Below, in pieces: positions 1-64,000 of a DNA stretch of 64,000 bases. Below the pieces are notes generated by a model that made no database searches, was not told the DNA's origin, and was given only the letters and a program-made list of their open reading frames with translations. The stretch spans positions 8,370,001 to 8,434,000 of the forward strand of contig NZ_CP030050.1 of assembly GCF_015291705.1 (NCBI RefSeq). Reading direction: 5' to 3'. Both the position numbers and the translations under genes were made by a program. The DNA is from Bradyrhizobium arachidis (GTDB taxonomy: Bacteria > Pseudomonadota > Alphaproteobacteria > Rhizobiales > Xanthobacteraceae). Position 1 is the first letter of the stretch; each line of letters begins with the position of its first letter.

Positions 1-273
1 CAGTGTGCCGGCAGCCAGACATAGCAAGCCGCGGGTGCGCTTCCCGCCATGCAAGGTGGCGTAGCGCATCGCCGCCATCAGCTCGGTCTCACCGTCGTGT
101 TGGGCGCAGAGAAGACGCGCCAGCACCTGTTCGATCCGGTTTGCGCCCTCATGCATCCAGATCTCGGGCAGCAGCCCGCCGGATGCGCCCCGCGCCTGCG
201 CGCCCAATCCGCCGAGCGCGGAATCACCACTTCTGTCATCCTGTGGCGTAGAGCCGGGCTGCATGTTGTTCAT
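1..273 (-). CDS. Geranylgeranyl diphosphate synthase, N-terminal part (gibberellin operon)
   Basis: This is the first 91 codons of a gene that leaves the window at its left edge. Residues 76-81 read GGKRTR, matching the basic isopentenyl-diphosphate-binding motif (usually GGKRxRP) of trans-isoprenyl diphosphate synthases. An ATG at 273 begins the frame; a second ATG at 264 is also possible. The aspartate-rich motifs that would prove activity are outside the window. It lies 124 bases downstream of CYP117 on the same strand, the place where rhizobial gibberellin operons carry the GGPP synthase that feeds ent-copalyl diphosphate and ent-kaurene synthases. The function is inferred from that position plus the motif. 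Confidence 0.85.
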   Translation of the reverse strand, partial: MNNMQPGSTPQDDRSGDSALGGLGAQARGASGGLLPEIWMHEGANRIEQVLARLLCAQHDGETELMAAMRYATLHGGKRTRGLLCLAAGTL

Positions 274-397
274 GTCCTTGTCCCTGACAGGCGAGCCGCC
301 GCGGTGTTGTCTGCGTCGCACCGAGCGCGCGCCGAGTGCAGCAATCCCGCGCCTCGCCAGCGCCCCTGCCTCACCATAGGGGCATGTGATGCCCAGC

Positions 398-1741
398 TCA
401 TGAGAATCGGATGCGGATAGTCATGGACGGATGTGCGGTCGGGTAATAGCGGCGGCCTTTTTCGACGCCGTTCAGCAACCGCGGCCGCGTCCCGCCCTCG
501 TGCATGGTCAGCGCCAAGGCGACGCAGAACTGCACCAGTTCCAGACATGCCAGGTAGTAGCCGATGCAGACGTGTGGGCCGGTCCCGAACTGCAGCATGT
601 CCACCGGCCGGATAGGCTCGGTGCGTTCCAGCCACCGCGCCAGGCGAAACTGATGAGGCGCCTCGTACAGCAGCGCCGAGGTCGAGAAATGCAGCACCGG
701 GATGCATAGATCGGTGCCCGCGGGAATGCGCCGTTGGCCGAGTCGCAATTCACGCACTGCGCGACGCACCAGGAGCGGCGTCGGCGGATGCATGCGCAGC
801 GTCTCGCGGAACAGCGCTTCGGCGACCGGACACTGCGCCAAGTCCGCGTGCCGGGTCGGCACCGCGCCCACCCGTTGCGCCTCCTCGACCAGAGCGTCCC
901 ACAGCCCAGGCTGCCGTGCCAGCTCGATTACTATCCAGGCCATAGTCGACGCCGTGGTGTCGTGACCACCGAGCAGCAGCAAGCGGATATTGGCGACTAG
1001 GACCTCATCGGAGAGCGCATCGTCGCTCCGGTCGAAGGCGCTCACCATGTCGTTGATCAACCCGGTGGGCGCGGCATGTTCGCGCGCGTCGCGAACGAAC
1101 TCGCGCAACCGCGCATCGATCCAGTCTCGGGCGGCCCGACCGCGCCGCAAGGGCAGTCCGGGCAGGTCGACCGGGGGCGCGACGATCAACTGCAGAAGTT
1201 GCCGGTACTTGCGACGCCATTCCGGCAGGTCCTGCGCGGGGATTCCCATGAGGCTGAAGATGAGTTTGAGCATTAGATCGCCGGTTTCGCGCAGGATGGT
1301 TACGTCGCCCCGGTCGCGCCACCTCTGCACCCGCGCCCGGATGACGGGCGCGAACAGCTCGCCGATGCCCGCCTGGGTCAGCGCCGTGGGCAGGAACGCC
1401 GCCTGGATCGCGCCGCGCGCCTGCCGGTGCGCGCCGCCGTCCTGGGCGACCAACGTTCCACCGAACAATTCGGGCGCGATATCTTCGATCAGCGCCGAGG
1501 ACACATCCTTGTGGCGGAGCAGTGCGATCGCATCCGGATCCAGACAGGTCACCATGTGTCCGGCCGGGCCGAAGTCCAGCCAGAAGTGGCTGCCCAGCGT
1601 CCGTTCCGCACGCCGCAGCAGGCGCGGCAGGTCGCAGACGATAGCGGGAAGGTGCCCGACCAAGGGGAAAGCGCCGGGCACGACCGGGATGTCGTGCCGC
1701 AGCCGATCTCGACGGTTCAGCGGGTTGAGCAGCATGTCCAT
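398..1741 (-). CDS. Cytochrome P450 CYP117, gibberellin biosynthesis
   Basis: A 447-residue P450. The I-helix motif GGHDTT is at 258-263, the ExxR motif (ETLR) at 313-316 and the heme signature FGTGPHVCIG has its cysteine at 392. In rhizobia CYP117 is the ent-kaurene oxidase that makes ent-kaurenoic acid. The frame is open further upstream to 1855, but the ATG at 1741 is preferred because its A is the last base of the SDR stop codon (TGATG), a normal coupled junction, and because known CYP117 proteins start with an MDxLLNPLNR-like sequence. It is the fifth gene of the operon counted from CYP112. Confidence 0.93.
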   Translation of the reverse strand: MDMLLNPLNRRDRLRHDIPVVPGAFPLVGHLPAIVCDLPRLLRRAERTLGSHFWLDFGPAGHMVTCLDPDAIALLRHKDVSSALIEDIAPELFGGTLVAQDGGAHRQARGAIQAAFLPTALTQAGIGELFAPVIRARVQRWRDRGDVTILRETGDLMLKLIFSLMGIPAQDLPEWRRKYRQLLQLIVAPPVDLPGLPLRRGRAARDWIDARLREFVRDAREHAAPTGLINDMVSAFDRSDDALSDEVLVANIRLLLLGGHDTTASTMAWIVIELARQPGLWDALVEEAQRVGAVPTRHADLAQCPVAEALFRETLRMHPPTPLLVRRAVRELRLGQRRIPAGTDLCIPVLHFSTSALLYEAPHQFRLARWLERTEPIRPVDMLQFGTGPHVCIGYYLACLELVQFCVALALTMHEGGTRPRLLNGVEKGRRYYPTAHPSMTIRIRFS

Positions 1742-2586
1742 CACCAGCGCGGCGACGCAGCCGCTTCGGCGGTCTCGCCGGAAGGCGGCGCGGCGCGGCT
1801 GTTTCCACCGTCGGCGTACGTCGGCACATGCGCCAGCATGCCGCCATCGATGCACACCACTTGGCCGGTGATGAACGCAGCATCGTCAGAGAGTAGGAAC
1901 GCCACCAGCGCGGCCACGTCCTCGGGGCGGCCGACGCGCGGCAGGAGCTGGTGCCGGCGCAGATGCCGTTGCATGCACTCGTCCAGCTTGGCCAGGAGAC
2001 GCTCGGTCATGATGAGACCCGGCGCAACCGCGTTGCAGCGGATCTTCGCATGACCGTACTGGGTGGCGAGCGAGGCCGATAGCATGTTCATCGCCGCCTT
2101 CGATGCGGCGTAGGACGTCAGCGTGGTGTCACCGCTGAGCCCCTGGCACGACGACATGTTGACAATCGCGCCACCGCCGCGGGCGATCATCCCAGGGATG
2201 GCCCGCCGGCAGCAGAGCAATGTGCCGCGCAGATTGGTTGCCATGGTCTCATCCCAGACCGCCAGGTCCAGGTCGAGGATCGCGCGGTCGCGCGGAGTCA
2301 GATGCATGGCGCCCGCATTGTTCACCAGGAGATCGACCGCACTGAAGTGCCGCTCCGCCGCATCGAACAGCGCTGCCACAGCCTGCGCCTCGGCAATGTT
2401 GATGGCCAGAGCCAGCGCGTGGCCCGCCTCGGCCGCGATTTGGGCGGTACAAGCCGTGGCCGCCGAACCATCGATGTCGGCGACCACCACTTTGCCGCCC
2501 TCGCGCGCGATTGCGAGGGCGCATGCCTTGCCGATCCCGGCGCCGGCGCCGGTCACCACGGCCACCTTGCCTTCAAACCGTCCCAT
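1741..2586 (-). CDS. Short-chain dehydrogenase of the gibberellin operon
   Basis: A 281-residue classical SDR. The NAD(P)-binding motif TGAGAGIG is at 12-19, NNAG at 89-92 and the catalytic YxxxK is Tyr159/Lys163 with serines at 145-146. In rhizobial gibberellin operons this enzyme oxidises the GA12 aldehyde or C-20 intermediates made by the P450s. An AGAGGA Shine-Dalgarno sits 6 bases before the ATG at 2586, which is why this start is preferred over upstream in-frame ATGs. The gene begins inside the end of the ferredoxin gene and ends one base into CYP117, so the operon is translationally packed. The last 30 residues extend past the SDR fold. Confidence 0.92.
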   Translation of the reverse strand: MGRFEGKVAVVTGAGAGIGKACALAIAREGGKVVVADIDGSAATACTAQIAAEAGHALALAINIAEAQAVAALFDAAERHFSAVDLLVNNAGAMHLTPRDRAILDLDLAVWDETMATNLRGTLLCCRRAIPGMIARGGGAIVNMSSCQGLSGDTTLTSYAASKAAMNMLSASLATQYGHAKIRCNAVAPGLIMTERLLAKLDECMQRHLRRHQLLPRVGRPEDVAALVAFLLSDDAAFITGQVVCIDGGMLAHVPTYADGGNSRAAPPSGETAEAAASPRW

Positions 2587-2881
2587 CGTGTCCTCTTGGA
2601 TTGCGTTGGTCTCTCGCGGCATGCCGCTCCGCGTCCGCTGGAGAAGGCGCACTGTCGGCGCTGGCGCGCTCCTCACGGCTAGCTTCGCTTCTGATGACCC
2701 GAATGGCGGCGACCGGGCACTGGCTGGCTGCGAGACGCACGGCCGCGTGCAGCGCCTGCGGAACTGTCGCCCCGCACACTTCGGCCACGCCGTCCGATTC
2801 GCGCTGGCGAAAAATACCCGGTAGCGTCAGCGCGCACTGTCCGCTGGTTCCGCACAGATCCTGGTCGACTAAGACTCGCAT
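2573..2881 (-). CDS. P450-partner ferredoxin (3Fe-4S type)
   Basis: A 102-residue ferredoxin with Cys10, Cys16 and Cys55 followed by proline, the pattern of single-cluster 3Fe-4S ferredoxins that hand electrons to bacterial P450s; Cys36 is an extra cysteine. It overlaps CYP114 by 13 bases upstream and the SDR by 14 bases downstream, so its production is presumably tied to both. The C-terminal 35 residues beyond the cluster domain are charged, low in order and partly dictated by the overlap with the SDR start. It is expected to serve CYP112, CYP114 and CYP117. Confidence 0.9.
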
Positions 2882-4170
2882 CGCAGCCCCTGCGCACGCA
2901 GCCGCACCGGCAGCGCGGTGAACGTCCTTAGGAATGCGGAGGGCTCCCGGGTCGGCAGCTCGGCCAATGCCAGCGTGGGGAAGCGCGCCTGAATCCGCGG
3001 CAAACTTTCGGCCAACTGCACCCGGGCCAGTTGCGCACCGAGGCAGAAGTGGATGCCGTGGCCGAAGCTCAGCATGATCTTCCCGTTGGTCGACATGCCG
3101 GGACTAGTGCCGTAGAACCGGGAAGGATCGAAGCGGTCGGGATCGGCGAAGGCGTCGGAATCGCGATTCCCAGACGCGATCAGCACGCGTACGTCCGCGT
3201 TCTTCGGGATCACCACCCCGCCTAATTCGATGTCGTGCTGGGCGATACGCGGAATGGAGCTGAACATGGCGGGCGCGTCGCAACGCAGGACCTCTTCGAC
3301 GAATGCCTTCACCCGCATGGCGTCTCCCTGCAGCCAGTGCCGCTGTTCGGGATAGGCCAGCATCGCCAGGACCGCATGGTCGATGGTCGCAGCAGTGGTG
3401 ACGAAGCCACCCAGCAGCATGCCCCACAACATGCTGATCAACTCCGCATCTGAAAGCGTGTCGGCATCATCGTCGTGTGCGAGGACCAACATCGACACGA
3501 TGTCGTGGCACGGATCGGTGCGCTTACGCTGTATGAGAGCGCCGAAGTAGGCCTTCACTTTGGCACTGGCCGCGTCCGCCGCGGCGAGCCGGGAATCGCT
3601 GGCGTGTGGGCTCAGGCCCTCCAAAATGGCGCCGTTGCCCGCGGCGAGCCCGAACATGTCGTCCTGGGGCATCCCGAACAGTTCGGCGAAGACCAGTATG
3701 GGCAAGGCCAGCGCGAATTCCCGATGCAGGTCCACGGCCTCCCCGCGCTCCAGCGCGGGCGTCATGCCGTCCAGCCGCGCTTCGACGATCCGCGCGATGC
3801 TCGGCCGCAGGTTGTCGATCTGGCCCATGGTGAAATCGCGCGAGATCAGCCGCCGCAGACGCGTATGCGTCGGTGGGTCCTTCATCGCTAGCGTGGAGGC
3901 CAGCAGATTGAGCGACAGGCTGGTCGCCGCATGCGGAAAATAGCGCGCCAGTTCGCCCGGCGGCGGTCCCCGAAACGCATCGCCCGTGGCCTTGAGGGCC
4001 CAGCAGATGTCGGCGTGGCGGCTCAACAGAAAAAGGCCCGACGCCGCGCGATGCACCGGGTCGTGCTCGCGCAACCACCGCATGAACGGATACGGGTCGT
4101 GGATCCACGCTGGCGACGCCAGTTCGGCGAACGCGTCCCGGCATGCTGCCGTGGTTTCTTGCACGTCCAT
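2869..4170 (-). CDS. Cytochrome P450 CYP114, gibberellin biosynthesis
   Basis: A 433-residue P450. The ExxR helix is EEVLR at 292-296 and the heme loop is [10 protein letters not shown] with Cys376. The I-helix reads GGFVTTA at 254-260 and lacks the usual acidic residue before the threonines; this is seen directly and is a known peculiarity of the CYP114 group. In rhizobia CYP114 carries out ring contraction from ent-kaurenoic acid to GA12 aldehyde with the operon ferredoxin and SDR. The frame is open to 4728, but the ATG at 4170 gives the family length and leaves a 92-base gap to CYP112. Confidence 0.92.
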
Positions 4171-4262
4171 CTTCGTTACCTGTTGGCTGGCTGATCTGAG
4201 CGATGCAGGCAGGTGCGCCGGCAAACCGCGGACACGATTGCGTCCCCAGCGGCGTCCGCACA

Positions 4263-5465
4263 TCACCAGAAAACCGGGAACTCCTCGAACCCGCCAGTGA
4301 TGATCTCCTTGCGCAACTTCAATTGTTCGGGCGCGACGGCCAAGCGCAGCGCGGGAAAGCGCTTGAAGATCGAACCGAACACCGCCTTGAGTTCCAGCCT
4401 GGCCAGCTCTCCGCCGATACAGGAGTGCGGACCGTAAGAGAACGCCAGGTGCGGCTTTTCCTGGCGCCCGATGTCGAAGATTTCCGGCGCGTCGAAATGG
4501 CGAGGATCGAACGACGTTGCCGGCAGGCCGACCAGCACCTTGCTCTCGGCGGGAATATGCACGCCCGCGATGGTCACGTCGGTTTTCGGATAGCGCATGA
4601 TGCCGTCCCAGCCCGCGCCCGGCGGATACATGCGCAGGATTTCCTCCACGGCCTTGTCCACCAGGGATGGATCGCCGACCAGGCGTTCGCGCTGTTGCGG
4701 ATGGCGGAACATGGCCAGCAGGCCGCATTCGATCTGCGCGACGGTGCTCTCGTGCCCCGCCACTAGCATGCCTGCCGCCAGGCCGATTGCTTCTTCCTCG
4801 GTCGCCTTGCCCTGGTCGACCGCCGCGAGCAGATCCGTCAGCAGGTTGTCGCCCGGATTCTGGCGCTTGTCCCGCATCTTGTCGCGAATGTAGGCGCGCA
4901 GTTCTTCCCAGGCCAAGCGCGACGCCCTGCGCGGGCCGCTTTCATGCTGGTGCGTCATCACCTCGTCGGACAGCCGAGCGAAAAAGGCGTGATCCTCATA
5001 GAGCAGGCCCATCAGGGCGCTGATGACCATCGCCGGAAGCGGAAACGAGAGGTGGCGCCGCAAGTCGGCGGGCTGGCGCTGGGCCGCCAGGTTCTCGAAC
5101 AACTGCGCAGCGATCGCCTCGACATGCGGCGTCAGCAGCTTCACCCTGCGGCTGCTGAAGGCCGGCGCGACGAGCGTGCGTAACCGGACATGGTCGCCCC
5201 CCTCGTGCGACACGAGCCACCCCGGCGAACCAAGAATCACCGAATCCGGGGTGAACGCCGTCGGCGGCATTCCCGCCGGCCGGAACGCCGCGTCCGACAG
5301 CGCCGCCTTGGCCTCGTCGTAGCCTGTCACCCACCAGCCTTCGTGCCCAGACGGGAAACGCACGCGGTGTATCGGACCGTTGGCGCGCAGCGCCAACATC
5401 TCGGGCGAGGGCTCGATGTGATCGACGCGCCACATCGGCAGCATCGGCAGGGGTTGTTCGGACAC
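4263..5465 (-). CDS. Cytochrome P450 CYP112, gibberellin biosynthesis
   Basis: A 400-residue P450, first gene of the operon. AGHEST at 236-241 is the oxygen-activating I-helix, EEILR at 274-278 the ExxR helix, and [10 protein letters not shown] holds the heme cysteine at 349. In rhizobia CYP112 oxidises C-20 of GA12, leading to GA9. No CYP115, the enzyme converting GA9 to bioactive GA4 and encoded next to CYP112 in some rhizobia, is present between here and 6650, so the end product is predicted to be GA9. I searched the upstream 200 bases for a sigma-54 promoter and a nod box and found neither. Confidence 0.93.
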
Positions 5466-6651
5466 GGTAGCACTTCACTCTCTAAGCGATGGAGGGGCGC
5501 AAGGTGCCCACAGGCGCTGCGGTCACCGACTTTACGTGCGCTTGCGTTCACTTCTGTTGGTCGATGATGCGGCGGGGAAGGCAACCGAACCGTAGGGCGT
5601 CAAGTTGGCTTTAGCCAGCTACCGAATCTTGTAGTAGCCTCCTAGGCTAAGCGCCTGGTGCCGCAAAACATATGCGGAAACTCTGTCGCCATGCGCTACC
5701 ATACGGAAACCTATTTTAGATGGGTATCCGCCTATGTTGGTTGGCCTCATGCGCGTCTCAGAACACGGGCCTGCAGCGGGATGCGCTGCTCGGCTCGCCA
5801 TCGTGACCTCGCTCGAAGGACAATTGGGTGCGTTCCACTCGCTGACCGAGAACCTGCACACGGCGATGCCCTCGGGCGAATTCCTGTTCCGGGGGCGCCG
5901 CGCTCGCGCAGAGCGCGCTTTAATCTAGGACCATGTTGCAAGCCACTTGCGCACGTTCGCGTTGGCACCATTGCCAAACTCAAGAACCGCGTTCTCGTCG
6001 ATGAAATACGCGGTTGCGGAATCCGGCGCGGCGCAACCTCGCCCGCCTCGGCTTCATCATCGAACCCGAGGCCGGCTAGCTCTGCCAGCGCCCGCTTCCG
6101 CGGGAGATAGGGGCACCCTCGCTACGGCGTATTCGGTCGCGGCCTCAACCTGATCGCGCGTCAGCGATGGAATCGACAATCTCCTCGGCCGATTGCCCTC
6201 GGGCGAGGCGTCCATAGACGGGAACTCTCGTGTTTTAATGACCGGTTGGTTGCGATCACCTTCGACTTCTACCCACCGACGCGTTCAGACGATGAAGACG
6301 GCTTTAGAGCTCGGTGTCGATCTTGCCAAGATCAAGGACTGGTTCGCCTAACCCGACTCGGTACGGGTCGAGGGACAGCTGCCGGATCGCTTCATACAGG
6401 CGAGCCGGGGTACGAGCTCTGAAGGTCCATGGATGCCTGGCTCAGCCCGCAGGAAAATAGCTACGGAAACACCAACCCAACGGCAGCTTCACGCACTGAA
6501 GCGGCTGAGTGGAATTGCCCGTGTCCCAAATAAATCCGAAGCCGTCACGTCGAAAGAGGAAGCGGAGAAGCTCTACGGGAGCGACTAAAACTGGCAGTTT
6601 TTTCGCATATCGACTTGCGTCTATCTCGACGACCTGCAACGGAGAGCCTTC
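5466..6651. other. Gene-poor stretch with decayed sequence
   Basis: No intact gene is visible between CYP112 and the PaiB-like gene. Apart from the recombinase relic at 5734-5928 the reading frames are short and interrupted. The first 200 bases should hold the promoter of the gibberellin operon, but I could not assign a -35/-10, -24/-12 or nod box. The mixture of fragments suggests old insertions and deletions. Confidence 0.6.
5734..5928 (+). pseudogene. Relic of a resolvase/invertase-type serine recombinase
   Basis: In one frame this encodes about 64 residues whose centre reads FHSLTENLHTAMPSGE, then FLF, a degraded stretch, then ERALI. This matches the conserved part of Tn3/Pin-type serine recombinases (SLTE, then a D/HTxxPxGxLxF block, then the F/AERxLIxERT helix). 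The catalytic serine domain and the DNA-binding helix-turn-helix are missing and the frame stops at 5928, so it is only a fragment. It marks the remains of an old mobile element near the edge of the gibberellin operon. Confidence 0.6.
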
Positions 6652-7281
6652 ATGTACATACCAACCCACTTTCGAGATGACGACATCGAGAATATTCGAG
6701 CGACAATCCACTGCGCCCGATTGGCCAACCTAGTCACAGCGACATCAGATGGGCCACTTGCGACGCCTCTTCCGCTCTTCCTCGACGAGAGCGAAGGCGA
6801 ACACGGCGCACTATACGGGCACTTGGCGAAGGGCAATCCGCAATGGCGCACGGCCCCGATCGGAGAAGCTCTGGCAATCTTTACTGGCGCAGAGGCTTAT
6901 GTGACGCCATCCTGGTATCCTAGCAAGCGACAAGCTGAACATGTGGTTCCGACATGGAATTACATCGCGGTCCACGCCCATGGGCCGATTGAGTTCTTCG
7001 AGGATCCCACTCGCCTGCTTGAGGTTGTGACGCGTCTGACGAATATCCATGAGACATCACGTGCGACGCCCTGGGCCGTCAGCGATGCCCCGGCGGATTT
7101 CATCGGCGCCCAGTTGCGTGAAATCGTCGGCGTGCGCATCCCTATCACCATGGTCCAAGGCAAACGCAAGATGAGCCAAAACCGCCCCACGCCTGATCGC
7201 ATTGGTATCGCCACCGGCCTAGCGGCGAGCAAACTGGCACGGGACCAGGAAGTTGCAGCTCTTATCTTGGTTCAGGACTGA
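6652..7281 (+). CDS. PaiB-like FMN-binding split-barrel protein
   Basis: A 209-residue protein of the family called FMN-binding negative transcriptional regulator (PaiB type). Characteristic stretches are the start MYIPTHF, the GHLAKGNPQW block, the EAYVTPSWYPSK segment, the VPTWNYIAVHAHG block and the C-terminal KMSQNR motif. The family folds as a split beta-barrel that binds FMN and sometimes heme; PaiB was named for repression of sporulation genes in Bacillus, but most members have no known role. A GGAGAG Shine-Dalgarno lies 6 bases before the ATG. Length is normal and the gene looks intact. Neighbours give no hint of its substrate. Confidence 0.88.
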   Translation: MYIPTHFRDDDIENIRATIHCARLANLVTATSDGPLATPLPLFLDESEGEHGALYGHLAKGNPQWRTAPIGEALAIFTGAEAYVTPSWYPSKRQAEHVVPTWNYIAVHAHGPIEFFEDPTRLLEVVTRLTNIHETSRATPWAVSDAPADFIGAQLREIVGVRIPITMVQGKRKMSQNRPTPDRIGIATGLAASKLARDQEVAALILVQD

Positions 7282-8117
7282 GACGAAAATGTGCATGACC
7301 AGCAGCGCCGCAGCCATCTTACATCTACAGCTCTCACGAACCCCAGCGGTCGGGCCATCAATTAACTCGCGAAATTCACGAACGGAAACGTCAGCTCGGG
7401 CTTGCCGCACTATGCAGACACTTGTCCGTATTCTGACAGAGGCACAATCTGTGTCAGGTCCAGTACAACGCGCATAGTAAGCGTCCAGACTTTCGAAAGC
7501 CCATTCGACTCTGCGGCTCCCTGCGCCGCCCGGGATGGCCATTGCTCAAAACAAAGCAATCCAGAAAAGAGCCGCGGAGGCAGCAATGCTCACGCTCTGC
7601 AAACTCCATCTCGCCCCCCGGAAGCAATTACATTGTTGAACCAATTCGCGCACAAGTGACAACGACTTGGAATGGAGACTCACCTCAGCGAGTTGCGGGC
7701 CGCGCAACTCAGTCTAGGAGCATGAGCAAGCAAGAGCCGCGACGCTTGTATATGCAGGCCAATGATTTGTCCCCAGAAAGAACCGTCATCGTCATAGTGA
7801 GCGATATGCCAGTTGGGACGGAACTTGCCCGCAATCTCGGTCTCGTCAACGGATCAATCGTGGGATGATTTGTTTTCGAGGGGCGCTTCCGCGCGGCAGG
7901 GCCGGACTACATAATTCATGACCACCATAATCTATTGCCATTCAAGACCTGCCGTTTGCTCGCTCCTGGTGTCGCTTCGCGATTCGACATTCGAAGGGGT
8001 GGCTCGGTGAGCGAGTTCTTTCGTCACTCGGCCCAACCACTGGCTCAGTTCGAGTGACTCGTGCCAAATGCCACGATTCGTTTACTGCCCATGATCGAGT
8101 ACATACTTGCGTTTTGC
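7282..8117. other. Intergenic stretch without a recognisable gene
   Basis: I find no recognisable gene here. One frame encodes about 48 residues from an ATG at 7722 to a TGA at 7866-7868, and the same frame stays open after that TGA to 8057, so a decayed gene broken by a nonsense codon is possible. Neither half resembles a family I know. Confidence 0.5.
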
Positions 8118-8134
8118 TTGGCACGATGCTTGCT
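8118..8134 (+). promoter_or_regulatory. Sigma-54 (RpoN) -24/-12 promoter
   Basis: The sequence TTGGCACGATGCTTGCT matches the sigma-54 consensus YTGGCACGRNNNTTGCW at every defined position, with exactly 10 bases between the -24 GG (8120-8121) and the -12 GC (8132-8133). Transcription would start near 8145, about 45 bases before the dioxygenase ATG at 8191. Sigma-54 promoters need an enhancer-binding activator such as NifA or NtrC; I did not find a TGT-N10-ACA NifA site in the 200 bases upstream. Confidence 0.85.
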
Positions 8135-8190
8135 GAAGATCATTTGTCCCAAGGGGTGAGGAAGAACTGCAAAGGCTTGGAAAAGCAAAG

Positions 8191-9096
8191 ATGAGCACAA
8201 ACGCTTTGATCGGAGGCGCCATTCCGAGCACCGATGTTGCGAAACGTGCAGCGCGCATCGGTGCCGAAGTCAAAAATATCAAGCTATCAGGCGACTTACC
8301 GGACCACACGATCGCCGCGATCAACAGCTTATTGCTCGAGCACAAGGTGATCTTCTTCCGCAATCAAGGACATCTCAATGACGCTGAGCATGAGCGCTTT
8401 GCCGCTCGTCTCGGAAAGCTAGTGCCACATCCGATGCTCGGTGCTACCAAAGGGATGGCGTCGCTCCTCGAACTGGACTCCACTCGCGGCGGCGGTCGTG
8501 CCGACGTTTGGCATGCGGATGGGACCTTCGCCGACGCCTATCCCAAGATTTTGGTCCTGCGGGCCGTTGTAATGCCAATGTTCGGAGGCGACACCGTATG
8601 GTCGAACACAGCTGCCGCTTATCTTGGTCTGCCGCCGCCGCTACAACGGCTTGCCGAGGCCCTATGGGCCGTTCACAGCAACGTCTTCGATTACGCCGGG
8701 ATCGCGCGGGTCCGTGAGGTCGACAAGAAACATTTTGACGAGGTGTTCACCAGAACGGTTTTTGAGACCGAGCATCCCGTCGTACGCGTCCATCCCGAAA
8801 CGGGCGAGCGGACGCTAGTGCTCGGCGCCTTGGTGAAGCACTTTATTGGAATCCGCAAATACGACGGACAAAAGCTATTCGATCTGCTCCAGTCTCACAT
8901 CACCGCGCCCGAAAACACTGTGCGTTGGAATTGGTTAGAGGGCGATATTGCGCTGTGGGATAACCGCGCAACGCAGCATTACGCGGTCAACGATTACGGG
9001 GACCAGCATCGCGTCGTACGTCGGGCCACGATCGAGGGTGACGTGCCTGTCAGTGTCGATGGCCGGAGCAGTGTAACGCGAAAGATGACCGAATAA
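8191..9096 (+). CDS. TauD/TfdA-family 2-oxoglutarate-dependent dioxygenase
   Basis: A 301-residue non-heme iron dioxygenase. The iron ligands are visible: WHADGTF gives His108 and Asp110, and ATQHYAVNDYGDQHRVVRR gives the distal His263 followed by the arginines that hold 2-oxoglutarate. The family hydroxylates small molecules such as taurine, alkylsulfates or 2,4-D, releasing succinate and CO2; the substrate here cannot be read from sequence. It stands alone behind the sigma-54 promoter at 8118-8134, so it is likely expressed under nitrogen limitation or in the microaerobic nodule. The Shine-Dalgarno is weak (TTGGAAAAG). The gene is complete. Confidence 0.9.
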   Translation: MSTNALIGGAIPSTDVAKRAARIGAEVKNIKLSGDLPDHTIAAINSLLLEHKVIFFRNQGHLNDAEHERFAARLGKLVPHPMLGATKGMASLLELDSTRGGGRADVWHADGTFADAYPKILVLRAVVMPMFGGDTVWSNTAAAYLGLPPPLQRLAEALWAVHSNVFDYAGIARVREVDKKHFDEVFTRTVFETEHPVVRVHPETGERTLVLGALVKHFIGIRKYDGQKLFDLLQSHITAPENTVRWNWLEGDIALWDNRATQHYAVNDYGDQHRVVRRATIEGDVPVSVDGRSSVTRKMTE

Positions 9097-9280
9097 CTGC
9101 ACGTCGACGCCCCCGCGCCCCGCGCTGAAAACTGGGAGAAATTGGCAATCGGAGCTGTTTCGGGGCAAACTCGAAAGCACTTTGCGACGCCATATCTCAG
9201 CTCTTGATGCCAACTCGGCAACGTTTCGCTGTGCTGGCAACTATTTAGCGTGGGCAACGGCTTCGAGGAAACCACGAGCA

Positions 9281-9523
9281 TCACTGTCCTTCGCCGGTGG
9301 CCGGTACGTGGCCTTCACGTTTCAGTTTAGAAAATTCTCGGTCAGTGGCCATAAAGCGCGCCAACATTGGGGCGATGAGTTTAGTTGGATCGACCAGTTG
9401 ACCACATTGACGCGTAAGCACTTCTGCATATGCAATGAGATCACGATGCACGGCCGCGGGCAGCTCCGCACTCACTTTGACCGGCTTGTCGTCTGGAAGC
9501 TCTCCTATTCTAAGCTTGGGCAT
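9281..9523 (-). CDS. DUF2274 protein, last gene of the trb operon
   Basis: An 80-residue protein with a short N-terminal strand (MPKLRIGELPDDKPVKV) and then a helix pair, matching DUF2274, a family almost always found directly after trbI in alphaproteobacterial trb operons. It starts 2 bases after the trbI stop, so it belongs to the operon. Its role is unknown. The N-terminus resembles a ribbon-helix-helix arrangement (VKVSAELPAAVHRDLIAYAE), so a small DNA-binding protein is conceivable, but that is inference. Confidence 0.85.
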   Translation of the reverse strand: MPKLRIGELPDDKPVKVSAELPAAVHRDLIAYAEVLTRQCGQLVDPTKLIAPMLARFMATDREFSKLKREGHVPATGEGQ

Positions 9524-9525
9524 CC

Positions 9526-10731
9526 CTATCCTCCATATGGCGCAAGTATGAGGTCGCGATTGACGAGAACACGAACCGGGAAACCAGGTCGCACGGTCAG
9601 CGTGGGCTGGATGTTGAGACTGCGCCGAACTACCTGCTGTCCGGTCTGGTTCAGTGAGTCCGAGGCGCCGTGCCGCAATGCTTGGATGATTGCGCTGTCG
9701 TTGCTGTTGGTATCAGAGCCGGCTCCCAGTTCGGTCCCGACCGCCAGAAACGTGGACAGTGCCGCAGCCTTAAACAGCTCACCCCAGTGATTGTCGACCT
9801 GGTCTTCGAGGCCTGCATATCCTGCGGCATCAGCGCCAGGCTGCCGCTCGAGAACGATAGAACGTCCATTCGGCATGATCAACCGGGTCCAGACGAGCAG
9901 GACACGGGACTGGCCGAAAGCGACCTGGCTATCGTAGACCCCGATCAGACGCGCTCCCTGGGGCACAAGCAGAAAGCGGCCGGTCGGTGAGTCAAAAAGG
10001 TTCTCCATGACCTGCGCGGTCACTTGGCCTGGAAGGTCCGATCGGATCCCGGTGATAAGCGCCCCTGAAATCACCGTCCCAGCCTGCACGATGTATGGTG
10101 AAGAGGGTTTGGCAATACGGTCAGGGCTTACCGCTCGGCGGTCCACAGAGGCGTTCACGAAGGCAAGCTTGCGGTCCTGGCCGTTCTGCGCAGATCCATC
10201 ATCGCCAGTGCTCGTTGCATTCGGTGGCGTGACTCGGTCGTTTTCAACCGCCGCAGCGGGCGGACGCGCTCCGCCATTGATCGCAGCGAACAAATGGCTG
10301 GTGCGGGCTGCCTCGGTCTCTTGTTCCCGGCGCTGCTGCTCCGGATCGGCGCCGATCGCCGGTGACTGGCCCTGAGCGGCAAGGATCGGCCGACCAAGAT
10401 CGCCGGGGAGCGGCGGACCAAGCTGCGGGATTGGCTGGCGCGGAACGCCGGCATAGTCCTTCGGCAGCATCGTAATTCCGTCGGCAACATTGTGATGGTC
10501 GGTACTGTAAAGCTCATCGGCCGCTTGATTGCGTGGATGATTGCTCTGCAGCGACCACAGCACCGCTCCGCCGATGACAAGTAATGCAACTGCGCTCCCG
10601 CCGGCCAGGATCTTCCGCGACAATCGCGTCACGCGCGGATGCTCTGCTCTCAAGCGGAAGCTCCTGGACTGATCCTCTTGTGTCTCAGGCGGAGCGGCTT
10701 GTTCCTGATCGTTTCCATTCCGGGTGTTCAT
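9526..10731 (-). CDS. trbI: TrbI, conjugal transfer core-complex protein (VirB10-like)
   Basis: A 401-residue protein with a cytoplasmic N-terminus, one membrane helix around residues 43-60 and a proline-rich periplasmic linker. The C-terminal beta-barrel domain carries the family blocks VQAGTVISGALITGI and LIGVYDSQVAFGQ. TrbI spans inner and outer membranes and links the energised ATPases to the outer-membrane TrbG ring of the mating-pair channel. Its start overlaps the trbG stop by four bases (ATGA). Length and order are normal. Confidence 0.95.
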   Translation of the reverse strand: MNTRNGNDQEQAAPPETQEDQSRSFRLRAEHPRVTRLSRKILAGGSAVALLVIGGAVLWSLQSNHPRNQAADELYSTDHHNVADGITMLPKDYAGVPRQPIPQLGPPLPGDLGRPILAAQGQSPAIGADPEQQRREQETEAARTSHLFAAINGGARPPAAAVENDRVTPPNATSTGDDGSAQNGQDRKLAFVNASVDRRAVSPDRIAKPSSPYIVQAGTVISGALITGIRSDLPGQVTAQVMENLFDSPTGRFLLVPQGARLIGVYDSQVAFGQSRVLLVWTRLIMPNGRSIVLERQPGADAAGYAGLEDQVDNHWGELFKAAALSTFLAVGTELGAGSDTNSNDSAIIQALRHGASDSLNQTGQQVVRRSLNIQPTLTVRPGFPVRVLVNRDLILAPYGG

Positions 10732-11750
10732 GACGACGGCCTCCCGTCGGTCCGAACAATGCGGACCTTCTGCTGGTGCTCGCCGCCAAGCCGCAGTTCC
10801 GCGGCAGCAAATAGCCGATCGACGATCAATACGTTGCCGTAAGCGCGGTAGTTGACGAGTTCAGTCTTGCCGTCTGGACCGATGGCGAAGAGCGGAGGCA
10901 TCTCGCCCTGCACGATGCCTTGCGGGAATTCGACATAGACCTTGCGGCCATCGTCATATGCGGCGAGCGGCCGCCAGGGAGGACTGTCGCCTTCGATGGC
11001 ATAGCGGGAGATTCGCTGCGCCGGATCCGGAAGGACGGGCTTCAGAGCAGCTGAACGCGACCGTTCGCGTACCGTCTCAGGATAGTACCAGGCAACGGAT
11101 GGCATGTATGGCCGCTCGCGGGAGCGTAGCTCGATCAGGTAGGTGCGCCGGTCAGTATTGACCACCAGGTTGGTCTCGATCGAAGCTCGGGTCGGCTTGA
11201 CCAGGATGTGGACACGCCGTGTGTCCCCGCTCCCGCTCTCGGTATCGCCCACGACCCAGCGTACGGTATCTCCGGCCGCGATCGGCCCTGATCCCGTCAA
11301 CTGTTCTCCCTCCTCGAGCGCGATATCCGTGATCTGCCCCGGCGCGGCGTAAATCTGATAGAGCGCGCCGGGACTGTAGGCGTAGATTTGCGCCGCGTTG
11401 AAATAGCCCCGCTTGCGCGGTTCGACCCGGGCTGCGCTATTTGCTGTCTCAACCCGGCTCACGGGTTCAGCATCTTCCTTCTCTCCCGACTTGCCGCCGA
11501 GAGCGGGCTTCCAGAGGGGTGGAACGTGAAGCGATCGCGATCTGTCGTTGACAGCCACCGGCGTCGCCGATAGCGGAGGCACTTCGGTGTCATAGCTGAT
11601 CTCCGGCGGAATGTAGGTCGCGCACCCACCGAGCGCCGACGGACAAAGCAGAATAGCGGACAGAACTGCACGCTTCGAGTTCACGAACACGGTCCAAGCC
11701 GAATTGAGCTTGCTGCGCTTCGAATTGACGTCAAATTGCGTCTTGGTCAC
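10728..11750 (-). CDS. trbG: TrbG, outer-membrane channel protein (VirB9-like)
   Basis: A 340-residue TrbG/VirB9-type protein. It has a hydrophobic stretch ending in a lipobox-like ALGGC near residue 43, then the VirB9 domain with the YLIELRSRERPYMPSVAWYYP block and a C-terminal beta-rich part (LIVDRLFAAAELRLG). The N-terminus ahead of the signal region is about 25 residues longer than usual, so the true start may lie downstream of the ATG at 11750; that ATG is kept because it overlaps the trbF stop by four bases. Confidence 0.93.
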   Translation of the reverse strand: MTKTQFDVNSKRSKLNSAWTVFVNSKRAVLSAILLCPSALGGCATYIPPEISYDTEVPPLSATPVAVNDRSRSLHVPPLWKPALGGKSGEKEDAEPVSRVETANSAARVEPRKRGYFNAAQIYAYSPGALYQIYAAPGQITDIALEEGEQLTGSGPIAAGDTVRWVVGDTESGSGDTRRVHILVKPTRASIETNLVVNTDRRTYLIELRSRERPYMPSVAWYYPETVRERSRSAALKPVLPDPAQRISRYAIEGDSPPWRPLAAYDDGRKVYVEFPQGIVQGEMPPLFAIGPDGKTELVNYRAYGNVLIVDRLFAAAELRLGGEHQQKVRIVRTDGRPSS

Positions 11751-12430
11751 TGACTCAACTCCTTTGACCAGTTGATCGCGCGGACGTAAACGCCAAGCGG
11801 ATTCTTGCGCAGGCGTTCGGCGTCGCGGGGCGTCTCGATGACGATCGAGAGAATTGCAGTCCAGCGCTCAGTCGAGCTCAACGAACCGTTGTCGTAGGTG
11901 CGCTGGGTCCAAGCCGCCCGAAAGCTCTCCGAAGAGGCGCGAATGACGCTCGAGACCTCGACGGAGATTTGTGCCTTACCCAGCTTTGCGAACGGGTCGT
12001 TGTTGCGCGCGAAGTCGTTGAGCGCAGCCGCGCCGCGATCGGTTGTAAAATCATAGGCCCGAAGCCAGTTTTGGCGCAGAACGATTCCGTCGGCAGGTAG
12101 GCTCCTGACATCCTCGATAAAGCGCGCCAGATGGTAGGCAATCTGCGCATCAGTCGGCTGATAGTCGATGTTAGCTGGCGCAACCCTTTGGGCCTTTCCA
12201 AGATGATCGACCTCAACCACCCACGGCGTGATCGAGCCTTGATTTGATTGCCAGACAAGTCCACCCGCGAGACCGACTGAAAGCATCAAGCAACCGAATG
12301 CCATCAGGCGCCAGTTCTTCGCTTGCACTCGCGCCGATCCGATGCGTTCGTCCCAAACCTGAGCTGCCTTTTGATAAGGCGTAGTCGGCTCGGGCATTCG
12401 CCCGTAGTGTACTGATGATCGTTTGAACAT
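11747..12430 (-). CDS. trbF: TrbF, conjugal transfer protein (VirB8-like)
   Basis: A 227-residue VirB8-type protein with a cytoplasmic N-terminus (YQKAAQVWDERIGSARVQAKNW), one membrane helix near 45-62 and a periplasmic NTF2-like domain containing the WLRAYDFTTDRG and TQRTYDNGSLSSTERW blocks. VirB8 proteins nucleate the core complex at the inner membrane. The frame is open to 12616, but the ATG at 12430 gives the family N-terminus. The 79-base gap to trbL is the largest within the operon. Confidence 0.93.
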   Translation of the reverse strand: MFKRSSVHYGRMPEPTTPYQKAAQVWDERIGSARVQAKNWRLMAFGCLMLSVGLAGGLVWQSNQGSITPWVVEVDHLGKAQRVAPANIDYQPTDAQIAYHLARFIEDVRSLPADGIVLRQNWLRAYDFTTDRGAAALNDFARNNDPFAKLGKAQISVEVSSVIRASSESFRAAWTQRTYDNGSLSSTERWTAILSIVIETPRDAERLRKNPLGVYVRAINWSKELSQ

Positions 12431-12509
12431 CGATGGTTGCCCCTGGTATCGAGTGATCGGTTTCAAGTCGTGCGGTGGCTCGGATTTTGAGGCGCTGTAG
12501 GGTGAGGTG

Positions 12510-13739
12510 TCAGCGCTCTCCTTCAGACAAATCGACGGATGAGCCGCTGCCACTATGATCGCCTGAGCGGACCGCTTGGCCGGCTGTTGATGCACCGTGC
12601 CGAATAGTCTCGGCACGCTTCATGCGTCGCGCCCAATCGGGTTGCCCTTCGGCCGAAGTGCTCGCGGCCGACGCACCGGTTTCCCCACCTCCGCCGAGTG
12701 CGGCGGCTGCACGACGCAACGGGCTCATGGCAGCCGAGGCGCCAGCCTCGGCAACGCCAGCAATGCCTCCGCTTCGATAGGCGGCGGACGCTCCGCTCCA
12801 GACGGCGCCCCCGCCGCGCGCGGCCCCAGCAATTGCGGCGCCAGCGAGACCAACACCGCCGGCGGCAAGACCCGCGCCCGCCGCAACAATGCCACCGGCA
12901 GCAAGGCCCGTTCCAACCGCGGCACCGGCACCGAGCTGAGGTCCGCCCGACACCAGGCCGTTTGCAATACCCGGACCGAAGATACCGAGGCCCAGCAAGG
13001 AGAGCGCCGCGAGCACCAGTGTCATCGCGTCCTCGATGGTTGGCTGATTGCCGCCAAAGCCAGCGGTGAACTGCGAGAACAGGGTCGATCCGATCCCGAC
13101 GATGACGGCCAGGACCAAGACTTTGATTCCGGAGGATATGACATTGCCCAGGACCCGCTCTGCTGCGAAGGCGGTCTTGCCAAACAAGCCAAACGGAATG
13201 AGCACGAAGCCGGCAAGCGTCGTGAGCTTGAACTCGATCAGGGTGACAAAGAGCTGGATCGCCAGAATGAAGAAGGCGAGCAACACCACGACCCAGGCGA
13301 ACAGGAGAACGACGATCTGGACGAAATTCTCGAAGAAGCTGATGTAGCCCATCAGGTTGGAGATCGAGTCGAGGAGCGGACGGCCGGCGTCGAGTCCGAC
13401 TTGAGCGATCTTTCCCGGCCGCAGGAAGTCCGACGCGGAGAGACTTGTGCCAGATGCCTTCAAGCCAAGACCGGCAAAGCTCTCGAAGACGATGCGCGCC
13501 AAGCTGTTCCAGTTGCCGATGAGGTAGGCAAAGACGCCCACGAAGAGCGTCTTCTTGACGAGACGGGCGATGATATCCTCGTCCGGCCCCCAACTCCAGA
13601 ACAACGCAGCAAGCGTAATGTCGATCGCGGCAAGAGTCGTGGCGAGATATCCGACGTCACTTCGCAGCAGCCCGAAGCCGTTATCGATATAACGCGTGAA
13701 CGTTTCCAAGAACTGGTCGATGATCCCCGTACCCGTCAT
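12510..13739 (-). CDS. trbL: TrbL, polytopic membrane protein (VirB6-like)
   Basis: A 409-residue P-type TrbL. Five or more hydrophobic helices lie between residues 30 and 270, followed by a long Gly/Ala-rich tail typical of TrbL. It forms the inner-membrane passage of the mating channel. The start ATG at 13739 overlaps the trbK stop by four bases; the upstream open frame to 13895 is disregarded because it would overlap most of the trbK tail. The gene is complete. Confidence 0.93.
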   Translation of the reverse strand: MTGTGIIDQFLETFTRYIDNGFGLLRSDVGYLATTLAAIDITLAALFWSWGPDEDIIARLVKKTLFVGVFAYLIGNWNSLARIVFESFAGLGLKASGTSLSASDFLRPGKIAQVGLDAGRPLLDSISNLMGYISFFENFVQIVVLLFAWVVVLLAFFILAIQLFVTLIEFKLTTLAGFVLIPFGLFGKTAFAAERVLGNVISSGIKVLVLAVIVGIGSTLFSQFTAGFGGNQPTIEDAMTLVLAALSLLGLGIFGPGIANGLVSGGPQLGAGAAVGTGLAAGGIVAAGAGLAAGGVGLAGAAIAGAARGGGAVWSGASAAYRSGGIAGVAEAGASAAMSPLRRAAAALGGGGETGASAASTSAEGQPDWARRMKRAETIRHGASTAGQAVRSGDHSGSGSSVDLSEGER

Positions 13740-14107
13740 GGCTTGCTCGCCTCGGGCGTCACCGGTTGCGGATATCCTTGCGGGATCCGGCTCTGGTCTT
13801 TTGGGGCGGGCGCCAACGTTACGGGCGGTTCCTCTTGGCCTGGAACAGCGGCACCGGCTTTCTTGCCCAAGAAGCGTCGCCGGTTTTCGGCCCAAACGCC
13901 CTTACATTGCCGATAATCCGCTGTTTCTTCCGGAGTGACGCCGCGGCAGCGCGCGAGGTCTGAGCTGGTTGCATCGGTCGTCTGCTCCGCCTTCGGTGTC
14001 GGCGGAGAATTGTCTCCGCCACGCAGCTGAATCGTGCAGGCAGCGACGGCTACTAGGCCGATTGTCGTAAGCAGCGACAAAGCCTTGAATGCCTTTAAGT
14101 CGGTCAT
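13736..14107 (-). CDS. trbK: TrbK-type entry-exclusion lipoprotein
   Basis: A 123-residue protein with a signal peptide (LSLLTTIGLVAVAAC) ending in a lipobox cysteine at residue 24, then a short domain with two cysteines (LARCRGVTPEETADY and RQCKG) and a proline-rich tail. It occupies the place of trbK between trbJ and trbL and matches the alternative TrbK family of alphaproteobacterial ICEs. TrbK proteins block redundant entry of the same element. The start codon shares one base with the trbJ stop (TAATG). Confidence 0.88.
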   Translation of the reverse strand: MTDLKAFKALSLLTTIGLVAVAACTIQLRGGDNSPPTPKAEQTTDATSSDLARCRGVTPEETADYRQCKGVWAENRRRFLGKKAGAAVPGQEEPPVTLAPAPKDQSRIPQGYPQPVTPEASKP

Positions 14108-14835
14108 TAGTGGAACATCTGCACGTTGGATGATTGATAGCCCTGCCCAGGTGTCAGGAAGCGCCGAAGTTGTTCTCGTCCCTGATCCTGGGCCGAGGCG
14201 CGCTGAGCTGATTCAAGACTCTGCGCCCGGCCTTGCGCCGTCACGACAGCGGTGAGGTCGCCGAGCTGCTGCGCGTTCAGCGCAAGGATCTGATTGCCAG
14301 CTTGCGTTGCCTGCAGAGCGCCGCTAGCGCCTTGGCTTGACGTTACGAGCGCGGACGTCTGGATGCGGTTAGTGTCGAGATTGTCAACGATGCCGGCTTG
14401 GACGCGAAGCGCGTCTTGTGTTGCCGCGTAAGTATTTTGCCACCGCGATTGAGCGTTGGTGACGAGCAACTGGCTGGATTGGTTTCCAGCGGCCGGCGCG
14501 TAGTTCGTCGAGAACGCGCGATCGATCTGCTGGACGTCGTAGGCAATGCGCTGCGCCTGGCCCAGTAATTGCTGGGTCCGCTGAATCGAGGATTGCAGTT
14601 GCTGCAACGATGAATACGGAAGGTTTGCCAGGTTCTTCGCCTGATTGATGAGCATCTGCGCCTCGTTCTGCAACGAGATGATCTGATTGTTGATCTGCTG
14701 GAGCTCCCGCGCGGCGGTCAGGACGTTCTGAACATAGTTGTTGGGATCGAAGACAATCAGCGCCCGTGCGGGCACCGCGACGCCAAGCACTAGCGCGACA
14801 GTGCCAGCGGCCGCCAACAGACCAAGACGCTTCAT
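14107..14835 (-). CDS. trbJ: TrbJ, VirB5-like pilus-associated protein
   Basis: A 242-residue secreted protein: an N-terminal signal peptide (MKRLGLLAAAGTVALV to AVPARA), then IVFDPNNYVQNVLTAARELQ, the hallmark of the TrbJ family, and long glutamine-rich helices. VirB5/TrbJ proteins sit at the pilus tip or surface. The frame is open to 15051, but only the ATG at 14835 starts with the signal peptide, and it overlaps the trbE stop by four bases. Confidence 0.94.
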   Translation of the reverse strand: MKRLGLLAAAGTVALVLGVAVPARALIVFDPNNYVQNVLTAARELQQINNQIISLQNEAQMLINQAKNLANLPYSSLQQLQSSIQRTQQLLGQAQRIAYDVQQIDRAFSTNYAPAAGNQSSQLLVTNAQSRWQNTYAATQDALRVQAGIVDNLDTNRIQTSALVTSSQGASGALQATQAGNQILALNAQQLGDLTAVVTAQGRAQSLESAQRASAQDQGREQLRRFLTPGQGYQSSNVQMFH

Positions 14836-17273
14836 AGCGGTTTCTCCAGATTGACGAGATTGGGGATCAGGTCGAGGGCCCAGGCGACGCCACGGTGCTG
14901 GAGCCAGGCGGGCACGAAGCCGTCGGCTCCATGTTCGGCGATGAGTTGCGTGATGACAGCCTGGTCTGTCTTGGAAGAGGCTGCGGTAAATGTGAGCGCA
15001 ATCTCGCCAAGACCAAGTTCGAACATCCGGTTGCCGCGACGAGACTGGCAATAGTAGTCGCGCTTTGGCGTTGCCCGGCTCAGAAGCTCGATCTGGCGGT
15101 CATTGAGGCCGAAGCGGCGGTAGATGGCAGTGATCTGCGGCTCGATCGCCCGTTCGTTCGGCAGCAACAATCGCGTTGGGCAGCTTTCGATGATGGCCGG
15201 CGCGATCGCAGATCCATCAATGTCCGAAAGCGACTGGGTGGCGAAGATAACGGACGCGTTCTTTTTCCGAAGCGTCTTCAGCCATTCCCGGAGTTGCCCT
15301 GCAAAATCCTCGTCATCGAGGGCAAGCCAGCCTTCGTCGACAATCAGGAGTGTTGGCCGGCCGTCGAGACGATCACCAATGCGATGGAAGAGGTACCCCA
15401 GCACGGCCGGCGCAGCACTCGTTCCGATCAAGCCTTCGGTCTCGAATGCCTGCACCGAGGCCTCGCCAAGGCGCTCGAATTCAGCATCGAGCAAGCGCCC
15501 GGATGGACCGCCGAGGCAATAAGGTTGCAAGGCGCGTTTCAGGGAGTTCGATTGCAGCAGAACCGACAGGCCCGTGAGGGTGCGCTCCTCCCTCGGCGCC
15601 GAGGCAAGAGACGTCAGCGCCGACCACAGGTGATCCTTGACCTCCGGGGTGATCTCAAGCTTTTCTCGCGCCAGGATCGCGCCGATCCATTCCGTCGCCC
15701 ACCCCCGCTCGACGGAATCGTCGATCCAGGCCAGCGGTTGCAGGGCGACGGGGTTCTCGTCTCCGGCAGACAGCGCACCGCCGAGATCATGCCAGTCGCC
15801 ATTCATGGCGAGCGCGGCCGCCCGGATTGAACCGCCGAAGTCAAACGCAAAAACCTGAGAGTTCGGATAGCGGCGGAACTGTAGCGCCATCAGCGCGAGT
15901 AGCACTGACTTGCCAGCGCCTGTCGGCCCCACCACGAGGGTATGACCGACATCGCCGACGTGGAGTGAGAATCGGAACGGCGTTGATCCCTCGGTCTTGC
16001 CGAACAGAAGCGGCGGACCCTTGAAGTGCAGATCCCTCGCCTCGCCGGCCCACACGGCCGACATCGGAATCATATGGGCGAGGTTGAGGGTCGATACCGG
16101 CGGCTGCCGCACATTGGCGTAGACGTGCCCGGGCAGACTGCCGAGCCACGCTTCAACGGCGTTCACCGTCTCGATCATACAGGTGAAATCGCGGCCCTGG
16201 ATGACCTTCTCGACCAACCTCAGCTTTTCGTCGGCAGCATTGGGATCGCGATCCCAGACGGTAATTGTTGCAGTGACAAAGGCTTGCCCGATCTGATCCG
16301 ACCCCAGTTCCTGCAAAGCCGCGTCGGCATCTATTGCCTTGTTGTGGGCGTCGGTATCGAGCAGCGTCGACGCCTCGTTCGTCATGACCTCCTTGAGAAT
16401 GGCGCCAATCGACTTTCGCTTGGCGAACCACTGCCGTCGAATCTTGGTCAGAAGCTTGGTGGCATCGATCTTGTCGAGCATGATTGCCCGGGTCGACCAC
16501 CGATACGAGAATGGCAGACGATTCAGGTCGTCCAGGATCCCCGGGGTCGTAGCGCCCGGAAAGCCGACAATCGTCAGGACCCGAAGATTGGCTGAGCCCA
16601 ACATTGGCTCTAGCCCGCCGGTCAACGGCTGGTCGGCCAAGAGCGCATCGATGTACATGGGAATTTCGGGCACCCGAACGCGGTGACGCTTGGTCGAGAT
16701 CGTCGAGTGCAGGTAGGTCAGTGTGTCCTGATCGTCGAGCCAGGCGCATTCGGGCATGAAGCCTTCGACGAGTTGCAGTACGCGGTTGGTTTGACCGACA
16801 AACCCGCGCAGCACCTCGTGCGCGTCGGCTCCAACGCTCCGATCGCGTCCCTCATAGAGTAGTCGCTCCGCCCTGGCGGCCCCCTCCTCGGGGGGCAGGT
16901 AAAGAAAGGTGAGGAAGTAACTGGATTCATAGTGAGCGTCCGCCTCTTCAAACTGAGCTCGGCGCTCAGCGTCGACCAGTGCGGACGCGACATCCGGAAA
17001 GGTGTTCGGCGGATAAGCACCCGCAAAATGGCGTTGCGCCTCAACGAAGACTGCCCAACCAGATCCCAGGCGGCGCAGGGCGTTATTCAGGCGACCCGCG
17101 ACGGCGACGAGTTCAGCCGGCACTGCGCTATCCAGGTCAGGTCCCCGGAACTTCGCCGTCCGTTGGAACGAGCCGTCCTTGTTCAGGATGATCCCCTCGT
17201 CGACCAAGGCGGCCCACGGCAGGAAGTCGGCAAGACGCGCGTTGGAATGGCGGTATTCGGCAAGGTTCATCAT
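14832..17273 (-). CDS. trbE: TrbE, conjugation ATPase (VirB4-like)
   Basis: An 813-residue VirB4-family ATPase. The N-terminus MMNLAEYRH fits the family, the Walker A is GPTGAGKSVLL in the middle of the protein and the Walker B is LLIVDEGWLAL near the C-terminal third, followed by the FATQSLSDI block. It powers pilus assembly and substrate transfer at the inner membrane. The ATG at 17273 was chosen over upstream starts because it aligns with the family start and leaves 10 bases to trbD. Confidence 0.96.
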   Translation of the reverse strand: MMNLAEYRHSNARLADFLPWAALVDEGIILNKDGSFQRTAKFRGPDLDSAVPAELVAVAGRLNNALRRLGSGWAVFVEAQRHFAGAYPPNTFPDVASALVDAERRAQFEEADAHYESSYFLTFLYLPPEEGAARAERLLYEGRDRSVGADAHEVLRGFVGQTNRVLQLVEGFMPECAWLDDQDTLTYLHSTISTKRHRVRVPEIPMYIDALLADQPLTGGLEPMLGSANLRVLTIVGFPGATTPGILDDLNRLPFSYRWSTRAIMLDKIDATKLLTKIRRQWFAKRKSIGAILKEVMTNEASTLLDTDAHNKAIDADAALQELGSDQIGQAFVTATITVWDRDPNAADEKLRLVEKVIQGRDFTCMIETVNAVEAWLGSLPGHVYANVRQPPVSTLNLAHMIPMSAVWAGEARDLHFKGPPLLFGKTEGSTPFRFSLHVGDVGHTLVVGPTGAGKSVLLALMALQFRRYPNSQVFAFDFGGSIRAAALAMNGDWHDLGGALSAGDENPVALQPLAWIDDSVERGWATEWIGAILAREKLEITPEVKDHLWSALTSLASAPREERTLTGLSVLLQSNSLKRALQPYCLGGPSGRLLDAEFERLGEASVQAFETEGLIGTSAAPAVLGYLFHRIGDRLDGRPTLLIVDEGWLALDDEDFAGQLREWLKTLRKKNASVIFATQSLSDIDGSAIAPAIIESCPTRLLLPNERAIEPQITAIYRRFGLNDRQIELLSRATPKRDYYCQSRRGNRMFELGLGEIALTFTAASSKTDQAVITQLIAEHGADGFVPAWLQHRGVAWALDLIPNLVNLEKPL

Positions 17274-17283
17274 ATTATCGAGC

Positions 17284-17547
17284 TCAGGTGTTGAGATGGC
17301 CGGGAATACGCAGATGTCGGCGCGCGACGTCGACAAAGGCTGGATCGCGCTTGGCGGCCCAGACGGCGGCCATGTGGCCGATGAACCAGAGGACAAGACC
17401 CGCGATCCAGAGCCGCAATCCCAGCCCAAGGGCTGCCGCAAGCGTGCCGTTCACGATCGCAACCGACCGCGGCGCGCCGCCCATCAGAATTGGCTCGGTG
17501 AGCGCGCGGTGAACGGGCACGACAAAGCCTGTGACCAGTTCATCCAT
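17284..17547 (-). CDS. trbD: TrbD, small membrane protein (VirB3-like)
   Basis: An 87-residue protein with two hydrophobic helices (about 26-43 and 46-64) flanked by VPVHRALTEPILMGG at the start and DPAFVDVARRHLRIPGH at the end, the TrbD/VirB3 pattern. It works with TrbE in pilus assembly. It starts on the last base of trbC and is followed after 10 bases by trbE. Confidence 0.93.
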   Translation of the reverse strand: MDELVTGFVVPVHRALTEPILMGGAPRSVAIVNGTLAAALGLGLRLWIAGLVLWFIGHMAAVWAAKRDPAFVDVARRHLRIPGHLNT

Positions 17548-17870
17548 CAGATCACCACGCCGCCGCCGAAGGAGAAGAACGACAGGAAGAAGCTCGAGGC
17601 GGCAAATGCGATCGACAGACCGAACACGATCTGGATCAGCCTGCGGAAACCACCTGACGAGTCACCGAACGCGAGCGTGAGCCCGGTCACGACGATGATG
17701 ATGACGGCGATGATCTTCGCGACCGGGCCTTCGACCGACTGCAAGATCTGATTAAGTGGCTGCTCCCACGGCATGTTCGAGCCAGCCGCCCACGCCGGCG
17801 CCGACGCCAAAAGCACCGCGCCGAAGGCGGCCAACGATGCACCTCTAAAAAAGCGAAATTGCTGACGCAT
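17547..17870 (-). CDS. trbC: TrbC, conjugative pilin precursor (VirB2-like)
   Basis: A 107-residue pilin precursor. A signal peptide with cleavage after APAWA near residue 28 is followed by NMPWEQPLNQILQSVEGP and two hydrophobic helices ending in GGGVVI. VirB2/TrbC subunits polymerise into the mating pilus; RP4 TrbC is circularised by TraF, which is also encoded here at 29057-29569. The ATG at 17870 is one base after the trbB stop. Confidence 0.94.
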   Translation of the reverse strand: MRQQFRFFRGASLAAFGAVLLASAPAWAAGSNMPWEQPLNQILQSVEGPVAKIIAVIIIVVTGLTLAFGDSSGGFRRLIQIVFGLSIAFAASSFFLSFFSFGGGVVI

Positions 17871-17871
17871 G

Positions 17872-18864
17872 TCAGTCTCCTGCTGATGAAAGGTTGTAGT
17901 CGCCGGTGGCACCAAGCCCCGTGACGAGGGCGAGCTCAGCGAGGCGACGGTCGGCGCCGCGCCCCGCAAGCACGGCAACGAGGTTGATGGTCTCGGCGAT
18001 CAAGGCGCGCGGAACCGTGATGACGGCTTCCTGGATGAGTTGCTCGAGCCGCCGCAGCGCACCAAGCGCACTGCCCGCGTGAATGGTCCCAATGCCGCCG
18101 GGGTGGCCTGTGCCCCATGCCTTGAGTAGATCGAGCGCTTCGGCACCGCGAACTTCGCCGACCGGAATACGGTCTGGACGCAGTCGCAGCGAGGAGCGAA
18201 CGAGGTCCGATAGCGTGGCCACGCCATCTTTGGTCCGCAAAGCCACGAGATTGGGCGCTTTGCATTGGAGTTCGCGTGTATCTTCGATCAGAACGACCCG
18301 ATCGGAGGTCTTCGCCACCTCCGCCAAGAGGGCGTTCGTCAAGGTCGTCTTGCCGGTCGATGTCCCGCCGGCGACGAGGATGTTCTTCCGTGCGGCGACC
18401 GCGTTCTGCAGGATCTTGGCCTGCTCCGAGGTCAAGATCCCACTGCCGACGTAGTCGTCGAGCGTAAACACAGCGACTGCGGGCTTGCGGATCGCAAAGG
18501 CCGGTGCCGCAACGACCGGGGGCAACAGACCTTCGAAGCGCTCGCCGGTCCCAGGCAATTCGGCCGAAACCCGTGGGGAGCCGGCATGCACCTCAGCGCC
18601 GACATGATGCGCGACCAGGCGAACAATGCGCTCACCGTCCGCTGCGGAGAGCGTTTCGCCTGTGTCGATCAGGCCATTCGACAACCGGTCGATCCACAGC
18701 CGCCCATCTGGGTTGAGCATCACCTCGATGATCGCTTCATCTTCGAGGTAACTGGCAATCGCCGGGCTGAGCGCGCTGCGCAGCATTCGTGCGCCGCGCG
18801 AACTCGCTTCCGATTGAATCGTATGGATTGCCACCGTTCGCCCCCACCGAATGAGAGCGTCCAC
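17872..18864 (-). CDS. trbB: TrbB, conjugation ATPase (VirB11-like)
   Basis: A 330-residue hexameric ATPase of the VirB11 type. Walker [10 protein letters not shown] is at 166-174, the IEDTRELQC block is the Walker-B-like Asp box and [14 protein letters not shown] is the His box. It starts the trb operon. A second in-frame ATG 26 codons in (LRSALSP) gives a length closer to other TrbB proteins, so the true start is uncertain. A terminator-like hairpin and then an MFS gene lie just upstream, so trbB must have a nearby promoter or rely on read-through. Confidence 0.95.
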
Positions 18865-18889
18865 AGGCGCCCCTCAGATGGGAATGATT

Positions 18890-18915
18890 AAAAAAGGCAC
18901 CAATGGACTTGGTGC
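18890..18915 (-). terminator. Rho-independent terminator after the MFS gene
   Basis: On the minus strand GCACCAA (18915-18909) pairs perfectly with TTGGTGC (18903-18897) across a 5-base loop, and a run of six T follows (18895-18890) after one C. It lies between the MFS stop (19016) and the trbB start (18864), so it should stop MFS transcription before trbB. Confidence 0.75.
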
Positions 18916-18933
18916 AACAATGGCTTTCAGTGA

Positions 18934-18989
18934 TCGTAGATTGGCGTAGTAAAAGAAAGACAGAGAACTGGTCTCTAGGCCTACTCAAT
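18934..18989. repeat. Left copy of an imperfect direct repeat flanking the MFS gene
   Basis: About 56 bases starting TCGTAGATTGGCGTAG and ending CTACTCAAT. It resembles 20421-20478; over the first 24 bases 21 are identical. The two copies bracket the MFS gene in the same orientation. Confidence 0.6.
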
Positions 18990-19015
18990 CGGATCAGTTC
19001 GCCACGGGTTGCTGC

Positions 19016-20344
19016 TCACCACTCCGCATCGTCATCCGCGGGCAGAAGGATGACCGAATCCTCATATAACCCAATTGACTCGACACCGTAGGAAACATCA
19101 GCCGGCTTGAAGAAGAGGATTGAACTCGTCCATGAAACGATGGATCGGCACCAGGGCAGCGCGAACAAGACAAACGTCGCGATCTGCAGTGCCACGTTGA
19201 GACCGAACGCGACTTGATAGGCCTGGACGGGCCTATGGCCATCATTCGCAGACCATTGCTCCAGGATAAGACCTGTCACGTATTGTGCCAGAAACGCCCA
19301 ACCAAAGTGCAAGACGTTCAAGGCGCCGTTGGCGCGACCGGCCAGCTCCGGCGGAAAGTAATCCGCTATGACCGCGAAGCTGACCACGGTTGCTGTTCCG
19401 ACAATTGCGACAACAGACCAGGGCCAAATGGACGGCAGAGGCGCTCGCAGGATCAAGGCTAACTCCGCTGCGATGAACAGCACTGCTACCATGGCCAATA
19501 TCGCCTCCGCCCCGATTCCTCTTCGTTTGGTGTAGTGGACCGCCATACCGAACAACCAGGCACCACCGCTCAATACGATCGACATTATGAACAGCTGTCG
19601 GACCAGACTGTCGCGATCAAACCCCTCTACGTCTATCAACCACGGCGACGCCCACAAACCCTGCAGGGACCAGGATGATCCAATGCAAGTCGCCGATAAC
19701 GGGGCCATTCGCCAGAACCTTCGATCGCTGAAAACGGAGCTAAGAGTGACGCGCGCCGTTGATGGGACAATGCCTCGCTCAGGCACGACGGTATAGATGA
19801 GAATGGCCGTCGCACCGGTAGCGGCCGCCAGGACCTCAAAGAGTTGCCGCCAGCCCATCCAGGCGAGCAGGTATTCGAGGGGGACCGTGGCAGTCACCGC
19901 TCCTAACGATCCCAGCATGACCATGTAGCCGTTAAGCAAGGCGACACGCTCCCTGGGGAACCAAAGGACGATCGACTTCAGCCCTGCGGTCAACGCCGCG
20001 GCCACGCCAAGCCCGATCATTGCACGCGCGATCAAAAGCGAGAGGAAGTCAGTCGATATCGCGAAGAGGCCGGCGCCTGCTGCGGCAAGCAAGAGCAGAA
20101 TGCTCTGGACGCGACGCGGACCAAAGCGATCCAACAATATACCGATGGGTATCTGAGCGACCGCGAAAACAAGAAAATACACTGCCGTAAGCAACCCGAG
20201 ATCGGCAGCCCCAACCCCAGTATCCGAGCTGAGATGGCTAGCCATCAAGGCATTGATCGTTCGGAACAGATAAGAGAGATAGTACCCAGCTACAAAAGGG
20301 AGAAAAACGCGCGCGATTCGACGCCATGCTGTTGAGATTTGCAT
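19016..20344 (-). CDS. MFS transporter inserted between trbB and copG
   Basis: A 442-residue major facilitator with 12 predicted hydrophobic segments. The cytoplasmic loop between helices 2 and 3 reads LLDRFGPRRVQS, close to the GxLaDrxGrrr signature. Similarity to a known substrate group is not evident; the fold resembles sugar-phosphate/organic-anion or nitrate-type permeases, so it is called only as an MFS protein. The last 25 residues are a soluble, acidic tail. It interrupts the usual trbB-copG-traG order and is flanked by imperfect direct repeats (18934, 20421), indicating a later insertion. It ends before a strong terminator at 18890-18915. Confidence 0.85.
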   Translation of the reverse strand: MQISTAWRRIARVFLPFVAGYYLSYLFRTINALMASHLSSDTGVGAADLGLLTAVYFLVFAVAQIPIGILLDRFGPRRVQSILLLLAAAGAGLFAISTDFLSLLIARAMIGLGVAAALTAGLKSIVLWFPRERVALLNGYMVMLGSLGAVTATVPLEYLLAWMGWRQLFEVLAAATGATAILIYTVVPERGIVPSTARVTLSSVFSDRRFWRMAPLSATCIGSSWSLQGLWASPWLIDVEGFDRDSLVRQLFIMSIVLSGGAWLFGMAVHYTKRRGIGAEAILAMVAVLFIAAELALILRAPLPSIWPWSVVAIVGTATVVSFAVIADYFPPELAGRANGALNVLHFGWAFLAQYVTGLILEQWSANDGHRPVQAYQVAFGLNVALQIATFVLFALPWCRSIVSWTSSILFFKPADVSYGVESIGLYEDSVILLPADDDAEW

Positions 20345-20420
20345 GCTGGCCCCCTTTGCTCTCAGCTCACTCGAGCCGATAGCGCGTCCAGCTTTTGTCG
20401 GTTCGGCTAAATCGCTGCAG

Positions 20421-20478
20421 TCGTAGGCTGGCGTAGAAAAAGAAGGGACCGGCGAAAGGGTCTTTCTACGGGTTCAAT
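20421..20478. repeat. Right copy of the direct repeat flanking the MFS gene
   Basis: Starts TCGTAGGCTGGCGTAG and ends GGTTCAATT, overlapping the copG stop codon. It aligns with 18934-18989. The copy next to copG probably represents the ancestral copG-trbB junction. Confidence 0.6.
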
Positions 20479-20903
20479 TAAGCATCTTCGGCCGGTTCCT
20501 GATGGCGGATATCTTCTGGAATCTCGCGCAGGAAGCTCTGTCCCTTTTGCAAACGGCGCCCGAGCGCCTCGACAAATCCTTCAAAGCGCTCCCGACCTTT
20601 TGCCTGCGCGACCGCCTGGACTTCATTGGGTAATGGCGGCGTGATCGTCAGCCAGAACCGTATGAAAAGGGCCAAGGTCTCAGCCGTCAGACCGACGTCA
20701 CGCTCCAGCCTCTGCATCTGGCGCGATAGCCGGTCCAGGCGACGGGTGAATGCTGCCTCCCGTCTATCCGCTCCGTCCGGTGACAGGAACGATGCGACAG
20801 CCGCTTCCACGATGGCAGACCGTGAAAGCTTCTTGCGATCGGCGAGCTCCGAGATCTGTTTCAGAAGCTCTGGCGGAAAGTAAACGTTCATCCTGTCGCG
20901 CAT
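20478..20903 (-). CDS. CopG-family ribbon-helix-helix protein
   Basis: A 141-residue protein with an N-terminal ribbon-helix-helix (MNVYFPPELLKQISELADRK, then LSRSAIVEAAVASFL) and a helical C-terminal part (LDRLSRQMQRLERDVGLTAE). RHH proteins bind DNA as dimers; in trb/tra loci of this type the CopG gene sits between traG and trbB and is thought to autoregulate or assist DNA processing. It begins three bases after the traG stop region on the same strand, so it is co-transcribed with traG or the relaxase. Confidence 0.88.
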   Translation of the reverse strand: MRDRMNVYFPPELLKQISELADRKKLSRSAIVEAAVASFLSPDGADRREAAFTRRLDRLSRQMQRLERDVGLTAETLALFIRFWLTITPPLPNEVQAVAQAKGRERFEGFVEALGRRLQKGQSFLREIPEDIRHQEPAEDA

Positions 20904-20906
20904 GCC

Positions 20907-22895
20907 TCAGAGTTCCATACCGTCATTCGGGTCCATGGCAACCTGGCGGACGACGCCACGCATCTGCTGACGAAGCAGTCGAGATTGGCGGACCGCGTCC
21001 TCATCGTCGTCAAGAACGACGGCAAATTCTTCTGCCGGTGTCGATTCGATTGTTTCCCTGACGATAGCGACGTGATCGGGGAGTTCGGGCTCCCGACGAA
21101 GGCCGCTGTTCGCCGTGTCTTCCTCGGCCTCGGCGGCCCTGTTAGTTGGACCTCCCGTCGGCTTCAGCGTTCCGAGCGCTGACCATCCGTCCGTTCGCGG
21201 CGATCGGCCGGCGCTCGCCGGATCGGGCGGTGACAAAACCCGCTCGGTGAACCGGCGATCTTCGTAGTAGCGGACTTTCTTCGCCCGGATCGGTGCCGTC
21301 CCTGCCACCATGACGATCTCGTCCATCGGCGGAAGCTGCATGACCTCGCCTGGCGTCAGCAGCGGCCTCGCCGTCTCCTGCCGAGAGACCATCAGGTGCC
21401 CCAGCCAGGGATTTAACCTGTGCCCGGCGTAGTTCTTCATCGCCCTCATCTCAGTCGCTGTACCGAGTGCATCGGACACCCGCTTGGCTGTCCGCTCGTC
21501 GTTGGTCGCGAAACTGACGCGGATATGGCAGTTGTCCAGGATCGCGTTGTTAGGGCCGTAGGCCTTTTCGATTTGATTGAGCGACTGCGCGATCAGGAAA
21601 CTCTTGATGCCGTACCCAGCCATGAAGGCGAGCGCGGACTCGAAGAAATCGAGCCGCCCAAGGGCTGGGAACTCGTCAAGCATCATCAGCACACGATGCC
21701 GGCGGTCGCGGGCGTGCAGATCTTCGGTCAGGCGCCGGCCGATCTGGTTCAGCACCAGGCGGATCAACGGCTTGGTCCGCGAGATATCGGAGGGCGGCAC
21801 CACGAGGTAAAGCGTCGTCGGGCGGCGATCGGCGATCAGATCGGCAATCCGCCAGTCGCAGCGGCAGGTCACCCGGGCCACCACGGGATCGCGGTAGAGC
21901 CCGAGAAACGACATCGCGGTGGACAGGACGCCAGAGCGCTCATTCTCCGATTTGTTGAGGAGTTCGCGTGCAGTCGAGGCGACGACGGGATGGGCGCCCT
22001 GCTCGCCAAGGTGCGCGGTGGTCATCATTGCCTTCAGCGTCGCCTCGATCGGCCGCTTCGGATCGGACAGGAAGGCGGCGACACCGGCCAGGGTCTTGTC
22101 CACCTCGGCATAGAGGACATGGAGGATAGCGCCGACCAGGAGCGAATGACTGGTCTTCTCCCAATGATTCCGCTTGTCGAGAGAGCCTTCGGGGTCGACC
22201 AGGACGTCGGCGACGTTCTGCACATCGCGAACCTCCCATTCCCCGCGCCGGACCTCGAGAAGCGGATTGTAAGCCGAGGATTTCGGGTTGGTCGGGTCGA
22301 ACAACAGGACACGGCCATGCCGCGCGCGGAAACCCGCGGTCAGTTGCCAGTTCTCCCCCTTGATATCGTGCACGATGGCCGAACCCGGCCAAGCCAGCAG
22401 CGAGGGAACGACGAGTCCGACGCCCTTGCCGGACCGGGTGGGAGCAAAACACAGCACGTGCTCCGGCCCCTCATGGCGGAGGTAGTCGCGATCGAGCTTG
22501 CCCAGTACCACACCATCCGGACCGAGAAGTCCGGCCGCTCGAACCTCTTCCGCATTAGCCCAGCGCGCCGACCCATAGGTCTCGACATTCTTGGCCTCGC
22601 GCGCCCGCCAGACCGACATGCCGATCGCCACAGCGATCGAAACAAAGGTCCCCGACGACGCGATGAAGGCTCCCTCGACAAAGACCTGAGGCGCGTAGGC
22701 ATCGTAGACGAACCACCACCAGAAGAAGATCGGCGGATAATAGATCTTGAAGCCCAACAGTTCGAACCAGGGCCGGCCAAGCTCGGGCTGGTAGGCAAGT
22801 CGCCAGGCCGTCCACTCGGTTGCTCCCCAGATGGCCAGCAAGACGATCAGGCCGACAACGATCACCTGTCCCCAGAGGATTTTGGTTCCGGACAT
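20907..22895 (-). CDS. traG: TraG, type IV coupling protein (VirD4-like)
   Basis: A 662-residue coupling ATPase. Two N-terminal membrane helices (about 10-28 and 75-100) precede the soluble ATPase with Walker A APTRSGKGVGLVVPS and Walker B VLMMLDEFPALG. The block NCHIRVSFATNDERTAKRVS is typical of rhizobial TraG. It brings the relaxase-DNA complex to the TrbE/TrbB mating channel. It follows the relaxase by 36 bases. The C-terminal 100 residues are acidic and variable. The gene is intact although its relaxase partner is broken. Confidence 0.95.
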   Translation of the reverse strand: MSGTKILWGQVIVVGLIVLLAIWGATEWTAWRLAYQPELGRPWFELLGFKIYYPPIFFWWWFVYDAYAPQVFVEGAFIASSGTFVSIAVAIGMSVWRAREAKNVETYGSARWANAEEVRAAGLLGPDGVVLGKLDRDYLRHEGPEHVLCFAPTRSGKGVGLVVPSLLAWPGSAIVHDIKGENWQLTAGFRARHGRVLLFDPTNPKSSAYNPLLEVRRGEWEVRDVQNVADVLVDPEGSLDKRNHWEKTSHSLLVGAILHVLYAEVDKTLAGVAAFLSDPKRPIEATLKAMMTTAHLGEQGAHPVVASTARELLNKSENERSGVLSTAMSFLGLYRDPVVARVTCRCDWRIADLIADRRPTTLYLVVPPSDISRTKPLIRLVLNQIGRRLTEDLHARDRRHRVLMMLDEFPALGRLDFFESALAFMAGYGIKSFLIAQSLNQIEKAYGPNNAILDNCHIRVSFATNDERTAKRVSDALGTATEMRAMKNYAGHRLNPWLGHLMVSRQETARPLLTPGEVMQLPPMDEIVMVAGTAPIRAKKVRYYEDRRFTERVLSPPDPASAGRSPRTDGWSALGTLKPTGGPTNRAAEAEEDTANSGLRREPELPDHVAIVRETIESTPAEEFAVVLDDDEDAVRQSRLLRQQMRGVVRQVAMDPNDGMEL

Positions 22896-22931
22896 TCCGA
22901 GCGTCCTTCCGCAACTGAATTGGCGAGATTG

Positions 22932-24372
22932 CTAGAGGCCGAGGTCGCGCTTGCGACCAAAGCCCCATTCGATACCACCGCCGTCCTTCACGACACCGGT
23001 GACGTGTTGGCCGAGCCTCTTCTCGAGTTCGCGCGACCAGGGCACGAGCTGGAAGCCGAGCCCATTATCGATCATGGCGAAGCGTCCCGAGGCGAGCGTC
23101 AGCCGCTGGCGATACGTGCCCGCCACATGCTCCCCAGAGGCGGCGTTCACATGAGGCAAGCCGGTGTCGGCTGAGACTTTTGCGGCCACCTCGTCCAGCT
23201 CGCGTCGACGCAACGTGTCCAGGAGGTCGCGTTGCAGGATGATGCGTTGGCCCTGCCGCCGCGCCAGGCCCTGCTGGATCAGATGCTCGGTTCGGGCTTC
23301 CATGGCGTCGCGGGTCTCGCGGCCGAATCCGCCCATGGCAAGTGGCATCGGGTCGCGTTCGACCAGCCTGTGGTCGAGCCAAGTGGCCCCTTTAGCAGTG
23401 ACCTGCTCGGCAAGATCGAGATCGGAGCGGGTCGCCAGCACCACGGTCGGCCGCGGATCGCCGGCTTGACCGAAGCGTCGGACTTCGACGATGCCGCCGG
23501 CCGGCGGAACATGTTCGAAAGCCTCGAGCCCTCGAAAGCGCACATGGTGCGCCCGTCCGTCTGTTCCGTCGATCAGGGCATAGGCCTCGCCAGTCAGCTC
23601 GTCATGCAGTCCACGGTCGACTAGGCGTCCGATAATCTGGGACGTCGGCTGTCCACCCTCGATGACGAAGTCGGCAACGCCGCGGGGTTCTCCACGCTCG
23701 GTAAAGGCGCGGTGCATGGTCTTGATGATGTCGCCCCGCATACCGAGGTCGCGCAAGCTACGCTCGGCCTCGAGCCCGACCATCCATTCCCCTGGTGCAG
23801 CGGATGCAGAAAGGCCCATCCTCTCAAGGTACTGAAGGCGGCCAACCATCAATCTCCGGATCTCGGGATCGAGCGTGCCCGGATTTTCGGGCCGGAGATC
23901 GATGTAGCCAGCCTCATCTGCCGCAAGCCGGATCTCCCGATCGAGCCGCGTCCATCGTTCCGCCCTGACTTCCCGCTCCAGCGAATTGCGGATTTCGCGC
24001 TCCGGCTTTGGACCCAGCTCGATGGCGACCAGTTCCTCGGCGCGTGAGCGCAGGCCCTGGCTGATGTAGTCGCGGGAGATCACGAGGTCCGCCGCGTCCT
24101 GATCTACTCCCCGAACGAGAAGGTGGACGTGAGGGTTGTCGGTGTTCCAATGATCGACAGCTACCCAATCGAGCCGCGTGCCGAGATCGGTCTCCATCTG
24201 CTTGGCAAGATCACGGGTGAAGGCCTTCAGATCGGTCATGTCGCCCGCATCCTCCGGTGATACGATGAACCTGAAATGATGGCGATCGTCCTGGCACCGT
24301 TGCGCGAAGGCCACGCCATCGGCACGGTCACTGCCGGCGTCGAACATCTCGGCTCGCTCCCCGCTAATGGGA
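22932..24372 (-). pseudogene. Relaxase (DUF3363), C-terminal fragment cut off by IS insertion
   Basis: About 480 residues in frame from the IS boundary to the stop. It begins inside the nuclease domain (ERAEMFDAGSDRAD, then RHHFRFIVSPEDA), contains the histidine cluster DHWNTDNPHVHLLVRGVD and runs through the DUF3363 C-terminal domain. The missing N-terminus is found intact at 25939-26273 on the other side of an IS110-family element, so the ancestral gene was a single relaxase (RlxS type) of about 590 residues. As it stands the protein lacks a start and cannot be made normally. Confidence 0.92.
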
Positions 24373-25938
24373 TGGTCCGGCCGTGCTCCGGCCCTGCCAG
24401 CACGAGAAGCTGGCAAGGGGCGCTCAAGACAAGGAGCACGCCATGTCTCAGAAACTCAACGCGGCGATCGCCGTGATCGGCATCGACATCGGCAAAAACT
24501 CGTTCCACATCGTGGGTCAGGATCACCGCGGTGCCATCGTGCTGCGGCAGAAGTGGTCGCGCGGCCAGGTGGAAACGCGGCTCGCCAACCTGCCGCCGTG
24601 CTTGATCGGTATGGAGGCCTGCGTAGGCGCCCATCATCTCAGCCGCAAACTCCAAGTACTTGGCCACGACGCCCGCCTGATGCCAGCGAAATACGTGCGC
24701 CCGTATTCGAAGGGACAGAAGAATGACTTCCGAGATGCGGAAGCCATCGCCGAGGCTGTCCAACGCCCGACCATGAAGTTCGTCGCGACCAAGACCGCCG
24801 ATCAGCTCGACCTTCAGGCACTGCACCGCGTCCGCGATCGATTGGTCGGTCAGCGTACCGGCGCGATCAATCAGATCCGTGCGTTCCTGCTGGAACGGGG
24901 CATCGCCGTGCGGCAAGGCCCGCATTCCCTGCGGTTCGAGTTGCCAGGTATCTTGGCAACACGCACTGATGTGCTCTCGCCTCGCATGTTGCCCATCATC
25001 GAGGGTCTGGCGGAAGACTGGCGCCGGCTGGATGAGCGTATCGAGGGTCTATCTGGCGAGATCGAAACACTAGCCCGTCAAGATAGGGCCTGCCAGCGAC
25101 TGATGACGGTGCCTGGCATTGGCCCAATCATCTCGAGCGCAATGGTGGCTGCGATCGGCACCGGAGACGTGTTCTCGAAAGGCCGCGACTTCGGCGCCTG
25201 GCTTGGACTTGTTCCGAAGCAGATATCGACCGGCGACCGCACGATCCTCGGCAGTATATCAAGGCGCGGTAATCGCTACCTGCGCGCGCTGTTCGTGCAA
25301 GCCGCGTGGGTTGTTCTGGTAAAGGTCAAGTGCTGGGAGCGCTATGGCCTCAACTCTTGGATCGAAGCCGCCAAGAAGCGATTGCACCACAACGTGCTGG
25401 CGATTGCGCTCGCCAACAAGCTCGCCCGGATCGCCTGGGCGGTCCTCAACAAGGGACGCGCCTTCGCGTGCGTCAAGATGGAGGAGACGGTGTCCCGACC
25501 TGCTTGATCCTCGCGCCGTGCGCGGGGCCGTCAAGGCGCAGCCTGGCAGCAGGAGAGCAAGACGTCAGGACAGCACGACGGCCGGCTTTGACGGCCCCTT
25601 GCGCGCGGCGCGTCTGCGCGCGCAGGCCGGGACGAAGGAACGGCCGCCAGGCACGAACGAAGGAACAGCGCGAAGTGAGGAGCTATCGATGACGTAACAA
25701 CCCTTACCCGCCGAGGTCTGCGAGAGGATGAGACGACGATGGAGAATCGGTCTTCCCGGCACATGTGAACCCTGGTGACCCAAATGGCCCGGTCGAGGCC
25801 TGTCCGCTAACCAGATCACATGCGCGCTGATATCCATGATGGCCCGGAGCACTGCGCTCCAAACAGAGGCCGGATACATTGATGCAAGACCGCATCTACC
25901 GGATCGTCGAAATCTTCTTGCACCCCACGGCCGGACCA
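24373..25938 (+). mobile_element. IS110-family element (IS1111-type) inserted in the relaxase gene
   Basis: A perfect 13-base inverted repeat delimits the element: TGGTCCGGCCGTG at 24373-24385 and CACGGCCGGACCA at 25926-25938. Inside is one transposase gene (24443-25507) and a 430-base noncoding tail. Removing it joins the relaxase fragments in frame, giving a VTR-SGERAEMF junction. Long 3' noncoding tails and subterminal inverted repeats are typical of the IS1111 group, whose tail encodes the guide (seek/bridge) RNA. Confidence 0.88.
24443..25507 (+). CDS. IS110/IS1111-family transposase 1
   Basis: A 354-residue DEDD recombinase. The RuvC-like domain begins GIDIGKNSFHIVG (first Asp), followed by CLIGMEAC (Glu) and KNDFRDAEAIAEA (the two Asp). 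The C-terminal transposase-20 domain includes LMTVPGIGPIISSAM and the serine region STGDRTILGSISRRG. The ATG at 24443 follows AAGGAG by 7 bases. It belongs to a different subgroup from the other four IS110 enzymes in the window. Confidence 0.95.
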   Translation: MSQKLNAAIAVIGIDIGKNSFHIVGQDHRGAIVLRQKWSRGQVETRLANLPPCLIGMEACVGAHHLSRKLQVLGHDARLMPAKYVRPYSKGQKNDFRDAEAIAEAVQRPTMKFVATKTADQLDLQALHRVRDRLVGQRTGAINQIRAFLLERGIAVRQGPHSLRFELPGILATRTDVLSPRMLPIIEGLAEDWRRLDERIEGLSGEIETLARQDRACQRLMTVPGIGPIISSAMVAAIGTGDVFSKGRDFGAWLGLVPKQISTGDRTILGSISRRGNRYLRALFVQAAWVVLVKVKCWERYGLNSWIEAAKKRLHHNVLAIALANKLARIAWAVLNKGRAFACVKMEETVSRPA

Positions 25939-26273
25939 TACATTCGGGTCACGCCGTCGCGCTTCAGATATGAGAGGTGGGCGGTCAGTGGCGCTGAACG
26001 GAAGGCTCGCCCTTTGTGACGAACCACGCGCGCCTTCACCACGACGCGCCGCGTCGGGCTGAACAATCTGGCGCGGCTAAACGCGAGGCGCCCGCGGCCA
26101 AACGTGGAGCGCCCATAGGCCGCCGAACGCCTGCCAGCTACGGTCTGACCCGAGGTGTGTCCTGCTTTCTTCGCCGCCCTCAGCACCTGGTTGATGAAGC
26201 TCTTCGGCTTAGGCGCTCGGGTACTGCGGATGCGCCCAGGCCGAATACGCAGGTCGCTGTCGCCCACGCTCAC
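25939..26273 (-). pseudogene. Relaxase (DUF3363), N-terminal fragment
   Basis: About 110 residues starting MSVGDSDLRIRPGRIRSTRA, the usual N-terminus of this relaxase family, then a basic stretch and the conserved VVVKARVVRHKG and PLTAHLSYLKRDGVTR motif. The tyrosine in HLSYLKRDGVTR is probably the nicking tyrosine, by analogy with related relaxases. Beyond this motif the frame runs into IS110 sequence. This fragment keeps the likely catalytic tyrosine, while the metal-binding histidines are in the other fragment at 22932-24372. Confidence 0.9.
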
Positions 26274-26820
26274 GGCAGGGCCTCCAAACGATCAAAAGTG
26301 CACACGGTGCCGAAAACGCCTTTGATTGCATTCGTCAAAATGCAAAGCGCGGCACGCGCCCCGACCGACCGGCACGCCAGAACCCAAGCCATGCCAATGG
26401 CTTGCGGTTCGACCGGCGAGCCCCTTTTATCTCGCCTTCCTAATCGGGCGGGCAAAGTCAACTCATTCCTAGGTTTTTCCTCGAGTCCTCGCAAAATAAG
26501 CATCGCTGCTTCCCTCCATCTACGACGCACAAACGTCACCACACCGCGTTGCAGTGGCCTTCACCAGGCGGGGTCCATGCGTTCCTTCGCGTTCAGCACT
26601 TCGGCCGTCGCATGCTCTTCATCAGGTTCGTGAACAGGGCTGTCCAAGCAGTCCGGCGCTCTCGTCCCCGAAGGGCGGCAGCAGGCAAGAGATAGCGGAC
26701 ATTCCCCGTTTCGCGGCCCCGCCAGGGGACGCTCACCGCGCGCGCGGATCTCTAATTTCGTTCCCTCCTCAACATGCTGGGAGTAGTCCCAGCGCCTTCC
26801 TATGCTCGTCTATGTAGCTG
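26274..26820. other. Region upstream of the relaxase, no gene seen
   Basis: I see no convincing gene. Related ICEs often have the origin of transfer beside the relaxase gene, so an oriT could lie here, but no clear nic motif or inverted repeat was identified by eye. Its right part may be the 3' end of the IS110 element whose transposase starts at 27885. Confidence 0.5.
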
Positions 26821-27885
26821 CTACTGCGCCGGCTTTAGGCGCAGCCGTTGCGTGATCTTGGCACCGAATCCGACGTGGAAATCGGTCTCGCTGACCCACA
26901 TCCGGTGGAGAATACCCGCGAGCTTTCGCGCGACCGCGGCTATCGCACACAGCATGCTCGACCGCTTGGCAATTCGCAGGCCCCACGCCCGCAATGCCGA
27001 CCATTTTCTGACCCGTAGCAGCAGACTTGCGGCAGCTTCACACAGCGCCTCCCTCACGGAGATATCGCCTTGTTTGCTGATGCGCCCCTCAAAATCGATC
27101 GACGTCCCGGACTGGTGGCGCTTCGGCGTCAGGCCAAAATGGGCGCCCACCGTGCGGGATCGGGCAAAGCGATGAGGGTCATCAACGCCGACTTTGAATG
27201 ACAAGGCAACGACCGGACCGACGCCTGGAACCGTCATCAGACGCCGGCAAACAGGATCATGCTGGACCACCTGCAGGAGCACACGATGCAGCCGATCGTA
27301 ACCTTCGAGGAGGGCGCGACGCACGTCCAGCATGACCTGGATCGACATCACAAAAATCGGGTCGCTGTGCTCGATCAGCTCGCGGATGCGGGCCTCAAAG
27401 GCACCTCTCGCGACCGCTCCGACGAGCAATCCATAGGCCCGCAGTGCGCCCCGAACATGGTTCTCGAGGTCGATCAATTTGCGCTTGAGCAGCTTCCGGT
27501 TCGTCAGCAGCGTGCGCATTTTTTGCATGTCGATATTCTTGACATGCACGGCGCGGTACCAGCCCAACCGCATCATTTGCGCGATGCCGCGCGCATCGTT
27601 TCGGTCGGTTTTGTTGCGCATTGTCGATAGCGAAACGCGCATGTGGCGCGCCTCCACGACAATGATTGGAAGCCCGGCTGACTGCAGTTCGCGATACAGC
27701 CAGATACCCAGCGATGACGCCTCGACCCCGACCCTATCGAGGCGATCCGCGTAACCCTCCACAGCGGAGCGGATCGCCTCTGGCTCCGTGCTGACCTTAA
27801 CTTCGCGGATCGTAAGACCCTCGCTATCGACGATGCAAACGCTGGTTTCTTCAAGGCCGACGTCCAATCCAACGTACAGTTTCAT
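26821..27885 (-). CDS. IS110-family transposase 2
   Basis: A 354-residue DEDD recombinase: MKLYVGLDVGLEETSVCIVD (first Asp), RVGVEASSLG (Glu), NKTDRNDARGIAQMMR (the two Asp), then LMTVPGVGPVVALSFKVGV and the serine segment HQSGTSIDFEGRISKQG. It belongs to the same subgroup as transposase 3 at 30308, sharing the start and the KTDRNDAxGIAQMMR motif, but is not identical. The gene is complete. The element ends could not be fixed; a stable hairpin (GCAACGAC pairing with GTCGTTGC) lies 20-45 bases upstream of the start, as expected of the 5' guide-RNA region of IS110-group elements. Confidence 0.93.
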   Translation of the reverse strand: MKLYVGLDVGLEETSVCIVDSEGLTIREVKVSTEPEAIRSAVEGYADRLDRVGVEASSLGIWLYRELQSAGLPIIVVEARHMRVSLSTMRNKTDRNDARGIAQMMRLGWYRAVHVKNIDMQKMRTLLTNRKLLKRKLIDLENHVRGALRAYGLLVGAVARGAFEARIRELIEHSDPIFVMSIQVMLDVRRALLEGYDRLHRVLLQVVQHDPVCRRLMTVPGVGPVVALSFKVGVDDPHRFARSRTVGAHFGLTPKRHQSGTSIDFEGRISKQGDISVREALCEAAASLLLRVRKWSALRAWGLRIAKRSSMLCAIAAVARKLAGILHRMWVSETDFHVGFGAKITQRLRLKPAQ

Positions 27886-28223
27886 CGGAGCTCTCCTGTG
27901 TGGCAACGACCTTCCAAGTCGTTGCACCAGGCTCCGGATTCGGCCACGGCCGTCTTATTCCCGTGCACCGATCTCTCGAAGCCCGATTTGAAGAGCCGCC
28001 CTGCCGTCGTGGCGTCGTGGTCTCTCGCCGGTTCCCGAAATAGCCGCCGCAACTTGGCAGCCAACTCGCAAGGGCCCCACGGCTTCCGAGCGCTTGCGAT
28101 AGCGATCGTTACCCGAAGGGCCGAGACACCCGAAGGGTGGCTCGGTGAGGAGCGAAGCGACGAGTAGAGCGCGGGCCGAAGGCATCGCCCATACGCCATC
28201 AGCTTGCGAACTAGCACTCCTGG
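27886..28223. other. Noncoding region between transposase 2 and the lytic transglycosylase
   Basis: The first part is the 5' region of the IS110 element, with the hairpin formed near 27905-27940. The rest has no gene; the stretch near 28110-28170 is rich in the alternating pattern CGAAGGGTGGCTCGGTGAG and looks like spacer or an old insertion edge. Confidence 0.5.
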
Positions 28224-29075
28224 TCATTGCGATACTCCCGAATCCGATCGAGGGACGAACACGCCAATAGGCCGGGGAACCATGCGCGAAACATCGGAAG
28301 CCGAGAATGCGGTCCTGACACCGCTCGACGGCATGAGCGCCAGCATCTGATCGCGCGTTTTCATGAGATCGGATCGCGTGACGAATAGCGTCGCAGCTGC
28401 TGATGACTGTCCGCTGGAAGTCCATTTCGGCGGCAGGTCGATGGCAAGCAGATTTGCAAGCTTTGCGACGTATGCTCGCGTCTCGTCAGGCAGAGAGCCG
28501 CCTGCGAGATGCTCTTCATAGCGAGATGGTCCCGCGTTGTACGCGGCAAACACGCCAGGCGAGCCATACCGATCGAGCAATTCGCGCAGATAGGCCGTGC
28601 CGGCCAGAATGTTGTCGTGCGGGTCGTAGGGGTCGTTCCCGAAATGGTAGCGCTCTCGAAGTTCCGCCCAGGTCGCCGGCATGATTTGCATCAGGCCCAT
28701 TGCGCCTTTTGGCGATCTGGCGTGCACGTCACCAGCACTCTCGATGCTTTGGACTGATCGGATCCAGTTCGGCGCGATCGCAAAGCGTTGTGAGGCTTCA
28801 TTGATGAAGCCGGCAAATGAGTGAGCACTCCGGCTGATCCCCGGCTGGGCGGTTGATCCGCTCTGGGCCAAAGCAACACTGCCACACGCGGTCAGAAGAA
28901 GCATCAGGGGAACCACAGCACAAGCGCGCGTGCCCAACTGACCCCAGCATGCGATCGGACTCGCGCCAGCCTTGCAGACATCGATCGAGGCGGAGGAATG
29001 GTCCCGCAATCGATCGAACAAGGGAATGACAGGGAGAACACATCGAATACGCACAATCACTCGTCCCACGTCCAC
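28224..29075 (-). CDS. Lytic transglycosylase of the conjugation system (VirB1-like)
   Basis: A 283-residue protein. The SLT catalytic domain starts at about residue 93: FAIAPNWIRSVQSIESAGD carries the catalytic glutamate in IESAGD, followed by KGAMGLMQIMPATW, NILAGTAYLRELLDRYG and FAAYNAGPSRYEEH, all standard motifs. A hydrophobic segment (PLMLLLTACGSVALA) near residue 60 with a lipobox-like LTAC suggests the real start may be internal and the protein a lipoprotein. Such enzymes open peptidoglycan for the mating channel. Its start overlaps the end of traF by 19 bases. Confidence 0.92.
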   Translation of the reverse strand: MDVGRVIVRIRCVLPVIPLFDRLRDHSSASIDVCKAGASPIACWGQLGTRACAVVPLMLLLTACGSVALAQSGSTAQPGISRSAHSFAGFINEASQRFAIAPNWIRSVQSIESAGDVHARSPKGAMGLMQIMPATWAELRERYHFGNDPYDPHDNILAGTAYLRELLDRYGSPGVFAAYNAGPSRYEEHLAGGSLPDETRAYVAKLANLLAIDLPPKWTSSGQSSAAATLFVTRSDLMKTRDQMLALMPSSGVRTAFSASDVSRMVPRPIGVFVPRSDSGVSQ

Positions 29076-29569
29076 ACCGGCATCGCACGGCCGATCACCG
29101 CCGACGCCGGCAAGAATCCAAAATACCGGCCATCAAGAGAATCGTCAGACTGCCAATTCATCAGAAACAGCTCGCCGTCTCCGACGACGCGGCAGCCCTG
29201 CCATCTCGGCAGCGGCCTGCCGCGTCCGTCGCGATCCTTTGCCTCGCCGACTGCTATGTCGTCGACCGAAATCGTGAGGCCGGTTCTGCAAACACTCTGC
29301 CCCGGAAGGGCGAGCACGCGTTTCAGCATCGGGACGCCAATGGGCAAATAGCCGTTAAAGTCGAGGAATGTCGCGAGCGGTTCCGGCGGCTGCACGGCGA
29401 CCAATTCAGTGACTTGAAATTGGTCCGCCGGTCGCACGCGGTAGAGACCGATCGGCACGCTTGCGGATACGTTCCAGATGTAAAGCGGAAGCGGCTCCAG
29501 GACGATCGTCGCGATGAGCGCAGCAGCGACCCCAGTCGTCACAGCCAGCATCATTAGGCGGCCCGTCAT
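29057..29569 (-). CDS. traF: TraF, S26-family signal peptidase / pilin maturation protease
   Basis: A 170-residue serine peptidase with one N-terminal membrane helix (about 5-25). The catalytic serine is Ser37 in SVPIGLYRV, and the general-base lysine is Lys83 in MLKRVLALPG. In RP4 the homologue cyclises the TrbC pilin. The start overlaps the DUF2840 stop by four bases and the stop lies inside the lytic transglycosylase gene, so the three form one operon. The gene is intact. Confidence 0.94.
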   Translation of the reverse strand: MTGRLMMLAVTTGVAAALIATIVLEPLPLYIWNVSASVPIGLYRVRPADQFQVTELVAVQPPEPLATFLDFNGYLPIGVPMLKRVLALPGQSVCRTGLTISVDDIAVGEAKDRDGRGRPLPRWQGCRVVGDGELFLMNWQSDDSLDGRYFGFLPASAVIGRAMPVWTWDE

Positions 29570-30030
29570 CGCATCACCTTTTGGCGATGAAGCCAGGCCT
29601 GATGGCGCGCTTTTGTATATGGGCGCGGGTTTTCGTTGACGGAAAGACGGTTATGAACGTGATGCCAATGATCAGGCGCGACATCAGCTGGATCGATGCC
29701 GAGTGCCTCAACGGCATCGATCATTTGCAGCACTCGCTCGACCTTCGGCCAGCCAGACAGGCGCAGCAAAATCTCCCCGCCGGGTGTCACATAAGGGACG
29801 GTCGAGCAGCGCTGTCGCGGAGCGATTGCGCGCAAAATGTCGATCCGCGAAATGGCCGTGCCGAAGTCGTTCGAGGTCCAACGGACGAAGGCAAAGGTGC
29901 TACCCGGCGCGAATGACAGGACACGCCGATGGCGATCAAGCTTCCGTTCCTCGACGATGCGACCGAACCGAACGCGGTTTTCGATGCGCTTCTCGAGCCA
30001 CAACACTTCCACTTCCGTGAGATCACTCAT
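29566..30030 (-). CDS. DUF2840 protein
   Basis: A 154-residue protein with the DUF2840 layout: MSDLTEVEVLWLEKRIENR, a central YVTPGGEILLRLSGW block and a C-terminal HWHHVHNRLSVN segment. The family is found only beside traF in rhizobial and related ICEs and has no known function. The frame is open to 30144, but the ATG at 30030 gives the family start. Upstream the region is interrupted by an IS110 element, separating it from repA. Confidence 0.88.
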   Translation of the reverse strand: MSDLTEVEVLWLEKRIENRVRFGRIVEERKLDRHRRVLSFAPGSTFAFVRWTSNDFGTAISRIDILRAIAPRQRCSTVPYVTPGGEILLRLSGWPKVERVLQMIDAVEALGIDPADVAPDHWHHVHNRLSVNENPRPYTKARHQAWLHRQKVMR

Positions 30031-30307
30031 GCCACGGCTCCCCGACGCTGGAGTTGGCGGTCGTGAGCTTGGGCTTGGTCGAGAGTGTGTATGGCCTGCA
30101 AAGGCAGGCTGGCCTGTCGGGCTGCCGTTGCGGGGCGCCGCCAATGCGGCTTTCGGCCTGTTCCGTTAGAAGAAATCCGAAGGATTTCCTGTTAGCCGGG
30201 GTACTGACCGGTGCCCCCTCGCCGGCCGTGCCGCTGCGAAAATGCCTCGCAACGATTCGCGAACGGAATGCATGGTGTGTTCCGGCGATCGGCGGCGGAG
30301 GCGCATG

Positions 30308-31357
30308 ATGGACTTTTATGCAGGGCTCGACGTGTCGCTGGAGGCGACGAATATTTGCGTGGTGGACGGCGACGGCAAGGTCGTCCGGGAGACGAAACTC
30401 GACACCGATCCGGACGCAATCGAGCTGTTCCTGGCGGAATGGAGCATCCACCTGAAGCGCGTCGGGCTGGAAGCCTTCTCGTACTCGGCCTGGCTGTTCA
30501 CGGCGCTCAGTGAAAAGGGCCTGCCCGTGATCTGCATCGAGACCCGGCATGCCAAGGCGGCGCTGAACGCCATGCTGAACAAGACCGATCGCAACGACGC
30601 CAAAGGCATCGCCCAGATGATGCGGACCGGCTGGTTCCGTGCGGTCCATGTCAAATCGGAAGGCGCGCAGACGCTGCGCGCGCTGCTCGTGAGACGCAAG
30701 GCGCTGCTCGGCAAGGTGCTCGACATGGAGAACATGATCCGCGGCCTGTTGCGCCCGTTCGGCCTGAAAGTCGGCGAGATCTCGGTCGGCCGCTTTGACG
30801 CACGGGTGCGCGAGATCATGGCCGGGAAGAAGGAGCTGGAGGCGATCGTCACGCCATTGCTGGACGCTAGAAGCGCGATGCGGCTGCAGCTGGCAAAACT
30901 GCACCGCCTCGCCCTGGCGGCGGCGCGCAGCGACAGTGCGGTGCGGCGGTTGATGAGCGTGCCCGGTGTCGGCGCGCTCGTGGCGTTGACGTTCCGCGCC
31001 ACCGTTGACGATCCGGCGCGATTCAAGAAGTCGACCAATGTCGGTGCGCATTTCGGCCTGACGCCGCGGCGCTACCAATCCGGACAGACCGACAGGATCG
31101 GCGGCATCTCCAAATGCGGCGACGAGCTGACACGGGCGATGCTGTACGAGGCGGCGGTCGCGATTCTCACCCGCATTCCGAAGAACTTCAAGCTGCGGCT
31201 GTGGGGCCTGCGGCTGGCCAGGAAGAAGGGTCTGAAGCGCGCGGCAACCGCCGTGGCGCGCGCGCTCGCCGTGCTGCTGCACAAGATCTGGGTCGATGGC
31301 ACCACCTTCCGGTTTGGCGCCGGCGGCAAGCGCGGCCGGGTCGCTGCGGTGATGTAA
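30308..31357 (+). CDS. IS110-family transposase 3
   Basis: A 349-residue DEDD recombinase: MDFYAGLDVSLEATNICVVD, RVGLEAFSYS, NKTDRNDAKGIAQMMRTG, LMSVPGVGALVALTFRATV and the serine stretch YQSGQTDRIGGISKCGDE. It is of the same subgroup as transposase 2. It sits between DUF2840 and repA, where related elements usually have parA. An ATG one codon earlier (30305) is an equally possible start. Element ends were not determined; an inverted repeat (GAAATCC / GGATTTC) at 30171-30187 could be near its left end. Confidence 0.93.
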   Translation: MDFYAGLDVSLEATNICVVDGDGKVVRETKLDTDPDAIELFLAEWSIHLKRVGLEAFSYSAWLFTALSEKGLPVICIETRHAKAALNAMLNKTDRNDAKGIAQMMRTGWFRAVHVKSEGAQTLRALLVRRKALLGKVLDMENMIRGLLRPFGLKVGEISVGRFDARVREIMAGKKELEAIVTPLLDARSAMRLQLAKLHRLALAAARSDSAVRRLMSVPGVGALVALTFRATVDDPARFKKSTNVGAHFGLTPRRYQSGQTDRIGGISKCGDELTRAMLYEAAVAILTRIPKNFKLRLWGLRLARKKGLKRAATAVARALAVLLHKIWVDGTTFRFGAGGKRGRVAAVM

Positions 31358-31779
31358 GGGCCTCCGCGACCCGGCCGCTTCCACGCGCGCCTTTTCCTTC
31401 CGCCAAAGCGGAGCAGCGTCTCCCGAGGGGACGGGGATTTGGGTGAGATCGCAACTTTTCTTGCCGGCGGCTTCATGACGACGTTTGAAGCCATCAAGCA
31501 CGGCGCTGGTTAGCCTGACCGCCCATTCTCCAGATTCCGGCTTGTGGTGGCCGTCGTGCCAACCACGGATGTTAGCGAGTTCTCCTCGACGAGCGAGTGG
31601 CCGCAAAGGAAAGCGACGAACGTCATGCGGTGATGCCGGTGCTGGTGATCGCGCAGATTTGCGCGCGATCGCGTTGGCGCGCGTGTGTTGGCGACAAGAA
31701 TCGCATTGCAGCGAAGCCTTGCGCGTGAGAGAGTGAATGCCTGAGGCATTTTCGTTGCACGCGCGGCCGACTTGTTCAC
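31358..31779. other. Noncoding region between IS110 element 3 and the origin repeats
   Basis: No gene is supported. I looked here for parA, expected next to repA in related ICEs, and found no Walker motif in any frame. The first part is probably the 3' end of the IS element. A single open minus frame of about 640 codons crosses 30023-31948 but has the composition of a shadow of the transposase. Confidence 0.5.
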
Positions 31780-31819
31780 AACATACTGATTCACAACAAG
31801 AAGTTAGTGTCAGTATGTT
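31780..31819. repeat. Inverted repeat in the replication region
   Basis: AACATACTGA at 31780-31789 and TCAGTATGTT at 31810-31819 are perfect 10-base complements separated by 20 bases. TTCACAAC occurs twice next to them. It could be an origin element, an operator or a terminator for repA; there is no following T-run. Confidence 0.6.
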
Positions 31820-31874
31820 AGTAAAGTTAGAGGAGCGGGAAAGCGCGGAGAAACAAGCTCTTAAGCTCGATTCC

Positions 31875-31939
31875 GGTCCTCGATAGCACGAGGTTCGGGT
31901 CCCCGATAGCACGAGGGTTGCGGTCCCCGATAGCACGAG
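31875..31939. repeat. Three iteron-like direct repeats (probable replication origin)
   Basis: An 18-base unit, GGTCCCCGATAGCACGAG, occurs at 31875-31892 (one T for C), 31898-31915 and 31922-31939. The copies start 23 and 24 bases apart, about two helical turns, so they lie on one face of the DNA. They begin six bases after the repA stop codon. Short phased repeats beside an initiator gene are the form of iterons bound by Rep proteins. Confidence 0.8.
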
Positions 31940-31944
31940 CTGAT

Positions 31945-32826
31945 TCACAGGTTGTCCTCCGAATTTGGAATGAGACCGCGGCGGCGCAAGCGGGCCGTTA
32001 AGGGATCGACAGGCGTAGGCGTGAAGTTCAGCCGCTCGGTGCCATCTGGATCGCGCGTGAGCACGAGCTGATAGCCGGGCAAGGTCTGGCGCTGGACGAT
32101 CTGACGAACGTCGTAAGCAAAATGCTTGAGTGGCGAGAGGATGCCGGACTTGGCATGGAGGTGCAGAAGATCAAAACTCCAGCCGACATCCTGGCGTCCA
32201 CCATGCTTGCGCACGAGGCGATAAAGCCAGCGCTCGAGCCCGCCCGTCAGATCGAAATAAGCGCGATCGATCGTCAGCACGAGCGCTTCATCGATGACGC
32301 CGGCGTAGAACCAATCAGGCAGGATCAGCTCGAGCCCAAATGGACGGCCATTTGCATCGGCCGTTTCCTTCCACTCGTTGATCCAGGAGAAGCGATGCCG
32401 TCGACGTTCCATCGGCTGGCGGATCGACGTCAGCACGGTCGTTGACTGAAGTCTATCGAGACCAGCCTTCAGCCGGTCATAGTCGCGCGCGCTGGTGCCG
32501 CGGCCGACGAACGTCAAAATCTCGTATGGCGTTGCTGCCATCAGGCGCGACGTCTTCAAGCCGGCGTCACGGGCTTCGACGATCTGGGACGCAGCCCAGA
32601 TCAGAACGTCTGCATCCCAGATGGTCGCCATGCCGTGCTCAGGCACGGCTTCGACACGAATTGCGACCGCTCCGGCACGGAAATCGATCGGCACAGTGCG
32701 TTTGGTCTTTGCCAACGAAAAGAACGGATATGCCATCAGATCCTGCGCATCGCGGGGCGCGAGATCACCGGGCAGCGCCCGAAAGAGCTCAAGCTGGTCG
32801 CGCTCGGAATGGTGCTTGCGCCGCAT
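31945..32826 (-). CDS. repA: Replication initiator protein A (RPA family)
   Basis: A 293-residue initiator. Conserved segments of the family are the start MRRKHHSERDQLELF, DLMAYPFFSLAKTKR, ATIWDADVLIWAASQI, TPYEILTFVGRG, the winged-helix part (FDLTGGLERWLYRLVRKHGG) and the C-terminal RLRRRGLIPN. The protein allows plasmid-like replication of the excised ICE. Iteron-like repeats lie directly after the gene. The start at 32826 is preferred; the frame is open to 32871, which would overlap the upstream excisionase gene by 23 bases. Confidence 0.92.
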   Translation of the reverse strand: MRRKHHSERDQLELFRALPGDLAPRDAQDLMAYPFFSLAKTKRTVPIDFRAGAVAIRVEAVPEHGMATIWDADVLIWAASQIVEARDAGLKTSRLMAATPYEILTFVGRGTSARDYDRLKAGLDRLQSTTVLTSIRQPMERRRHRFSWINEWKETADANGRPFGLELILPDWFYAGVIDEALVLTIDRAYFDLTGGLERWLYRLVRKHGGRQDVGWSFDLLHLHAKSGILSPLKHFAYDVRQIVQRQTLPGYQLVLTRDPDGTERLNFTPTPVDPLTARLRRRGLIPNSEDNL

Positions 32827-32848
32827 GGTCACTGCTCTTACGCGGCAA

Positions 32849-33130
32849 TCAGCGGCGTTCTTGACCCGCATACGGGCGCAGCGCGGGATGCTTCTTGGCC
32901 GGCAGCACGGTCCCCTTTCCGGGGTCGGACGTCGATGTCTTGACGCCGCGGTCGGCCCACGCTTTCAGGTCATCGACGGCGTAGACAACACGTCCGCCGA
33001 TCTTCCGATACGTCGGTCCAGTACCGTACGTGCGATGTTTCTCGAGCGTGCGACCGGACAGGCCAAGATAGCGCGCGGCCTCAGGTGTACGCAGGAATCG
33101 CGGGGGAAGACCGGCCATCGGATCGGGCAT
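32849..33130 (-). CDS. RdfS-like excisionase / AlpA-type helix-turn-helix protein
   Basis: A 93-residue protein with a MerR/AlpA-type winged helix-turn-helix: LRTPEAARYLGLSGRTLEKH is the HTH and KIGGRVVYAVDDLKAW the wing. The tail (TSTSDPGKGTVLPAKKH) matches the layout of RdfS, the recombination directionality factor that drives excision of ICEMlSym in Mesorhizobium. It is encoded upstream of repA on the same strand. Several paralogues of this family occur on rhizobial genomes, so RdfS function is probable, not certain. The integrase is not in this window. Confidence 0.8.
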   Translation of the reverse strand: MPDPMAGLPPRFLRTPEAARYLGLSGRTLEKHRTYGTGPTYRKIGGRVVYAVDDLKAWADRGVKTSTSDPGKGTVLPAKKHPALRPYAGQERR

Positions 33131-33263
33131 TTAAGAACTCCAGGAGGACAGCGCACTACGACTGGCTAGACCGGCGTGTGTGCGGTCATCATGGAGGAGC
33201 AGGATCTCGGAGAGGGATGCCGAATATGGAAGGGGCGATTTTCGGCACCCCTGAGGGACTGCG

Positions 33264-33884
33264 CTACTGGTCTTTGCGCCCGGGACGCAGGAGTTTCCGG
33301 TAACCACCACGCATCAACGCGAGGCCGCCCTGCACCAAGCGGATTGTTCGATTGCGCAGATCATGCGTCTTCCAGGCGCGATCGGGGATGCGCTTTTTGC
33401 CGAACAGCGCCTCGGCGATCGTGCGATAGCTACCGCCGGCGCTGTGAGCATCAAGCGCACGGATCGCTGCGCTCAAGCGTTCGCGTCGATGTTTCGATAG
33501 TTGATGAAATGCAGGCCCCGGCGCGCGTCCATTCATCGCGCGCCACAGCCGCCGGGCTGCATAGGCACGCGCGCCGAAATCGCCGTCGAACGGCAAGTCG
33601 GCTGCATATGACGCGCCGAGCACCGGCGGGCCCTTGGACCAGACACGGTGGTCCGCCGAACCGATGCGCAGCACGGCGTGCCAGCCGTCGGCGGCGCGGC
33701 GCACCTGACCTCCTGCAAGGTCAAGCAGCGGTTGAGACGCTGAACTGCGATCGGCAGCCCCGGCAACCTTGACCGGAACGACCGCCGCTAGAACCTCAGG
33801 CGCCCAAAAGATCGTCTGCTCGTCGAAGGACCTCTGTGGGTCATGGGCGAAAGCAGATACCCCCTTTCCTCCTGAATTCCTCGG
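33264..33884 (-). CDS. DUF2285 (RovC-like) domain protein, FseA C-terminal part
   Basis: An open frame of about 206 codons from just after a TGA at 33887-33885. It holds EQTIFWAPEVLAAVVPV, then the DUF2285 DNA-binding domain (RRAADGWHAVLRIG, ARRLWRAMNGRAPGP, SYRTIAEALFGKKRIP, WKTHDLRNRTIRLV, LALMRGGYRKLL). There is no ATG start; the first alternative start is a GTG at 33704, which would cut into the domain. In ICEMlSymR7A the excision activator FseA is made from two frames joined by programmed +1 frameshifting, and this gene has the look of the downstream half. Decay is the alternative. Confidence 0.75.
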   Translation of the reverse strand, partial: PRNSGGKGVSAFAHDPQRSFDEQTIFWAPEVLAAVVPVKVAGAADRSSASQPLLDLAGGQVRRAADGWHAVLRIGSADHRVWSKGPPVLGASYAADLPFDGDFGARAYAARRLWRAMNGRAPGPAFHQLSKHRRERLSAAIRALDAHSAGGSYRTIAEALFGKKRIPDRAWKTHDLRNRTIRLVQGGLALMRGGYRKLLRPGRKDQ

Positions 33885-33889
33885 TCACT

Positions 33890-34078
33890 TCACCATCTGG
33901 GCTGCTTTCGATCATCGCTTCGTACCACTCGAGCAACTTCGCGCCAGTCCGCCCCCTCGCCCTGCGCCTGCAGGAGGCGCATGTACGTAACGACATGCTG
34001 TTCGTCATAGGCAGTCAGCAGCGGCTCGTTCGGCGCACTGTCAGCTACGTCTGGATCTAGGGATGGCTTCTGCATCAT
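33890..34078 (-). CDS. Small DUF2285-type protein, QseM/FseA-like, possibly truncated
   Basis: A 62-residue product beginning MMQKPSLDPDVADSAPNEP and containing LLTAYDEQHVVTYMRLLQA and GADWREVARVV, the conserved core of small DUF2285 proteins. Relatives continue for about 25 more residues; here the sequence diverges after EVARVV and stops. A second frame, +1 relative to this one, continues with LLEWYEAMIES and EEFRRKGGICFRP to 33841, and a third frame (33264-33884) follows. The gene is divergent from the XRE repressor at 34286, the arrangement of qseM and qseC in Mesorhizobium ICEMlSym. Confidence 0.7.
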   Translation of the reverse strand: MMQKPSLDPDVADSAPNEPLLTAYDEQHVVTYMRLLQAQGEGADWREVARVVRSDDRKQPRW

Positions 34079-34236
34079 ACCCGCTTTTAGAACGCCTATA
34101 GGCTACGCCATGGTTTGGTCGCAATCCAGACCTCCGCCCCCCGTTCGAATCCTGAATATTCGTTTGGTAGATCGGTGGCCGAGTTCGGTCGCGCACGTAA
34201 CGCCGCCACCCTCGATAGCATGTTCGGACACGAATA

Positions 34237-34265
34237 GGAACGATCGTTCCTAGAACGATCGTTCC
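34237..34265. promoter_or_regulatory. Twin palindromic operators between the XRE repressor and the DUF2285 gene
   Basis: GGAACGATCGTTCC (34237-34250) is a perfect 14-base palindrome, and GAACGATCGTTC (34253-34264) repeats its core. The centres are 15 bases apart. They lie 21 bases upstream of the XRE repressor ATG. Paired palindromes in a divergent regulator-target intergenic region are the layout of QseC operators. Confidence 0.85.
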
Positions 34266-34285
34266 GGCTCAGTTCCCATATCGCC

Positions 34286-34513
34286 ATGGATCTCAAAGAG
34301 ATCATGGCTGTGAATCTGCGTCGGAAACGCCACGATCTACAAATGACGCAGGAGGAGCTGGCCGAGCGCGCGGGTTTAAGCGCCCGTTACGTCGGCGCCA
34401 TCGAGCGCGGCGATGTATCAGCAAGCGTCACCGTGCTCGGACAAATTGCTGAAGCATTGGGGGTCGAACCGGGGGACCTGCTCAAAAAGGCTCCGCGGCT
34501 TAGCAAATCGTAA
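34286..34513 (+). CDS. XRE-family repressor (QseC-like)
   Basis: A 75-residue protein consisting of one HTH_3 domain: LRRKRHDLQMTQEELAERAG, LSARYVGAIERGDVSAS, VLGQIAEALGVEPGDLL. It is transcribed away from the DUF2285 locus, and two palindromes lie just upstream. In ICEMlSymR7A QseC represses the antiactivator gene qseM and itself, giving a bistable switch that limits transfer; the gene size, domain, orientation and operators all agree with that model. A second in-frame ATG at 34304 (MAVNLRRKR) could be the real start. Confidence 0.85.
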   Translation: MDLKEIMAVNLRRKRHDLQMTQEELAERAGLSARYVGAIERGDVSASVTVLGQIAEALGVEPGDLLKKAPRLSKS

Positions 34514-34577
34514 GCCCCTTCAGGCCGACCGCGAAGCGCCCCGCCCGGCGGACCGGACGGGGCTTGGTGGGGCGCTC

Positions 34578-34898
34578 TTACTCGCCGGTCTTGCGCGGCC
34601 GCGACCAGAGCAGGGTGTAGCCTTCACCGCCTTCGTCGTCGAACAGGTTCGCGTAGATCGGCGCGTTGAACGAGGGGTCGTCGAGCTTGAGTGAGAGGTA
34701 ATCGCGGCCCTCCTCGGAACGCTTCGACCAGGCTGCGCCGATCTCCGCCCGGCCCACATAGATGCGGTGGCTGGGAGCGTTTTCGTTGGACCGGTTGGTC
34801 TCGGCGACGATGCGGACGCCCTTGGCCTTCAGGCTCAGGGTCACGATCTCGCCCTGGAATTCGTTGCCGACCTTCTTGAAAGAACCGATGTTAGCCAT
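34578..34898 (-). CDS. DUF736 protein
   Basis: A 106-residue protein starting MANIGSFKKVGNEFQGEI with the usual DUF736 blocks SHRIYVGRAEIGAAW, SLKLDDPSFNAPIYANLF and YTLLWSRPRK. The family is abundant on rhizobial plasmids and ICEs and its function is unknown. The leader upstream (34925-34953) contains a hairpin and flank also found before the DUF2493 gene at 36989. A broken second copy of the C-terminal part lies at 35370-35468 on the other strand. Confidence 0.92.
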   Translation of the reverse strand: MANIGSFKKVGNEFQGEIVTLSLKAKGVRIVAETNRSNENAPSHRIYVGRAEIGAAWSKRSEEGRDYLSLKLDDPSFNAPIYANLFDDEGGEGYTLLWSRPRKTGE

Positions 34899-34924
34899 GT
34901 CACTTCTCCTGTTGTGTTTCGAGC

Positions 34925-34953
34925 CCGCGACCATCGCGGCCTCGATGGCGATC
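34925..34953 (-). promoter_or_regulatory. Leader hairpin upstream of DUF736 (copy 1)
   Basis: On the minus strand CCGCGA TGG TCGCGG forms a perfect 6-bp hairpin with a 3-base loop, preceded by GATCGCCATCGAGG. The same arrangement occurs at 37014-37042 before DUF2493. The hairpin ends 26 bases before the ATG. Confidence 0.65.
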
Positions 34954-35369
34954 TAGGGCCGAGGACGATCGGCGACGCACCCGCTCGGGCCGGAGCGCAG
35001 CGAAGGACGTCGTTGTGGCGACTTTCTTGTCTCGCGAGGAATGGGCGAAGCCCAGGGGAAGAAAGTCGCATCAACGGCGTTGCGGCTCAGACGATCGAGG
35101 CGAAGCCGGTCTTCGGCCAGATCAAGCCATCAACGAGGCCACGTGCGTCCGCGTGCTGAACCACAATCTCTGGAGAAGCGTGGCTATCTCGGTTTTGATG
35201 AACAAGAGGTCGGAACCATTCAGGGCAGAAAGAGAAACAATTTCCTGCAAAGGGCGGCATCGTCTCCCAAGAATCGATCGAGGTAGGATCGCTCTGCCGC
35301 GGCTGCGTGGGCCAGACCGAATGTCGGCAGCTTGATCGAGGAGTTCCGAGCAGGACGGCCTCTCCGCGC
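34954..35369. other. Spacer without a recognisable gene
   Basis: No gene is supported. The stretch is divergent to DUF736 and leads into a DUF736 fragment at 35370, so it may be decayed duplicate sequence. Confidence 0.5.
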
Positions 35370-35468
35370 TCAGGTTTCGATCATCCCCCGTTCATCGCGC
35401 CGATTTACGCGCACCTGTTCGACGATGAAGCCGGAAAAGGGTCGTCCGCTCGGGCCATGTGGCCGTAA
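35370..35468 (+). pseudogene. DUF736 fragment (C-terminal part) on the opposite strand
   Basis: In frame, residues FDHPPFIAPIYAHLFDDEAG correspond to LDDPSFNAPIYANLFDDEGG of the intact DUF736 gene at 34578-34898, with 14 of the 19 positions after the first identical. The frame then departs from the family and stops at TAA 35466-35468. The N-terminal half is not found upstream. It is therefore a relic of a second DUF736 gene in inverted orientation. Confidence 0.75.
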
Positions 35469-35475
35469 GAACTGG

Positions 35476-35925
35476 TTAGGACGGGTTCTCCACCACCCCA
35501 TCCGGCTCGAACGGGCCGGTCTTCGCCAAAACAATCAAGCGCGTCCATGACGTAACGCCAATGCAAACCGCGCCCAGGCAAGCGAAGACTTCACGCCAGG
35601 CCAGCGAAGGCACCCCGATATGGGACACGGCGAACACCACATGATAGCCGGCGACGGCGGCGGGAACAGCGAATGCTGTCGCGATTGCGATGCGCAAGGC
35701 CAAGGACCGAGTAACAGCAAAGGCGATCTGGCCGAGGACAAGCGTCAGCGCACCGCCGGTCGTTCCAAGAAGCAGCGCGCCGATGAGGCCGGCACCGCTC
35801 TGAAACGCGGTCATCCCGATACTCAGTGCGACGAAAAACGGCAGGGCATACACTGCGAGCGCGAAAATCGCCCAGCAGAATAGGCCGATGCCGAGTGTAT
35901 TGAGAACAAGCCCAATAGCGAGCAT
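35476..35925 (-). CDS. Integral membrane protein of unknown function
   Basis: A 149-residue protein with four hydrophobic helices covering most of its length (starting MLAIGLVLNTLGIG, then ALPFFVALSIGMTAF, GALTLVLGQIAFAV, IAIATAFAVPAAVAGYH) and a soluble tail (RLIVLAKTGPFEPDG). I recognise it as a protein commonly found beside DUF2493 in rhizobial ICEs but know no function. The frame is open to 36069; the ATG at 35925 gives the compact membrane protein and a 140-base gap to DUF2493. It ends close to the DUF736 relic. Confidence 0.75.
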   Translation of the reverse strand: MLAIGLVLNTLGIGLFCWAIFALAVYALPFFVALSIGMTAFQSGAGLIGALLLGTTGGALTLVLGQIAFAVTRSLALRIAIATAFAVPAAVAGYHVVFAVSHIGVPSLAWREVFACLGAVCIGVTSWTRLIVLAKTGPFEPDGVVENPS

Positions 35926-36065
35926 GGTGGTGGCTCCATGTGCATAGATGTACGAGTTGCGCCTTCCACCACCACCACGGCGCAACTCTGGATATGAGAC
36001 CGAAACGAGGCGGAGTTGCGGCGTGAGCAATTTCGCCTCGAAGGCTTCAGTTGAGAAGGCGGCGC

Positions 36066-36989
36066 TCACGCGCCGCCGAACATCCAGACCGGGATGCCAA
36101 GCCGCTTCGCCTTATCGGCCAAGTTGTCCTGGATTCCTGTGCCCGGGAAGTGCATGACGCCGATCGGCAGGAGTTCAAGCATGGCGTCATTGCGCTTGAA
36201 CGGCGCTGCCTTGGCATGTTTCGTCCAGTCGGGCTTGAAGGCGATCTGAGGCACCTTACGGGTAGTCGCCCATTTGGAGGCGATCAATTCGGCCCCCTTC
36301 CGGGAGCCGCCGTGGAGCAGGACCATGTCGGGATGCTTGGCGTGAACCTTGTCGAGGCGATCCCAGATCAGATGATGGTCTTTGAAGTCGAGCCCTCCGG
36401 TGAGTGCGATCTTCGGTCCTGGCGGCAACATGACCTCGGTCTCGGCGCGGCGCTTGGCCGCGATGAAGTCGCGGGAGTCGATCATCGCTGCGGTCAGCGT
36501 ACGGTGGTTGACCAGCGATCCCGATCGAGGGCGCCAGAATGAACCGGTGTGTGTCTCAAAGCGCTCGATGGCCTGGTCGCGGAAGAGCTCCAGGCAGTCG
36601 CGACGCTCGATCAATGTGATGCCTTCCGCCGTCACGCGCTCGAGTTCGACCGATCGAACTTCGGAGCCGTCCTGCTCGCGCTGACTCTTGCGTTGCGCCT
36701 GTTCGTTGTCGTCGAGTTGGCGACCGATGCGGTCGACGGCACGATGGAACAGGTTGACGGTCGACCAGAGCAGATCGTCGAGGTCCGGCTCGAGCCGCGT
36801 GTCGCTCAACGTGGCGACCAGGGCATCGAAGATGTCAGCGACGGCACCGGTAATGATCCTGCCCTCGGGAAGCGGCCGTGGATCAGGCTGGTCGTCGAAG
36901 GGGCGGTAACCGAAGAGCTGCAATTCGGTAAGAACGTGTTCGGTCGCAGATGCGGCGTGCGGCGGTTCGATGTCATCGTGATCGGTCAT
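36066..36989 (-). CDS. DUF2493 domain protein
   Basis: A 307-residue protein. The first 170 residues are helical and acidic (LDDLLWSTVNLFHRAVDRIG); the C-terminal DUF2493 domain includes KIALTGGLDFKDHHLIWDRL, DMVLLHGGSRKGAELIASKW and HFPGTGIQDNLADKAKRLGI, a Rossmann-like nucleotide-binding fold related to the SLOG/DprA-like group. The role is unknown; it always travels with DUF736, Toprim and ParB genes on rhizobial elements. Its leader holds the hairpin shared with DUF736. The gene is complete. Confidence 0.9.
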   Translation of the reverse strand: MTDHDDIEPPHAASATEHVLTELQLFGYRPFDDQPDPRPLPEGRIITGAVADIFDALVATLSDTRLEPDLDDLLWSTVNLFHRAVDRIGRQLDDNEQAQRKSQREQDGSEVRSVELERVTAEGITLIERRDCLELFRDQAIERFETHTGSFWRPRSGSLVNHRTLTAAMIDSRDFIAAKRRAETEVMLPPGPKIALTGGLDFKDHHLIWDRLDKVHAKHPDMVLLHGGSRKGAELIASKWATTRKVPQIAFKPDWTKHAKAAPFKRNDAMLELLPIGVMHFPGTGIQDNLADKAKRLGIPVWMFGGA

Positions 36990-37013
36990 TAAGGCGATCC
37001 TTTGCCGGATCGG

Positions 37014-37042
37014 CCGCGACCATCGCGGCCTTCGTGGCGATC
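37014..37042 (-). promoter_or_regulatory. Leader hairpin upstream of DUF2493 (copy 2)
   Basis: On the minus strand GGCCGCGA TGG TCGCGGCC forms a perfect 8-bp hairpin, preceded by GATCGCCACGAA. It matches 34925-34953 before DUF736 and lies 24 bases before the ATG at 36989. Confidence 0.65.
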
Positions 37043-37328
37043 ACTCAGACGGCAGGCGGAACGGGCCAGAACCCGGAGCAGAGCGGAGGGCCGAAGCGCA
37101 GCGGAGGATGGCGGAGGCCGGCTATTTTGCTTCGCGATGCAAAGCGCGCCGGGCAGATAAATAATGTGTCTTCCCATCGCCGACGCGCGGCGGAAAATAG
37201 CCGGTCGCAGCCATTGCCGGCCCGAACCGCTTGCCGTCCGATCGCCCTCTAGAAGGCCCGTGGTCGCGTCCTCTTCCGGCAGTGGCCTCGCTATGACCGA
37301 CCTGCTGACGCCGAGCGACACGTCGCGG
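37043..37328. other. Spacer between DUF2493 and the Toprim gene
   Basis: GC-rich sequence rich in short GCGAAGCGCAGCGGAGG-type patterns. I see no gene. It separates the Toprim-strawberry-notch transcription unit from DUF2493 and may contain the DUF2493 promoter. Confidence 0.5.
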
Positions 37329-38390
37329 CTATTCCGCGGCTACTGCCGGAGAATGCAGGAATCGGACGACGTCCTCTGGTACGAGTTGAAGCCGCAACGC
37401 TGCCCGGAGGGCCTCGAGGCCGAAGATGTGCAGATCTTCGTTGAAGTCGCCCACCCGAGGCGACAGCGCAATCGCTTCAATGCCGACCTCTTCCGCGCGC
37501 TGCGTAAGAATAGCCTGTACGGCATCTCCGGCAGCATCGTCATCGCGGGCGATATAGAGCCGACGCAGGCCAGACGGCAGCAACATGGCTGCGAGATGAT
37601 TGGCCGAAAGCGCGGCGGCCATGGGCAGGGCTGGCAGTGCGTAACGCAGTGACAGCATGGTCTCGATTCCCTCGCCGGCAGCGAGCACATCATCGACCAC
37701 GCCGAAGCGAACGGCGTTGCCGAGAAGGTCACCCATGGCGCGTCGCGGCGTGTCGATCGGAGCCTTGCCGAGCCGCACGCGATCAAAACCGTCTGGATCG
37801 AGCCAAGTGCGGTGTACGCCTGTGATCCGTCCATCGAGGTCGGTGACACAGGCTATCATCGCCGGCCAGGTTTCGATCGACGAATGCTCGTCTGGTCGAT
37901 AGTAGCAACGAGGATGGAAGCGCAAGCTGCCACCATGGTTGATGCAAGTAATTCTGCGGCGCTGCAAGTACGCCTCAGCTAGTGTCGCTTCAATCGGGCT
38001 GGATATCGCAAAGAGCCGACGAGCGGCTTCCTGCGATCCGGCCGGCACGACTGGACGAATGGTTTTCGGAGCGAATTGCGGCTCTGAACGAGGCAGCTTT
38101 AGAAACCGCCTCGCCTCCTCGGCGACCTCGCGAAAGTCTCGCAAGGCCAGACTTTCGCGGATGATGTCGAGGAGATCACCATGTTCGCCCGTTGCGGCGT
38201 CGGTCCATTTCCCAGCGGGTCCCTTCAGCGATTCGTGCAGCCGCACGAACAACGAGCGGCCCGGCGTGTTGTGAACGTCGCCGACCAGCCAGTACCGCCC
38301 CGCCCGCCTGCCATTGGAGAGATAGTGTCGACACACCGCCTCAGCCTCGCGCGAGAGGCGGCGTGCCAGTTCGGAAGCATCGCGGGACAT
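37329..38390 (-). CDS. Toprim domain protein (primase-like)
   Basis: A 353-residue protein. The N-terminal half (SRDASELARRLSREAEAVCR and WTDAATGEHGDLLDIIRESL) resembles the zinc/CHC2-like region of the DUF7146 family, and the C-terminal Toprim domain shows AGEGIETMLSLRYA with the catalytic glutamate and YIARDDDAAGDAV with the DxD. Such proteins act in primer synthesis or DNA processing after conjugative entry. Its ATG at 38390 overlaps the stop of the strawberry-notch gene, so they are translated together. Confidence 0.9.
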   Translation of the reverse strand: MSRDASELARRLSREAEAVCRHYLSNGRRAGRYWLVGDVHNTPGRSLFVRLHESLKGPAGKWTDAATGEHGDLLDIIRESLALRDFREVAEEARRFLKLPRSEPQFAPKTIRPVVPAGSQEAARRLFAISSPIEATLAEAYLQRRRITCINHGGSLRFHPRCYYRPDEHSSIETWPAMIACVTDLDGRITGVHRTWLDPDGFDRVRLGKAPIDTPRRAMGDLLGNAVRFGVVDDVLAAGEGIETMLSLRYALPALPMAAALSANHLAAMLLPSGLRRLYIARDDDAAGDAVQAILTQRAEEVGIEAIALSPRVGDFNEDLHIFGLEALRAALRLQLVPEDVVRFLHSPAVAAE

Positions 38391-41300
38391 CAGGCGGCCT
38401 CCCGCTCGCCGATGCGCGCCACCGGATAGGTGTCGAGCACTCTCGACAGGATCTCGACACCGCTCGTGTCCGTGGGCACGAACATACGGAGCTTCCAGGA
38501 GATGATCTCCCCAAAGAGACCGTAAGCCCGCAGGCGATCGCGCATCGTGTCGTTGAAGCCCGACAGCTCGATGCGGTAAGCCCCCATCACCCGAACGCGG
38601 CGAAGCTGGAGTTCTTCCGCGAGTTCGAGGACGGTCCGTCCCTCCATCAGCGCGGCAAAGGCAGCGCCTGGTGTCAGCGCAGGCGCGTCCGTCGCAAGGA
38701 CGCTTGCGACCCACGCGGCCGAAACCTTGCGTCCAATGATGCGTTCGCCCGCATCGGTCTGAAGGCGATAGACCCGGGTCGATTCGTTCGGCAGCCGCTT
38801 CCAGATTGGTAGCAGCAAGCCCGCCACAACGTTGATCGTAGATTCCGTGAACTCAGACACCTCAGCAAGCTCCGCCAGCCAGGCCGCAGCGAAGCGTTCA
38901 CGATCCGCTTCGAGCCAGTAGCTCTCCGCCATCATGTCCAAGGGGACCGTGTGCTGATCCATCGGCCGGATCAGGCGGACGCGCCGCTCGATCTCGCCGT
39001 CGTCGAGCATGACGCTCGCCGTCGGGACCTGCACGGCGGCTCGTCCCGAGCGCTCATTGATTAGCAGGACAGCCTGACGATCGGAAACATGAGCAAGAGC
39101 ATCATCCAGACCCACAGGATGGTTGCGCTGGCGCTGCGTGATCGTGAGCAGCCGGGTCTCGGCGCCGGTGCCCGGATAGGCGTAGATCGTCCGCCGGTCA
39201 GTGACGACAAAGCTTTCGGCACGGAGCGTTTCCAGCCCGACGTCGTAGGTACCCGACGCGACCGCGCCCTCGATCCGAGCGGTCAAGAGCTGCTCAAAGG
39301 CGGTGAACAGCACATTCTGGAGGTCGATGGTGAGCGCCAACAACCTGTTCAGGAACGTCGTGATCGGCGGCAGCTCGTCCCTGAGCCCATTCGCATCCAT
39401 GAGCTTCAGACCGGTCGCATCCTCGAACCTCCAAAGCGAGCAGCCGTCGACCTTCCCTCGCGCGAGCAAGATGTAGAGTTGGCGCAATGCATCGCGCCCA
39501 TGCTGGCTTTCGAGGTTATCCTCGGGCCGGAATAGGCCCTGCCCGCCCGTCTGGCGCTGGCCGCGCGTAATGGCACCCAACGTGTCTAGCCGGCGGGCAA
39601 TGGTGCTGAGAAAGCGCTTTTCGGCCTTCACATCGGTCGCGATGGGACGAAACAACGGTGGCTGCGCTTGATTGGTCCGGTTTGTGCGGCCGAGGCCCTG
39701 GATCGCGGCATCGGCCTTCCAGCCGGGCTCGAGCAGGTAATGGACTCGCAGGCGGTAATTCCGGGCCGACAGTTCGGCATGGTAGCTCCTCCCTGTGCCG
39801 CCGGCGTCGGAGAACACGAGGATGCGCTTGACGTCGTCCATGAAAGCCGATGTCTCAGCGAGGTTTGCCGAACCGGCTCGATTTTCGACCACCAGCCGGT
39901 CGCCCTTGCGAACGATGCGGCGCGAGCGGCCCGTCACCTCGGCAACCAGTTCGGTGCCGAAGCGCTGGATGACTTGATCCAGTGCCCCAGGTACCGGCGG
40001 TAGTGATGCAAGCTTCTCGATGAGGCGCTCGCGTCGTGCGACGGCTTCCCGACTCTCGACCGGCTGGCCGTCGCGGTAGACAGGCCGGGAACAGAGGTTA
40101 CCTTCAGAGTCGGTAAAGGGCTCATAGAGCTGGACCGGAAAGGAGTGGGCGAGATAGTCGAGGACATACTCGCGCGGCGTGATGTCGACCTGGACGTCGC
40201 CCCACTCTTCAGTCGGGATCTGGGCGAGCCGGCGCTCCATCAGCGCTTCGCCTGTCGACACGATCTGGATGACCGCGGCGTGTCCAGCCTCAAGATCGTG
40301 CTCGATCGATCGGACCAGCGATGGAGTCTTCATCGAAGTCAGGAGGTGGCCGAAGAAGCGCTGCTTCGCGCTTTCGAAAGCGGAGCGTGCCGCAGACTTG
40401 GCCTGCCCGTTCAACGTTCCAGTTGCACCGGTGATGTTGGCGGCCCGCATCGCCGCATCGAGATTGTTATGGATGACGCTGAACGCACCGGCATAGGCAT
40501 CGTAGATGCGAACCTGCTCCGGCGTAAGCTGGTGCTCAACGAGGTCGTACGCGACACCCTCGTAGGACAATGAGCGAGCCGCATAGAGACCGAGCGCCTT
40601 GAGGTCCCGCGCAAGCACCTCCATCGCCGCGACGCCGCCCTCCTCGATGGCTTCGACGAACTCGGCACGCGTGGCAAACGAGAAGTCGGCGCCGCCCCAA
40701 AGGCCAAGGCGCTGGGCATAAGCGAGGTTGTGGACCGTGGTTGCGCCCGTCGCCGATACGTAGACCACACGAGCATTTGGAAAGGCGTGCTGGAGCCTCA
40801 GGCCGGCGCGCCCCTGCTGAGATGCAGCCTGGTCGGCGCGCTCGCCCTTGCCCCCGACCGCATTCTGCATGGCGTGGCTCTCGTCGAAGACGATCACTCC
40901 GTCGAAGTCCGAACCCAACCATTCGACGATCTGCCTGACACGCGAAAGCTTCTCACCGCGCTCGTCGGTCCGTAGCGTGGCGTAGGTGGTAAAAAGGACG
41001 CCTTCCGCGAGCCGGATCGGCGTGCCTTGGCGGAAGCGCGAGAGTGGCGTAACAAGCAGCCGCTCCATGCCGAGCGCGGACCAATCGCGCTGCGCATCCT
41101 CGATCAGCTTGTCGGACTTGCTGATCCAGACCGCACGGCGGCGGCCCTTGAACCAGTTGTCGAGCAAAATCCCGGCGACCTGCCGCCCCTTGCCCGCCCC
41201 GGTGCCATCGCCCAAAAACCAGCCGCGGCGAAAGCGGACGGCATTTTCGGTGTCGTCGCGCGCGGCGGCCACAAGGTCAAAGGTCGTGTCGACCGTCCAA

Positions 41301-42712
41301 GCGCCTGCCAGGAATTCGGAATGCGCCTCGCCGGCATAGATGATGCTCTCCAGCTGAGCATCCGACAGAACTCCGTCGTCCATGACATTGGCGGGCAGGT
41401 GCGGACGATAGGATGGCTTCGGTGGCGCAACGGACGCCATCGCGGCAGACTGCACGAGCTTGGTCGGATGTGCGCATGATCCGGGAATGCAGATCGACTG
41501 TAGTCCGTATTCCTCATAAAGCGCATCGGTCAGCCGGGCGCCTTCCGGCGGGGACCATTCGACCGTCTCGTAGATCAGTTCTGCGCCTACTGGCGCGGTG
41601 TCTCTCGAAGTGGACGATGGGCGTGGTGCGACGGCGCCGACCAATTGCGACATCGCTGGCCGCCCGATAGCAGCGATCTCCGATGGCGTGGTGACGGGCA
41701 GCCTTGGAGGCACATGCAGATTCACCCAGCCAAGCAAGGTAGCGACATCGGCCGCCATGCCTGGCGAGGCAGGAAAAGCCGTCGGATCGGCAGCGGGCAG
41801 CTTGTCGATCACAAGCAGCCTAGTATCCGTCTGAGTGCCGTGCTTGGCGTAAACGGTCCCGTCAATGGCGGCAGAAAACACCACGCGCCCGCGTTCCTGG
41901 AGGCGAACAAAGGCATCTCGCCATGTCGGGTTATCCGGCGCGAAGCTTGCACCAGCGATGGCGACGAGGCGCCCACCGTCGCAGAGACGCGCCAGCGCCG
42001 AAGCGATGTGGCGGAGAGCCGCATCCGCCATCCGTCGATCGACATTCGCTACCGCGGAGAACGGCGGGTTCATCAGGACGACGCTAGGTGTGACACTCGC
42101 ATCGAGGTGATCATCGATTTGCGCGGCATCGAACCGCGTGACCTTAACGCCCGCGAATAGCTGATCGAGCAGCTCCGCGCGGGCCTCGGCCAACTCGTTC
42201 AACACCAAGGCGCCGCCGGCGAGCTCTGCAAAGACTGCGAGCAGGCCTGTGCCCGCGGACGGCTCCAGAACGCGGTCGGCAGGCGTAATAGAGGCAGCGG
42301 TGCATGCCGCCAGTCCAAGCGAAATCGGCGTCGAGAATTGCTGAAACGCCTGACTGTCTTCGGAACGCCGCGTATGGGTCGGCAGACAGCTCGCGATTCT
42401 CGCGAGCATTGGCAGCATGGCAGCCGTCGAGCCAGCCTTGGCGCGCATGGCCGGACCGAACTTGCGAAGAAATAGAACTGTTGCCGCCTCGCAGACGTCA
42501 TAGGCGGTCTTCCAGTTCCAGGCGCCGTCCGCGTCCGAGGCGCCGAATGCCGCCTCCATGGCGCTACGCAGGACGGCGGCATCGATGCGACGGCCGCGTT
42601 CGAGATCAGTCAAGAGGTGTCGGGCCGCCCTGACGGCGGCGGAGGTGAGAGTAGCAGCGGCACGCATTGAGAGCGGCGCGGCGGCAGCGCCGCCCGCGAG
42701 AGATTCGGTCAT
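38390..42712 (-). CDS. Strawberry-notch-like helicase / DNA methylase fusion
   Basis: A giant protein of 1440 residues. The N-terminal third is an N6-adenine-methylase-like domain (SAM motif VLEPSAGTGLLAVF, catalytic-type NPPF in VVLMNPPFSAV). The rest is a superfamily 2 helicase of the strawberry-notch type, with Walker A GDGTGAGKGRQ, DExH-type DESHAMQN and the C-terminal helicase domain containing FSDAGGTGRSYHAELS and QGLGRTNRTNQAQPP. It is a hallmark of rhizobial ICEs and plasmids and is thought to modify or remodel incoming DNA against host defence; direct proof is lacking. The start at 42712 is one of several possible. Confidence 0.92.
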   Translation of the reverse strand: MTESLAGGAAAAPLSMRAAATLTSAAVRAARHLLTDLERGRRIDAAVLRSAMEAAFGASDADGAWNWKTAYDVCEAATVLFLRKFGPAMRAKAGSTAAMLPMLARIASCLPTHTRRSEDSQAFQQFSTPISLGLAACTAASITPADRVLEPSAGTGLLAVFAELAGGALVLNELAEARAELLDQLFAGVKVTRFDAAQIDDHLDASVTPSVVLMNPPFSAVANVDRRMADAALRHIASALARLCDGGRLVAIAGASFAPDNPTWRDAFVRLQERGRVVFSAAIDGTVYAKHGTQTDTRLLVIDKLPAADPTAFPASPGMAADVATLLGWVNLHVPPRLPVTTPSEIAAIGRPAMSQLVGAVAPRPSSTSRDTAPVGAELIYETVEWSPPEGARLTDALYEEYGLQSICIPGSCAHPTKLVQSAAMASVAPPKPSYRPHLPANVMDDGVLSDAQLESIIYAGEAHSEFLAGAWTVDTTFDLVAAARDDTENAVRFRRGWFLGDGTGAGKGRQVAGILLDNWFKGRRRAVWISKSDKLIEDAQRDWSALGMERLLVTPLSRFRQGTPIRLAEGVLFTTYATLRTDERGEKLSRVRQIVEWLGSDFDGVIVFDESHAMQNAVGGKGERADQAASQQGRAGLRLQHAFPNARVVYVSATGATTVHNLAYAQRLGLWGGADFSFATRAEFVEAIEEGGVAAMEVLARDLKALGLYAARSLSYEGVAYDLVEHQLTPEQVRIYDAYAGAFSVIHNNLDAAMRAANITGATGTLNGQAKSAARSAFESAKQRFFGHLLTSMKTPSLVRSIEHDLEAGHAAVIQIVSTGEALMERRLAQIPTEEWGDVQVDITPREYVLDYLAHSFPVQLYEPFTDSEGNLCSRPVYRDGQPVESREAVARRERLIEKLASLPPVPGALDQVIQRFGTELVAEVTGRSRRIVRKGDRLVVENRAGSANLAETSAFMDDVKRILVFSDAGGTGRSYHAELSARNYRLRVHYLLEPGWKADAAIQGLGRTNRTNQAQPPLFRPIATDVKAEKRFLSTIARRLDTLGAITRGQRQTGGQGLFRPEDNLESQHGRDALRQLYILLARGKVDGCSLWRFEDATGLKLMDANGLRDELPPITTFLNRLLALTIDLQNVLFTAFEQLLTARIEGAVASGTYDVGLETLRAESFVVTDRRTIYAYPGTGAETRLLTITQRQRNHPVGLDDALAHVSDRQAVLLINERSGRAAVQVPTASVMLDDGEIERRVRLIRPMDQHTVPLDMMAESYWLEADRERFAAAWLAELAEVSEFTESTINVVAGLLLPIWKRLPNESTRVYRLQTDAGERIIGRKVSAAWVASVLATDAPALTPGAAFAALMEGRTVLELAEELQLRRVRVMGAYRIELSGFNDTMRDRLRAYGLFGEIISWKLRMFVPTDTSGVEILSRVLDTYPVARIGEREAA

Positions 42713-42820
42713 GACTGGATTTCTCGAGAGAGCAGGAGCGGGGCGAACCATCAGGCGCTCTCCTTTGACCCGACGGCTCAAACCCCTCCCGGCCCTGCTC
42801 TCCCTCTCAGCCCTCGCCCA

Positions 42821-42854
42821 TAAAAATGGGGACCGGCGCTGCACACCGGTCCCC
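42821..42854 (-). terminator. Rho-independent terminator between parB and the helicase gene
   Basis: GGGGACCGG (42854-42846) pairs perfectly with CCGGTCCCC (42836-42828) around a 9-base loop and is followed by ATTTTTA (42827-42821). It lies 39 bases after the parB stop, in parB orientation. Confidence 0.8.
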
Positions 42855-42862
42855 AGGCAACT

Positions 42863-42886
42863 GCGGGATGGCCGAAGCCATCCCGC
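42863..42886 (-). promoter_or_regulatory. Perfect hairpin directly after parB
   Basis: GCGGGATGGC TTCG GCCATCCCGC is a 10-bp perfect stem with a stable TTCG (UUCG-type) tetraloop. It precedes the terminator hairpin and may protect the parB mRNA end from exonucleases. Confidence 0.75.
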
Positions 42887-42892
42887 TTTGTG

Positions 42893-45010
42893 TCACTCAG
42901 CCGCGTCGAGCTGTTGCGGGTCATCATCGCCGGCGTTCTCCAGATCCTCATCGTCGGCGAGGAATTCCGGCAGCGGACCTGCTTCGCCCTCCTGCCCCAC
43001 CGGCGCTGCATCGGGATCAACGAGACGTAGCGGCTCCGGCAACCAGCCTGAGCCGTCCAGAAGGCGCTCGGCCTCCTTGGCCATGGCAGCCTTCTTCAGA
43101 TGGTCGATCAGTTGCGCCGACGGCTCGCCCTTGGCTTCCCGCACGGCCTCCAGAATGCGCGGCTTGGTGACCCGCCCGAGATAGTTGTCGACGGTCGGCC
43201 GCCAGCCAGCCTGCACCATGTTAAGCCCGACCGCGCGCGCCAGCACATCCGCTTGGTCGAGACGCGTGCGGACACCGTGAGCGGAGACACGGCCCTGATT
43301 GTAGCGGTTGGCCGGCTCATAGACGGCATTGACCGCAAATGATGCACAATGGGCGAACAGCGACGCCTGTGAACCACCATCGAGAGCCGTCAGCGCATCC
43401 CAGAGATCGTTCTCGCTCTTCGGCAACCGTGCCTTCCAGGCCTCATGCCGCGCCTCGACGGCCTTGGCGGAGACGCTTTCTCTCAGCCCCGGAGCTTGAG
43501 TTGGAAAGTTCGGCGTGCGAAGGCCGATCTCGAGACAGCTTCCGGATGACGCGAACCGGTAAAAAGCCGACAGCACGAAATTATGCAGCACCGCCTGGAA
43601 CGCGATCGCAGGATTTTCTGCCAACGCATCCCGCAATGCAAGCGTGCGATGCGCTGTCAGCTCGTTGATGAGCCGATCCGGCAGAGGCCTGGCCGCATCC
43701 TCATCATCTTCTTCAGCATCGGGAGCACTTCCCGCGACAGCGATCACCCTGCGCTGGACGGAAGCGCCCTCTTCTTGACCTTCGGTCGACAACGCACCGG
43801 CGTCCTGCCCGAAGTCACAATCAGTTGCCGGCACATCGTCCTCTGGCCGGACGTAACCTCGGTCCACGGAGAGGCGCCCCTCGGAATCGATGCTGATGAA
43901 GACGCCAGCGCGGGCGATCTCGATCGGATCGTAGAGCATCGGCCGGTTTTCGAATGCCGACAGTGCCGCCTCGATTTCGCCGAGACGCTGGTCGATTTCG
44001 TCGGGCAGCTCGTCTGGATCCTGATAATCGGTTTCCAGCTTGGCTTGCTCGGCGTTCAGGGCATCGATGGTGGCCTGCTCCTCAGGCGAGAGATCGACAG
44101 GTTTGCCCTCGATTTCTCGTAGCCCTTGAGTGTGACCGTAAGAGAACTCTACGGCGACCGAGATCCACTTCCAGCCTTCGGCCGCGATCGTCTCAGCTTC
44201 GGCTTTGAGCTTTTCGGTCACGAGGCGGTCGAGCAACACGACGTCCTGAAGCCAGCCGCCGTCGTCGTGCTCGAACAAATCCCGCAGAACTCCGCCGCCC
44301 GCGTGCTGATAGGCATCGAGGCCCACAAACTGCGCCCGGCGATCGGACCCGCGCACGGTGTTCTCAGTGAGCAGTCGGCGGATCTGGTATGGCTCGTCAT
44401 AACCGGAACGGCTGACGTTCTCCCAGACTTGCTCCTGGCGGGCGTGATCGGCCGTGACCGAGAACGCCATGAGCTGCTCGAGCGTCATGCCGTCTTCGGC
44501 ATAGACGTCATGCAATTTCGGCGAGATCGACGCCAGGCGCAGGCGCTGCTTCACGATCGCCGGGTTCACGAAATGGCGCGCGGCGATGTCTTCCTCGCTC
44601 ATGCCGAGGTCGCGGAGGGTCTGGAAAGCCCGAAACTGATCGAGCGGGTGCAGACCGACCCGCTCGTCGTTCTCCGCCACCGAATCGTCCGCGGCGATGC
44701 CCCCTTCACGGACGACGCACGGCACCGCCTGCGTCTTGGACATCCGCTTCTGTTTCACCAGGAGCTCGAGAGCCCGATAGCGCCTGCCGCCTGCCGGCAC
44801 CTCGAACATGCCGGTCTCGTGGCCATCTGCATCAACGACGGCCCGGACGCTCAGACTTTGCAGAAGCGTACGCTGCGCGATGCTCTCGGCTAGCTGCTCG
44901 ATCGAGACACCGGCCTTGACGCGGCGAACGTTCGACTGGCTGAGCACGAGCTTATTGAAGGGAATGTCCCGGGAAGGCGACAGCGTGATCTTTTGTACGG
45001 CTTTCGTCAT
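42893..45010 (-). CDS. ParB/RepB/Spo0J-family nuclease-domain protein
   Basis: A 705-residue ParB-like protein. The N-terminal ParB/Srx domain (IPFNKLVLSQSNVRRVKAG, IEQLAESIAQRTLLQSLSV, FEVPAGGRRYRALELL) is followed by the HTH domain (LHPLDQFRAFQTLRDLGMSE, EDIAARHFVNPAIVKQRLRL). The 400-residue C-terminal part is helical and acidic. This long form is typical of rhizobial ICEs and has no ParA partner here, so it may regulate transcription or bind DNA rather than partition it. The start at 45010 follows a GGAGAG Shine-Dalgarno. The leader is the hairpin at 45024-45064 that is shared with ardC. Confidence 0.92.
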   Translation of the reverse strand: MTKAVQKITLSPSRDIPFNKLVLSQSNVRRVKAGVSIEQLAESIAQRTLLQSLSVRAVVDADGHETGMFEVPAGGRRYRALELLVKQKRMSKTQAVPCVVREGGIAADDSVAENDERVGLHPLDQFRAFQTLRDLGMSEEDIAARHFVNPAIVKQRLRLASISPKLHDVYAEDGMTLEQLMAFSVTADHARQEQVWENVSRSGYDEPYQIRRLLTENTVRGSDRRAQFVGLDAYQHAGGGVLRDLFEHDDGGWLQDVVLLDRLVTEKLKAEAETIAAEGWKWISVAVEFSYGHTQGLREIEGKPVDLSPEEQATIDALNAEQAKLETDYQDPDELPDEIDQRLGEIEAALSAFENRPMLYDPIEIARAGVFISIDSEGRLSVDRGYVRPEDDVPATDCDFGQDAGALSTEGQEEGASVQRRVIAVAGSAPDAEEDDEDAARPLPDRLINELTAHRTLALRDALAENPAIAFQAVLHNFVLSAFYRFASSGSCLEIGLRTPNFPTQAPGLRESVSAKAVEARHEAWKARLPKSENDLWDALTALDGGSQASLFAHCASFAVNAVYEPANRYNQGRVSAHGVRTRLDQADVLARAVGLNMVQAGWRPTVDNYLGRVTKPRILEAVREAKGEPSAQLIDHLKKAAMAKEAERLLDGSGWLPEPLRLVDPDAAPVGQEGEAGPLPEFLADDEDLENAGDDDPQQLDAAE

Positions 45011-45023
45011 TTTGGCTCTCCAC

Positions 45024-45064
45024 GACGGGCGGCCGTGAGACTCTCTCTCGGCTTCCAACCCGTC
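45024..45064 (-). promoter_or_regulatory. Structured leader RNA upstream of parB (copy 1)
   Basis: On the minus strand an outer stem GACGGG/CCCGTC encloses an inner stem GCCGAGAGA with TCTCACGGC (one A-A mismatch). The element ends 13 bases before the parB ATG, directly followed by the Shine-Dalgarno GGAGAG. The matching copy before ardC is at 46090-46129. It may be the published radC RNA motif of alphaproteobacterial plasmid genes. Confidence 0.75.
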
Positions 45065-45113
45065 GCGAACAGCCTTCCCTCCTCTCACTCTCGCGCGGCC
45101 ACGAGGCGGAGCA

Positions 45114-46076
45114 TCACGCCGCCTCATGATCGGCCACAGCGGAATCCAGCGACGCGGGCTCAATGGACCCGGGTACGAAGCCGAGCAAATAGTCCGCAGC
45201 CTTGCTCGCCTGCGAGGCGGCCCGCACGATGGCCCTGACGTCTTCGCGCAGAACTTCAAGCCAGGAGCCGATATAGTCGGCATGGCGCACGGTCGGGACG
45301 ATCCCGAGCGAGGCGCAGCTGAATGCGGAGCTCAACTCGGCAACCAGTTCTTCGAAGGCATATTTCTTCGTACCGTAGGATCCGCTCTGGTCGCGGTTGA
45401 GACGCGAGGGATGCCCGGTCGCATGACCGAGCTCATGCAACGCCGTGCGGTGCCAATTGATGGGTTCGAAGTAGGCCTGCGGCGGTGGGACCTGAACATA
45501 GTCTTCGGCTGTTGCGTAGAATGCGCGATCTCCACCGATCCGAAACGGAATTCCGCTGGCCTTGATCAGGGCGTCGACCGTGGGTTCGATGAGGCCAGCC
45601 GGCGGTGGCGGCGCAGCGGTGGCAATGCCGTCGGGCAGATCTTCGCACTGATCGGAGTTGAAAACGGTAAATCGTTTGAGGAATGGAATCGCCTGCGCGT
45701 CTTCGCCAGTTTCAGCGGCGCGTCGTCTTTCGTCATTCGGCACGAAACGATCCGCGTAGACAACTGTGGTGCCGAGCTCTCCCTTTCGAACGTGGCCGCC
45801 AAGCGAGAGCGCCTGGCGGAAGGTGAGCCAACTTTGACCGGAAAATCCGCGCTCAATCACGGCGCCCCAGAGTATGAGGATGTTAACGCCGCTGTATTGC
45901 CGGTTGGCCAACGCGTTTTTCGGCATGGCCAGCGGCGCTTTCGCCGCGGACGTACCCCAGGGCTGAACCCAGGGGACGCGTCCGGCCTCAAGCTCGGCAA
46001 TGATCTTGTCGGTAATTTCGTTATAGAGGGTTGCCCGGTCCTGGCCGGCGCGCGCCCGAGCAGTAGTGTTTGACAT
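45114..46076 (-). CDS. ardC: ArdC-like antirestriction protein / zincin-like metallopeptidase
   Basis: A 320-residue protein. Residues 1-130 form the ArdC N-terminal ssDNA-binding domain (ATLYNEITDKIIAELEAG and NRQYSGVNILILW); the C-terminal metallopeptidase-like domain carries the zinc motif HELGH at 214-218 and GHPSRLNRD. ArdC proteins protect incoming single-stranded plasmid DNA from restriction. The start follows a GGAGA Shine-Dalgarno and a structured leader shared with parB. A 103-base space separates it from parB, which must have its own leader-controlled start. The gene is intact. Confidence 0.94.
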   Translation of the reverse strand: MSNTTARARAGQDRATLYNEITDKIIAELEAGRVPWVQPWGTSAAKAPLAMPKNALANRQYSGVNILILWGAVIERGFSGQSWLTFRQALSLGGHVRKGELGTTVVYADRFVPNDERRRAAETGEDAQAIPFLKRFTVFNSDQCEDLPDGIATAAPPPPAGLIEPTVDALIKASGIPFRIGGDRAFYATAEDYVQVPPPQAYFEPINWHRTALHELGHATGHPSRLNRDQSGSYGTKKYAFEELVAELSSAFSCASLGIVPTVRHADYIGSWLEVLREDVRAIVRAASQASKAADYLLGFVPGSIEPASLDSAVADHEAA

Positions 46077-46089
46077 CGCGGGTCTCCGC

Positions 46090-46129
46090 GACGGGCGCCG
46101 CGAGCCTCTCTCGCAACTTCTAACCCGTC
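46090..46129 (-). promoter_or_regulatory. Structured leader RNA upstream of ardC (copy 2)
   Basis: On the minus strand the outer stem GACGGG/CCCGTC is identical to the parB copy, while the inner stem is GCGAG pairing with CTCGC around AGAGG. The inner stem differs in sequence from the parB copy yet still pairs. It ends 13 bases before the ardC ATG, as in the parB leader. Confidence 0.75.
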
Positions 46130-46449
46130 ACGGAAAGAACCAGCCTGCACTCTTACTCTCAGCCCTTGCGCCATCTACCGAGGGCCTCATTCGCGATCAG
46201 GCGTGCGCCCAAGGGCGCATCGCCGCAACGGAAAATGGCACCCGGAGAGCGTGAGCATAGCGACCCGAAGGGGCACGCGGTCCGAGTGCAGCGACGAGAC
46301 CGGTTCAATAGCGGCACCCGGGAACGGGGCAGTGATAGCGATCGCCGCAGGCGAGCCCCTTTCCCGAGTGCCCCCGGCGAGGAGCACCAAAGCTCTAGCG
46401 CGAGGGATCGAAGCCGCAAGGCCGAGACGCTGCGCGGCTCGGTTCATAT
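46130..46449. other. GC-rich spacer upstream of ardC
   Basis: No gene is supported. The first 40 bases (minus strand GGGCTGAGAGTAAGAG) belong to the ardC leader and recur before the strawberry-notch gene (GGGCTGAGAGGGAGAG). The rest is spacer up to the inverted repeat of the IS element. Confidence 0.5.
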
Positions 46450-47843
46450 GTGGACGGCCCCCGACTTGCAAGGATTGGATCGGTCAGCATGTTCGGATCG
46501 CTTGCGCTCATATGTCCGGCCTGTTTTCGGATCTTACGACCCTTGGCCAAGATGGGCTTCGCGGACAGTGAGTTCCAAACACGAGAGCGGCATTTGCTGC
46601 CGGTAAACCGAGCGGAGTGTCTCACATGACCGGCTCGCGCCGAACGTACCACCTCTTCCTTTCCTGCAAGTTCCGGCCTCAGCGTCAGATCTAGCCGTCT
46701 GGCGCAAAGCTCTGCTTGTCGTTCAAAGTCTATGTCGGCGATGGGATCGGCACCGCGCTCGCAGCCCGGTACCGTTCGCCGGTAACCATCAGTTTCCAAG
46801 CTATCCGCGCCAGCTTGTTTGCTAACGCTATCGCCACCAGCTTCGGCGGCTTGCGCGTGATGATGTCTGTCAGCCAGGGCCAAGAGCGGCTCCCGCGTCG
46901 TCGCACATCCGCGATCACGGCTGTCGCGCCAGCTACCAAGACGGTTCGCAACATGCCGTCACCGGCGCGCGTGATGACACCGAGTCGATTCTTGCCGGCC
47001 GTGGAATGATTTTTTGGCGTCAGGCCAAGCCAAGCAGCAAAGTTTCTTGCCGATTTGAACCCGCGGGCATCCACGACCTTGATTGACAGCAGCGTCGCAC
47101 CGATTGGCCCAATTCCTGGAATGGTTGCCAGTCTTCGGCTCATCTCGTTGCTCCGATGGATTTGCGCGAGTTTCTTATCGAGAGTAACGACCTGATCATC
47201 GACGCGCGCCAGTTCTGCAGCCAACGCCTCTATCAACTCTATCGCCAGGTCCGGGACTGTCGCATCAGCCTTGATATCGATCAGCAATTGCGGAAGCCTC
47301 GAAAGCCCCTTGGGCGCGGTAAAGCCGAACTCAGCGGCGTAGCCGCGGATCGAATTGGCGAGCTGGGTGCGCCTACTGATGAACTGAGCCCGCACGCGCG
47401 TCAGCATCTGCGCGCCCTGCTGCTCAGGACTTTTGACCGGCACGAAGTTCTTGCGCAGTTTTGGTCGGCTTGCCGCCTCGCAAATCGCCTCCGCGTCCGC
47501 AGCGTCGGATTTCCCTCGCTGCACATACGGCTTGACATATTGTGGCGGGATCATCGCGACCTCATGTCCGAGCGATCGTAGCTCCCGCGCCCAATAATGC
47601 GACGCGCCACAAGCTTCCATCGCGACAAACGCTGGCGGCAAACGACGGAAGAATTCCAGAACCTGGCCGCGCCTCAACTTGCGCCGCAAGACTGGTTGCT
47701 CCATCCCGTCAACGCCGTGTAGCTGAAATACGCTTTTTGACGTGTCCAAACCGATTCGAACAATTGCCACGGACGGCTCCTTCGTTTTGAGGTCATCGAC
47801 GACCCCATCCTGCCACGCACACCGGCGGAAGGGGGCCGTCCAC
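46450..47843 (-). mobile_element. IS1111-type IS110-family element 4
   Basis: Perfect 13-base inverted repeats, GTGGACGGCCCCC at 46450-46462 and GGGGGCCGTCCAC at 47831-47843, bound one transposase gene with a 270-base 3' noncoding tail. The tail shares conserved blocks with element 5 at 56202-57562, including AACAGGCCGGACAT and GCAAGCGATC, as expected of the encoded guide RNA. Confidence 0.88.
46730..47770 (-). CDS. IS110/IS1111-family transposase 4
   Basis: A 346-residue DEDD recombinase probably starting at a GTG (47770): VAIVRIGLDTSKSVFQLHG has the first Asp, AFVAMEACG the Glu, RGKSDAADAEAICEA the two Asp, then RRLATIPGIGPIGATLLSI and the serine region KNHSTAGKNRLGVITRAG. It is closely related to transposase 5 (shared GxDTSKSVFQLHGVD). 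The gene is complete. Confidence 0.93.
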   Translation of the reverse strand: MAIVRIGLDTSKSVFQLHGVDGMEQPVLRRKLRRGQVLEFFRRLPPAFVAMEACGASHYWARELRSLGHEVAMIPPQYVKPYVQRGKSDAADAEAICEAASRPKLRKNFVPVKSPEQQGAQMLTRVRAQFISRRTQLANSIRGYAAEFGFTAPKGLSRLPQLLIDIKADATVPDLAIELIEALAAELARVDDQVVTLDKKLAQIHRSNEMSRRLATIPGIGPIGATLLSIKVVDARGFKSARNFAAWLGLTPKNHSTAGKNRLGVITRAGDGMLRTVLVAGATAVIADVRRRGSRSWPWLTDIITRKPPKLVAIALANKLARIAWKLMVTGERYRAASAVPIPSPT

Positions 47844-48098
47844 CCCAACACGAGAGCCCGGTGCGGCGATAGCCGCACGCGCTAATCGGATAAGGAGCAA
47901 CCACCTGAGCTCGGACGTCTGAAGTATTGGAAAAATGGTTTCTTCAGTTCGTTCTTGCCCACCCTAGCACCTCGCCAAGCTGAAAATTCAGCCTTCGAAA
48001 AACCACGAGATCCCACGATCCCGAATCCCAGTCGTGTGTTAGCGATGGGGAACGCCTGCGGCACAAAACGATTCGTCTCAGCGTGGGAGAACCTTTCA

Positions 48099-48377
48099 AT
48101 GCTGATGACCAAGCATAGATGGCCGGCGATCCGCACCCTGCGCGGTTGGGCGATCAACGTGCTGAACGAAGCCGGCGCCATCCGCGAGTGCGAGGAGCAC
48201 GGTTGGATGCAAGACCGCGCCGATCCGCATGCACGGGAGCGCGCCTTCAATATCGCCCGTCAGGACCCGCCAGCAGACGTCTCCCCTCAAGCAGCGGAGG
48301 CCGCGGTTCGCGACATGCTGGACTCGATTGGTGATACCTGCCCAGAATGCCGTCCTGACGAGGAGGACCGACGCTAA
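48099..48377 (+). CDS. Hypothetical protein, 92 residues
   Basis: Starts MLMTKHRWPAIRTLRGWAIN and ends with the cysteine pair DTCPECRPDEEDRR. A GGGAGA Shine-Dalgarno is 7 bases upstream. I recognise it as a protein often found near ku and ligD in Bradyrhizobium but know no function. It is alpha-helical with an acidic C-terminus. The start could also be the ATG two codons later. Confidence 0.75.
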   Translation: MLMTKHRWPAIRTLRGWAINVLNEAGAIRECEEHGWMQDRADPHARERAFNIARQDPPADVSPQAAEAAVRDMLDSIGDTCPECRPDEEDRR

Positions 48378-48402
48378 ACATCGACGCCAGCCCGTCTCCG
48401 AG

Positions 48403-48591
48403 TCAGCGGCCTAGCCGTTTCTCCACGCGCTTGCGCGCGTTGCCGACCTTCTTGACAGCCTTTTTCACCGCCGGTGCCGACCTTCCGGTCTTCTTCACCT
48501 CGTACTGCACCTCGTAGTCCTGCCCGCCGGCCACCCGTGCCCGGTCCTGCTTTCGTCCGCGCGCCGTTTTGCTCTTCTTCGCTACCGCCAT
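48403..48591 (-). CDS. DUF3606-family small basic protein
   Basis: A 62-residue lysine-rich protein with DYEVQYEVKKTGRSAPAVKK and AVKKVGNARKRVEKRLGR, the DUF3606 pattern, a short fold suited to nucleic-acid or protein contacts. Function unknown. It is transcribed divergently from the ligase gene starting at 48696, and frequently accompanies NHEJ genes in rhizobia. Confidence 0.8.
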   Translation of the reverse strand: MAVAKKSKTARGRKQDRARVAGGQDYEVQYEVKKTGRSAPAVKKAVKKVGNARKRVEKRLGR

Positions 48592-48695
48592 GGGTGCCTC
48601 CTGTTGTGACATCGAAGCAACGCGACAAGGATTCGCAGGTTCCGGAACGATTCGAACTGTGCCAATTTGAATCGGCTGTAGCGTGGAGTTCTTCA

Positions 48696-49616
48696 GTGGC
48701 GTTTCAGCGCAAAAAGCCGGCAGCCATCGGCGTCAAGGCGCCTCTCCCCGGCTTCATCGAACCGGGCCTGGCCACCTCCATCGAAAAGGTGCCGTCCGGA
48801 GAGCGCTGGATTCACGAGATCAAGTTCGACGGCTACCGAGTTCAGGTCCATCTGGCCAACGAGACGGCGAAGATCTTCACCCGGCGCGGCCACGATTGGA
48901 CGCATCGCTTCAAGAAGGTCGCTCATGACGCCTGGCGGATCAAGGCGAACTCGGCAGTAGTGGATGGCGAGATCGTGGTACCGGCCGCCGACGGCACGAC
49001 CGACTTCTCGGTGCTGCAGAACGAGCTCAAGGGCAAGTCGAAGAGCATCGTGCTCGTCGCGTTCGATCTGCTCTATCTGAACGGCCGAGATATCCGGAAG
49101 CTGCCGCTCTTTCAGCGCAAAGCCGAACTCAAGAAGATTCTAAGCGGCACCGACATCCAGTTCAGCGAAAGCTTCGAGATGGACGGCCGCGAGATGTTCG
49201 CGCACGCCTGCAAGCTCGGCCTCGAAGGCGTCGTCTCGAAGGTCCGGGGCAGCGCCTATCCAACGGGACGCACGAATGATTGGGTCAAAAAGACCTGCGT
49301 ACAGCGTGAGACGTTGACCATTGCCGGCTTCGCACTCGATGGGACGAAGTGGGACGGCATCTACGTCGGCCGGCGCAAGGGCGACGATCTGGTCTACGCC
49401 GGCAAAGTCGACCATGGCTTCGACAAGGCCTCCGCCGCCGATCTGCAGAAACGGCTTAAACCCCTCGTCCGAAAGACCCAGCCTTATACGAAGCGCATCG
49501 GTCACAAGGGCATCTGGGTCGAACCCAAGCTTCTGGCCGAGATCGAGTATCGGGCGAAGTCGGCCGAGGGAAAGGTTCGCCACCCGTTTTTCAGGGGGCT
49601 TCGGGAGGATCTGTAA
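48696..49616 (+). CDS. ATP-dependent DNA ligase, LigD ligase-domain type (1)
   Basis: A 306-residue ligase. Motif I is EIKFDGYRVQ with the nucleotidyl lysine; other motifs are VVDGEIV (III), LVAFDLLYLNG (IIIa), LEGVVSKVRGSAYPTG (IV) and WVKKTC (V), followed by an OB-fold domain ending HPFFRGLRED. It is the ligase domain of LigD without the polymerase and phosphoesterase domains. A GTG at 48696 (VAFQRKKPAAIG) is the likely start, as upstream sequence is not conserved. With Ku at 54218 and a second ligase at 51009 it forms a nonhomologous end-joining set. Confidence 0.92.
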   Translation: MAFQRKKPAAIGVKAPLPGFIEPGLATSIEKVPSGERWIHEIKFDGYRVQVHLANETAKIFTRRGHDWTHRFKKVAHDAWRIKANSAVVDGEIVVPAADGTTDFSVLQNELKGKSKSIVLVAFDLLYLNGRDIRKLPLFQRKAELKKILSGTDIQFSESFEMDGREMFAHACKLGLEGVVSKVRGSAYPTGRTNDWVKKTCVQRETLTIAGFALDGTKWDGIYVGRRKGDDLVYAGKVDHGFDKASAADLQKRLKPLVRKTQPYTKRIGHKGIWVEPKLLAEIEYRAKSAEGKVRHPFFRGLREDL

Positions 49617-49780
49617 TGGACGCCTTTGACCGCTTCTGGGAGTGGGCGGAAAAGCCGCTCGATAGTCCGCTAACGATCCCTGCGGAGCTCCATCGAGCGG
49701 TGATGGAGCTGTCTCCGGAGAACAGGCGGGACCGCGCGAAGGTCAATGAGTCCGCAGCGCGGGCGGCTTCCGACCGATAG
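49616..49780 (+). CDS. Small protein downstream of the ligase (54 residues)
   Basis: Starts MDAFDRFWEWAEKPLDSPLT; the ATG shares its first base with the last base of the ligase TAA. It is hydrophilic and helical. The stop-start overlap suggests coupled translation with the ligase. I recognise no domain; similar small proteins follow ligD-like genes in Bradyrhizobium. Confidence 0.65.
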   Translation: MDAFDRFWEWAEKPLDSPLTIPAELHRAVMELSPENRRDRAKVNESAARAASDR

Positions 49781-49968
49781 TTACAAGCGATTGCCCAGTC
49801 TGAGCATGCCTGCTCGAGACGCGCCATTCAACATTGTCCAGCTCGAATTGGACAGTGTCCGAATTCGCGAAACGGAGTATGATCTGGTCATCACCGGAAA
49901 AGGCAGTGGCCGCGGGCACCGGTGGCTGAGGAGACCAATCGCGCTCCCGCCTGCAGCAGGAGCCACCA

Positions 49969-50172
49969 ATGTCCCATGATCCTGAACGTGTCATCCTTGC
50001 CCGTCACCATGTTGCCAAAGGACGTCAGATCGTCGAAAGGCAGCAACGGATGGTCAGCAATGGCGGTGCAAACCCCGCAGAAGCTCTGAAGCTCCTGGCT
50101 CTCTTCGAAACAACGCAGAAGATCTTCGAGGATGATCTTAAACGCATCTTGCGGGAAGAGCGCAACGGCTAA
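49969..50172 (+). CDS. Hypothetical small protein, 67 residues
   Basis: Reads MSHDPERVILARHHVAKGRQ, then LKLLALFETTQKIFEDDLKR. It is a helical protein with no known domain. Similar small proteins are common in Bradyrhizobium. The preceding frame from 49746 in the same region is not convincing. Confidence 0.6.
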   Translation: MSHDPERVILARHHVAKGRQIVERQQRMVSNGGANPAEALKLLALFETTQKIFEDDLKRILREERNG

Positions 50173-50265
50173 GACTGGATACCTGGCAGTTTAGAATGGC
50201 GATTTCCGATCTCGGCGGCAAAGCAGGCGCATTTCCTGAGACTCGGGATGGTCACACTTCGAGAA

Positions 50266-50868
50266 CTAACCTCGCGCTCGTCGTAACGCGGCTTCCAACC
50301 GGGCCTTCTCCTTTTCCCAACGTGCTTCCTCGTCCTGCGCGAGCTCCTCAAGAACCTTGAGCTGTTGTTGGATGTCAGCCGCCTTTTCTTCGTGCTTGCG
50401 ACGGGCCGCGTCCAAGACACCTTGCGCCTTGTCGACGGCGAGCTGCCGTCGCTCGCGTTCCTTCTGCCGGGCGGCCTCTTCCTTGGCACGTTCGCGCTCC
50501 CGCCGCTGCTGCTCCTTCTCGAAAGCAAGTGCAGCCTTCCGGTCGGCCGCATCGTTGTGGGCCCGCTTGGAAGGCTTCCGTGGTTGACGGCGGCCTGTCT
50601 TCTTTGAGCTGCCGCTGGCAAGGTCGGTAGGTAACTCCGCATGCTCCCTGAATGGCCCGTTGGAGCCGACGGGTCTCTTCAGAACGACGCCCGGCGCATC
50701 CATAGTCGCCTCGATGACGTCCGGATCGTCGCTTTCCTTCGCCGCGCCCTGATGAAAGAGATTGCTGTCGGCGCCCCAGGCTTCGAGGGCCGCCTTCATG
50801 GAGGGAGCGGCAATCGCAAGATCGAAGAAGCCCAGCGAAGTCTGAAAGGTTTTCAGTTTTCTCGCCAT
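50266..50868 (-). CDS. Coiled-coil (TolA-like) protein
   Basis: A 200-residue protein. The first 60 residues form a small domain (KTFQTSLGFFDLAIAAPSMK, AALEAWGADSNLFHQGAA) and the C-terminal 100 residues are a charged coiled coil (QQRRERERAKEEAARQKERE). Databases tend to name such proteins after TolA because of composition, but there is no membrane anchor, so envelope function is unsupported. The N-terminal domain is conserved in rhizobia. It sits between the two ligase genes on the opposite strand. Confidence 0.8.
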   Translation of the reverse strand: MARKLKTFQTSLGFFDLAIAAPSMKAALEAWGADSNLFHQGAAKESDDPDVIEATMDAPGVVLKRPVGSNGPFREHAELPTDLASGSSKKTGRRQPRKPSKRAHNDAADRKAALAFEKEQQRRERERAKEEAARQKERERRQLAVDKAQGVLDAARRKHEEKAADIQQQLKVLEELAQDEEARWEKEKARLEAALRRARG

Positions 50869-51008
50869 CGGTCTGATCTGCCCTCCTTAATCGAGCGTCA
50901 ACGTCGCATGCCACGGAGCCTGCGGAACACGACGCGGCCCCGAAGCGTTCCCTAATCCTTGAAGGACGTCCATGCATTTCGCAACGTGCTCTTAAGGATT
51001 GGCCTCGA

Positions 51009-51956
51009 ATGAGCCGGACGTCGACCCTGCCCAAGCGCCTGCAGCCGACGCTCGCTACGCTCACCGACGCGCCGTTCGACGATCCCGGCTGGGTTTTCGA
51101 GGACAAATTCGATGGTTTCCGGATGATCGCGGAAATCCGGCGAGGCAAGGTTGCGCTCTACAGCCGTAACGGGAAGATCATCAGCCACTCCTATATCGAG
51201 GTCGCGAAGGCGCTAGAGGGCGTGAAGGCGGACGCCGTGATCGATGGCGAGCTCGTCGCGATCGGCAAAGACGGCGTCTCCCATTTCCAACTGCTCCAGA
51301 ACGCCCTGCGCCATGAAGCCAAGCTCTTGTACTGCGCGTTCGACCTCATGTTCGCGGACGGTGAGGATCTGCGCGCGCTGCCGCTTCTCGAGCGCAAGAA
51401 GCGGCTAAAGAGCATCCTGCCGCGCCACAAGCTGATTGCGTTCAGCAAGCACCGCAAAGGCAAGGGATCCGAGTTCTTCGCAGAAGCTGAGCGAAGGCAT
51501 CTCGAAGGCATCATGGCCAAGCGCGCCGACAGCCCCTACGCGTCCGGACGCCGGACCGCCGATTGGCTGAAGGTCAAGACCGCGCAGCGGCAGGAGGTCG
51601 TGATCGCCGGGTTCACGGCACCGAGGCGGACCCGGCCCTTCTTCGGCGCCCTAGTTCTGGCCGTACGAGAGGACGACGCATGGCGATACATCGGCCATGT
51701 CGGCACCGGTTTCAGCCACCAGGTTCTCGAACAGCTTCACGGCAAGCTCCTGAAGCTCAAGACGGCCAAGTCGCCCTTTCCCGCCAAGGTGAAGGATGAG
51801 CAGGTCACGACCTGGGTGCGTCCTGCGTTGGTCGCAGAAGTGAAGTTCGCGGAGTGGACCAGCAAGGGAGAGCTGCGCCAACCGGTCTATCTCGGGCTGC
51901 GGTCGGACAAAAACGCGAAGGACGTCGTACGCGAAAAGAAGTTGTCGCGAAAATAG
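51009..51956 (+). CDS. ATP-dependent DNA ligase, LigD ligase-domain type (2)
   Basis: A 315-residue ligase with motif I FEDKFDGFRMIAEI, VIDGELVAIG (III), YCAFDLMFADGEDLR (IIIa), LEGIMAKRADSPYASGRRT (IV) and WLKVKT (V), then an OB fold. It differs from ligase 1 throughout, so it is an old paralogue rather than a recent duplication. Rhizobia often have several LigD-like ligases used with different Ku proteins. It is convergent with the RNase HII gene, leaving 27 bases between the stops. Confidence 0.92.
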   Translation: MSRTSTLPKRLQPTLATLTDAPFDDPGWVFEDKFDGFRMIAEIRRGKVALYSRNGKIISHSYIEVAKALEGVKADAVIDGELVAIGKDGVSHFQLLQNALRHEAKLLYCAFDLMFADGEDLRALPLLERKKRLKSILPRHKLIAFSKHRKGKGSEFFAEAERRHLEGIMAKRADSPYASGRRTADWLKVKTAQRQEVVIAGFTAPRRTRPFFGALVLAVREDDAWRYIGHVGTGFSHQVLEQLHGKLLKLKTAKSPFPAKVKDEQVTTWVRPALVAEVKFAEWTSKGELRQPVYLGLRSDKNAKDVVREKKLSRK

Positions 51957-51983
51957 CGCCGCCGAGACGAAGCGTAGACCTGT

Positions 51984-52808
51984 TCAGACGGCGTCGCGCT
52001 CGGATGCCGAAGGCCATGGCGGCAAGGGCGGCAACCCGAGAGCCTTACGCACCGGTCCGAACGACCGCCGGTGAGCCGCGCATGCGCCAAGTCTGGCGAG
52101 CGCCTCATAATGAGCCGGCACGGGGTAGCCCTTGTGATCCGCGAATCCGTAGCCTGGGTGACGCACGTCGAGCGTCCGCATGATTTTGTCGCGCTCGACT
52201 TTCGCGAGGATGGAGGCGGCGGCGATGCTGGCGGACTTGGCGTCACCCTTGATGATGGCCTGCTGAGGGATGTCAATTTCCTTCAACCGTTTCGCATCGA
52301 TCAGCAAGTGCTGCGGTGGCAGTCCCAGCCCCCGGACCGCACGCTGCATAGCCTGGATGCCCGCCCAATAGATATTGATCGCGTCGATCTCCTCGACCTC
52401 GACGAACGCCACATACCAACTCTCCGCCTTTTCCTTGATTTCCTTCGCGAGTTCTTCGCGAGCCGCGGCGTCGAGTTTTTTCGAGTCGTCAATCCCGACT
52501 ATTCGCGTGCCGAGTTTCAGGATCACGGCACCTGCGGAGACCGGCCCGGCGAGAGGGCTCATTCCGGCCTCATCCACCCCTGCCACGGCATGATGGCCTG
52601 TTTCCCACAGAGAGGTCTCGAAGCGGAGCATCTTGCGGAGGCGCTGCCCTTCGGACCTATTGTCGAATCGCCTCTTGTCGATTGAAGCCAGGATGGCACG
52701 CGCTCCGGCGCGGATGTCGGCCCGCAAGATCTGCTCGACGCTGGCCTCGAGCGGCCTTTTCTCGACGACGTAGCGCTGACGCAATACATCGAGTGAGTAC
52801 TGGGACAT
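51984..52808 (-). CDS. rnhB: Ribonuclease HII
   Basis: A 274-residue RNase HII. Asp79-Glu80 in GVDEAGMSPLAGPVSAG begin the DEDD active site; the third and fourth acids are in LLIDAKRLKEID and ILAKVERDKIM. A 70-residue N-terminal extension precedes the catalytic domain, longer than in the usual chromosomal alphaproteobacterial enzyme and resembling the helical extension of Bacillus RnhB. It removes ribonucleotides from DNA. Its placement within an NHEJ cluster is notable because LigD polymerases insert ribonucleotides. Confidence 0.92.
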   Translation of the reverse strand: MSQYSLDVLRQRYVVEKRPLEASVEQILRADIRAGARAILASIDKRRFDNRSEGQRLRKMLRFETSLWETGHHAVAGVDEAGMSPLAGPVSAGAVILKLGTRIVGIDDSKKLDAAAREELAKEIKEKAESWYVAFVEVEEIDAINIYWAGIQAMQRAVRGLGLPPQHLLIDAKRLKEIDIPQQAIIKGDAKSASIAAASILAKVERDKIMRTLDVRHPGYGFADHKGYPVPAHYEALARLGACAAHRRSFGPVRKALGLPPLPPWPSASERDAV

Positions 52809-53147
52809 TACGGCCTTCGTGAAGATTGACTGTTGGGGAGCATGTCAGTGAACTTTATGGCGATTGTCTGAACTAGCTATACCGCCTCACCGACCGCGCA
52901 ACGGCCTCTCAAAAGGACCCCGGCCAGCTCTCTCGCGCGGGTTCGGCCTCCATTTGCTCGCTATATTGTCGCTCGCAGGCTCGGTAGAAGGACCCCGTGC
53001 TCAGTCGCCGTCCCGAGTAGATCGGGGCCGGCATGGCCGCAAACAAGGTAACGGCGGTACGCTTGGGGCTGGGGAGGCAAATCGACAGTCCGGGACTATC
53101 AAACCGCTGCTCCCATATGGCGGATCTTTCTTCCCTCAGTCGCTACC
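52809..53147. other. Spacer between RNase HII and the next small gene
   Basis: No convincing gene. Promoter of the RNase HII gene is expected at the left end; no specific motif was recognised. Confidence 0.5.
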
Positions 53148-53564
53148 TCAAGAGGCGTTTGCTCTTGCCCGTTCGCGCGCCTCGCGTCGACGTTCACGTC
53201 TTTCGCGCCGTCGCTTGGCACGATCGGTGGGCTGCCGCAGCGGAGGAACAGGCGCCGGCGAGGTCGCACTCGTCTCCACAACTGGAGGCGCCTCGGCCCT
53301 TTCCAAGGCCGTTGGCCGCGCTTCCATCAATTCGAGCAACGCCCGTCCTTTGGACGTGATCTTCCATCCTCCGCTTATCCGTTCGACCAGTCCTTGTGAG
53401 AAGATGTCGAGGTCGGGCACTCTGGCCGCGAGGCGCCTGGTCCGGTCCGCCCAGTCGCGGCCACTCGTTGCCAGGATGGCCATATCCCTCTTGAGGTCCT
53501 CCATCACGGCAAAGCCGTCCGGATAAGCTACCAAAATCTTCAGGACGGTGACTTGAAAGTTCAC
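53148..53564 (-). CDS. Hypothetical winged-helix-like protein
   Basis: A 138-residue protein starting at a GTG: VNFQVTVLKILVAYPDGFAV, then MEDLKRDMAILATSGRDWAD, and GGWKITSKGRALLELME. The first 85 residues look like a winged helix with a final beta-hairpin, so DNA binding is plausible. The tail is proline-rich then strongly basic (RAKRRRERRERRREARER). I know it as a conserved Bradyrhizobium protein of unknown function. It is 13 bases after the following small gene on the same strand. Confidence 0.75.
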   Translation of the reverse strand: MNFQVTVLKILVAYPDGFAVMEDLKRDMAILATSGRDWADRTRRLAARVPDLDIFSQGLVERISGGWKITSKGRALLELMEARPTALERAEAPPVVETSATSPAPVPPLRQPTDRAKRRRERRERRREARERARANAS

Positions 53565-53577
53565 GTCCGCTCCGCGA

Positions 53578-53778
53578 TCAGCGCCACATCGTCGGCGCGT
53601 GCGAGAGGGCGTCGCGACCAATCTGTTTGAGACCTTCGGGAGAAATCTCGCCTCTCGTCGCAGCCTCTAGGATTTTCGACGCGACGTGGGTACGTGCCCC
53701 GATCTCGCGGTGCGAGACGCTTTCACAGACTTCATCCAAAACCGCGCGCAAAAGCGCGGTGGTTGCCGTGTCGAACAT
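53578..53778 (-). CDS. Hypothetical small protein, 66 residues
   Basis: Reads MFDTATTALLRAVLDEVCES, then REIGARTHVASKILEAATRG and ends in APTMWR. This is a conserved small helical protein of Bradyrhizobium and relatives with unknown function. It is the first gene of a two-gene unit with the winged-helix-like protein. Its frame is open to 53922, but only the part from 53778 resembles the family. Confidence 0.75.
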   Translation of the reverse strand: MFDTATTALLRAVLDEVCESVSHREIGARTHVASKILEAATRGEISPEGLKQIGRDALSHAPTMWR

Positions 53779-54217
53779 AAGCTGCCCCCTTAAGGGAAAA
53801 TCTAATTCTACCGCGGTTTCGCCCGGTTGGGGATTCAAGCATGTTAAACTTTGCGGACGGTGCACTGCACCCATAGCTGCGTCTCGCCCCCAATGGATCG
53901 CCTCTCTGGCCGAAGCCCCCAAAACCGAACTGATTAGGCTGAAAGACTACGCTGCCCAAACACTCTCCCCAGCAAATCACGCAACTTGATAAACTTCCGC
54001 AGTGGCGCGGCCTGCAGCGCGCAAAGTGTCCCTTCTCATTGCAAATCGCGAGGTTGACGGCTCTATGCGCCGTTGGTTCGGCCTCGCGGCTGTCGCCTTT
54101 CTGCCGGTCAGCGCGATAGTCTCACGCGACCTCGTCGAGATGGGATTTACCATCCGCCAGAGCCTGCGCGGATGGCGAAGGAGTGACCGTCTGGCGTGAC
54201 CGGTGCTTCACCATAGC
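53779..54217. other. Spacer left of ku
   Basis: No supported gene. A plus frame at 54002-54199 encodes 65 residues with one hydrophobic stretch but lacks a good ribosome site and recognisable family. Confidence 0.5.
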
Positions 54218-55150
54218 CTAGGCCGACTTTCGCTGCGGCTTTGCGGCGGGCTTTTTCGCCGCGCTCTCCTTCGCCGTTTTTTTCCCGGTGATTGGCATCA
54301 GCATTTCCTTCTGCCCGGCCGCCGCCTTGCGCGGCTTCTTGGCTGTCTTCTTCGGCGCCTCTGTCGGGCCCGTCGCGTCTCGTCCGATGCTCTTGCGCAG
54401 CGCGTCCATCAGGTCCACGACGTTCTCACCTCGAGGACGCGCTTTCGCTGTGATGGGCTTGCCGGCGCGCTTCTGATTAATGAGATCGATGAGGGCGGTT
54501 TCGTACTGGTCTTCGAACTTGTCCGGCTCGAAATGGCCCGCCTTCTGATTGACGATGTGCTTGGCGAGATCAAGCATGTCCTTGGTGACTTTGACGTCCT
54601 GGATATCGTCGAAATATTCATCCGCGGAACGGACTTCGTAGGGATAGCGCAGCAGCGTCCCCATCAGCCCCTTGTCGAGAGGCTCGAGCGCGATGATGTG
54701 CTCGCGATTGGTCAGCACCACACGGCCGATTGCGACCTTGTTCATCTCGCGGATGGTTTCCCGAATGACGGCAAAGGCATCGTGCCCGACTTTGCCATCG
54801 GGACGCAGGTAGTAGGGGCGTATGAGATATCGCGGATCGATCTCGCTGCGGTCGACGAACTCGTCGATCTCGATGGTGCGCGTCGATTCCAGCGCGACGT
54901 TCTCAAGCTCCTCCTTGGTCACCTCGATGAAGGTATCGGTATCAACCTTGTAGCCCTTGACGATGTCCTCGTTGTCGACCTCCTCGCCGGTGTCGGCGTC
55001 GACCTTGGCGTACTTGATCCGATGGCCAGTCTTCCGGTTCAGCTGGTTGAACGAGACCTTTTCGGATTCCGAGGTGGCCGGATAGAGCGCGACCGGACAG
55101 GTGACGAGGGAAAGACGAAGGAAGCCTTTCCAGTTGGCGCGGGGGGCCAT
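54218..55150 (-). CDS. ku: Ku, DNA end-binding protein for nonhomologous end joining
   Basis: A 310-residue bacterial Ku. The core beta-barrel domain spans residues 1-250 (RANWKGFLRLSLVTCPVALY, KVSFNQLNRKTGHRIKY, RTIEIDEFVDRSEIDPRYL, EHIIALEPLDKGLMGTLLRY); the lysine-rich C-terminus (KKTAKKPRKAAAGQKE, ESAAKKPAAKPQRKSA) is the usual extended tail that contacts DNA. Ku loads on broken ends and recruits the LigD-type ligases encoded at 48696 and 51009. It is divergent from the zinc-ribbon gene at 55297. Confidence 0.95.
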   Translation of the reverse strand: MAPRANWKGFLRLSLVTCPVALYPATSESEKVSFNQLNRKTGHRIKYAKVDADTGEEVDNEDIVKGYKVDTDTFIEVTKEELENVALESTRTIEIDEFVDRSEIDPRYLIRPYYLRPDGKVGHDAFAVIRETIREMNKVAIGRVVLTNREHIIALEPLDKGLMGTLLRYPYEVRSADEYFDDIQDVKVTKDMLDLAKHIVNQKAGHFEPDKFEDQYETALIDLINQKRAGKPITAKARPRGENVVDLMDALRKSIGRDATGPTEAPKKTAKKPRKAAAGQKEMLMPITGKKTAKESAAKKPAAKPQRKSA

Positions 55151-55296
55151 CGCGGGGGAACTCCATTACTGATGCCGGATTCAAGACGAACGAAGCGCCT
55201 TGGTTCCGACACCGCGACCGATCCAACAGGCCGATTTTTCTCACCTAGGCCCTTGGACGGACTCGACTTTTGTTCACTTTATGTTCTAATCGAGAA

Positions 55297-55635
55297 ATGA
55301 CCGACCGACCTGCGAGCTGGCGCATGCCGACCCCGAAGCAGATGGAAAAGCTGGCCGCTGAAGCCGTCCGTAGGCCGAGCCCCTCCCCTGCGGCTCCGGA
55401 TGCGCCGCTTCCAGCCGGATACTGGGACTCCGTCCTCAAAGACCCTCGCGCCGGCACGACCGAGGCCCAGATACGGCAGCGACGTCTCTCCGAAATTCAG
55501 CGCCACGTGCTCCGCATCTCCTGCCGCCGTTGCCAACGGACCGTGGAAATCCAGACGGCCGATGCTGTCCGATTGTATGGCGCCAACGCGCTCTGGAAGG
55601 ACGTTGCGCAGCGGCTGCTCGACAACACCTGCTAG
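55297..55635 (+). CDS. Zinc-ribbon protein, probably shortened by a nonsense codon
   Basis: A 112-residue product: MTDRPASWRMPTPKQMEKLA, a proline-rich linker, then ISCRRCQRTVEIQTADAVRL and QRLLDNTC, the cysteine pairs of a zinc ribbon. The same frame continues after the TAG at 55633-55635 with QRTGRHEEDGCWPAF and stops at the TAG 55690-55692. The continuation supplies one more cysteine and resembles the C-terminus of related Bradyrhizobium proteins, so the gene seems to have lost about 18 residues through CAG to TAG. Function unknown; divergent from ku. Confidence 0.7.
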   Translation: MTDRPASWRMPTPKQMEKLAAEAVRRPSPSPAAPDAPLPAGYWDSVLKDPRAGTTEAQIRQRRLSEIQRHVLRISCRRCQRTVEIQTADAVRLYGANALWKDVAQRLLDNTC

Positions 55636-55738
55636 CAGCGCACCGGCAGGCATGAAGAAGACGGATGCTGGCCAGCGTTCGAGACGCCGTAGTCGCTCTG
55701 GATTTGCCGATCCGATCTCTTTGCGCCTGGATGTCCGG

Positions 55739-56188
55739 ATGGCCCCGAAGTATCACCCTACGCCCCTGTCGGGCGGCGATCGCAAGGCTCTGGCAAAAGA
55801 GCTCGGCAAGGCACGGGCGATGGCTAACATCCTGGCCACCCAATCGGCGGAGATGCGGGCCAAAGGCGAGGCGATGATCCAGCAAGCCGACAGACTGCTT
55901 TGCGAAAGCTGGAACGAGCGGATGTGGAGTGACGGTGAACCGATCGATCCGTCGCCGACCATCGATCAAGCCGTGAACGGAGGCTTCCCCTGGCTGGAGA
56001 TCAGGTGCGCGCGCTGCAAGACGCCGAGCGACGTGGATCTCGCGGCGATGAAGCACCCGCCGACCACCTTCGTGCACGATCTCGCCAGCCGGCTGCGCTG
56101 CCTCAAATGCGCCAAGGCGGGCCGGCGTCCTTCCGCGACTCTGCTACAACTGGCTTGGCAGCCGCGCCACCCTCGAACCGAATCCTGA
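55739..56188 (+). CDS. Zinc-ribbon protein of unknown function
   Basis: A 149-residue protein: MAPKYHPTPLSGGDRKALAK, a helical part (ARAMANILATQSAEMRAKG) and a C-terminal zinc ribbon made of IRCARCKTPSDVDLAAMK and LRCLKCAKAGRRPSATLLQL. It ends three bases before the ATG of the interrupted SRAP gene (56192), so the two were an operon. It is a conserved rhizobial protein of unknown role. The long upstream frame to 55400 overlaps the previous gene and is not used. Confidence 0.8.
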   Translation: MAPKYHPTPLSGGDRKALAKELGKARAMANILATQSAEMRAKGEAMIQQADRLLCESWNERMWSDGEPIDPSPTIDQAVNGGFPWLEIRCARCKTPSDVDLAAMKHPPTTFVHDLASRLRCLKCAKAGRRPSATLLQLAWQPRHPRTES

Positions 56189-56191
56189 CCG

Positions 56192-56201
56192 ATGTGCTGG
56201 T
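56192..56201 (+). pseudogene. SRAP/YedK-type peptidase, start codon and Cys2 only
   Basis: The bases ATGTGC encode Met-Cys, the start of every SRAP protein, and are followed at once by the IS1111-type element. The remainder of the gene continues from TGCAATCTT at 57566 on the far side. TGC is present on both sides of the insertion. Confidence 0.75.
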
Positions 56202-57562
56202 GTGGACGGCCTCTCATCCCCACGGTTCTATGGCGCTCTCGGCGTCACAGCTAGATGAGAGGAAGTCTGATGAACATTCCCGTTCGTATCGGCATGGATA
56301 CTTCTAAGTCGGTTTTCCAGCTTCACGGTGTTGACGAGAACGAGGTGGTGGTTGTCCGCCGCCAGTTTCGGCGAGCCGAGATGATCCGCTACTTCGAGCG
56401 GCTTCCGCCGGTTCTCGTCGCCATCGAGTCCTGCGGCAGCTCGCACCATTGGGCGCGACTGCTGCAGTCATTCGGTCACGAGGTGAAGCTAATCCCACCT
56501 CAATATGTGAAGGCTTACGTGAAGCGCGGCAAGAACGACGCGGCTGACGCCGAGGCCTTGTGCGAGGCGGTCACCCGGCCGAGTATGCGGTTTGTACCGG
56601 TGAAATCGAAGGAACGGCAAGCGGCCTGCATGTTGATGACCGTGAGGGAACGCCTAGTCAGCGTGAAGTCGCAGCTCTCCAATGCTTTCAGGAGCTATGC
56701 AGCTGAGTTTGGCATCGTCGGCCCCGCCGGTCGGCAGAACGTCACCGCACTTATCAAGCGGGTGCTCGAGGATGACAGCCTGCCGGAAATGGCGCGGGAT
56801 CTCTTCCGCCTCCAGGCGGAGGAATATGCCGCAGTCGAAGCTCGCCTGGCAAAGATCGAGGCCAAGCTGATGAAGTGGCATCGCGAAGATGACGTCAGCA
56901 GGCGTATCGCGACGATTCCCGGCGTCGGTCCGATTGGGTCGTCCATGCTAAGCATGAAGGCGCCGCCGCCGGAGACGTTCAGGTCAGGCCGTGACTTTGC
57001 GGCTTGGCTTGGACTGACGCCCAAGGATCATTCAACTGGCGGCCGGCAAAGACATGGCGGTATCACAAAGGCCGGAGATTCAGTGCTCCGATCGACGTTG
57101 ATTGTCGGAGCGACCGCGCTGCTAAGGCACATTCGAAAGGGCCGTCATAAGCCGACACCCTGGCTTGCATCGCTACTGGAGCGAAAGCCGCCGAAATTGG
57201 TGGCGGTGGCCTTGGCTAACAAGTTCGCCCGTATCGCCTGGCGATTGATGATATCGGGCGGAGTATACAACCGACCGGTAGCCGCCATGCCCGTCTGATC
57301 TGAAATCGGCACCGCGAGCGAGGTTGCTCGGCGGATAGCCCACGAACTTGCAGGACGCAGTAGATGGAAGGACCGATCGGTCGATACGCGCGAGCTTCCG
57401 TAGATTACACTGGCATCATCAAGGTCGCCTATGTGCTTGGAGCGTGCGTAGCGAACACCATCTTGGCCAGCGGACTTTGTCCGCGCAAACAGGCCGGACA
57501 TCTGATAGCAAGCGATCAGGTCAAAAGTCTGCTACCATCCTGACAAGTGGGGGGCCGTCCAC
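56202..57562 (+). mobile_element. IS1111-type IS110-family element 5, inserted in the SRAP gene
   Basis: Inverted repeats GTGGACGGCC (56202-56211) and GGCCGTCCAC (57553-57562) bound the transposase gene and a 250-base 3' tail. The tail carries CCATCTTGGCCA, AACAGGCCGGACAT and GCAAGCGATC blocks also found in element 4. Excision would rejoin ATGTGC with AATCTTTAT and restore the SRAP gene. Confidence 0.88.
56270..57298 (+). CDS. IS110/IS1111-family transposase 5
   Basis: A 342-residue DEDD recombinase: MNIPVRIGMDTSKSVFQLHG (Asp), LVAIESCGSS (Glu), KRGKNDAADAEALCEAV (two Asp), IATIPGVGPIGSSMLSM and the serine segment DHSTGGRQRHGGITKAGD. AGAGGAAG lies 3-10 bases upstream of the ATG. Same subgroup as transposase 4 with many differences, so they were not duplicated recently. 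Confidence 0.95.
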   Translation: MNIPVRIGMDTSKSVFQLHGVDENEVVVVRRQFRRAEMIRYFERLPPVLVAIESCGSSHHWARLLQSFGHEVKLIPPQYVKAYVKRGKNDAADAEALCEAVTRPSMRFVPVKSKERQAACMLMTVRERLVSVKSQLSNAFRSYAAEFGIVGPAGRQNVTALIKRVLEDDSLPEMARDLFRLQAEEYAAVEARLAKIEAKLMKWHREDDVSRRIATIPGVGPIGSSMLSMKAPPPETFRSGRDFAAWLGLTPKDHSTGGRQRHGGITKAGDSVLRSTLIVGATALLRHIRKGRHKPTPWLASLLERKPPKLVAVALANKFARIAWRLMISGGVYNRPVAAMPV

Positions 57563-57565
57563 ATC

Positions 57566-58288
57566 TGCAATCTTTATTCGATCACGACAAACCAAGCCGC
57601 GATCAGCGCGCTGTTCCGTGTCGTGAACCGATACGTCGGCAATCTGGCGCCGATGCCCGGGGTGTTTCCCGACTACAAGGCGCCGATCGTGCGCAACGGA
57701 GCCGACGGCCGCGAGCTCGCTATGGCGCGATGGGGGATGCCATCGTCATCAAAGGCGCTGATGGACGCCACGAAGAAGCGAGCCGAGAAACTGCAGGCCA
57801 AAGGCAAGACAGTCGATTTCAAGGAATTGCTCAGAATGGAGCCGGACGGCGGAACGACCAACGTCCGCAACGTGAAAAGCAAGCACTGGATGAGATGGCT
57901 GGGAACTGAAAACCGCTGTGTGGTGCCGTTCAACTCGTTCAGCGAGTTCAACAAGGCCGAGGGCGGCGACATCTGGTTCGCGCTCGATGAGACCCGTCCC
58001 CTCGCCTGCTTCGCCGGTATTTGGACCAACTGGACGTCCGTTCGGAAGGTCAAGGAAGGTGAGACGACCAACGACCTCTTCGCGTTCCTCACAACAGAGG
58101 CGAACGCTGAGGTCGGTGCCATCCACCCGAAGGCAATGCCGGTGATCCTGACGACGCCGGACGAGGTAGAGGCCTGGATGACGGCTTCTCCAGACGAGGC
58201 CCTGAAGCTGCAGCGGCCGCTTCCGGACAGGAGCCTCCGAGTCGTCGCCCGCGGCGTCAAGGAAGACTCGATCCGGCCGCCAACATAA
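57566..58288 (+). pseudogene. SRAP/YedK-type peptidase, body separated from its start
   Basis: The frame opens CNLYSITTNQAAISALFRVV, then GNLAPMPGVFPDYKAPIVRN, TENRCVVPFNSFSEFNKAE, CFAGIWTNWTSVRKVKEGE and FLTTEANAEVGAIHPKAMPV, all standard parts of the SRAP (HMCES/YedK) fold that crosslinks to abasic sites in single-stranded DNA through Cys2 at the mature N-terminus. The start codon is lost to the IS insertion; the next possible start (GTG 57623) would lack Cys2 and hence the catalytic residue. The His and Glu of the active site (PEYK-like and HPKAMP regions) are retained. Confidence 0.88.
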
Positions 58289-58353
58289 TCACGCCGTGTG
58301 GCCGAGCCCGACTGCGATTACCCACACTGAACTGGATCTAAGGCGGGCTGTTG

Positions 58354-59283
58354 CTAAACGACCTTGCGCAAAGCGTCGGCCCTGCGTTTCACGCCGACCT
58401 TGGGATCGAGTGATAGCGCTTCGTCGTAGCAGGCCAGTGCCTCCCTGAGGTCGGCGAGCGCCTCGAGGCAGGTGCCGCGCGATCGCAGCAGCCGCGCCCG
58501 AGTGCGATTATCGTCGACGCGAAGTTTGCCGAGCGCGATGTCGATCGCGGGCAACACCTGGCTGGCAAGTTCGGGGCTCGGCTTGCCATCCATCTCCGCG
58601 ATCAGGGTCTCGATGACGAAGATGTTGCCTTGCGTGAGACCGAATGCCAGCCACTTCGTCCGGTCAACGAACGCGCCCTCGAAGTCGTAATCGAACGCGC
58701 CACCGTCGTGGTAGAGAAGGCGGATACGCCGGGTCTCGGGAAAGAACGCATAGTCCTTGGCCCATCCCGATTCCGGCTGGAAGCCGCCAATCTCCCGACC
58801 AGCTTCAAGATCGAACACGGTGAGCCGGTTGCCATCAGTGCCCGGTGCGTTGGCGGTCTGGCAGGCCGCGAAGCGACCGTCGGCCGAGATGCCGTTGTTG
58901 AAGAGGTTGGCCATGAAATGGCGTGACACCAATGTGTTCCCATCGGCGCCGAACGCATGGAAGGTCCCGCTAAGTGTCTCCAACCCGCCCCAGTCATTTA
59001 GAATGAAGACGCCGGCATCGGTCACCACCCCATCATTGGGGCGCGGCATCCGGCCCTCGACAATCACCCGTTTGCCATCGAGCAGGAGATAACGCCCGAA
59101 ACGCGATTGATCGGGACCGCCATCGGCCCAGGCGAGCGTGAACCGCCCGTTCGGCGAGCGCGCACGCAGACCGATGAAATCATGCGAGGCGATATGGATC
59201 GTATTGCCGAAGTCGAAATCCTCTTCGTCCGCATCGCCACGCGGCGCATCCTTAGATCCGGTCAGCCAGTTCCACATGCCCAT
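58354..59283 (-). CDS. Hypothetical protein with a WD-like and a TPR-like part
   Basis: A 309-residue protein. Residues 30-210 contain repeated strands (FIGLRARSPNGRFTLAW, GVFILNDWGGLETL, NNGISADGRFAACQ, NRLTVFDLEAGREIG) that look like beta-propeller blades; the last 60 residues hold a tetratricopeptide-like pair (RARLLRSRGTCLEALADLRE, ALACYDEALSLDP). I know no characterised homologue. It is the third gene of a minus-strand group with 59326 and 60474. Confidence 0.65.
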   Translation of the reverse strand: MGMWNWLTGSKDAPRGDADEEDFDFGNTIHIASHDFIGLRARSPNGRFTLAWADGGPDQSRFGRYLLLDGKRVIVEGRMPRPNDGVVTDAGVFILNDWGGLETLSGTFHAFGADGNTLVSRHFMANLFNNGISADGRFAACQTANAPGTDGNRLTVFDLEAGREIGGFQPESGWAKDYAFFPETRRIRLLYHDGGAFDYDFEGAFVDRTKWLAFGLTQGNIFVIETLIAEMDGKPSPELASQVLPAIDIALGKLRVDDNRTRARLLRSRGTCLEALADLREALACYDEALSLDPKVGVKRRADALRKVV

Positions 59284-59325
59284 GCCTTAAGATAGTAGGG
59301 CGAGCCCTGCCCCGCGGGGAAGCCC

Positions 59326-60366
59326 TCAGGCTGTCTGCGGCTCGGCCGAGACGAGGTGCCGGATCACGTTCGACAGGAAGAAATAAAGACTGACCAGGCC
59401 TTGGCGCGCTTCGGCCACAGTGACCTCGGCATGGACCCCCTTGGAGGCTAGGTCGTTGAGCCGACGGAAGAAGACGTCCAGATGGTCGAGCTCGGCCATC
59501 AGCAGATCCCGCGCGCTGGAATTGCGCAGCTTGACCCGCATGAATTCCTGCAGCCGGTTGAGGTATTGCTGATCGCCGAGCTTGCGCTGTTGCCCATCCG
59601 CACAAGTGACCGGCTCCTCGCTCGTGACCGGCCAGAATAGATCGGCTGCCCCCTTCATCGCGCGGCGCACCTCGGTCAGCACCAGCGCACAATCCTCGCC
59701 ATCCTTCGAGGCGGCCAGTTGGCTCGCCTTGATCAACTTCTGCACGACGTCGTCGGACCGGCCCTTGAAGTAATTGTGCACTTCCCCCTGTACGCTGTGC
59801 AGGAAGTTGTCCTGTTGCCGTCCTGCTTCGAGCTGGCGTTCGATCTCCAGCGCGTAGTTGAGGCAGCGGGTCTTGAGACGGGCCTTGATCGTATGCAGCC
59901 CGGCAAGCCGCGTGCGCACGATCCCTTTCTGCTCCATGGCGCTGGCCGTGAACTCCGCCATGTCGTACTGCGACAGGCCGGGTGGTGGAACGAGGTCGGC
60001 CAGCGTGTCCTGCCAACGCTTGATCTCGGACTCGATCTCGCCCGCCGCGGCCATCAGGACGTTGGCGCGGTCGCCCTCAGCCTTGCTTGTATCTGGATCG
60101 ACGCCCTCGATCGTGTGCAACTCGAGAAAACGCTCCAGCGACCGCTCGAAGATGAATTTCTTGGCCTCATCGTTGAGGTGCTGCGTCTCCGTGAAGAGCG
60201 CCCGCGCGATCTCGTTCTTGCTGGGGTAAAGCTCGCGAAGGAAAATGGAGGCGAACAAGGAATCCTTGCTTGCGCGCGCGACGCGCAGGCAAGCCATGAC
60301 CGCGTTTTCAACGCGGTCATTCTCGATGTGGTCGTGGATGCGTTCGAGCGCGGCAGAAAAATCCAT
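59326..60366 (-). CDS. Hypothetical all-helical protein
   Basis: A 346-residue protein predicted almost entirely helical: MDFSAALERIHDHIENDRVE, then a central coiled part (ARLKTRCLNYALEIERQLEA), and a C-terminal helical domain containing LMAELDHLDVFFRRLNDLAS, KGVHAEVTVAEARQGLVSLY and FFLSNVIRHL. The C-terminal block, with a helix-loop-helix and a conserved GVHAE, resembles C-terminal domains of proteins found in phage-defence islands, but I cannot name the family. It lies between the TIR-like gene and the WD/TPR-like gene on one strand. Confidence 0.7.
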   Translation of the reverse strand: MDFSAALERIHDHIENDRVENAVMACLRVARASKDSLFASIFLRELYPSKNEIARALFTETQHLNDEAKKFIFERSLERFLELHTIEGVDPDTSKAEGDRANVLMAAAGEIESEIKRWQDTLADLVPPPGLSQYDMAEFTASAMEQKGIVRTRLAGLHTIKARLKTRCLNYALEIERQLEAGRQQDNFLHSVQGEVHNYFKGRSDDVVQKLIKASQLAASKDGEDCALVLTEVRRAMKGAADLFWPVTSEEPVTCADGQQRKLGDQQYLNRLQEFMRVKLRNSSARDLLMAELDHLDVFFRRLNDLASKGVHAEVTVAEARQGLVSLYFFLSNVIRHLVSAEPQTA

Positions 60367-60473
60367 GGCATCACGAAGACAGGGGACGAATCTTCACATC
60401 ATCGCATGGATCAGGCTTCGCCGCGACAAGTTAGAGCCCTGTCGGGCGTCAACCGGTCGCGGGTTCGTGCCGG

Positions 60474-61637
60474 CTATTCCTCGTCTCCGTGACGCACGGC
60501 GGCAATGTCATAAAGCTCGGCCAACCACGCCGCGATGGCAGCGTCGCGTTCGTCCTGTGATCCCGTCGGCAACTCCACCGCGACCTGCCGTTCATCGACC
60601 TGGATCGGCTGGCTGATCTGATGCCGGCCGATGCCGAGGCGTTTTCCGCGCAAGCCGACGCCGCCCATGATCACGCGCAGCCGCGTGCCGTTGCCGTAGC
60701 TATTGGACAGTCCCACGAAATTCTCCAGCACGCGACCAAAGATGTTCTGCACATTTGTGGTCGGGATCAGATCGTCGCCCTGGTGATGGACGAACATCTC
60801 CGTGGTCACGGCCCAGAACTCGCCGGTTGGAAAAACTTGCGTGAAGGCGCGGGGCTCGGTCGCCGTGCCGTGTGGCTCGTAGATGATCGCGCCATACGCG
60901 TTGCGGTCGCCGACGCCCATATAGAGATTGCGCAGGAGCAGATCGACGCGCCGGTTCAGGACATCATCGTAAAGCCGGGGGAGTTTGAGGTCTGCCGCGC
61001 GTGCCCGTACCGGCATCAGGCGCAGATAGAGTGCGTGCCGCTGGCTGAACCGGTAATCGATCGCATCCGGCGCCGGCGCATGGTTCTCTGCGAGGATCTC
61101 GCCCGGCTGGAAGAACACGGCCTTGGTGAGGCTCGTGGGCGTCGGGACATGCTCCGGCGCCGCGGCCGCGGCCATGGCGAGATAGGGGCGGAGCGCCGCG
61201 ACGAACTGGGCCTTCAGCTTGTCGCGCTCCGCCTTGATCTCCGCCTTCGAGGCACCGGGCGCGAGCGTATAGTTCAACGGCCAGGATTTTTGCCGCAGAT
61301 CGAACGGCAACGCGTCACCATCGCCGTAATAAAGGTTCTGCACCATCAGCACGCGCCGCGCACCGAGCGCGCGGTTCGCATGCCCGTATTCGATCGCGAC
61401 GTTGGAATTGATGAGCTTCTTGCCGTCGGGTGTTTCGCCGACAAGGGTCACGTCGGCCAGGAACACCTCGGCCTGCTCGCTCTTCTCGAAGATTGTTGCC
61501 GCAAGATCCGGGCTTCCCGGCACGCCCTGCCGGTCTGAGTCCATCGCAAGGCGCGACGCGGCATCGCGCTCGACGGGCTCCAGCAGTTCCTGGTCGGTCC
61601 TTAGCGCTTGAAAAGCTTCGCGCAACGCGTCGCGCAC
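60474..61637 (-). CDS. TIR-like nucleotide-binding protein, N-terminus interrupted
   Basis: A 387-residue product from a GTG. The first 130 residues match TIR-like nucleotide-binding domains: SPDLAATIFEKSEQAEVFLA, DVTLVGETPDGKKLINSNVA and IEYGHANRALGARRVLMVQN. The frame continues upstream with SWQSGIPREIGRFF, the first strand of that fold, until an in-frame TGA at 61682-61680. Related proteins start a few codons before this, so a nonsense mutation has probably removed the true start. The C-terminal 240 residues are a separate domain of unknown kind. TIR-like domains of bacterial defence systems cleave NAD+. Confidence 0.75.
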   Translation of the reverse strand: MRDALREAFQALRTDQELLEPVERDAASRLAMDSDRQGVPGSPDLAATIFEKSEQAEVFLADVTLVGETPDGKKLINSNVAIEYGHANRALGARRVLMVQNLYYGDGDALPFDLRQKSWPLNYTLAPGASKAEIKAERDKLKAQFVAALRPYLAMAAAAAPEHVPTPTSLTKAVFFQPGEILAENHAPAPDAIDYRFSQRHALYLRLMPVRARAADLKLPRLYDDVLNRRVDLLLRNLYMGVGDRNAYGAIIYEPHGTATEPRAFTQVFPTGEFWAVTTEMFVHHQGDDLIPTTNVQNIFGRVLENFVGLSNSYGNGTRLRVIMGGVGLRGKRLGIGRHQISQPIQVDERQVAVELPTGSQDERDAAIAAWLAELYDIAAVRHGDEE

Positions 61638-61682
61638 GAAGAAGCGGCCGATCTCCCTTGGGATGCCCGACTGCCACGATCA

Positions 61683-62536
61683 GAAAATTATCACGCAACA
61701 CCACTCCTTCGATTCTGCGAACCGGATCGCACATTAAGTACGTTTCCTGCGATTGGCTTCAAGGCGCGTCCGCTGGCGCGTGTCGGGGTTCTCGTGCACC
61801 GGGCCGCGAAGCCGCGTCCCGGCCCAAGAGGGCCTCGATCCTAATGCGGCATTTCACCGCGCTTGCCGTACGCGCTTGCGAAGGGGCGCTACCTCTCGCG
61901 ACGCCAGTATTCACGCCCGTGGTCTGCCGCAAACGCCCCGTCGTTGATCCGGAGGTCGCCAAAGCGGAAACTCCAGCGGCTATTTCCTCGGTAGCCTCGG
62001 CCACGGACGACGGCAGGCGCAAGTGCTCCGCGCCAAGTTCAAGGTTCACTATCAGGGCTTGCCACACCTCCTCGAAATCTCGCTGCGGAAGCAGCACCTC
62101 AAACTCGCCGCCGTCAGCCCAATCCCCGCCAACGGCTCCGCCGCCGCCGCGCTCGGACCAGTATGATCACGTCCGAAGGGTTCGCTAAGCAAACCTTTGC
62201 GCCAGCCAAATCACCAAAATATTCAATATTTCGGCTAGTTAGGGGCGCAACTCCAACCCGACGCAGCAAGACTTGGGTCCGGTCGCTCTTCCGTTCGATT
62301 GTTTCCTCCCTAGATGTAGCAGGTCTCGGGAATCAGGCAGGCATCGATCGAGGGTGGCGTTCGTCGGCCACCCGTGACGGGGGTGCGCGGCACCCTAAGC
62401 AACGCTCTTGTGCGGGTTACCGCCTAGCTTATAAGTTGTAGGAGCGGCGGCCACAGCTTGCTGGCGGAGCCAATTCTCGTGGTCCAACCAAGTCGAAATC
62501 CAACACTTCGACGCCTTCCTGCAAGTTCGTTCCGCC
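61683..62536. other. Stretch without a convincing gene
   Basis: I see no clear gene. A minus frame from a GTG at 62097 to 61759 encodes LLPQRDFEEVWQALIVNLEL and LRLPSSVAEATEEIAAGVSA, which looks protein-like in its first half and random in its second; it may be a decayed gene. The promoters of the TIR-like and nitrilase-like genes should also lie here. Confidence 0.45.
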
Positions 62537-63646
62537 ATGATCCACGTCTCACGCGTAGACCTAACCGAGCGGGGCATCCTGCTGCCGCATGATCGTGTGG
62601 GCATGGTGATCGCCCAACCTCATCTGACGTTGACGCAACAGGAACCCTACAGGACCGTCGCCGCCCGCAAACCCGAACTCCTGGCCAACCTGACCGCGAC
62701 GCTGAACGTCTCGCGGGCCGCCCCGCATCACGCCGAGAAAACACATTTCACGATCTTCCCGGAATACAGCATCCCAGGCATCGATGGCGTCGACCTGATC
62801 GACGCCGCGCTCGCGGACCAGCAGTGGCCTACCGGAACGATCGTCATCGGCGGGGTAGATGCGCTCTTGAAGGCCGATTTCGCAAGCCTGGCCGGTCGCG
62901 CGGATAGCCACCTCGACACCGCGCATAACGCGCTAGACCAAATCGGCGACGGCGAATGGATCAACTGCGCGGTCATCTGGACGAAGGCCCAAGATGGAAC
63001 GGTCGAGCGCTGGCTGCAGCCAAAGCTTTGGCCAGCCTGGCAAGAGCAGACTATCTCCTATCAAAGTATGTACCGCGGCAAATCAATCTTTTCCTTCAAG
63101 GGAAGTTTGTCCAATGGCCAGAAGTACCGCTTTTCATCGCTGATCTGCTTCGACTGGATCGCCACGATCGGCGCCAAGCGGTCGTGGCGATGGGCGCTCG
63201 ATGATCTCGGCCTGCAAGCTGGCGAGGGCGAGCTGTCGCTTTCATGGATGTTCGTGATTCAATGCAACACGGCGCCGTCGCACCCAACGTTCATGGGAGA
63301 AGTAGCGTCTTTCTTCGACGGAACGATCGTTCCGAATGTCCGGCGAGACCGCACATGCCTCGTGTTCGCCAATAGCGCAGGCAAGCCCGTCCCCGGCCGA
63401 TCCGCAGACTACGGCGGCACCAGCGTGGTCTTCACACAACAAACGCTGTTTAAGGAATTGGCTTCGCGGCCGACGGTCGCGAAGGGCGGTCAACAGTTCC
63501 GGGGCAGCCAGCTGTTGAACCCTTTCCGCGACACGTATTTCCGCGAGAGGGGCGCGTGCATTCACTCGTTCGTCCAGATCAACCCCGACACCGTGGTTGC
63601 CGGTGCAGCACACCGCTCGTTCGCGGTCGATCGACCGTTCGTTTAG
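62537..63646 (+). CDS. Nitrilase-superfamily (carbon-nitrogen hydrolase) protein
   Basis: A 369-residue protein with the Glu-Lys-Cys triad of nitrilases: Glu76 in FTIFPEYSIPG, Lys163 in WLQPKLWPAW and Cys204 in SSLICFDWIA. The family hydrolyses nitriles or amides. Homologues of this divergent sort occur in mobile defence loci, with unknown substrate. The ATG at 62537 has no strong Shine-Dalgarno (TCGTTCCGCC precedes it). It ends in a TAG at 63644-63646, but a coding frame in another phase (63646-64000) continues from there, so the protein may be longer or frameshifted. Confidence 0.82.
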   Translation: MIHVSRVDLTERGILLPHDRVGMVIAQPHLTLTQQEPYRTVAARKPELLANLTATLNVSRAAPHHAEKTHFTIFPEYSIPGIDGVDLIDAALADQQWPTGTIVIGGVDALLKADFASLAGRADSHLDTAHNALDQIGDGEWINCAVIWTKAQDGTVERWLQPKLWPAWQEQTISYQSMYRGKSIFSFKGSLSNGQKYRFSSLICFDWIATIGAKRSWRWALDDLGLQAGEGELSLSWMFVIQCNTAPSHPTFMGEVASFFDGTIVPNVRRDRTCLVFANSAGKPVPGRSADYGGTSVVFTQQTLFKELASRPTVAKGGQQFRGSQLLNPFRDTYFRERGACIHSFVQINPDTVVAGAAHRSFAVDRPFV

Positions 63647-64000
63647 CCGCCCAGATCCGGCAAGCACAATCTGCGCTCGACAATCTCAAATGGGTGCGCG
63701 ATCAGCGCCCGGGCTACGCGAGCGCGCTCAACTCGCTCAATGCACAAACCGGACGGCTCAATCAGGCGACGATTGCAATCGCCGCTGACCGCAACCGGTC
63801 GGCAACCGCCTCAACCGAACTGCAGCAAAAATCCAATCAGCTCGCGACGTCCGTTGAATGGCAGGCTGCGGCGAGAAAACGTTTCGTCGATCTGGAAGCA
63901 CTTCGTGCCGCTTTGGGGCCGTGGAAGGCGAGCACCGACCGTCTCGCCGAAATCAGGCGGCAGGAAGCGACCCTGAACGAGACTTTGCGGGGGCTGCGCG
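63646..64000 (+). CDS. Coiled-coil coding frame running off the window
   Basis: In the phase -1 relative to the nitrilase gene the sequence encodes AAQIRQAQSALDNLKWVRDQ, GYASALNSLNAQTGRLNQAT, TELQQKSNQLATSVEWQAAA and DLEALRAALGPWKASTDRLA without a stop to the edge. It looks like genuine coiled-coil protein, but no ATG or GTG opens it near the nitrilase stop. A -1 slip near 63640 would join it directly to the nitrilase protein. Otherwise it is a separate gene whose start I cannot see. Confidence 0.6.

Follow-up and report, generated by a model that had tools for sequence, protein, structure and literature searches.

Three genes of a putative mobile element, ardC, parB and a strawberry-notch-like helicase gene, follow one another in this order on the minus strand of the stretch of Bradyrhizobium arachidis DNA analyzed here (64,000 nucleotides; hereafter the window), and very similar hairpins stand directly ahead of the start codons of the first two. 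The question raised by this locus is whether these hairpins represent one regulatory RNA shared by several genes and, if so, which RNA it is and what it might do. The original prediction took them for one cis-acting RNA, possibly the published radC motif, controlling genes expressed when an integrative conjugative element (ICE) enters a cell. We addressed this question by analyzing the leaders of the window together with those of related loci, genomes and plasmids.

Gene module and leader architecture

The features of the module are listed in table 1. The element also bears conjugation (T4SS) genes, encoding TrbI, CagX, VirB8, a TraG-type ATPase and a coupling protein, as well as a replication initiator, and a leader related to those of ardC and parB precedes the strawberry-notch gene; both points had been anticipated. 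Two ATP-dependent DNA ligase genes (window 48474-49616 and 51009-51956) lie near each other on the plus strand beside the module, and an IS110-type transposase gene (46730-47878) is located between the module and these two genes.

Table 1. Coordinates of the genes and leader features of the module (positions in the window)
Feature	Position	Strand	Description
ardC	45114..46076	-	320 aa, ATG at 46076; ArdC N-terminal domain PF08401 (9e-42) and zincin-like MPTase-PolyVal domain PF18818 (2.1e-49)
ardC leader, R1 model match	46074-46166	-	91.1 bits; leader belongs to R1 seed
ardC leader hairpin	46090..46129	-	outer stem GACGGG/CCCGTC, asymmetric internal loop, inner stem, apical AGAGG loop
Extended ardC stem (CCGT ... 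GCGG)	46086..46133	-	takes in GG of Shine-Dalgarno; from A1 consensus and predicted accessibility
ardC Shine-Dalgarno GGAG	46084..46087	-	from sequence; paired in predicted fold
ardC-leader AGAGNNAGAG box (AGAGTAAGAG)	46150..46159	-	single-stranded in consensus
parB-like gene	42893..45010	-	705 aa, ATG at 45010; PF02195 (5.5e-05, below curated cut-off) and TIGR00180 (1e-11, below that model's cut-off)
parB leader, R1 model match	45008-45098	-	84.6 bits; leader belongs to R1 seed
parB leader hairpin	45024..45064	-	architecture as in ardC leader; one A-A mismatch in inner stem
Extended parB stem (TCGC ... GTGG)	45020..45068	-	takes in GG of Shine-Dalgarno
parB Shine-Dalgarno GGAG	45018..45021	-	from sequence
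parB-leader AGAGNNAGAG box (AGAGTGAGAG)	45082..45091	-	22 nt past ardC stop codon
Strawberry-notch-like helicase gene	38390..42712	-	1440 aa, ATG at 42712; PF13872 (2.3e-123) and PF13871 (9.5e-96)
Strawberry-notch leader	42710..42809	-	AGAGNGAGAG box, long irregular hairpin, GAGAGCG loop; R3 101.4 bits (in R3 seed)
Strawberry-notch-leader AGAGNNAGAG box (AGAGGGAGAG)	42798..42807	-

The elements originally read from the two leaders were all recovered on the minus strand: the identical outer stem GACGGG/CCCGTC, the distance of 13 nt between the end of each hairpin and its ATG, the GGAGA Shine-Dalgarno sequence starting 2 nt past the stem, the common upstream part GAGAGTRAGAG, and the occurrence of GGGCTGAGAGGGAGAG ahead of the strawberry-notch gene. 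The stem is longer than first described, with four further pairs that cover the GG of GGAG. Each leader of ardC and parB forms a unit of ~90 nt, in which a purine box, AGAGNGAGAG, is followed 16-24 nt further on by the hairpin, with the outer stem consensus YCGY-GACGGG / CCCGUC-GYGG and the apical loop AGAGG. The folding z-scores were -4.23 for the 92-nt parB leader and -3.15 for the 91-nt ardC leader, with 0/200 dinucleotide shuffles folding as well for either; for the bare hairpins, 2/200 shuffles (parB, 41 nt) and 0/200 (ardC, 40 nt) did so. The U-run that follows the hairpin of an intrinsic terminator or attenuator was not found behind the two window hairpins, where GYGGAGA follows and no T-run occurs. 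The sequence AGAGNNAGAG occurs three times in the window, once ahead of each of ardC, parB and strawberry notch; this number is unremarkable (shuffle mean 1.77; as many in 25/100 shuffles), and it is the placement of the boxes alone that is notable. A pairing between the AGAG of the box and CUCU inside the ardC/parB hairpin was judged by eye on the alignment A1 (described below) and abandoned, given a constant box but a variable 3' arm in the inner stem.

The leader of the strawberry-notch gene contains a GACGGGUUUGAG-like segment related to the ardC and parB leaders, but its hairpin is longer, and the AGAG of its box (42798-42807), which is unpaired ahead of ardC and parB, is paired with a CUCU that lies immediately 5' of the start region. 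In an alignment of 34 such leaders, 95.5% of the cells paired and 7/21 pairs showed double changes; the covariation score was 0.291, compared with 0.184 (sd 0.010) under a null that was not tree-aware, and the pairs closing the box were invariant except for one G-U. By pattern, this leader was detected in 44/80 related loci (best 80 of 580). At least seven of the stretches fetched for the other 36 loci end before a strawberry-notch gene could lie, and a search of 22 of those 36 with the R3 model gave five matches at E<0.001, two cut at the stretch end. Since the R1 model of the ardC and parB leaders gave the strawberry-notch leader of the window only 13.7 bits, we call it related and do not place it in the same family. 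The window copy is the sole R3 match in its genome.

Conservation, covariation and strand of the hairpins

Relatives were obtained by an ArdC search of genome contigs (best 80 of 580 confirmed, all with at least 76% identity). The hairpin was observed ahead of ardC in 80/80 of these best 80 of 580, with both outer arms intact in 76 and one mismatch in 4, a figure that is not representative of all ArdC proteins since these loci are near relatives. A ParB-like N-terminus was recognized in 75 of the same best 80 of 580 loci, and all 75 possessed the hairpin: 74 were found by pattern (66 intact, 7 with one mismatch and 1 with two), and the one of L025, in which the ParB start is altered, was recovered by the R1 model at 84.1 bits. 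For the remaining five loci, no parB was recognized in the fetched stretch. The dimensions of the leaders were equally constant. The hairpin measured 38-41 nt in 153/154 leaders, the exception, L063 (33), being a pattern miscall; its end lay 13 nt from the start codon in 76/80 ardC leaders and 13-16 nt in 74/74 parB leaders, with L063 again as the 20-nt outlier; and the box, in a relaxed form, started 26-34 nt ahead of the stem in 153/154. In addition, the nearest leader was of the same gene type for 113/113 thinned ardC and parB leaders; thus, the two subtypes are old and were not homogenized within elements.

Two further observations were made among these loci. The ardC and parB leaders of L013 and L018 (Sphingorhabdus and Rhizorhabdus MAG contigs) are letter-identical to those of L014, L016 and L017 (Afipia and Bradyrhizobiaceae), which reflects either recent transfer or a binning error. 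In 20/80 loci (L037, L044, L049, L061, L077 and others), a pattern search revealed three consecutive GC-rich hairpins upstream of the ardC leader, namely GGGGAAAGCCTTCCCC, CGGCCGAG..CTCGGCCG and GCGGGGAGACCCCGC, with the 3' end 34-42 nt ahead of the ardC hairpin. The element is probably non-coding, because its middle part, by eye, varies in length; the pattern is absent from the window.

Covariation was analyzed in alignment A1, which comprised 65 leaders (33 before ardC-type and 32 before parB-type genes, the two of the window included) picked from the 98 that remained after thinning, with a counted structure of 11 pairs in the outer helix and 7 in the inner helix. Pairing was maintained in 98.6% of the cells, and 8/18 pairs showed double changes. 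The covariation score was 0.278, above all slid versions and compared with 0.204 (sd 0.005) in shuffles, none of which (0/500) was as high; the count of further pair types was reached in 18/500 shuffles. Because such shuffles ignore relatedness, we wrote a tree-aware null, home-made in the manner of R-scape and not R-scape itself. Under this null, only the pair 56-68 passed in A1, with a helix-only E of 0.0014 and 0.29 against all pairs. We also used sets of 165 and 224 leaders, some rows of which had been found with the R1 model but were realigned by sequence with MAFFT. The top three column pairs of the entire alignment were inner-stem pairs in the 165-leader set, and the top three were again inner-stem pairs in the 224-leader set; in each, 3/16 pairs reached E<0.05 in the helix-only test and 1/16 against all column pairs. 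The check that had been proposed for the leaders, covariation in a larger alignment, therefore came out in favor of a conserved structure for the inner stem under our home-made null (65, 165 and 224 leaders). The compensatory changes first claimed are likewise present as double changes in the wider alignments but not in the window pair alone, whose inner stems, compared by column in A1, are distinguished by two C-G/U-G wobbles and a single position with C-G in ardC and an A-A mismatch in parB.

No outer-stem pair passed the tree-aware test in any of the three sets (A1, 165 and 224 leaders). The outer stem and its extension are near-invariant, so that covariation neither supports nor refutes them. 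Among the extension pairs of the A1 consensus (35-85, 36-84, 37-83 and 38-81), double changes were observed only at 37-83 (2/65) and at none of the other three, and the outer stem showed rare ones, GGCGGG/CCCGCC in L088, GACGAG/CTCGTC in L139 and GACGGA/TCCGTC in L115.

The strand on which the structure acts can be approached through the wobble pairs. In A1, 215 cells held G-U and 5 held A-C, and the corresponding numbers in the 224-leader set were 632 and 49, although the G-U cells are concentrated in few columns and are thus not independent events. Moreover, the sense strand folded better than its complement in 154/154 leaders with RNA parameters and in 145/154 with DNA parameters. The large excess of G-U over A-C and the better folding of the sense strand argue for a sense RNA and not for a DNA palindrome, and we are nearly certain that the leaders are conserved RNA structures of the sense strand. 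The part of the original prediction that saw a conserved cis-acting RNA common to parB and ardC, and not conserved DNA, is thus sustained by covariation and by strand.

Two DNA-level explanations have to be weighed against this RNA reading. ParB proteins bind palindromes, and the outer half-sites GACGGG/CCCGTC scarcely vary, as would suit a double-stranded DNA operator, for example an inverted repeat bound by a ParB-like protein or another repressor; we nevertheless consider such an operator very unlikely, in that covariation in the inner stem runs through A-U, G-C and C-G, with G-U tolerated far above A-C, that a length varying over 38-41 nt (153/154) would rotate the half-sites on the helix, and that the hairpin is tied to the Shine-Dalgarno sequence and the start codon. 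The other explanation draws on the Frpo/ssi single-stranded DNA promoters of conjugative plasmids, which serve entry-region genes such as those for antirestriction and fold their hairpin upstream of the transcription start, on the strand that is transferred and serves as template. A signal of this kind, in which the transferred strand would fold and drive early transcription on entry, has in its favor the T4SS genes on the element and a gene set of the entry/anti-restriction type (PMC5512222, in excerpt), which is where the likeness to Frpo/ssi lies. The best-folding strand is, however, the sense strand beside the start codon and not the entering one, as in Frpo/ssi; the template strand has mismatches and folds less well (154/154 with RNA and 145/154 with DNA parameters), and the 13 nt between hairpin and ATG leave no room downstream for a promoter and a leader, which makes such a promoter highly improbable. 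The asymmetry between G-U and A-C, the strand comparison and the length variation together disfavor both DNA-level explanations.

Known RNA families, distribution and gene partners

No Rfam 15 family (0/4227) reached its gathering cut-off in the window, none matched up to E 10 in 7 of the 80 relative loci, and the ardC leader alone gave no match; no counterpart in Rfam 15 was thus found for the RNA family of the ardC and parB leaders. Weak matches at the strawberry-notch leader, mostly to miRNA families, were far below the cut-offs and were taken as chance, and a P4 sRNA match was located inside the ardC gene and below the cut-off. The families of a 2017 survey of 224 motifs reportedly entered Rfam. 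A full-text search of open-licence PMC papers (titles and abstract beginnings) yielded no paper apparently describing this leader.

The radC motif (RF01754), a cis-regulatory RNA of Proteobacteria like the leaders, lies before DNA-binding and antirestriction genes, a gene context that the leaders share, and two weak R1 matches (24.8 and 25.3 bits) were found ahead of RadC JAB genes. The identification was nonetheless rejected, and we give it virtually no chance. A threshold as lax as E 10 gave no RF01754 match in the leaders, with a gathering score of 40 bits left unreached; no match at gathering occurred in the window, and the best in its genome, 23.2 bits, lay at another place; none at E 0.001 was found in 101 genomes of the order, where no true radC match turned up anywhere to act as a positive control. 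The architecture is also unrelated: the RF01754 model has 149 positions and other stems, and its consensus as shown (45 positions are not) contains neither the GACGGG/CCCGUC hairpin nor the AGAG box. The radC RNA motif is named in PMC2864571 (in excerpt), where the STAXI motif is described as a pseudoknot that occurs two or three times over, frequently with UUCG tetraloops, and often located close to genes for antirestriction, single-strand-binding, topoisomerase and integrase proteins. The leaders resemble STAXI, as that excerpt portrays it, in their closeness to antirestriction-type genes but differ in being a single hairpin per gene in place of repeated pseudoknots (PMC2864571).

At E 0.01, the R1 model matched 27/385 genomes of a class sample, 69/297 of an order sample and 34/398 of a phylum sample, all 34 of the last within the same class or nearer. 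The genome of the window contained four strong R1 matches, which form two ardC-parB pairs at 7.056 and 8.415 Mb, together with a further seven weak R1 matches (E 0.07 to 8) and one R3 match; the second leader pair (7056209-7057353) lies 1.36 Mb from that of the window. Genome G473 of the same order gave the most in these genome searches, with 13 R1 matches spread over two or more contigs. Among plasmids, 85 of 72,556 records matched one leader by blastn, from 22 genera by first name, and these 85 were typed as 23 conjugative, 61 non-mobilizable and 1 mobilizable. A phage collection gave no match at E 0.01 with one leader as query. Three IMG/VR stretches fitted a loose pattern; R1 gave only 13.8 bits in one of them (L146), elsewhere in the stretch, and nothing to E 0.5 in the other two (L147 and L148).

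We then recorded the next gene for 164 distinct leaders, which came mostly from the genome samples, with the two of the window and those of L034, L054 and L079 added, and part of which had been chosen for low scores. The gene was ParB-like in 60, ArdC in 50, DUF932-like in 14, MHDRDY-type in 3 and RadC in 2, and AlpA, a 150-aa type and strawberry notch occurred once each; the DUF932, RadC, AlpA, MHDRDY and 150-aa references were themselves drawn from these R1 matches, and the DUF932 match was marginally below the Pfam cut-off. A further 17 had no reference match, nine of them being one family of ~182-185 aa, and 15 had no frame of 25 codons, 12 of those near a stretch end. Leaders above 55 bits preceded six kinds of gene, namely ArdC, ParB, DUF932-like, the 185-aa family, AlpA and the 150-aa type, and the leaders of RadC and of the MHDRDY type (31-34 bits) were weak and without a clean AGAG box. 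On plasmid pCHQ1 of Sphingobium indicum, R1 or R3 matches were found before an ArdC-like gene, parB, strawberry notch and one other gene. The leaders thus represent a widespread RNA family tied to a defined gene set on alphaproteobacterial plasmids and ICE-like elements, and could serve as an annotation marker for such modules and their uncharacterized genes.

The family of ~182-185 aa was observed behind R1 leaders of 61-74 bits in L194, L195, L196, L198, L199, L202, L207, L208 and L218, with the signature M...F..IG.ILA..VLP.L..AQKLPLRISC.G, and its leader suggests that it belongs with the ardC/parB set. In L133, L136 and L137, a protein of 120-128 aa starting with MHDRDYSADIA or MDDRDYSADIA is encoded just upstream of parB behind a weak R1-type leader without AGAG box; one copy was scanned and had no Pfam match. 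In L158, the frame behind a parB-type leader (442-533) matches strawberry notch instead of ParB, perhaps because the module was rearranged.

Enclosure of the Shine-Dalgarno sequence and possible regulation

Accessibility was predicted for the 154 leaders, which reduced to 139 distinct stretches with ~40 nt of coding sequence included, 135 of them having GGAG within 12 nt of the hairpin. In these 135, the two G of the GG in GGAG had mean unpaired probabilities of 0.016 and 0.027 (97-98% paired), compared with 0.19 and 0.26 when the 5' part was shuffled, a control that keeps base composition but not dinucleotides; both positions were below 0.2 in 128/135. By prediction, then, the structure covers the Shine-Dalgarno sequence, and as in leaders that sequester this site, a conserved sense-strand structure with covariation, here in the inner stem, is present. 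The best explanation for one hairpin enclosing the Shine-Dalgarno sequence ahead of six or more unrelated kinds of gene is a regulator of translation common to them, and we regard control of translation through the Shine-Dalgarno sequence, by a shared operator, as probable on the basis of the predicted folds.

Under this translational model, ardC, parB and strawberry notch would each begin with a structured mRNA leader acting in cis as a translational operator, with the ribosome-binding site closed by default. A putative common trans factor, most simply an RNA-binding protein or a small RNA, would recognize the box and the loop, and this factor or some event would move the leader between closed and open states, so that a single signal could set the output of establishment and anti-restriction genes post-transcriptionally. 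We infer translational control, its direction and timing, the trans factor and the tie to element entry in this model, and the expression of the genes upon ICE entry, as first proposed, likewise comes from their supposed roles. In its fullest form, the model would be an RNA-level regulon in which one putative factor, element- or host-borne, reads the AGAG box and the AGAGG loop and sets when anti-restriction, partition and helicase genes are translated, shut when the element is resident and open on arrival; we advance this only tentatively, as a possibility on the less likely side. The pairing of AGAG ahead of strawberry notch, and not ahead of ardC and parB, is left unexplained by a simple operator model. 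ArdC-N proteins have been proposed as protectors of incoming single-stranded DNA (PMC5512222, in excerpt). If true, the regulon would amount to post-transcriptional zygotic induction spread over the Alphaproteobacteria.

The leaders might instead be constitutive, the hairpin and a purine-rich standby site stabilizing the mRNA or fixing the initiation rate of each cistron in a polycistronic message. The very stable stem, the purine box at a steady distance from it (26-34 nt, 153/154) and unpaired in the consensus, and the parB box just 22 nt past the ardC stop codon, which leaves scant room for a private promoter, all fit this explanation; however, the near-invariant letters of the outer stem and the AGAGG loop exceed the needs of a mere stabilizer, and the Shine-Dalgarno sequence itself is predicted to be enclosed, and we consider a constitutive role rather unlikely. 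For the preferred reading, translational control by a shared operator, the leader family makes the control of establishment genes testable, given short leaders and a precisely predicted stem; and because a single family precedes six or more kinds of gene, one could look for a regulator common to them. Translational operators over the Shine-Dalgarno sequence are represented by the MS2 coat-protein operator and the ribosomal-protein leaders, in which one protein reads a hairpin. The leaders described here resemble them in a hairpin predicted to enclose the ribosome-binding site but differ in that this hairpin is common to several unrelated genes and is accompanied by an extra single-stranded purine box.
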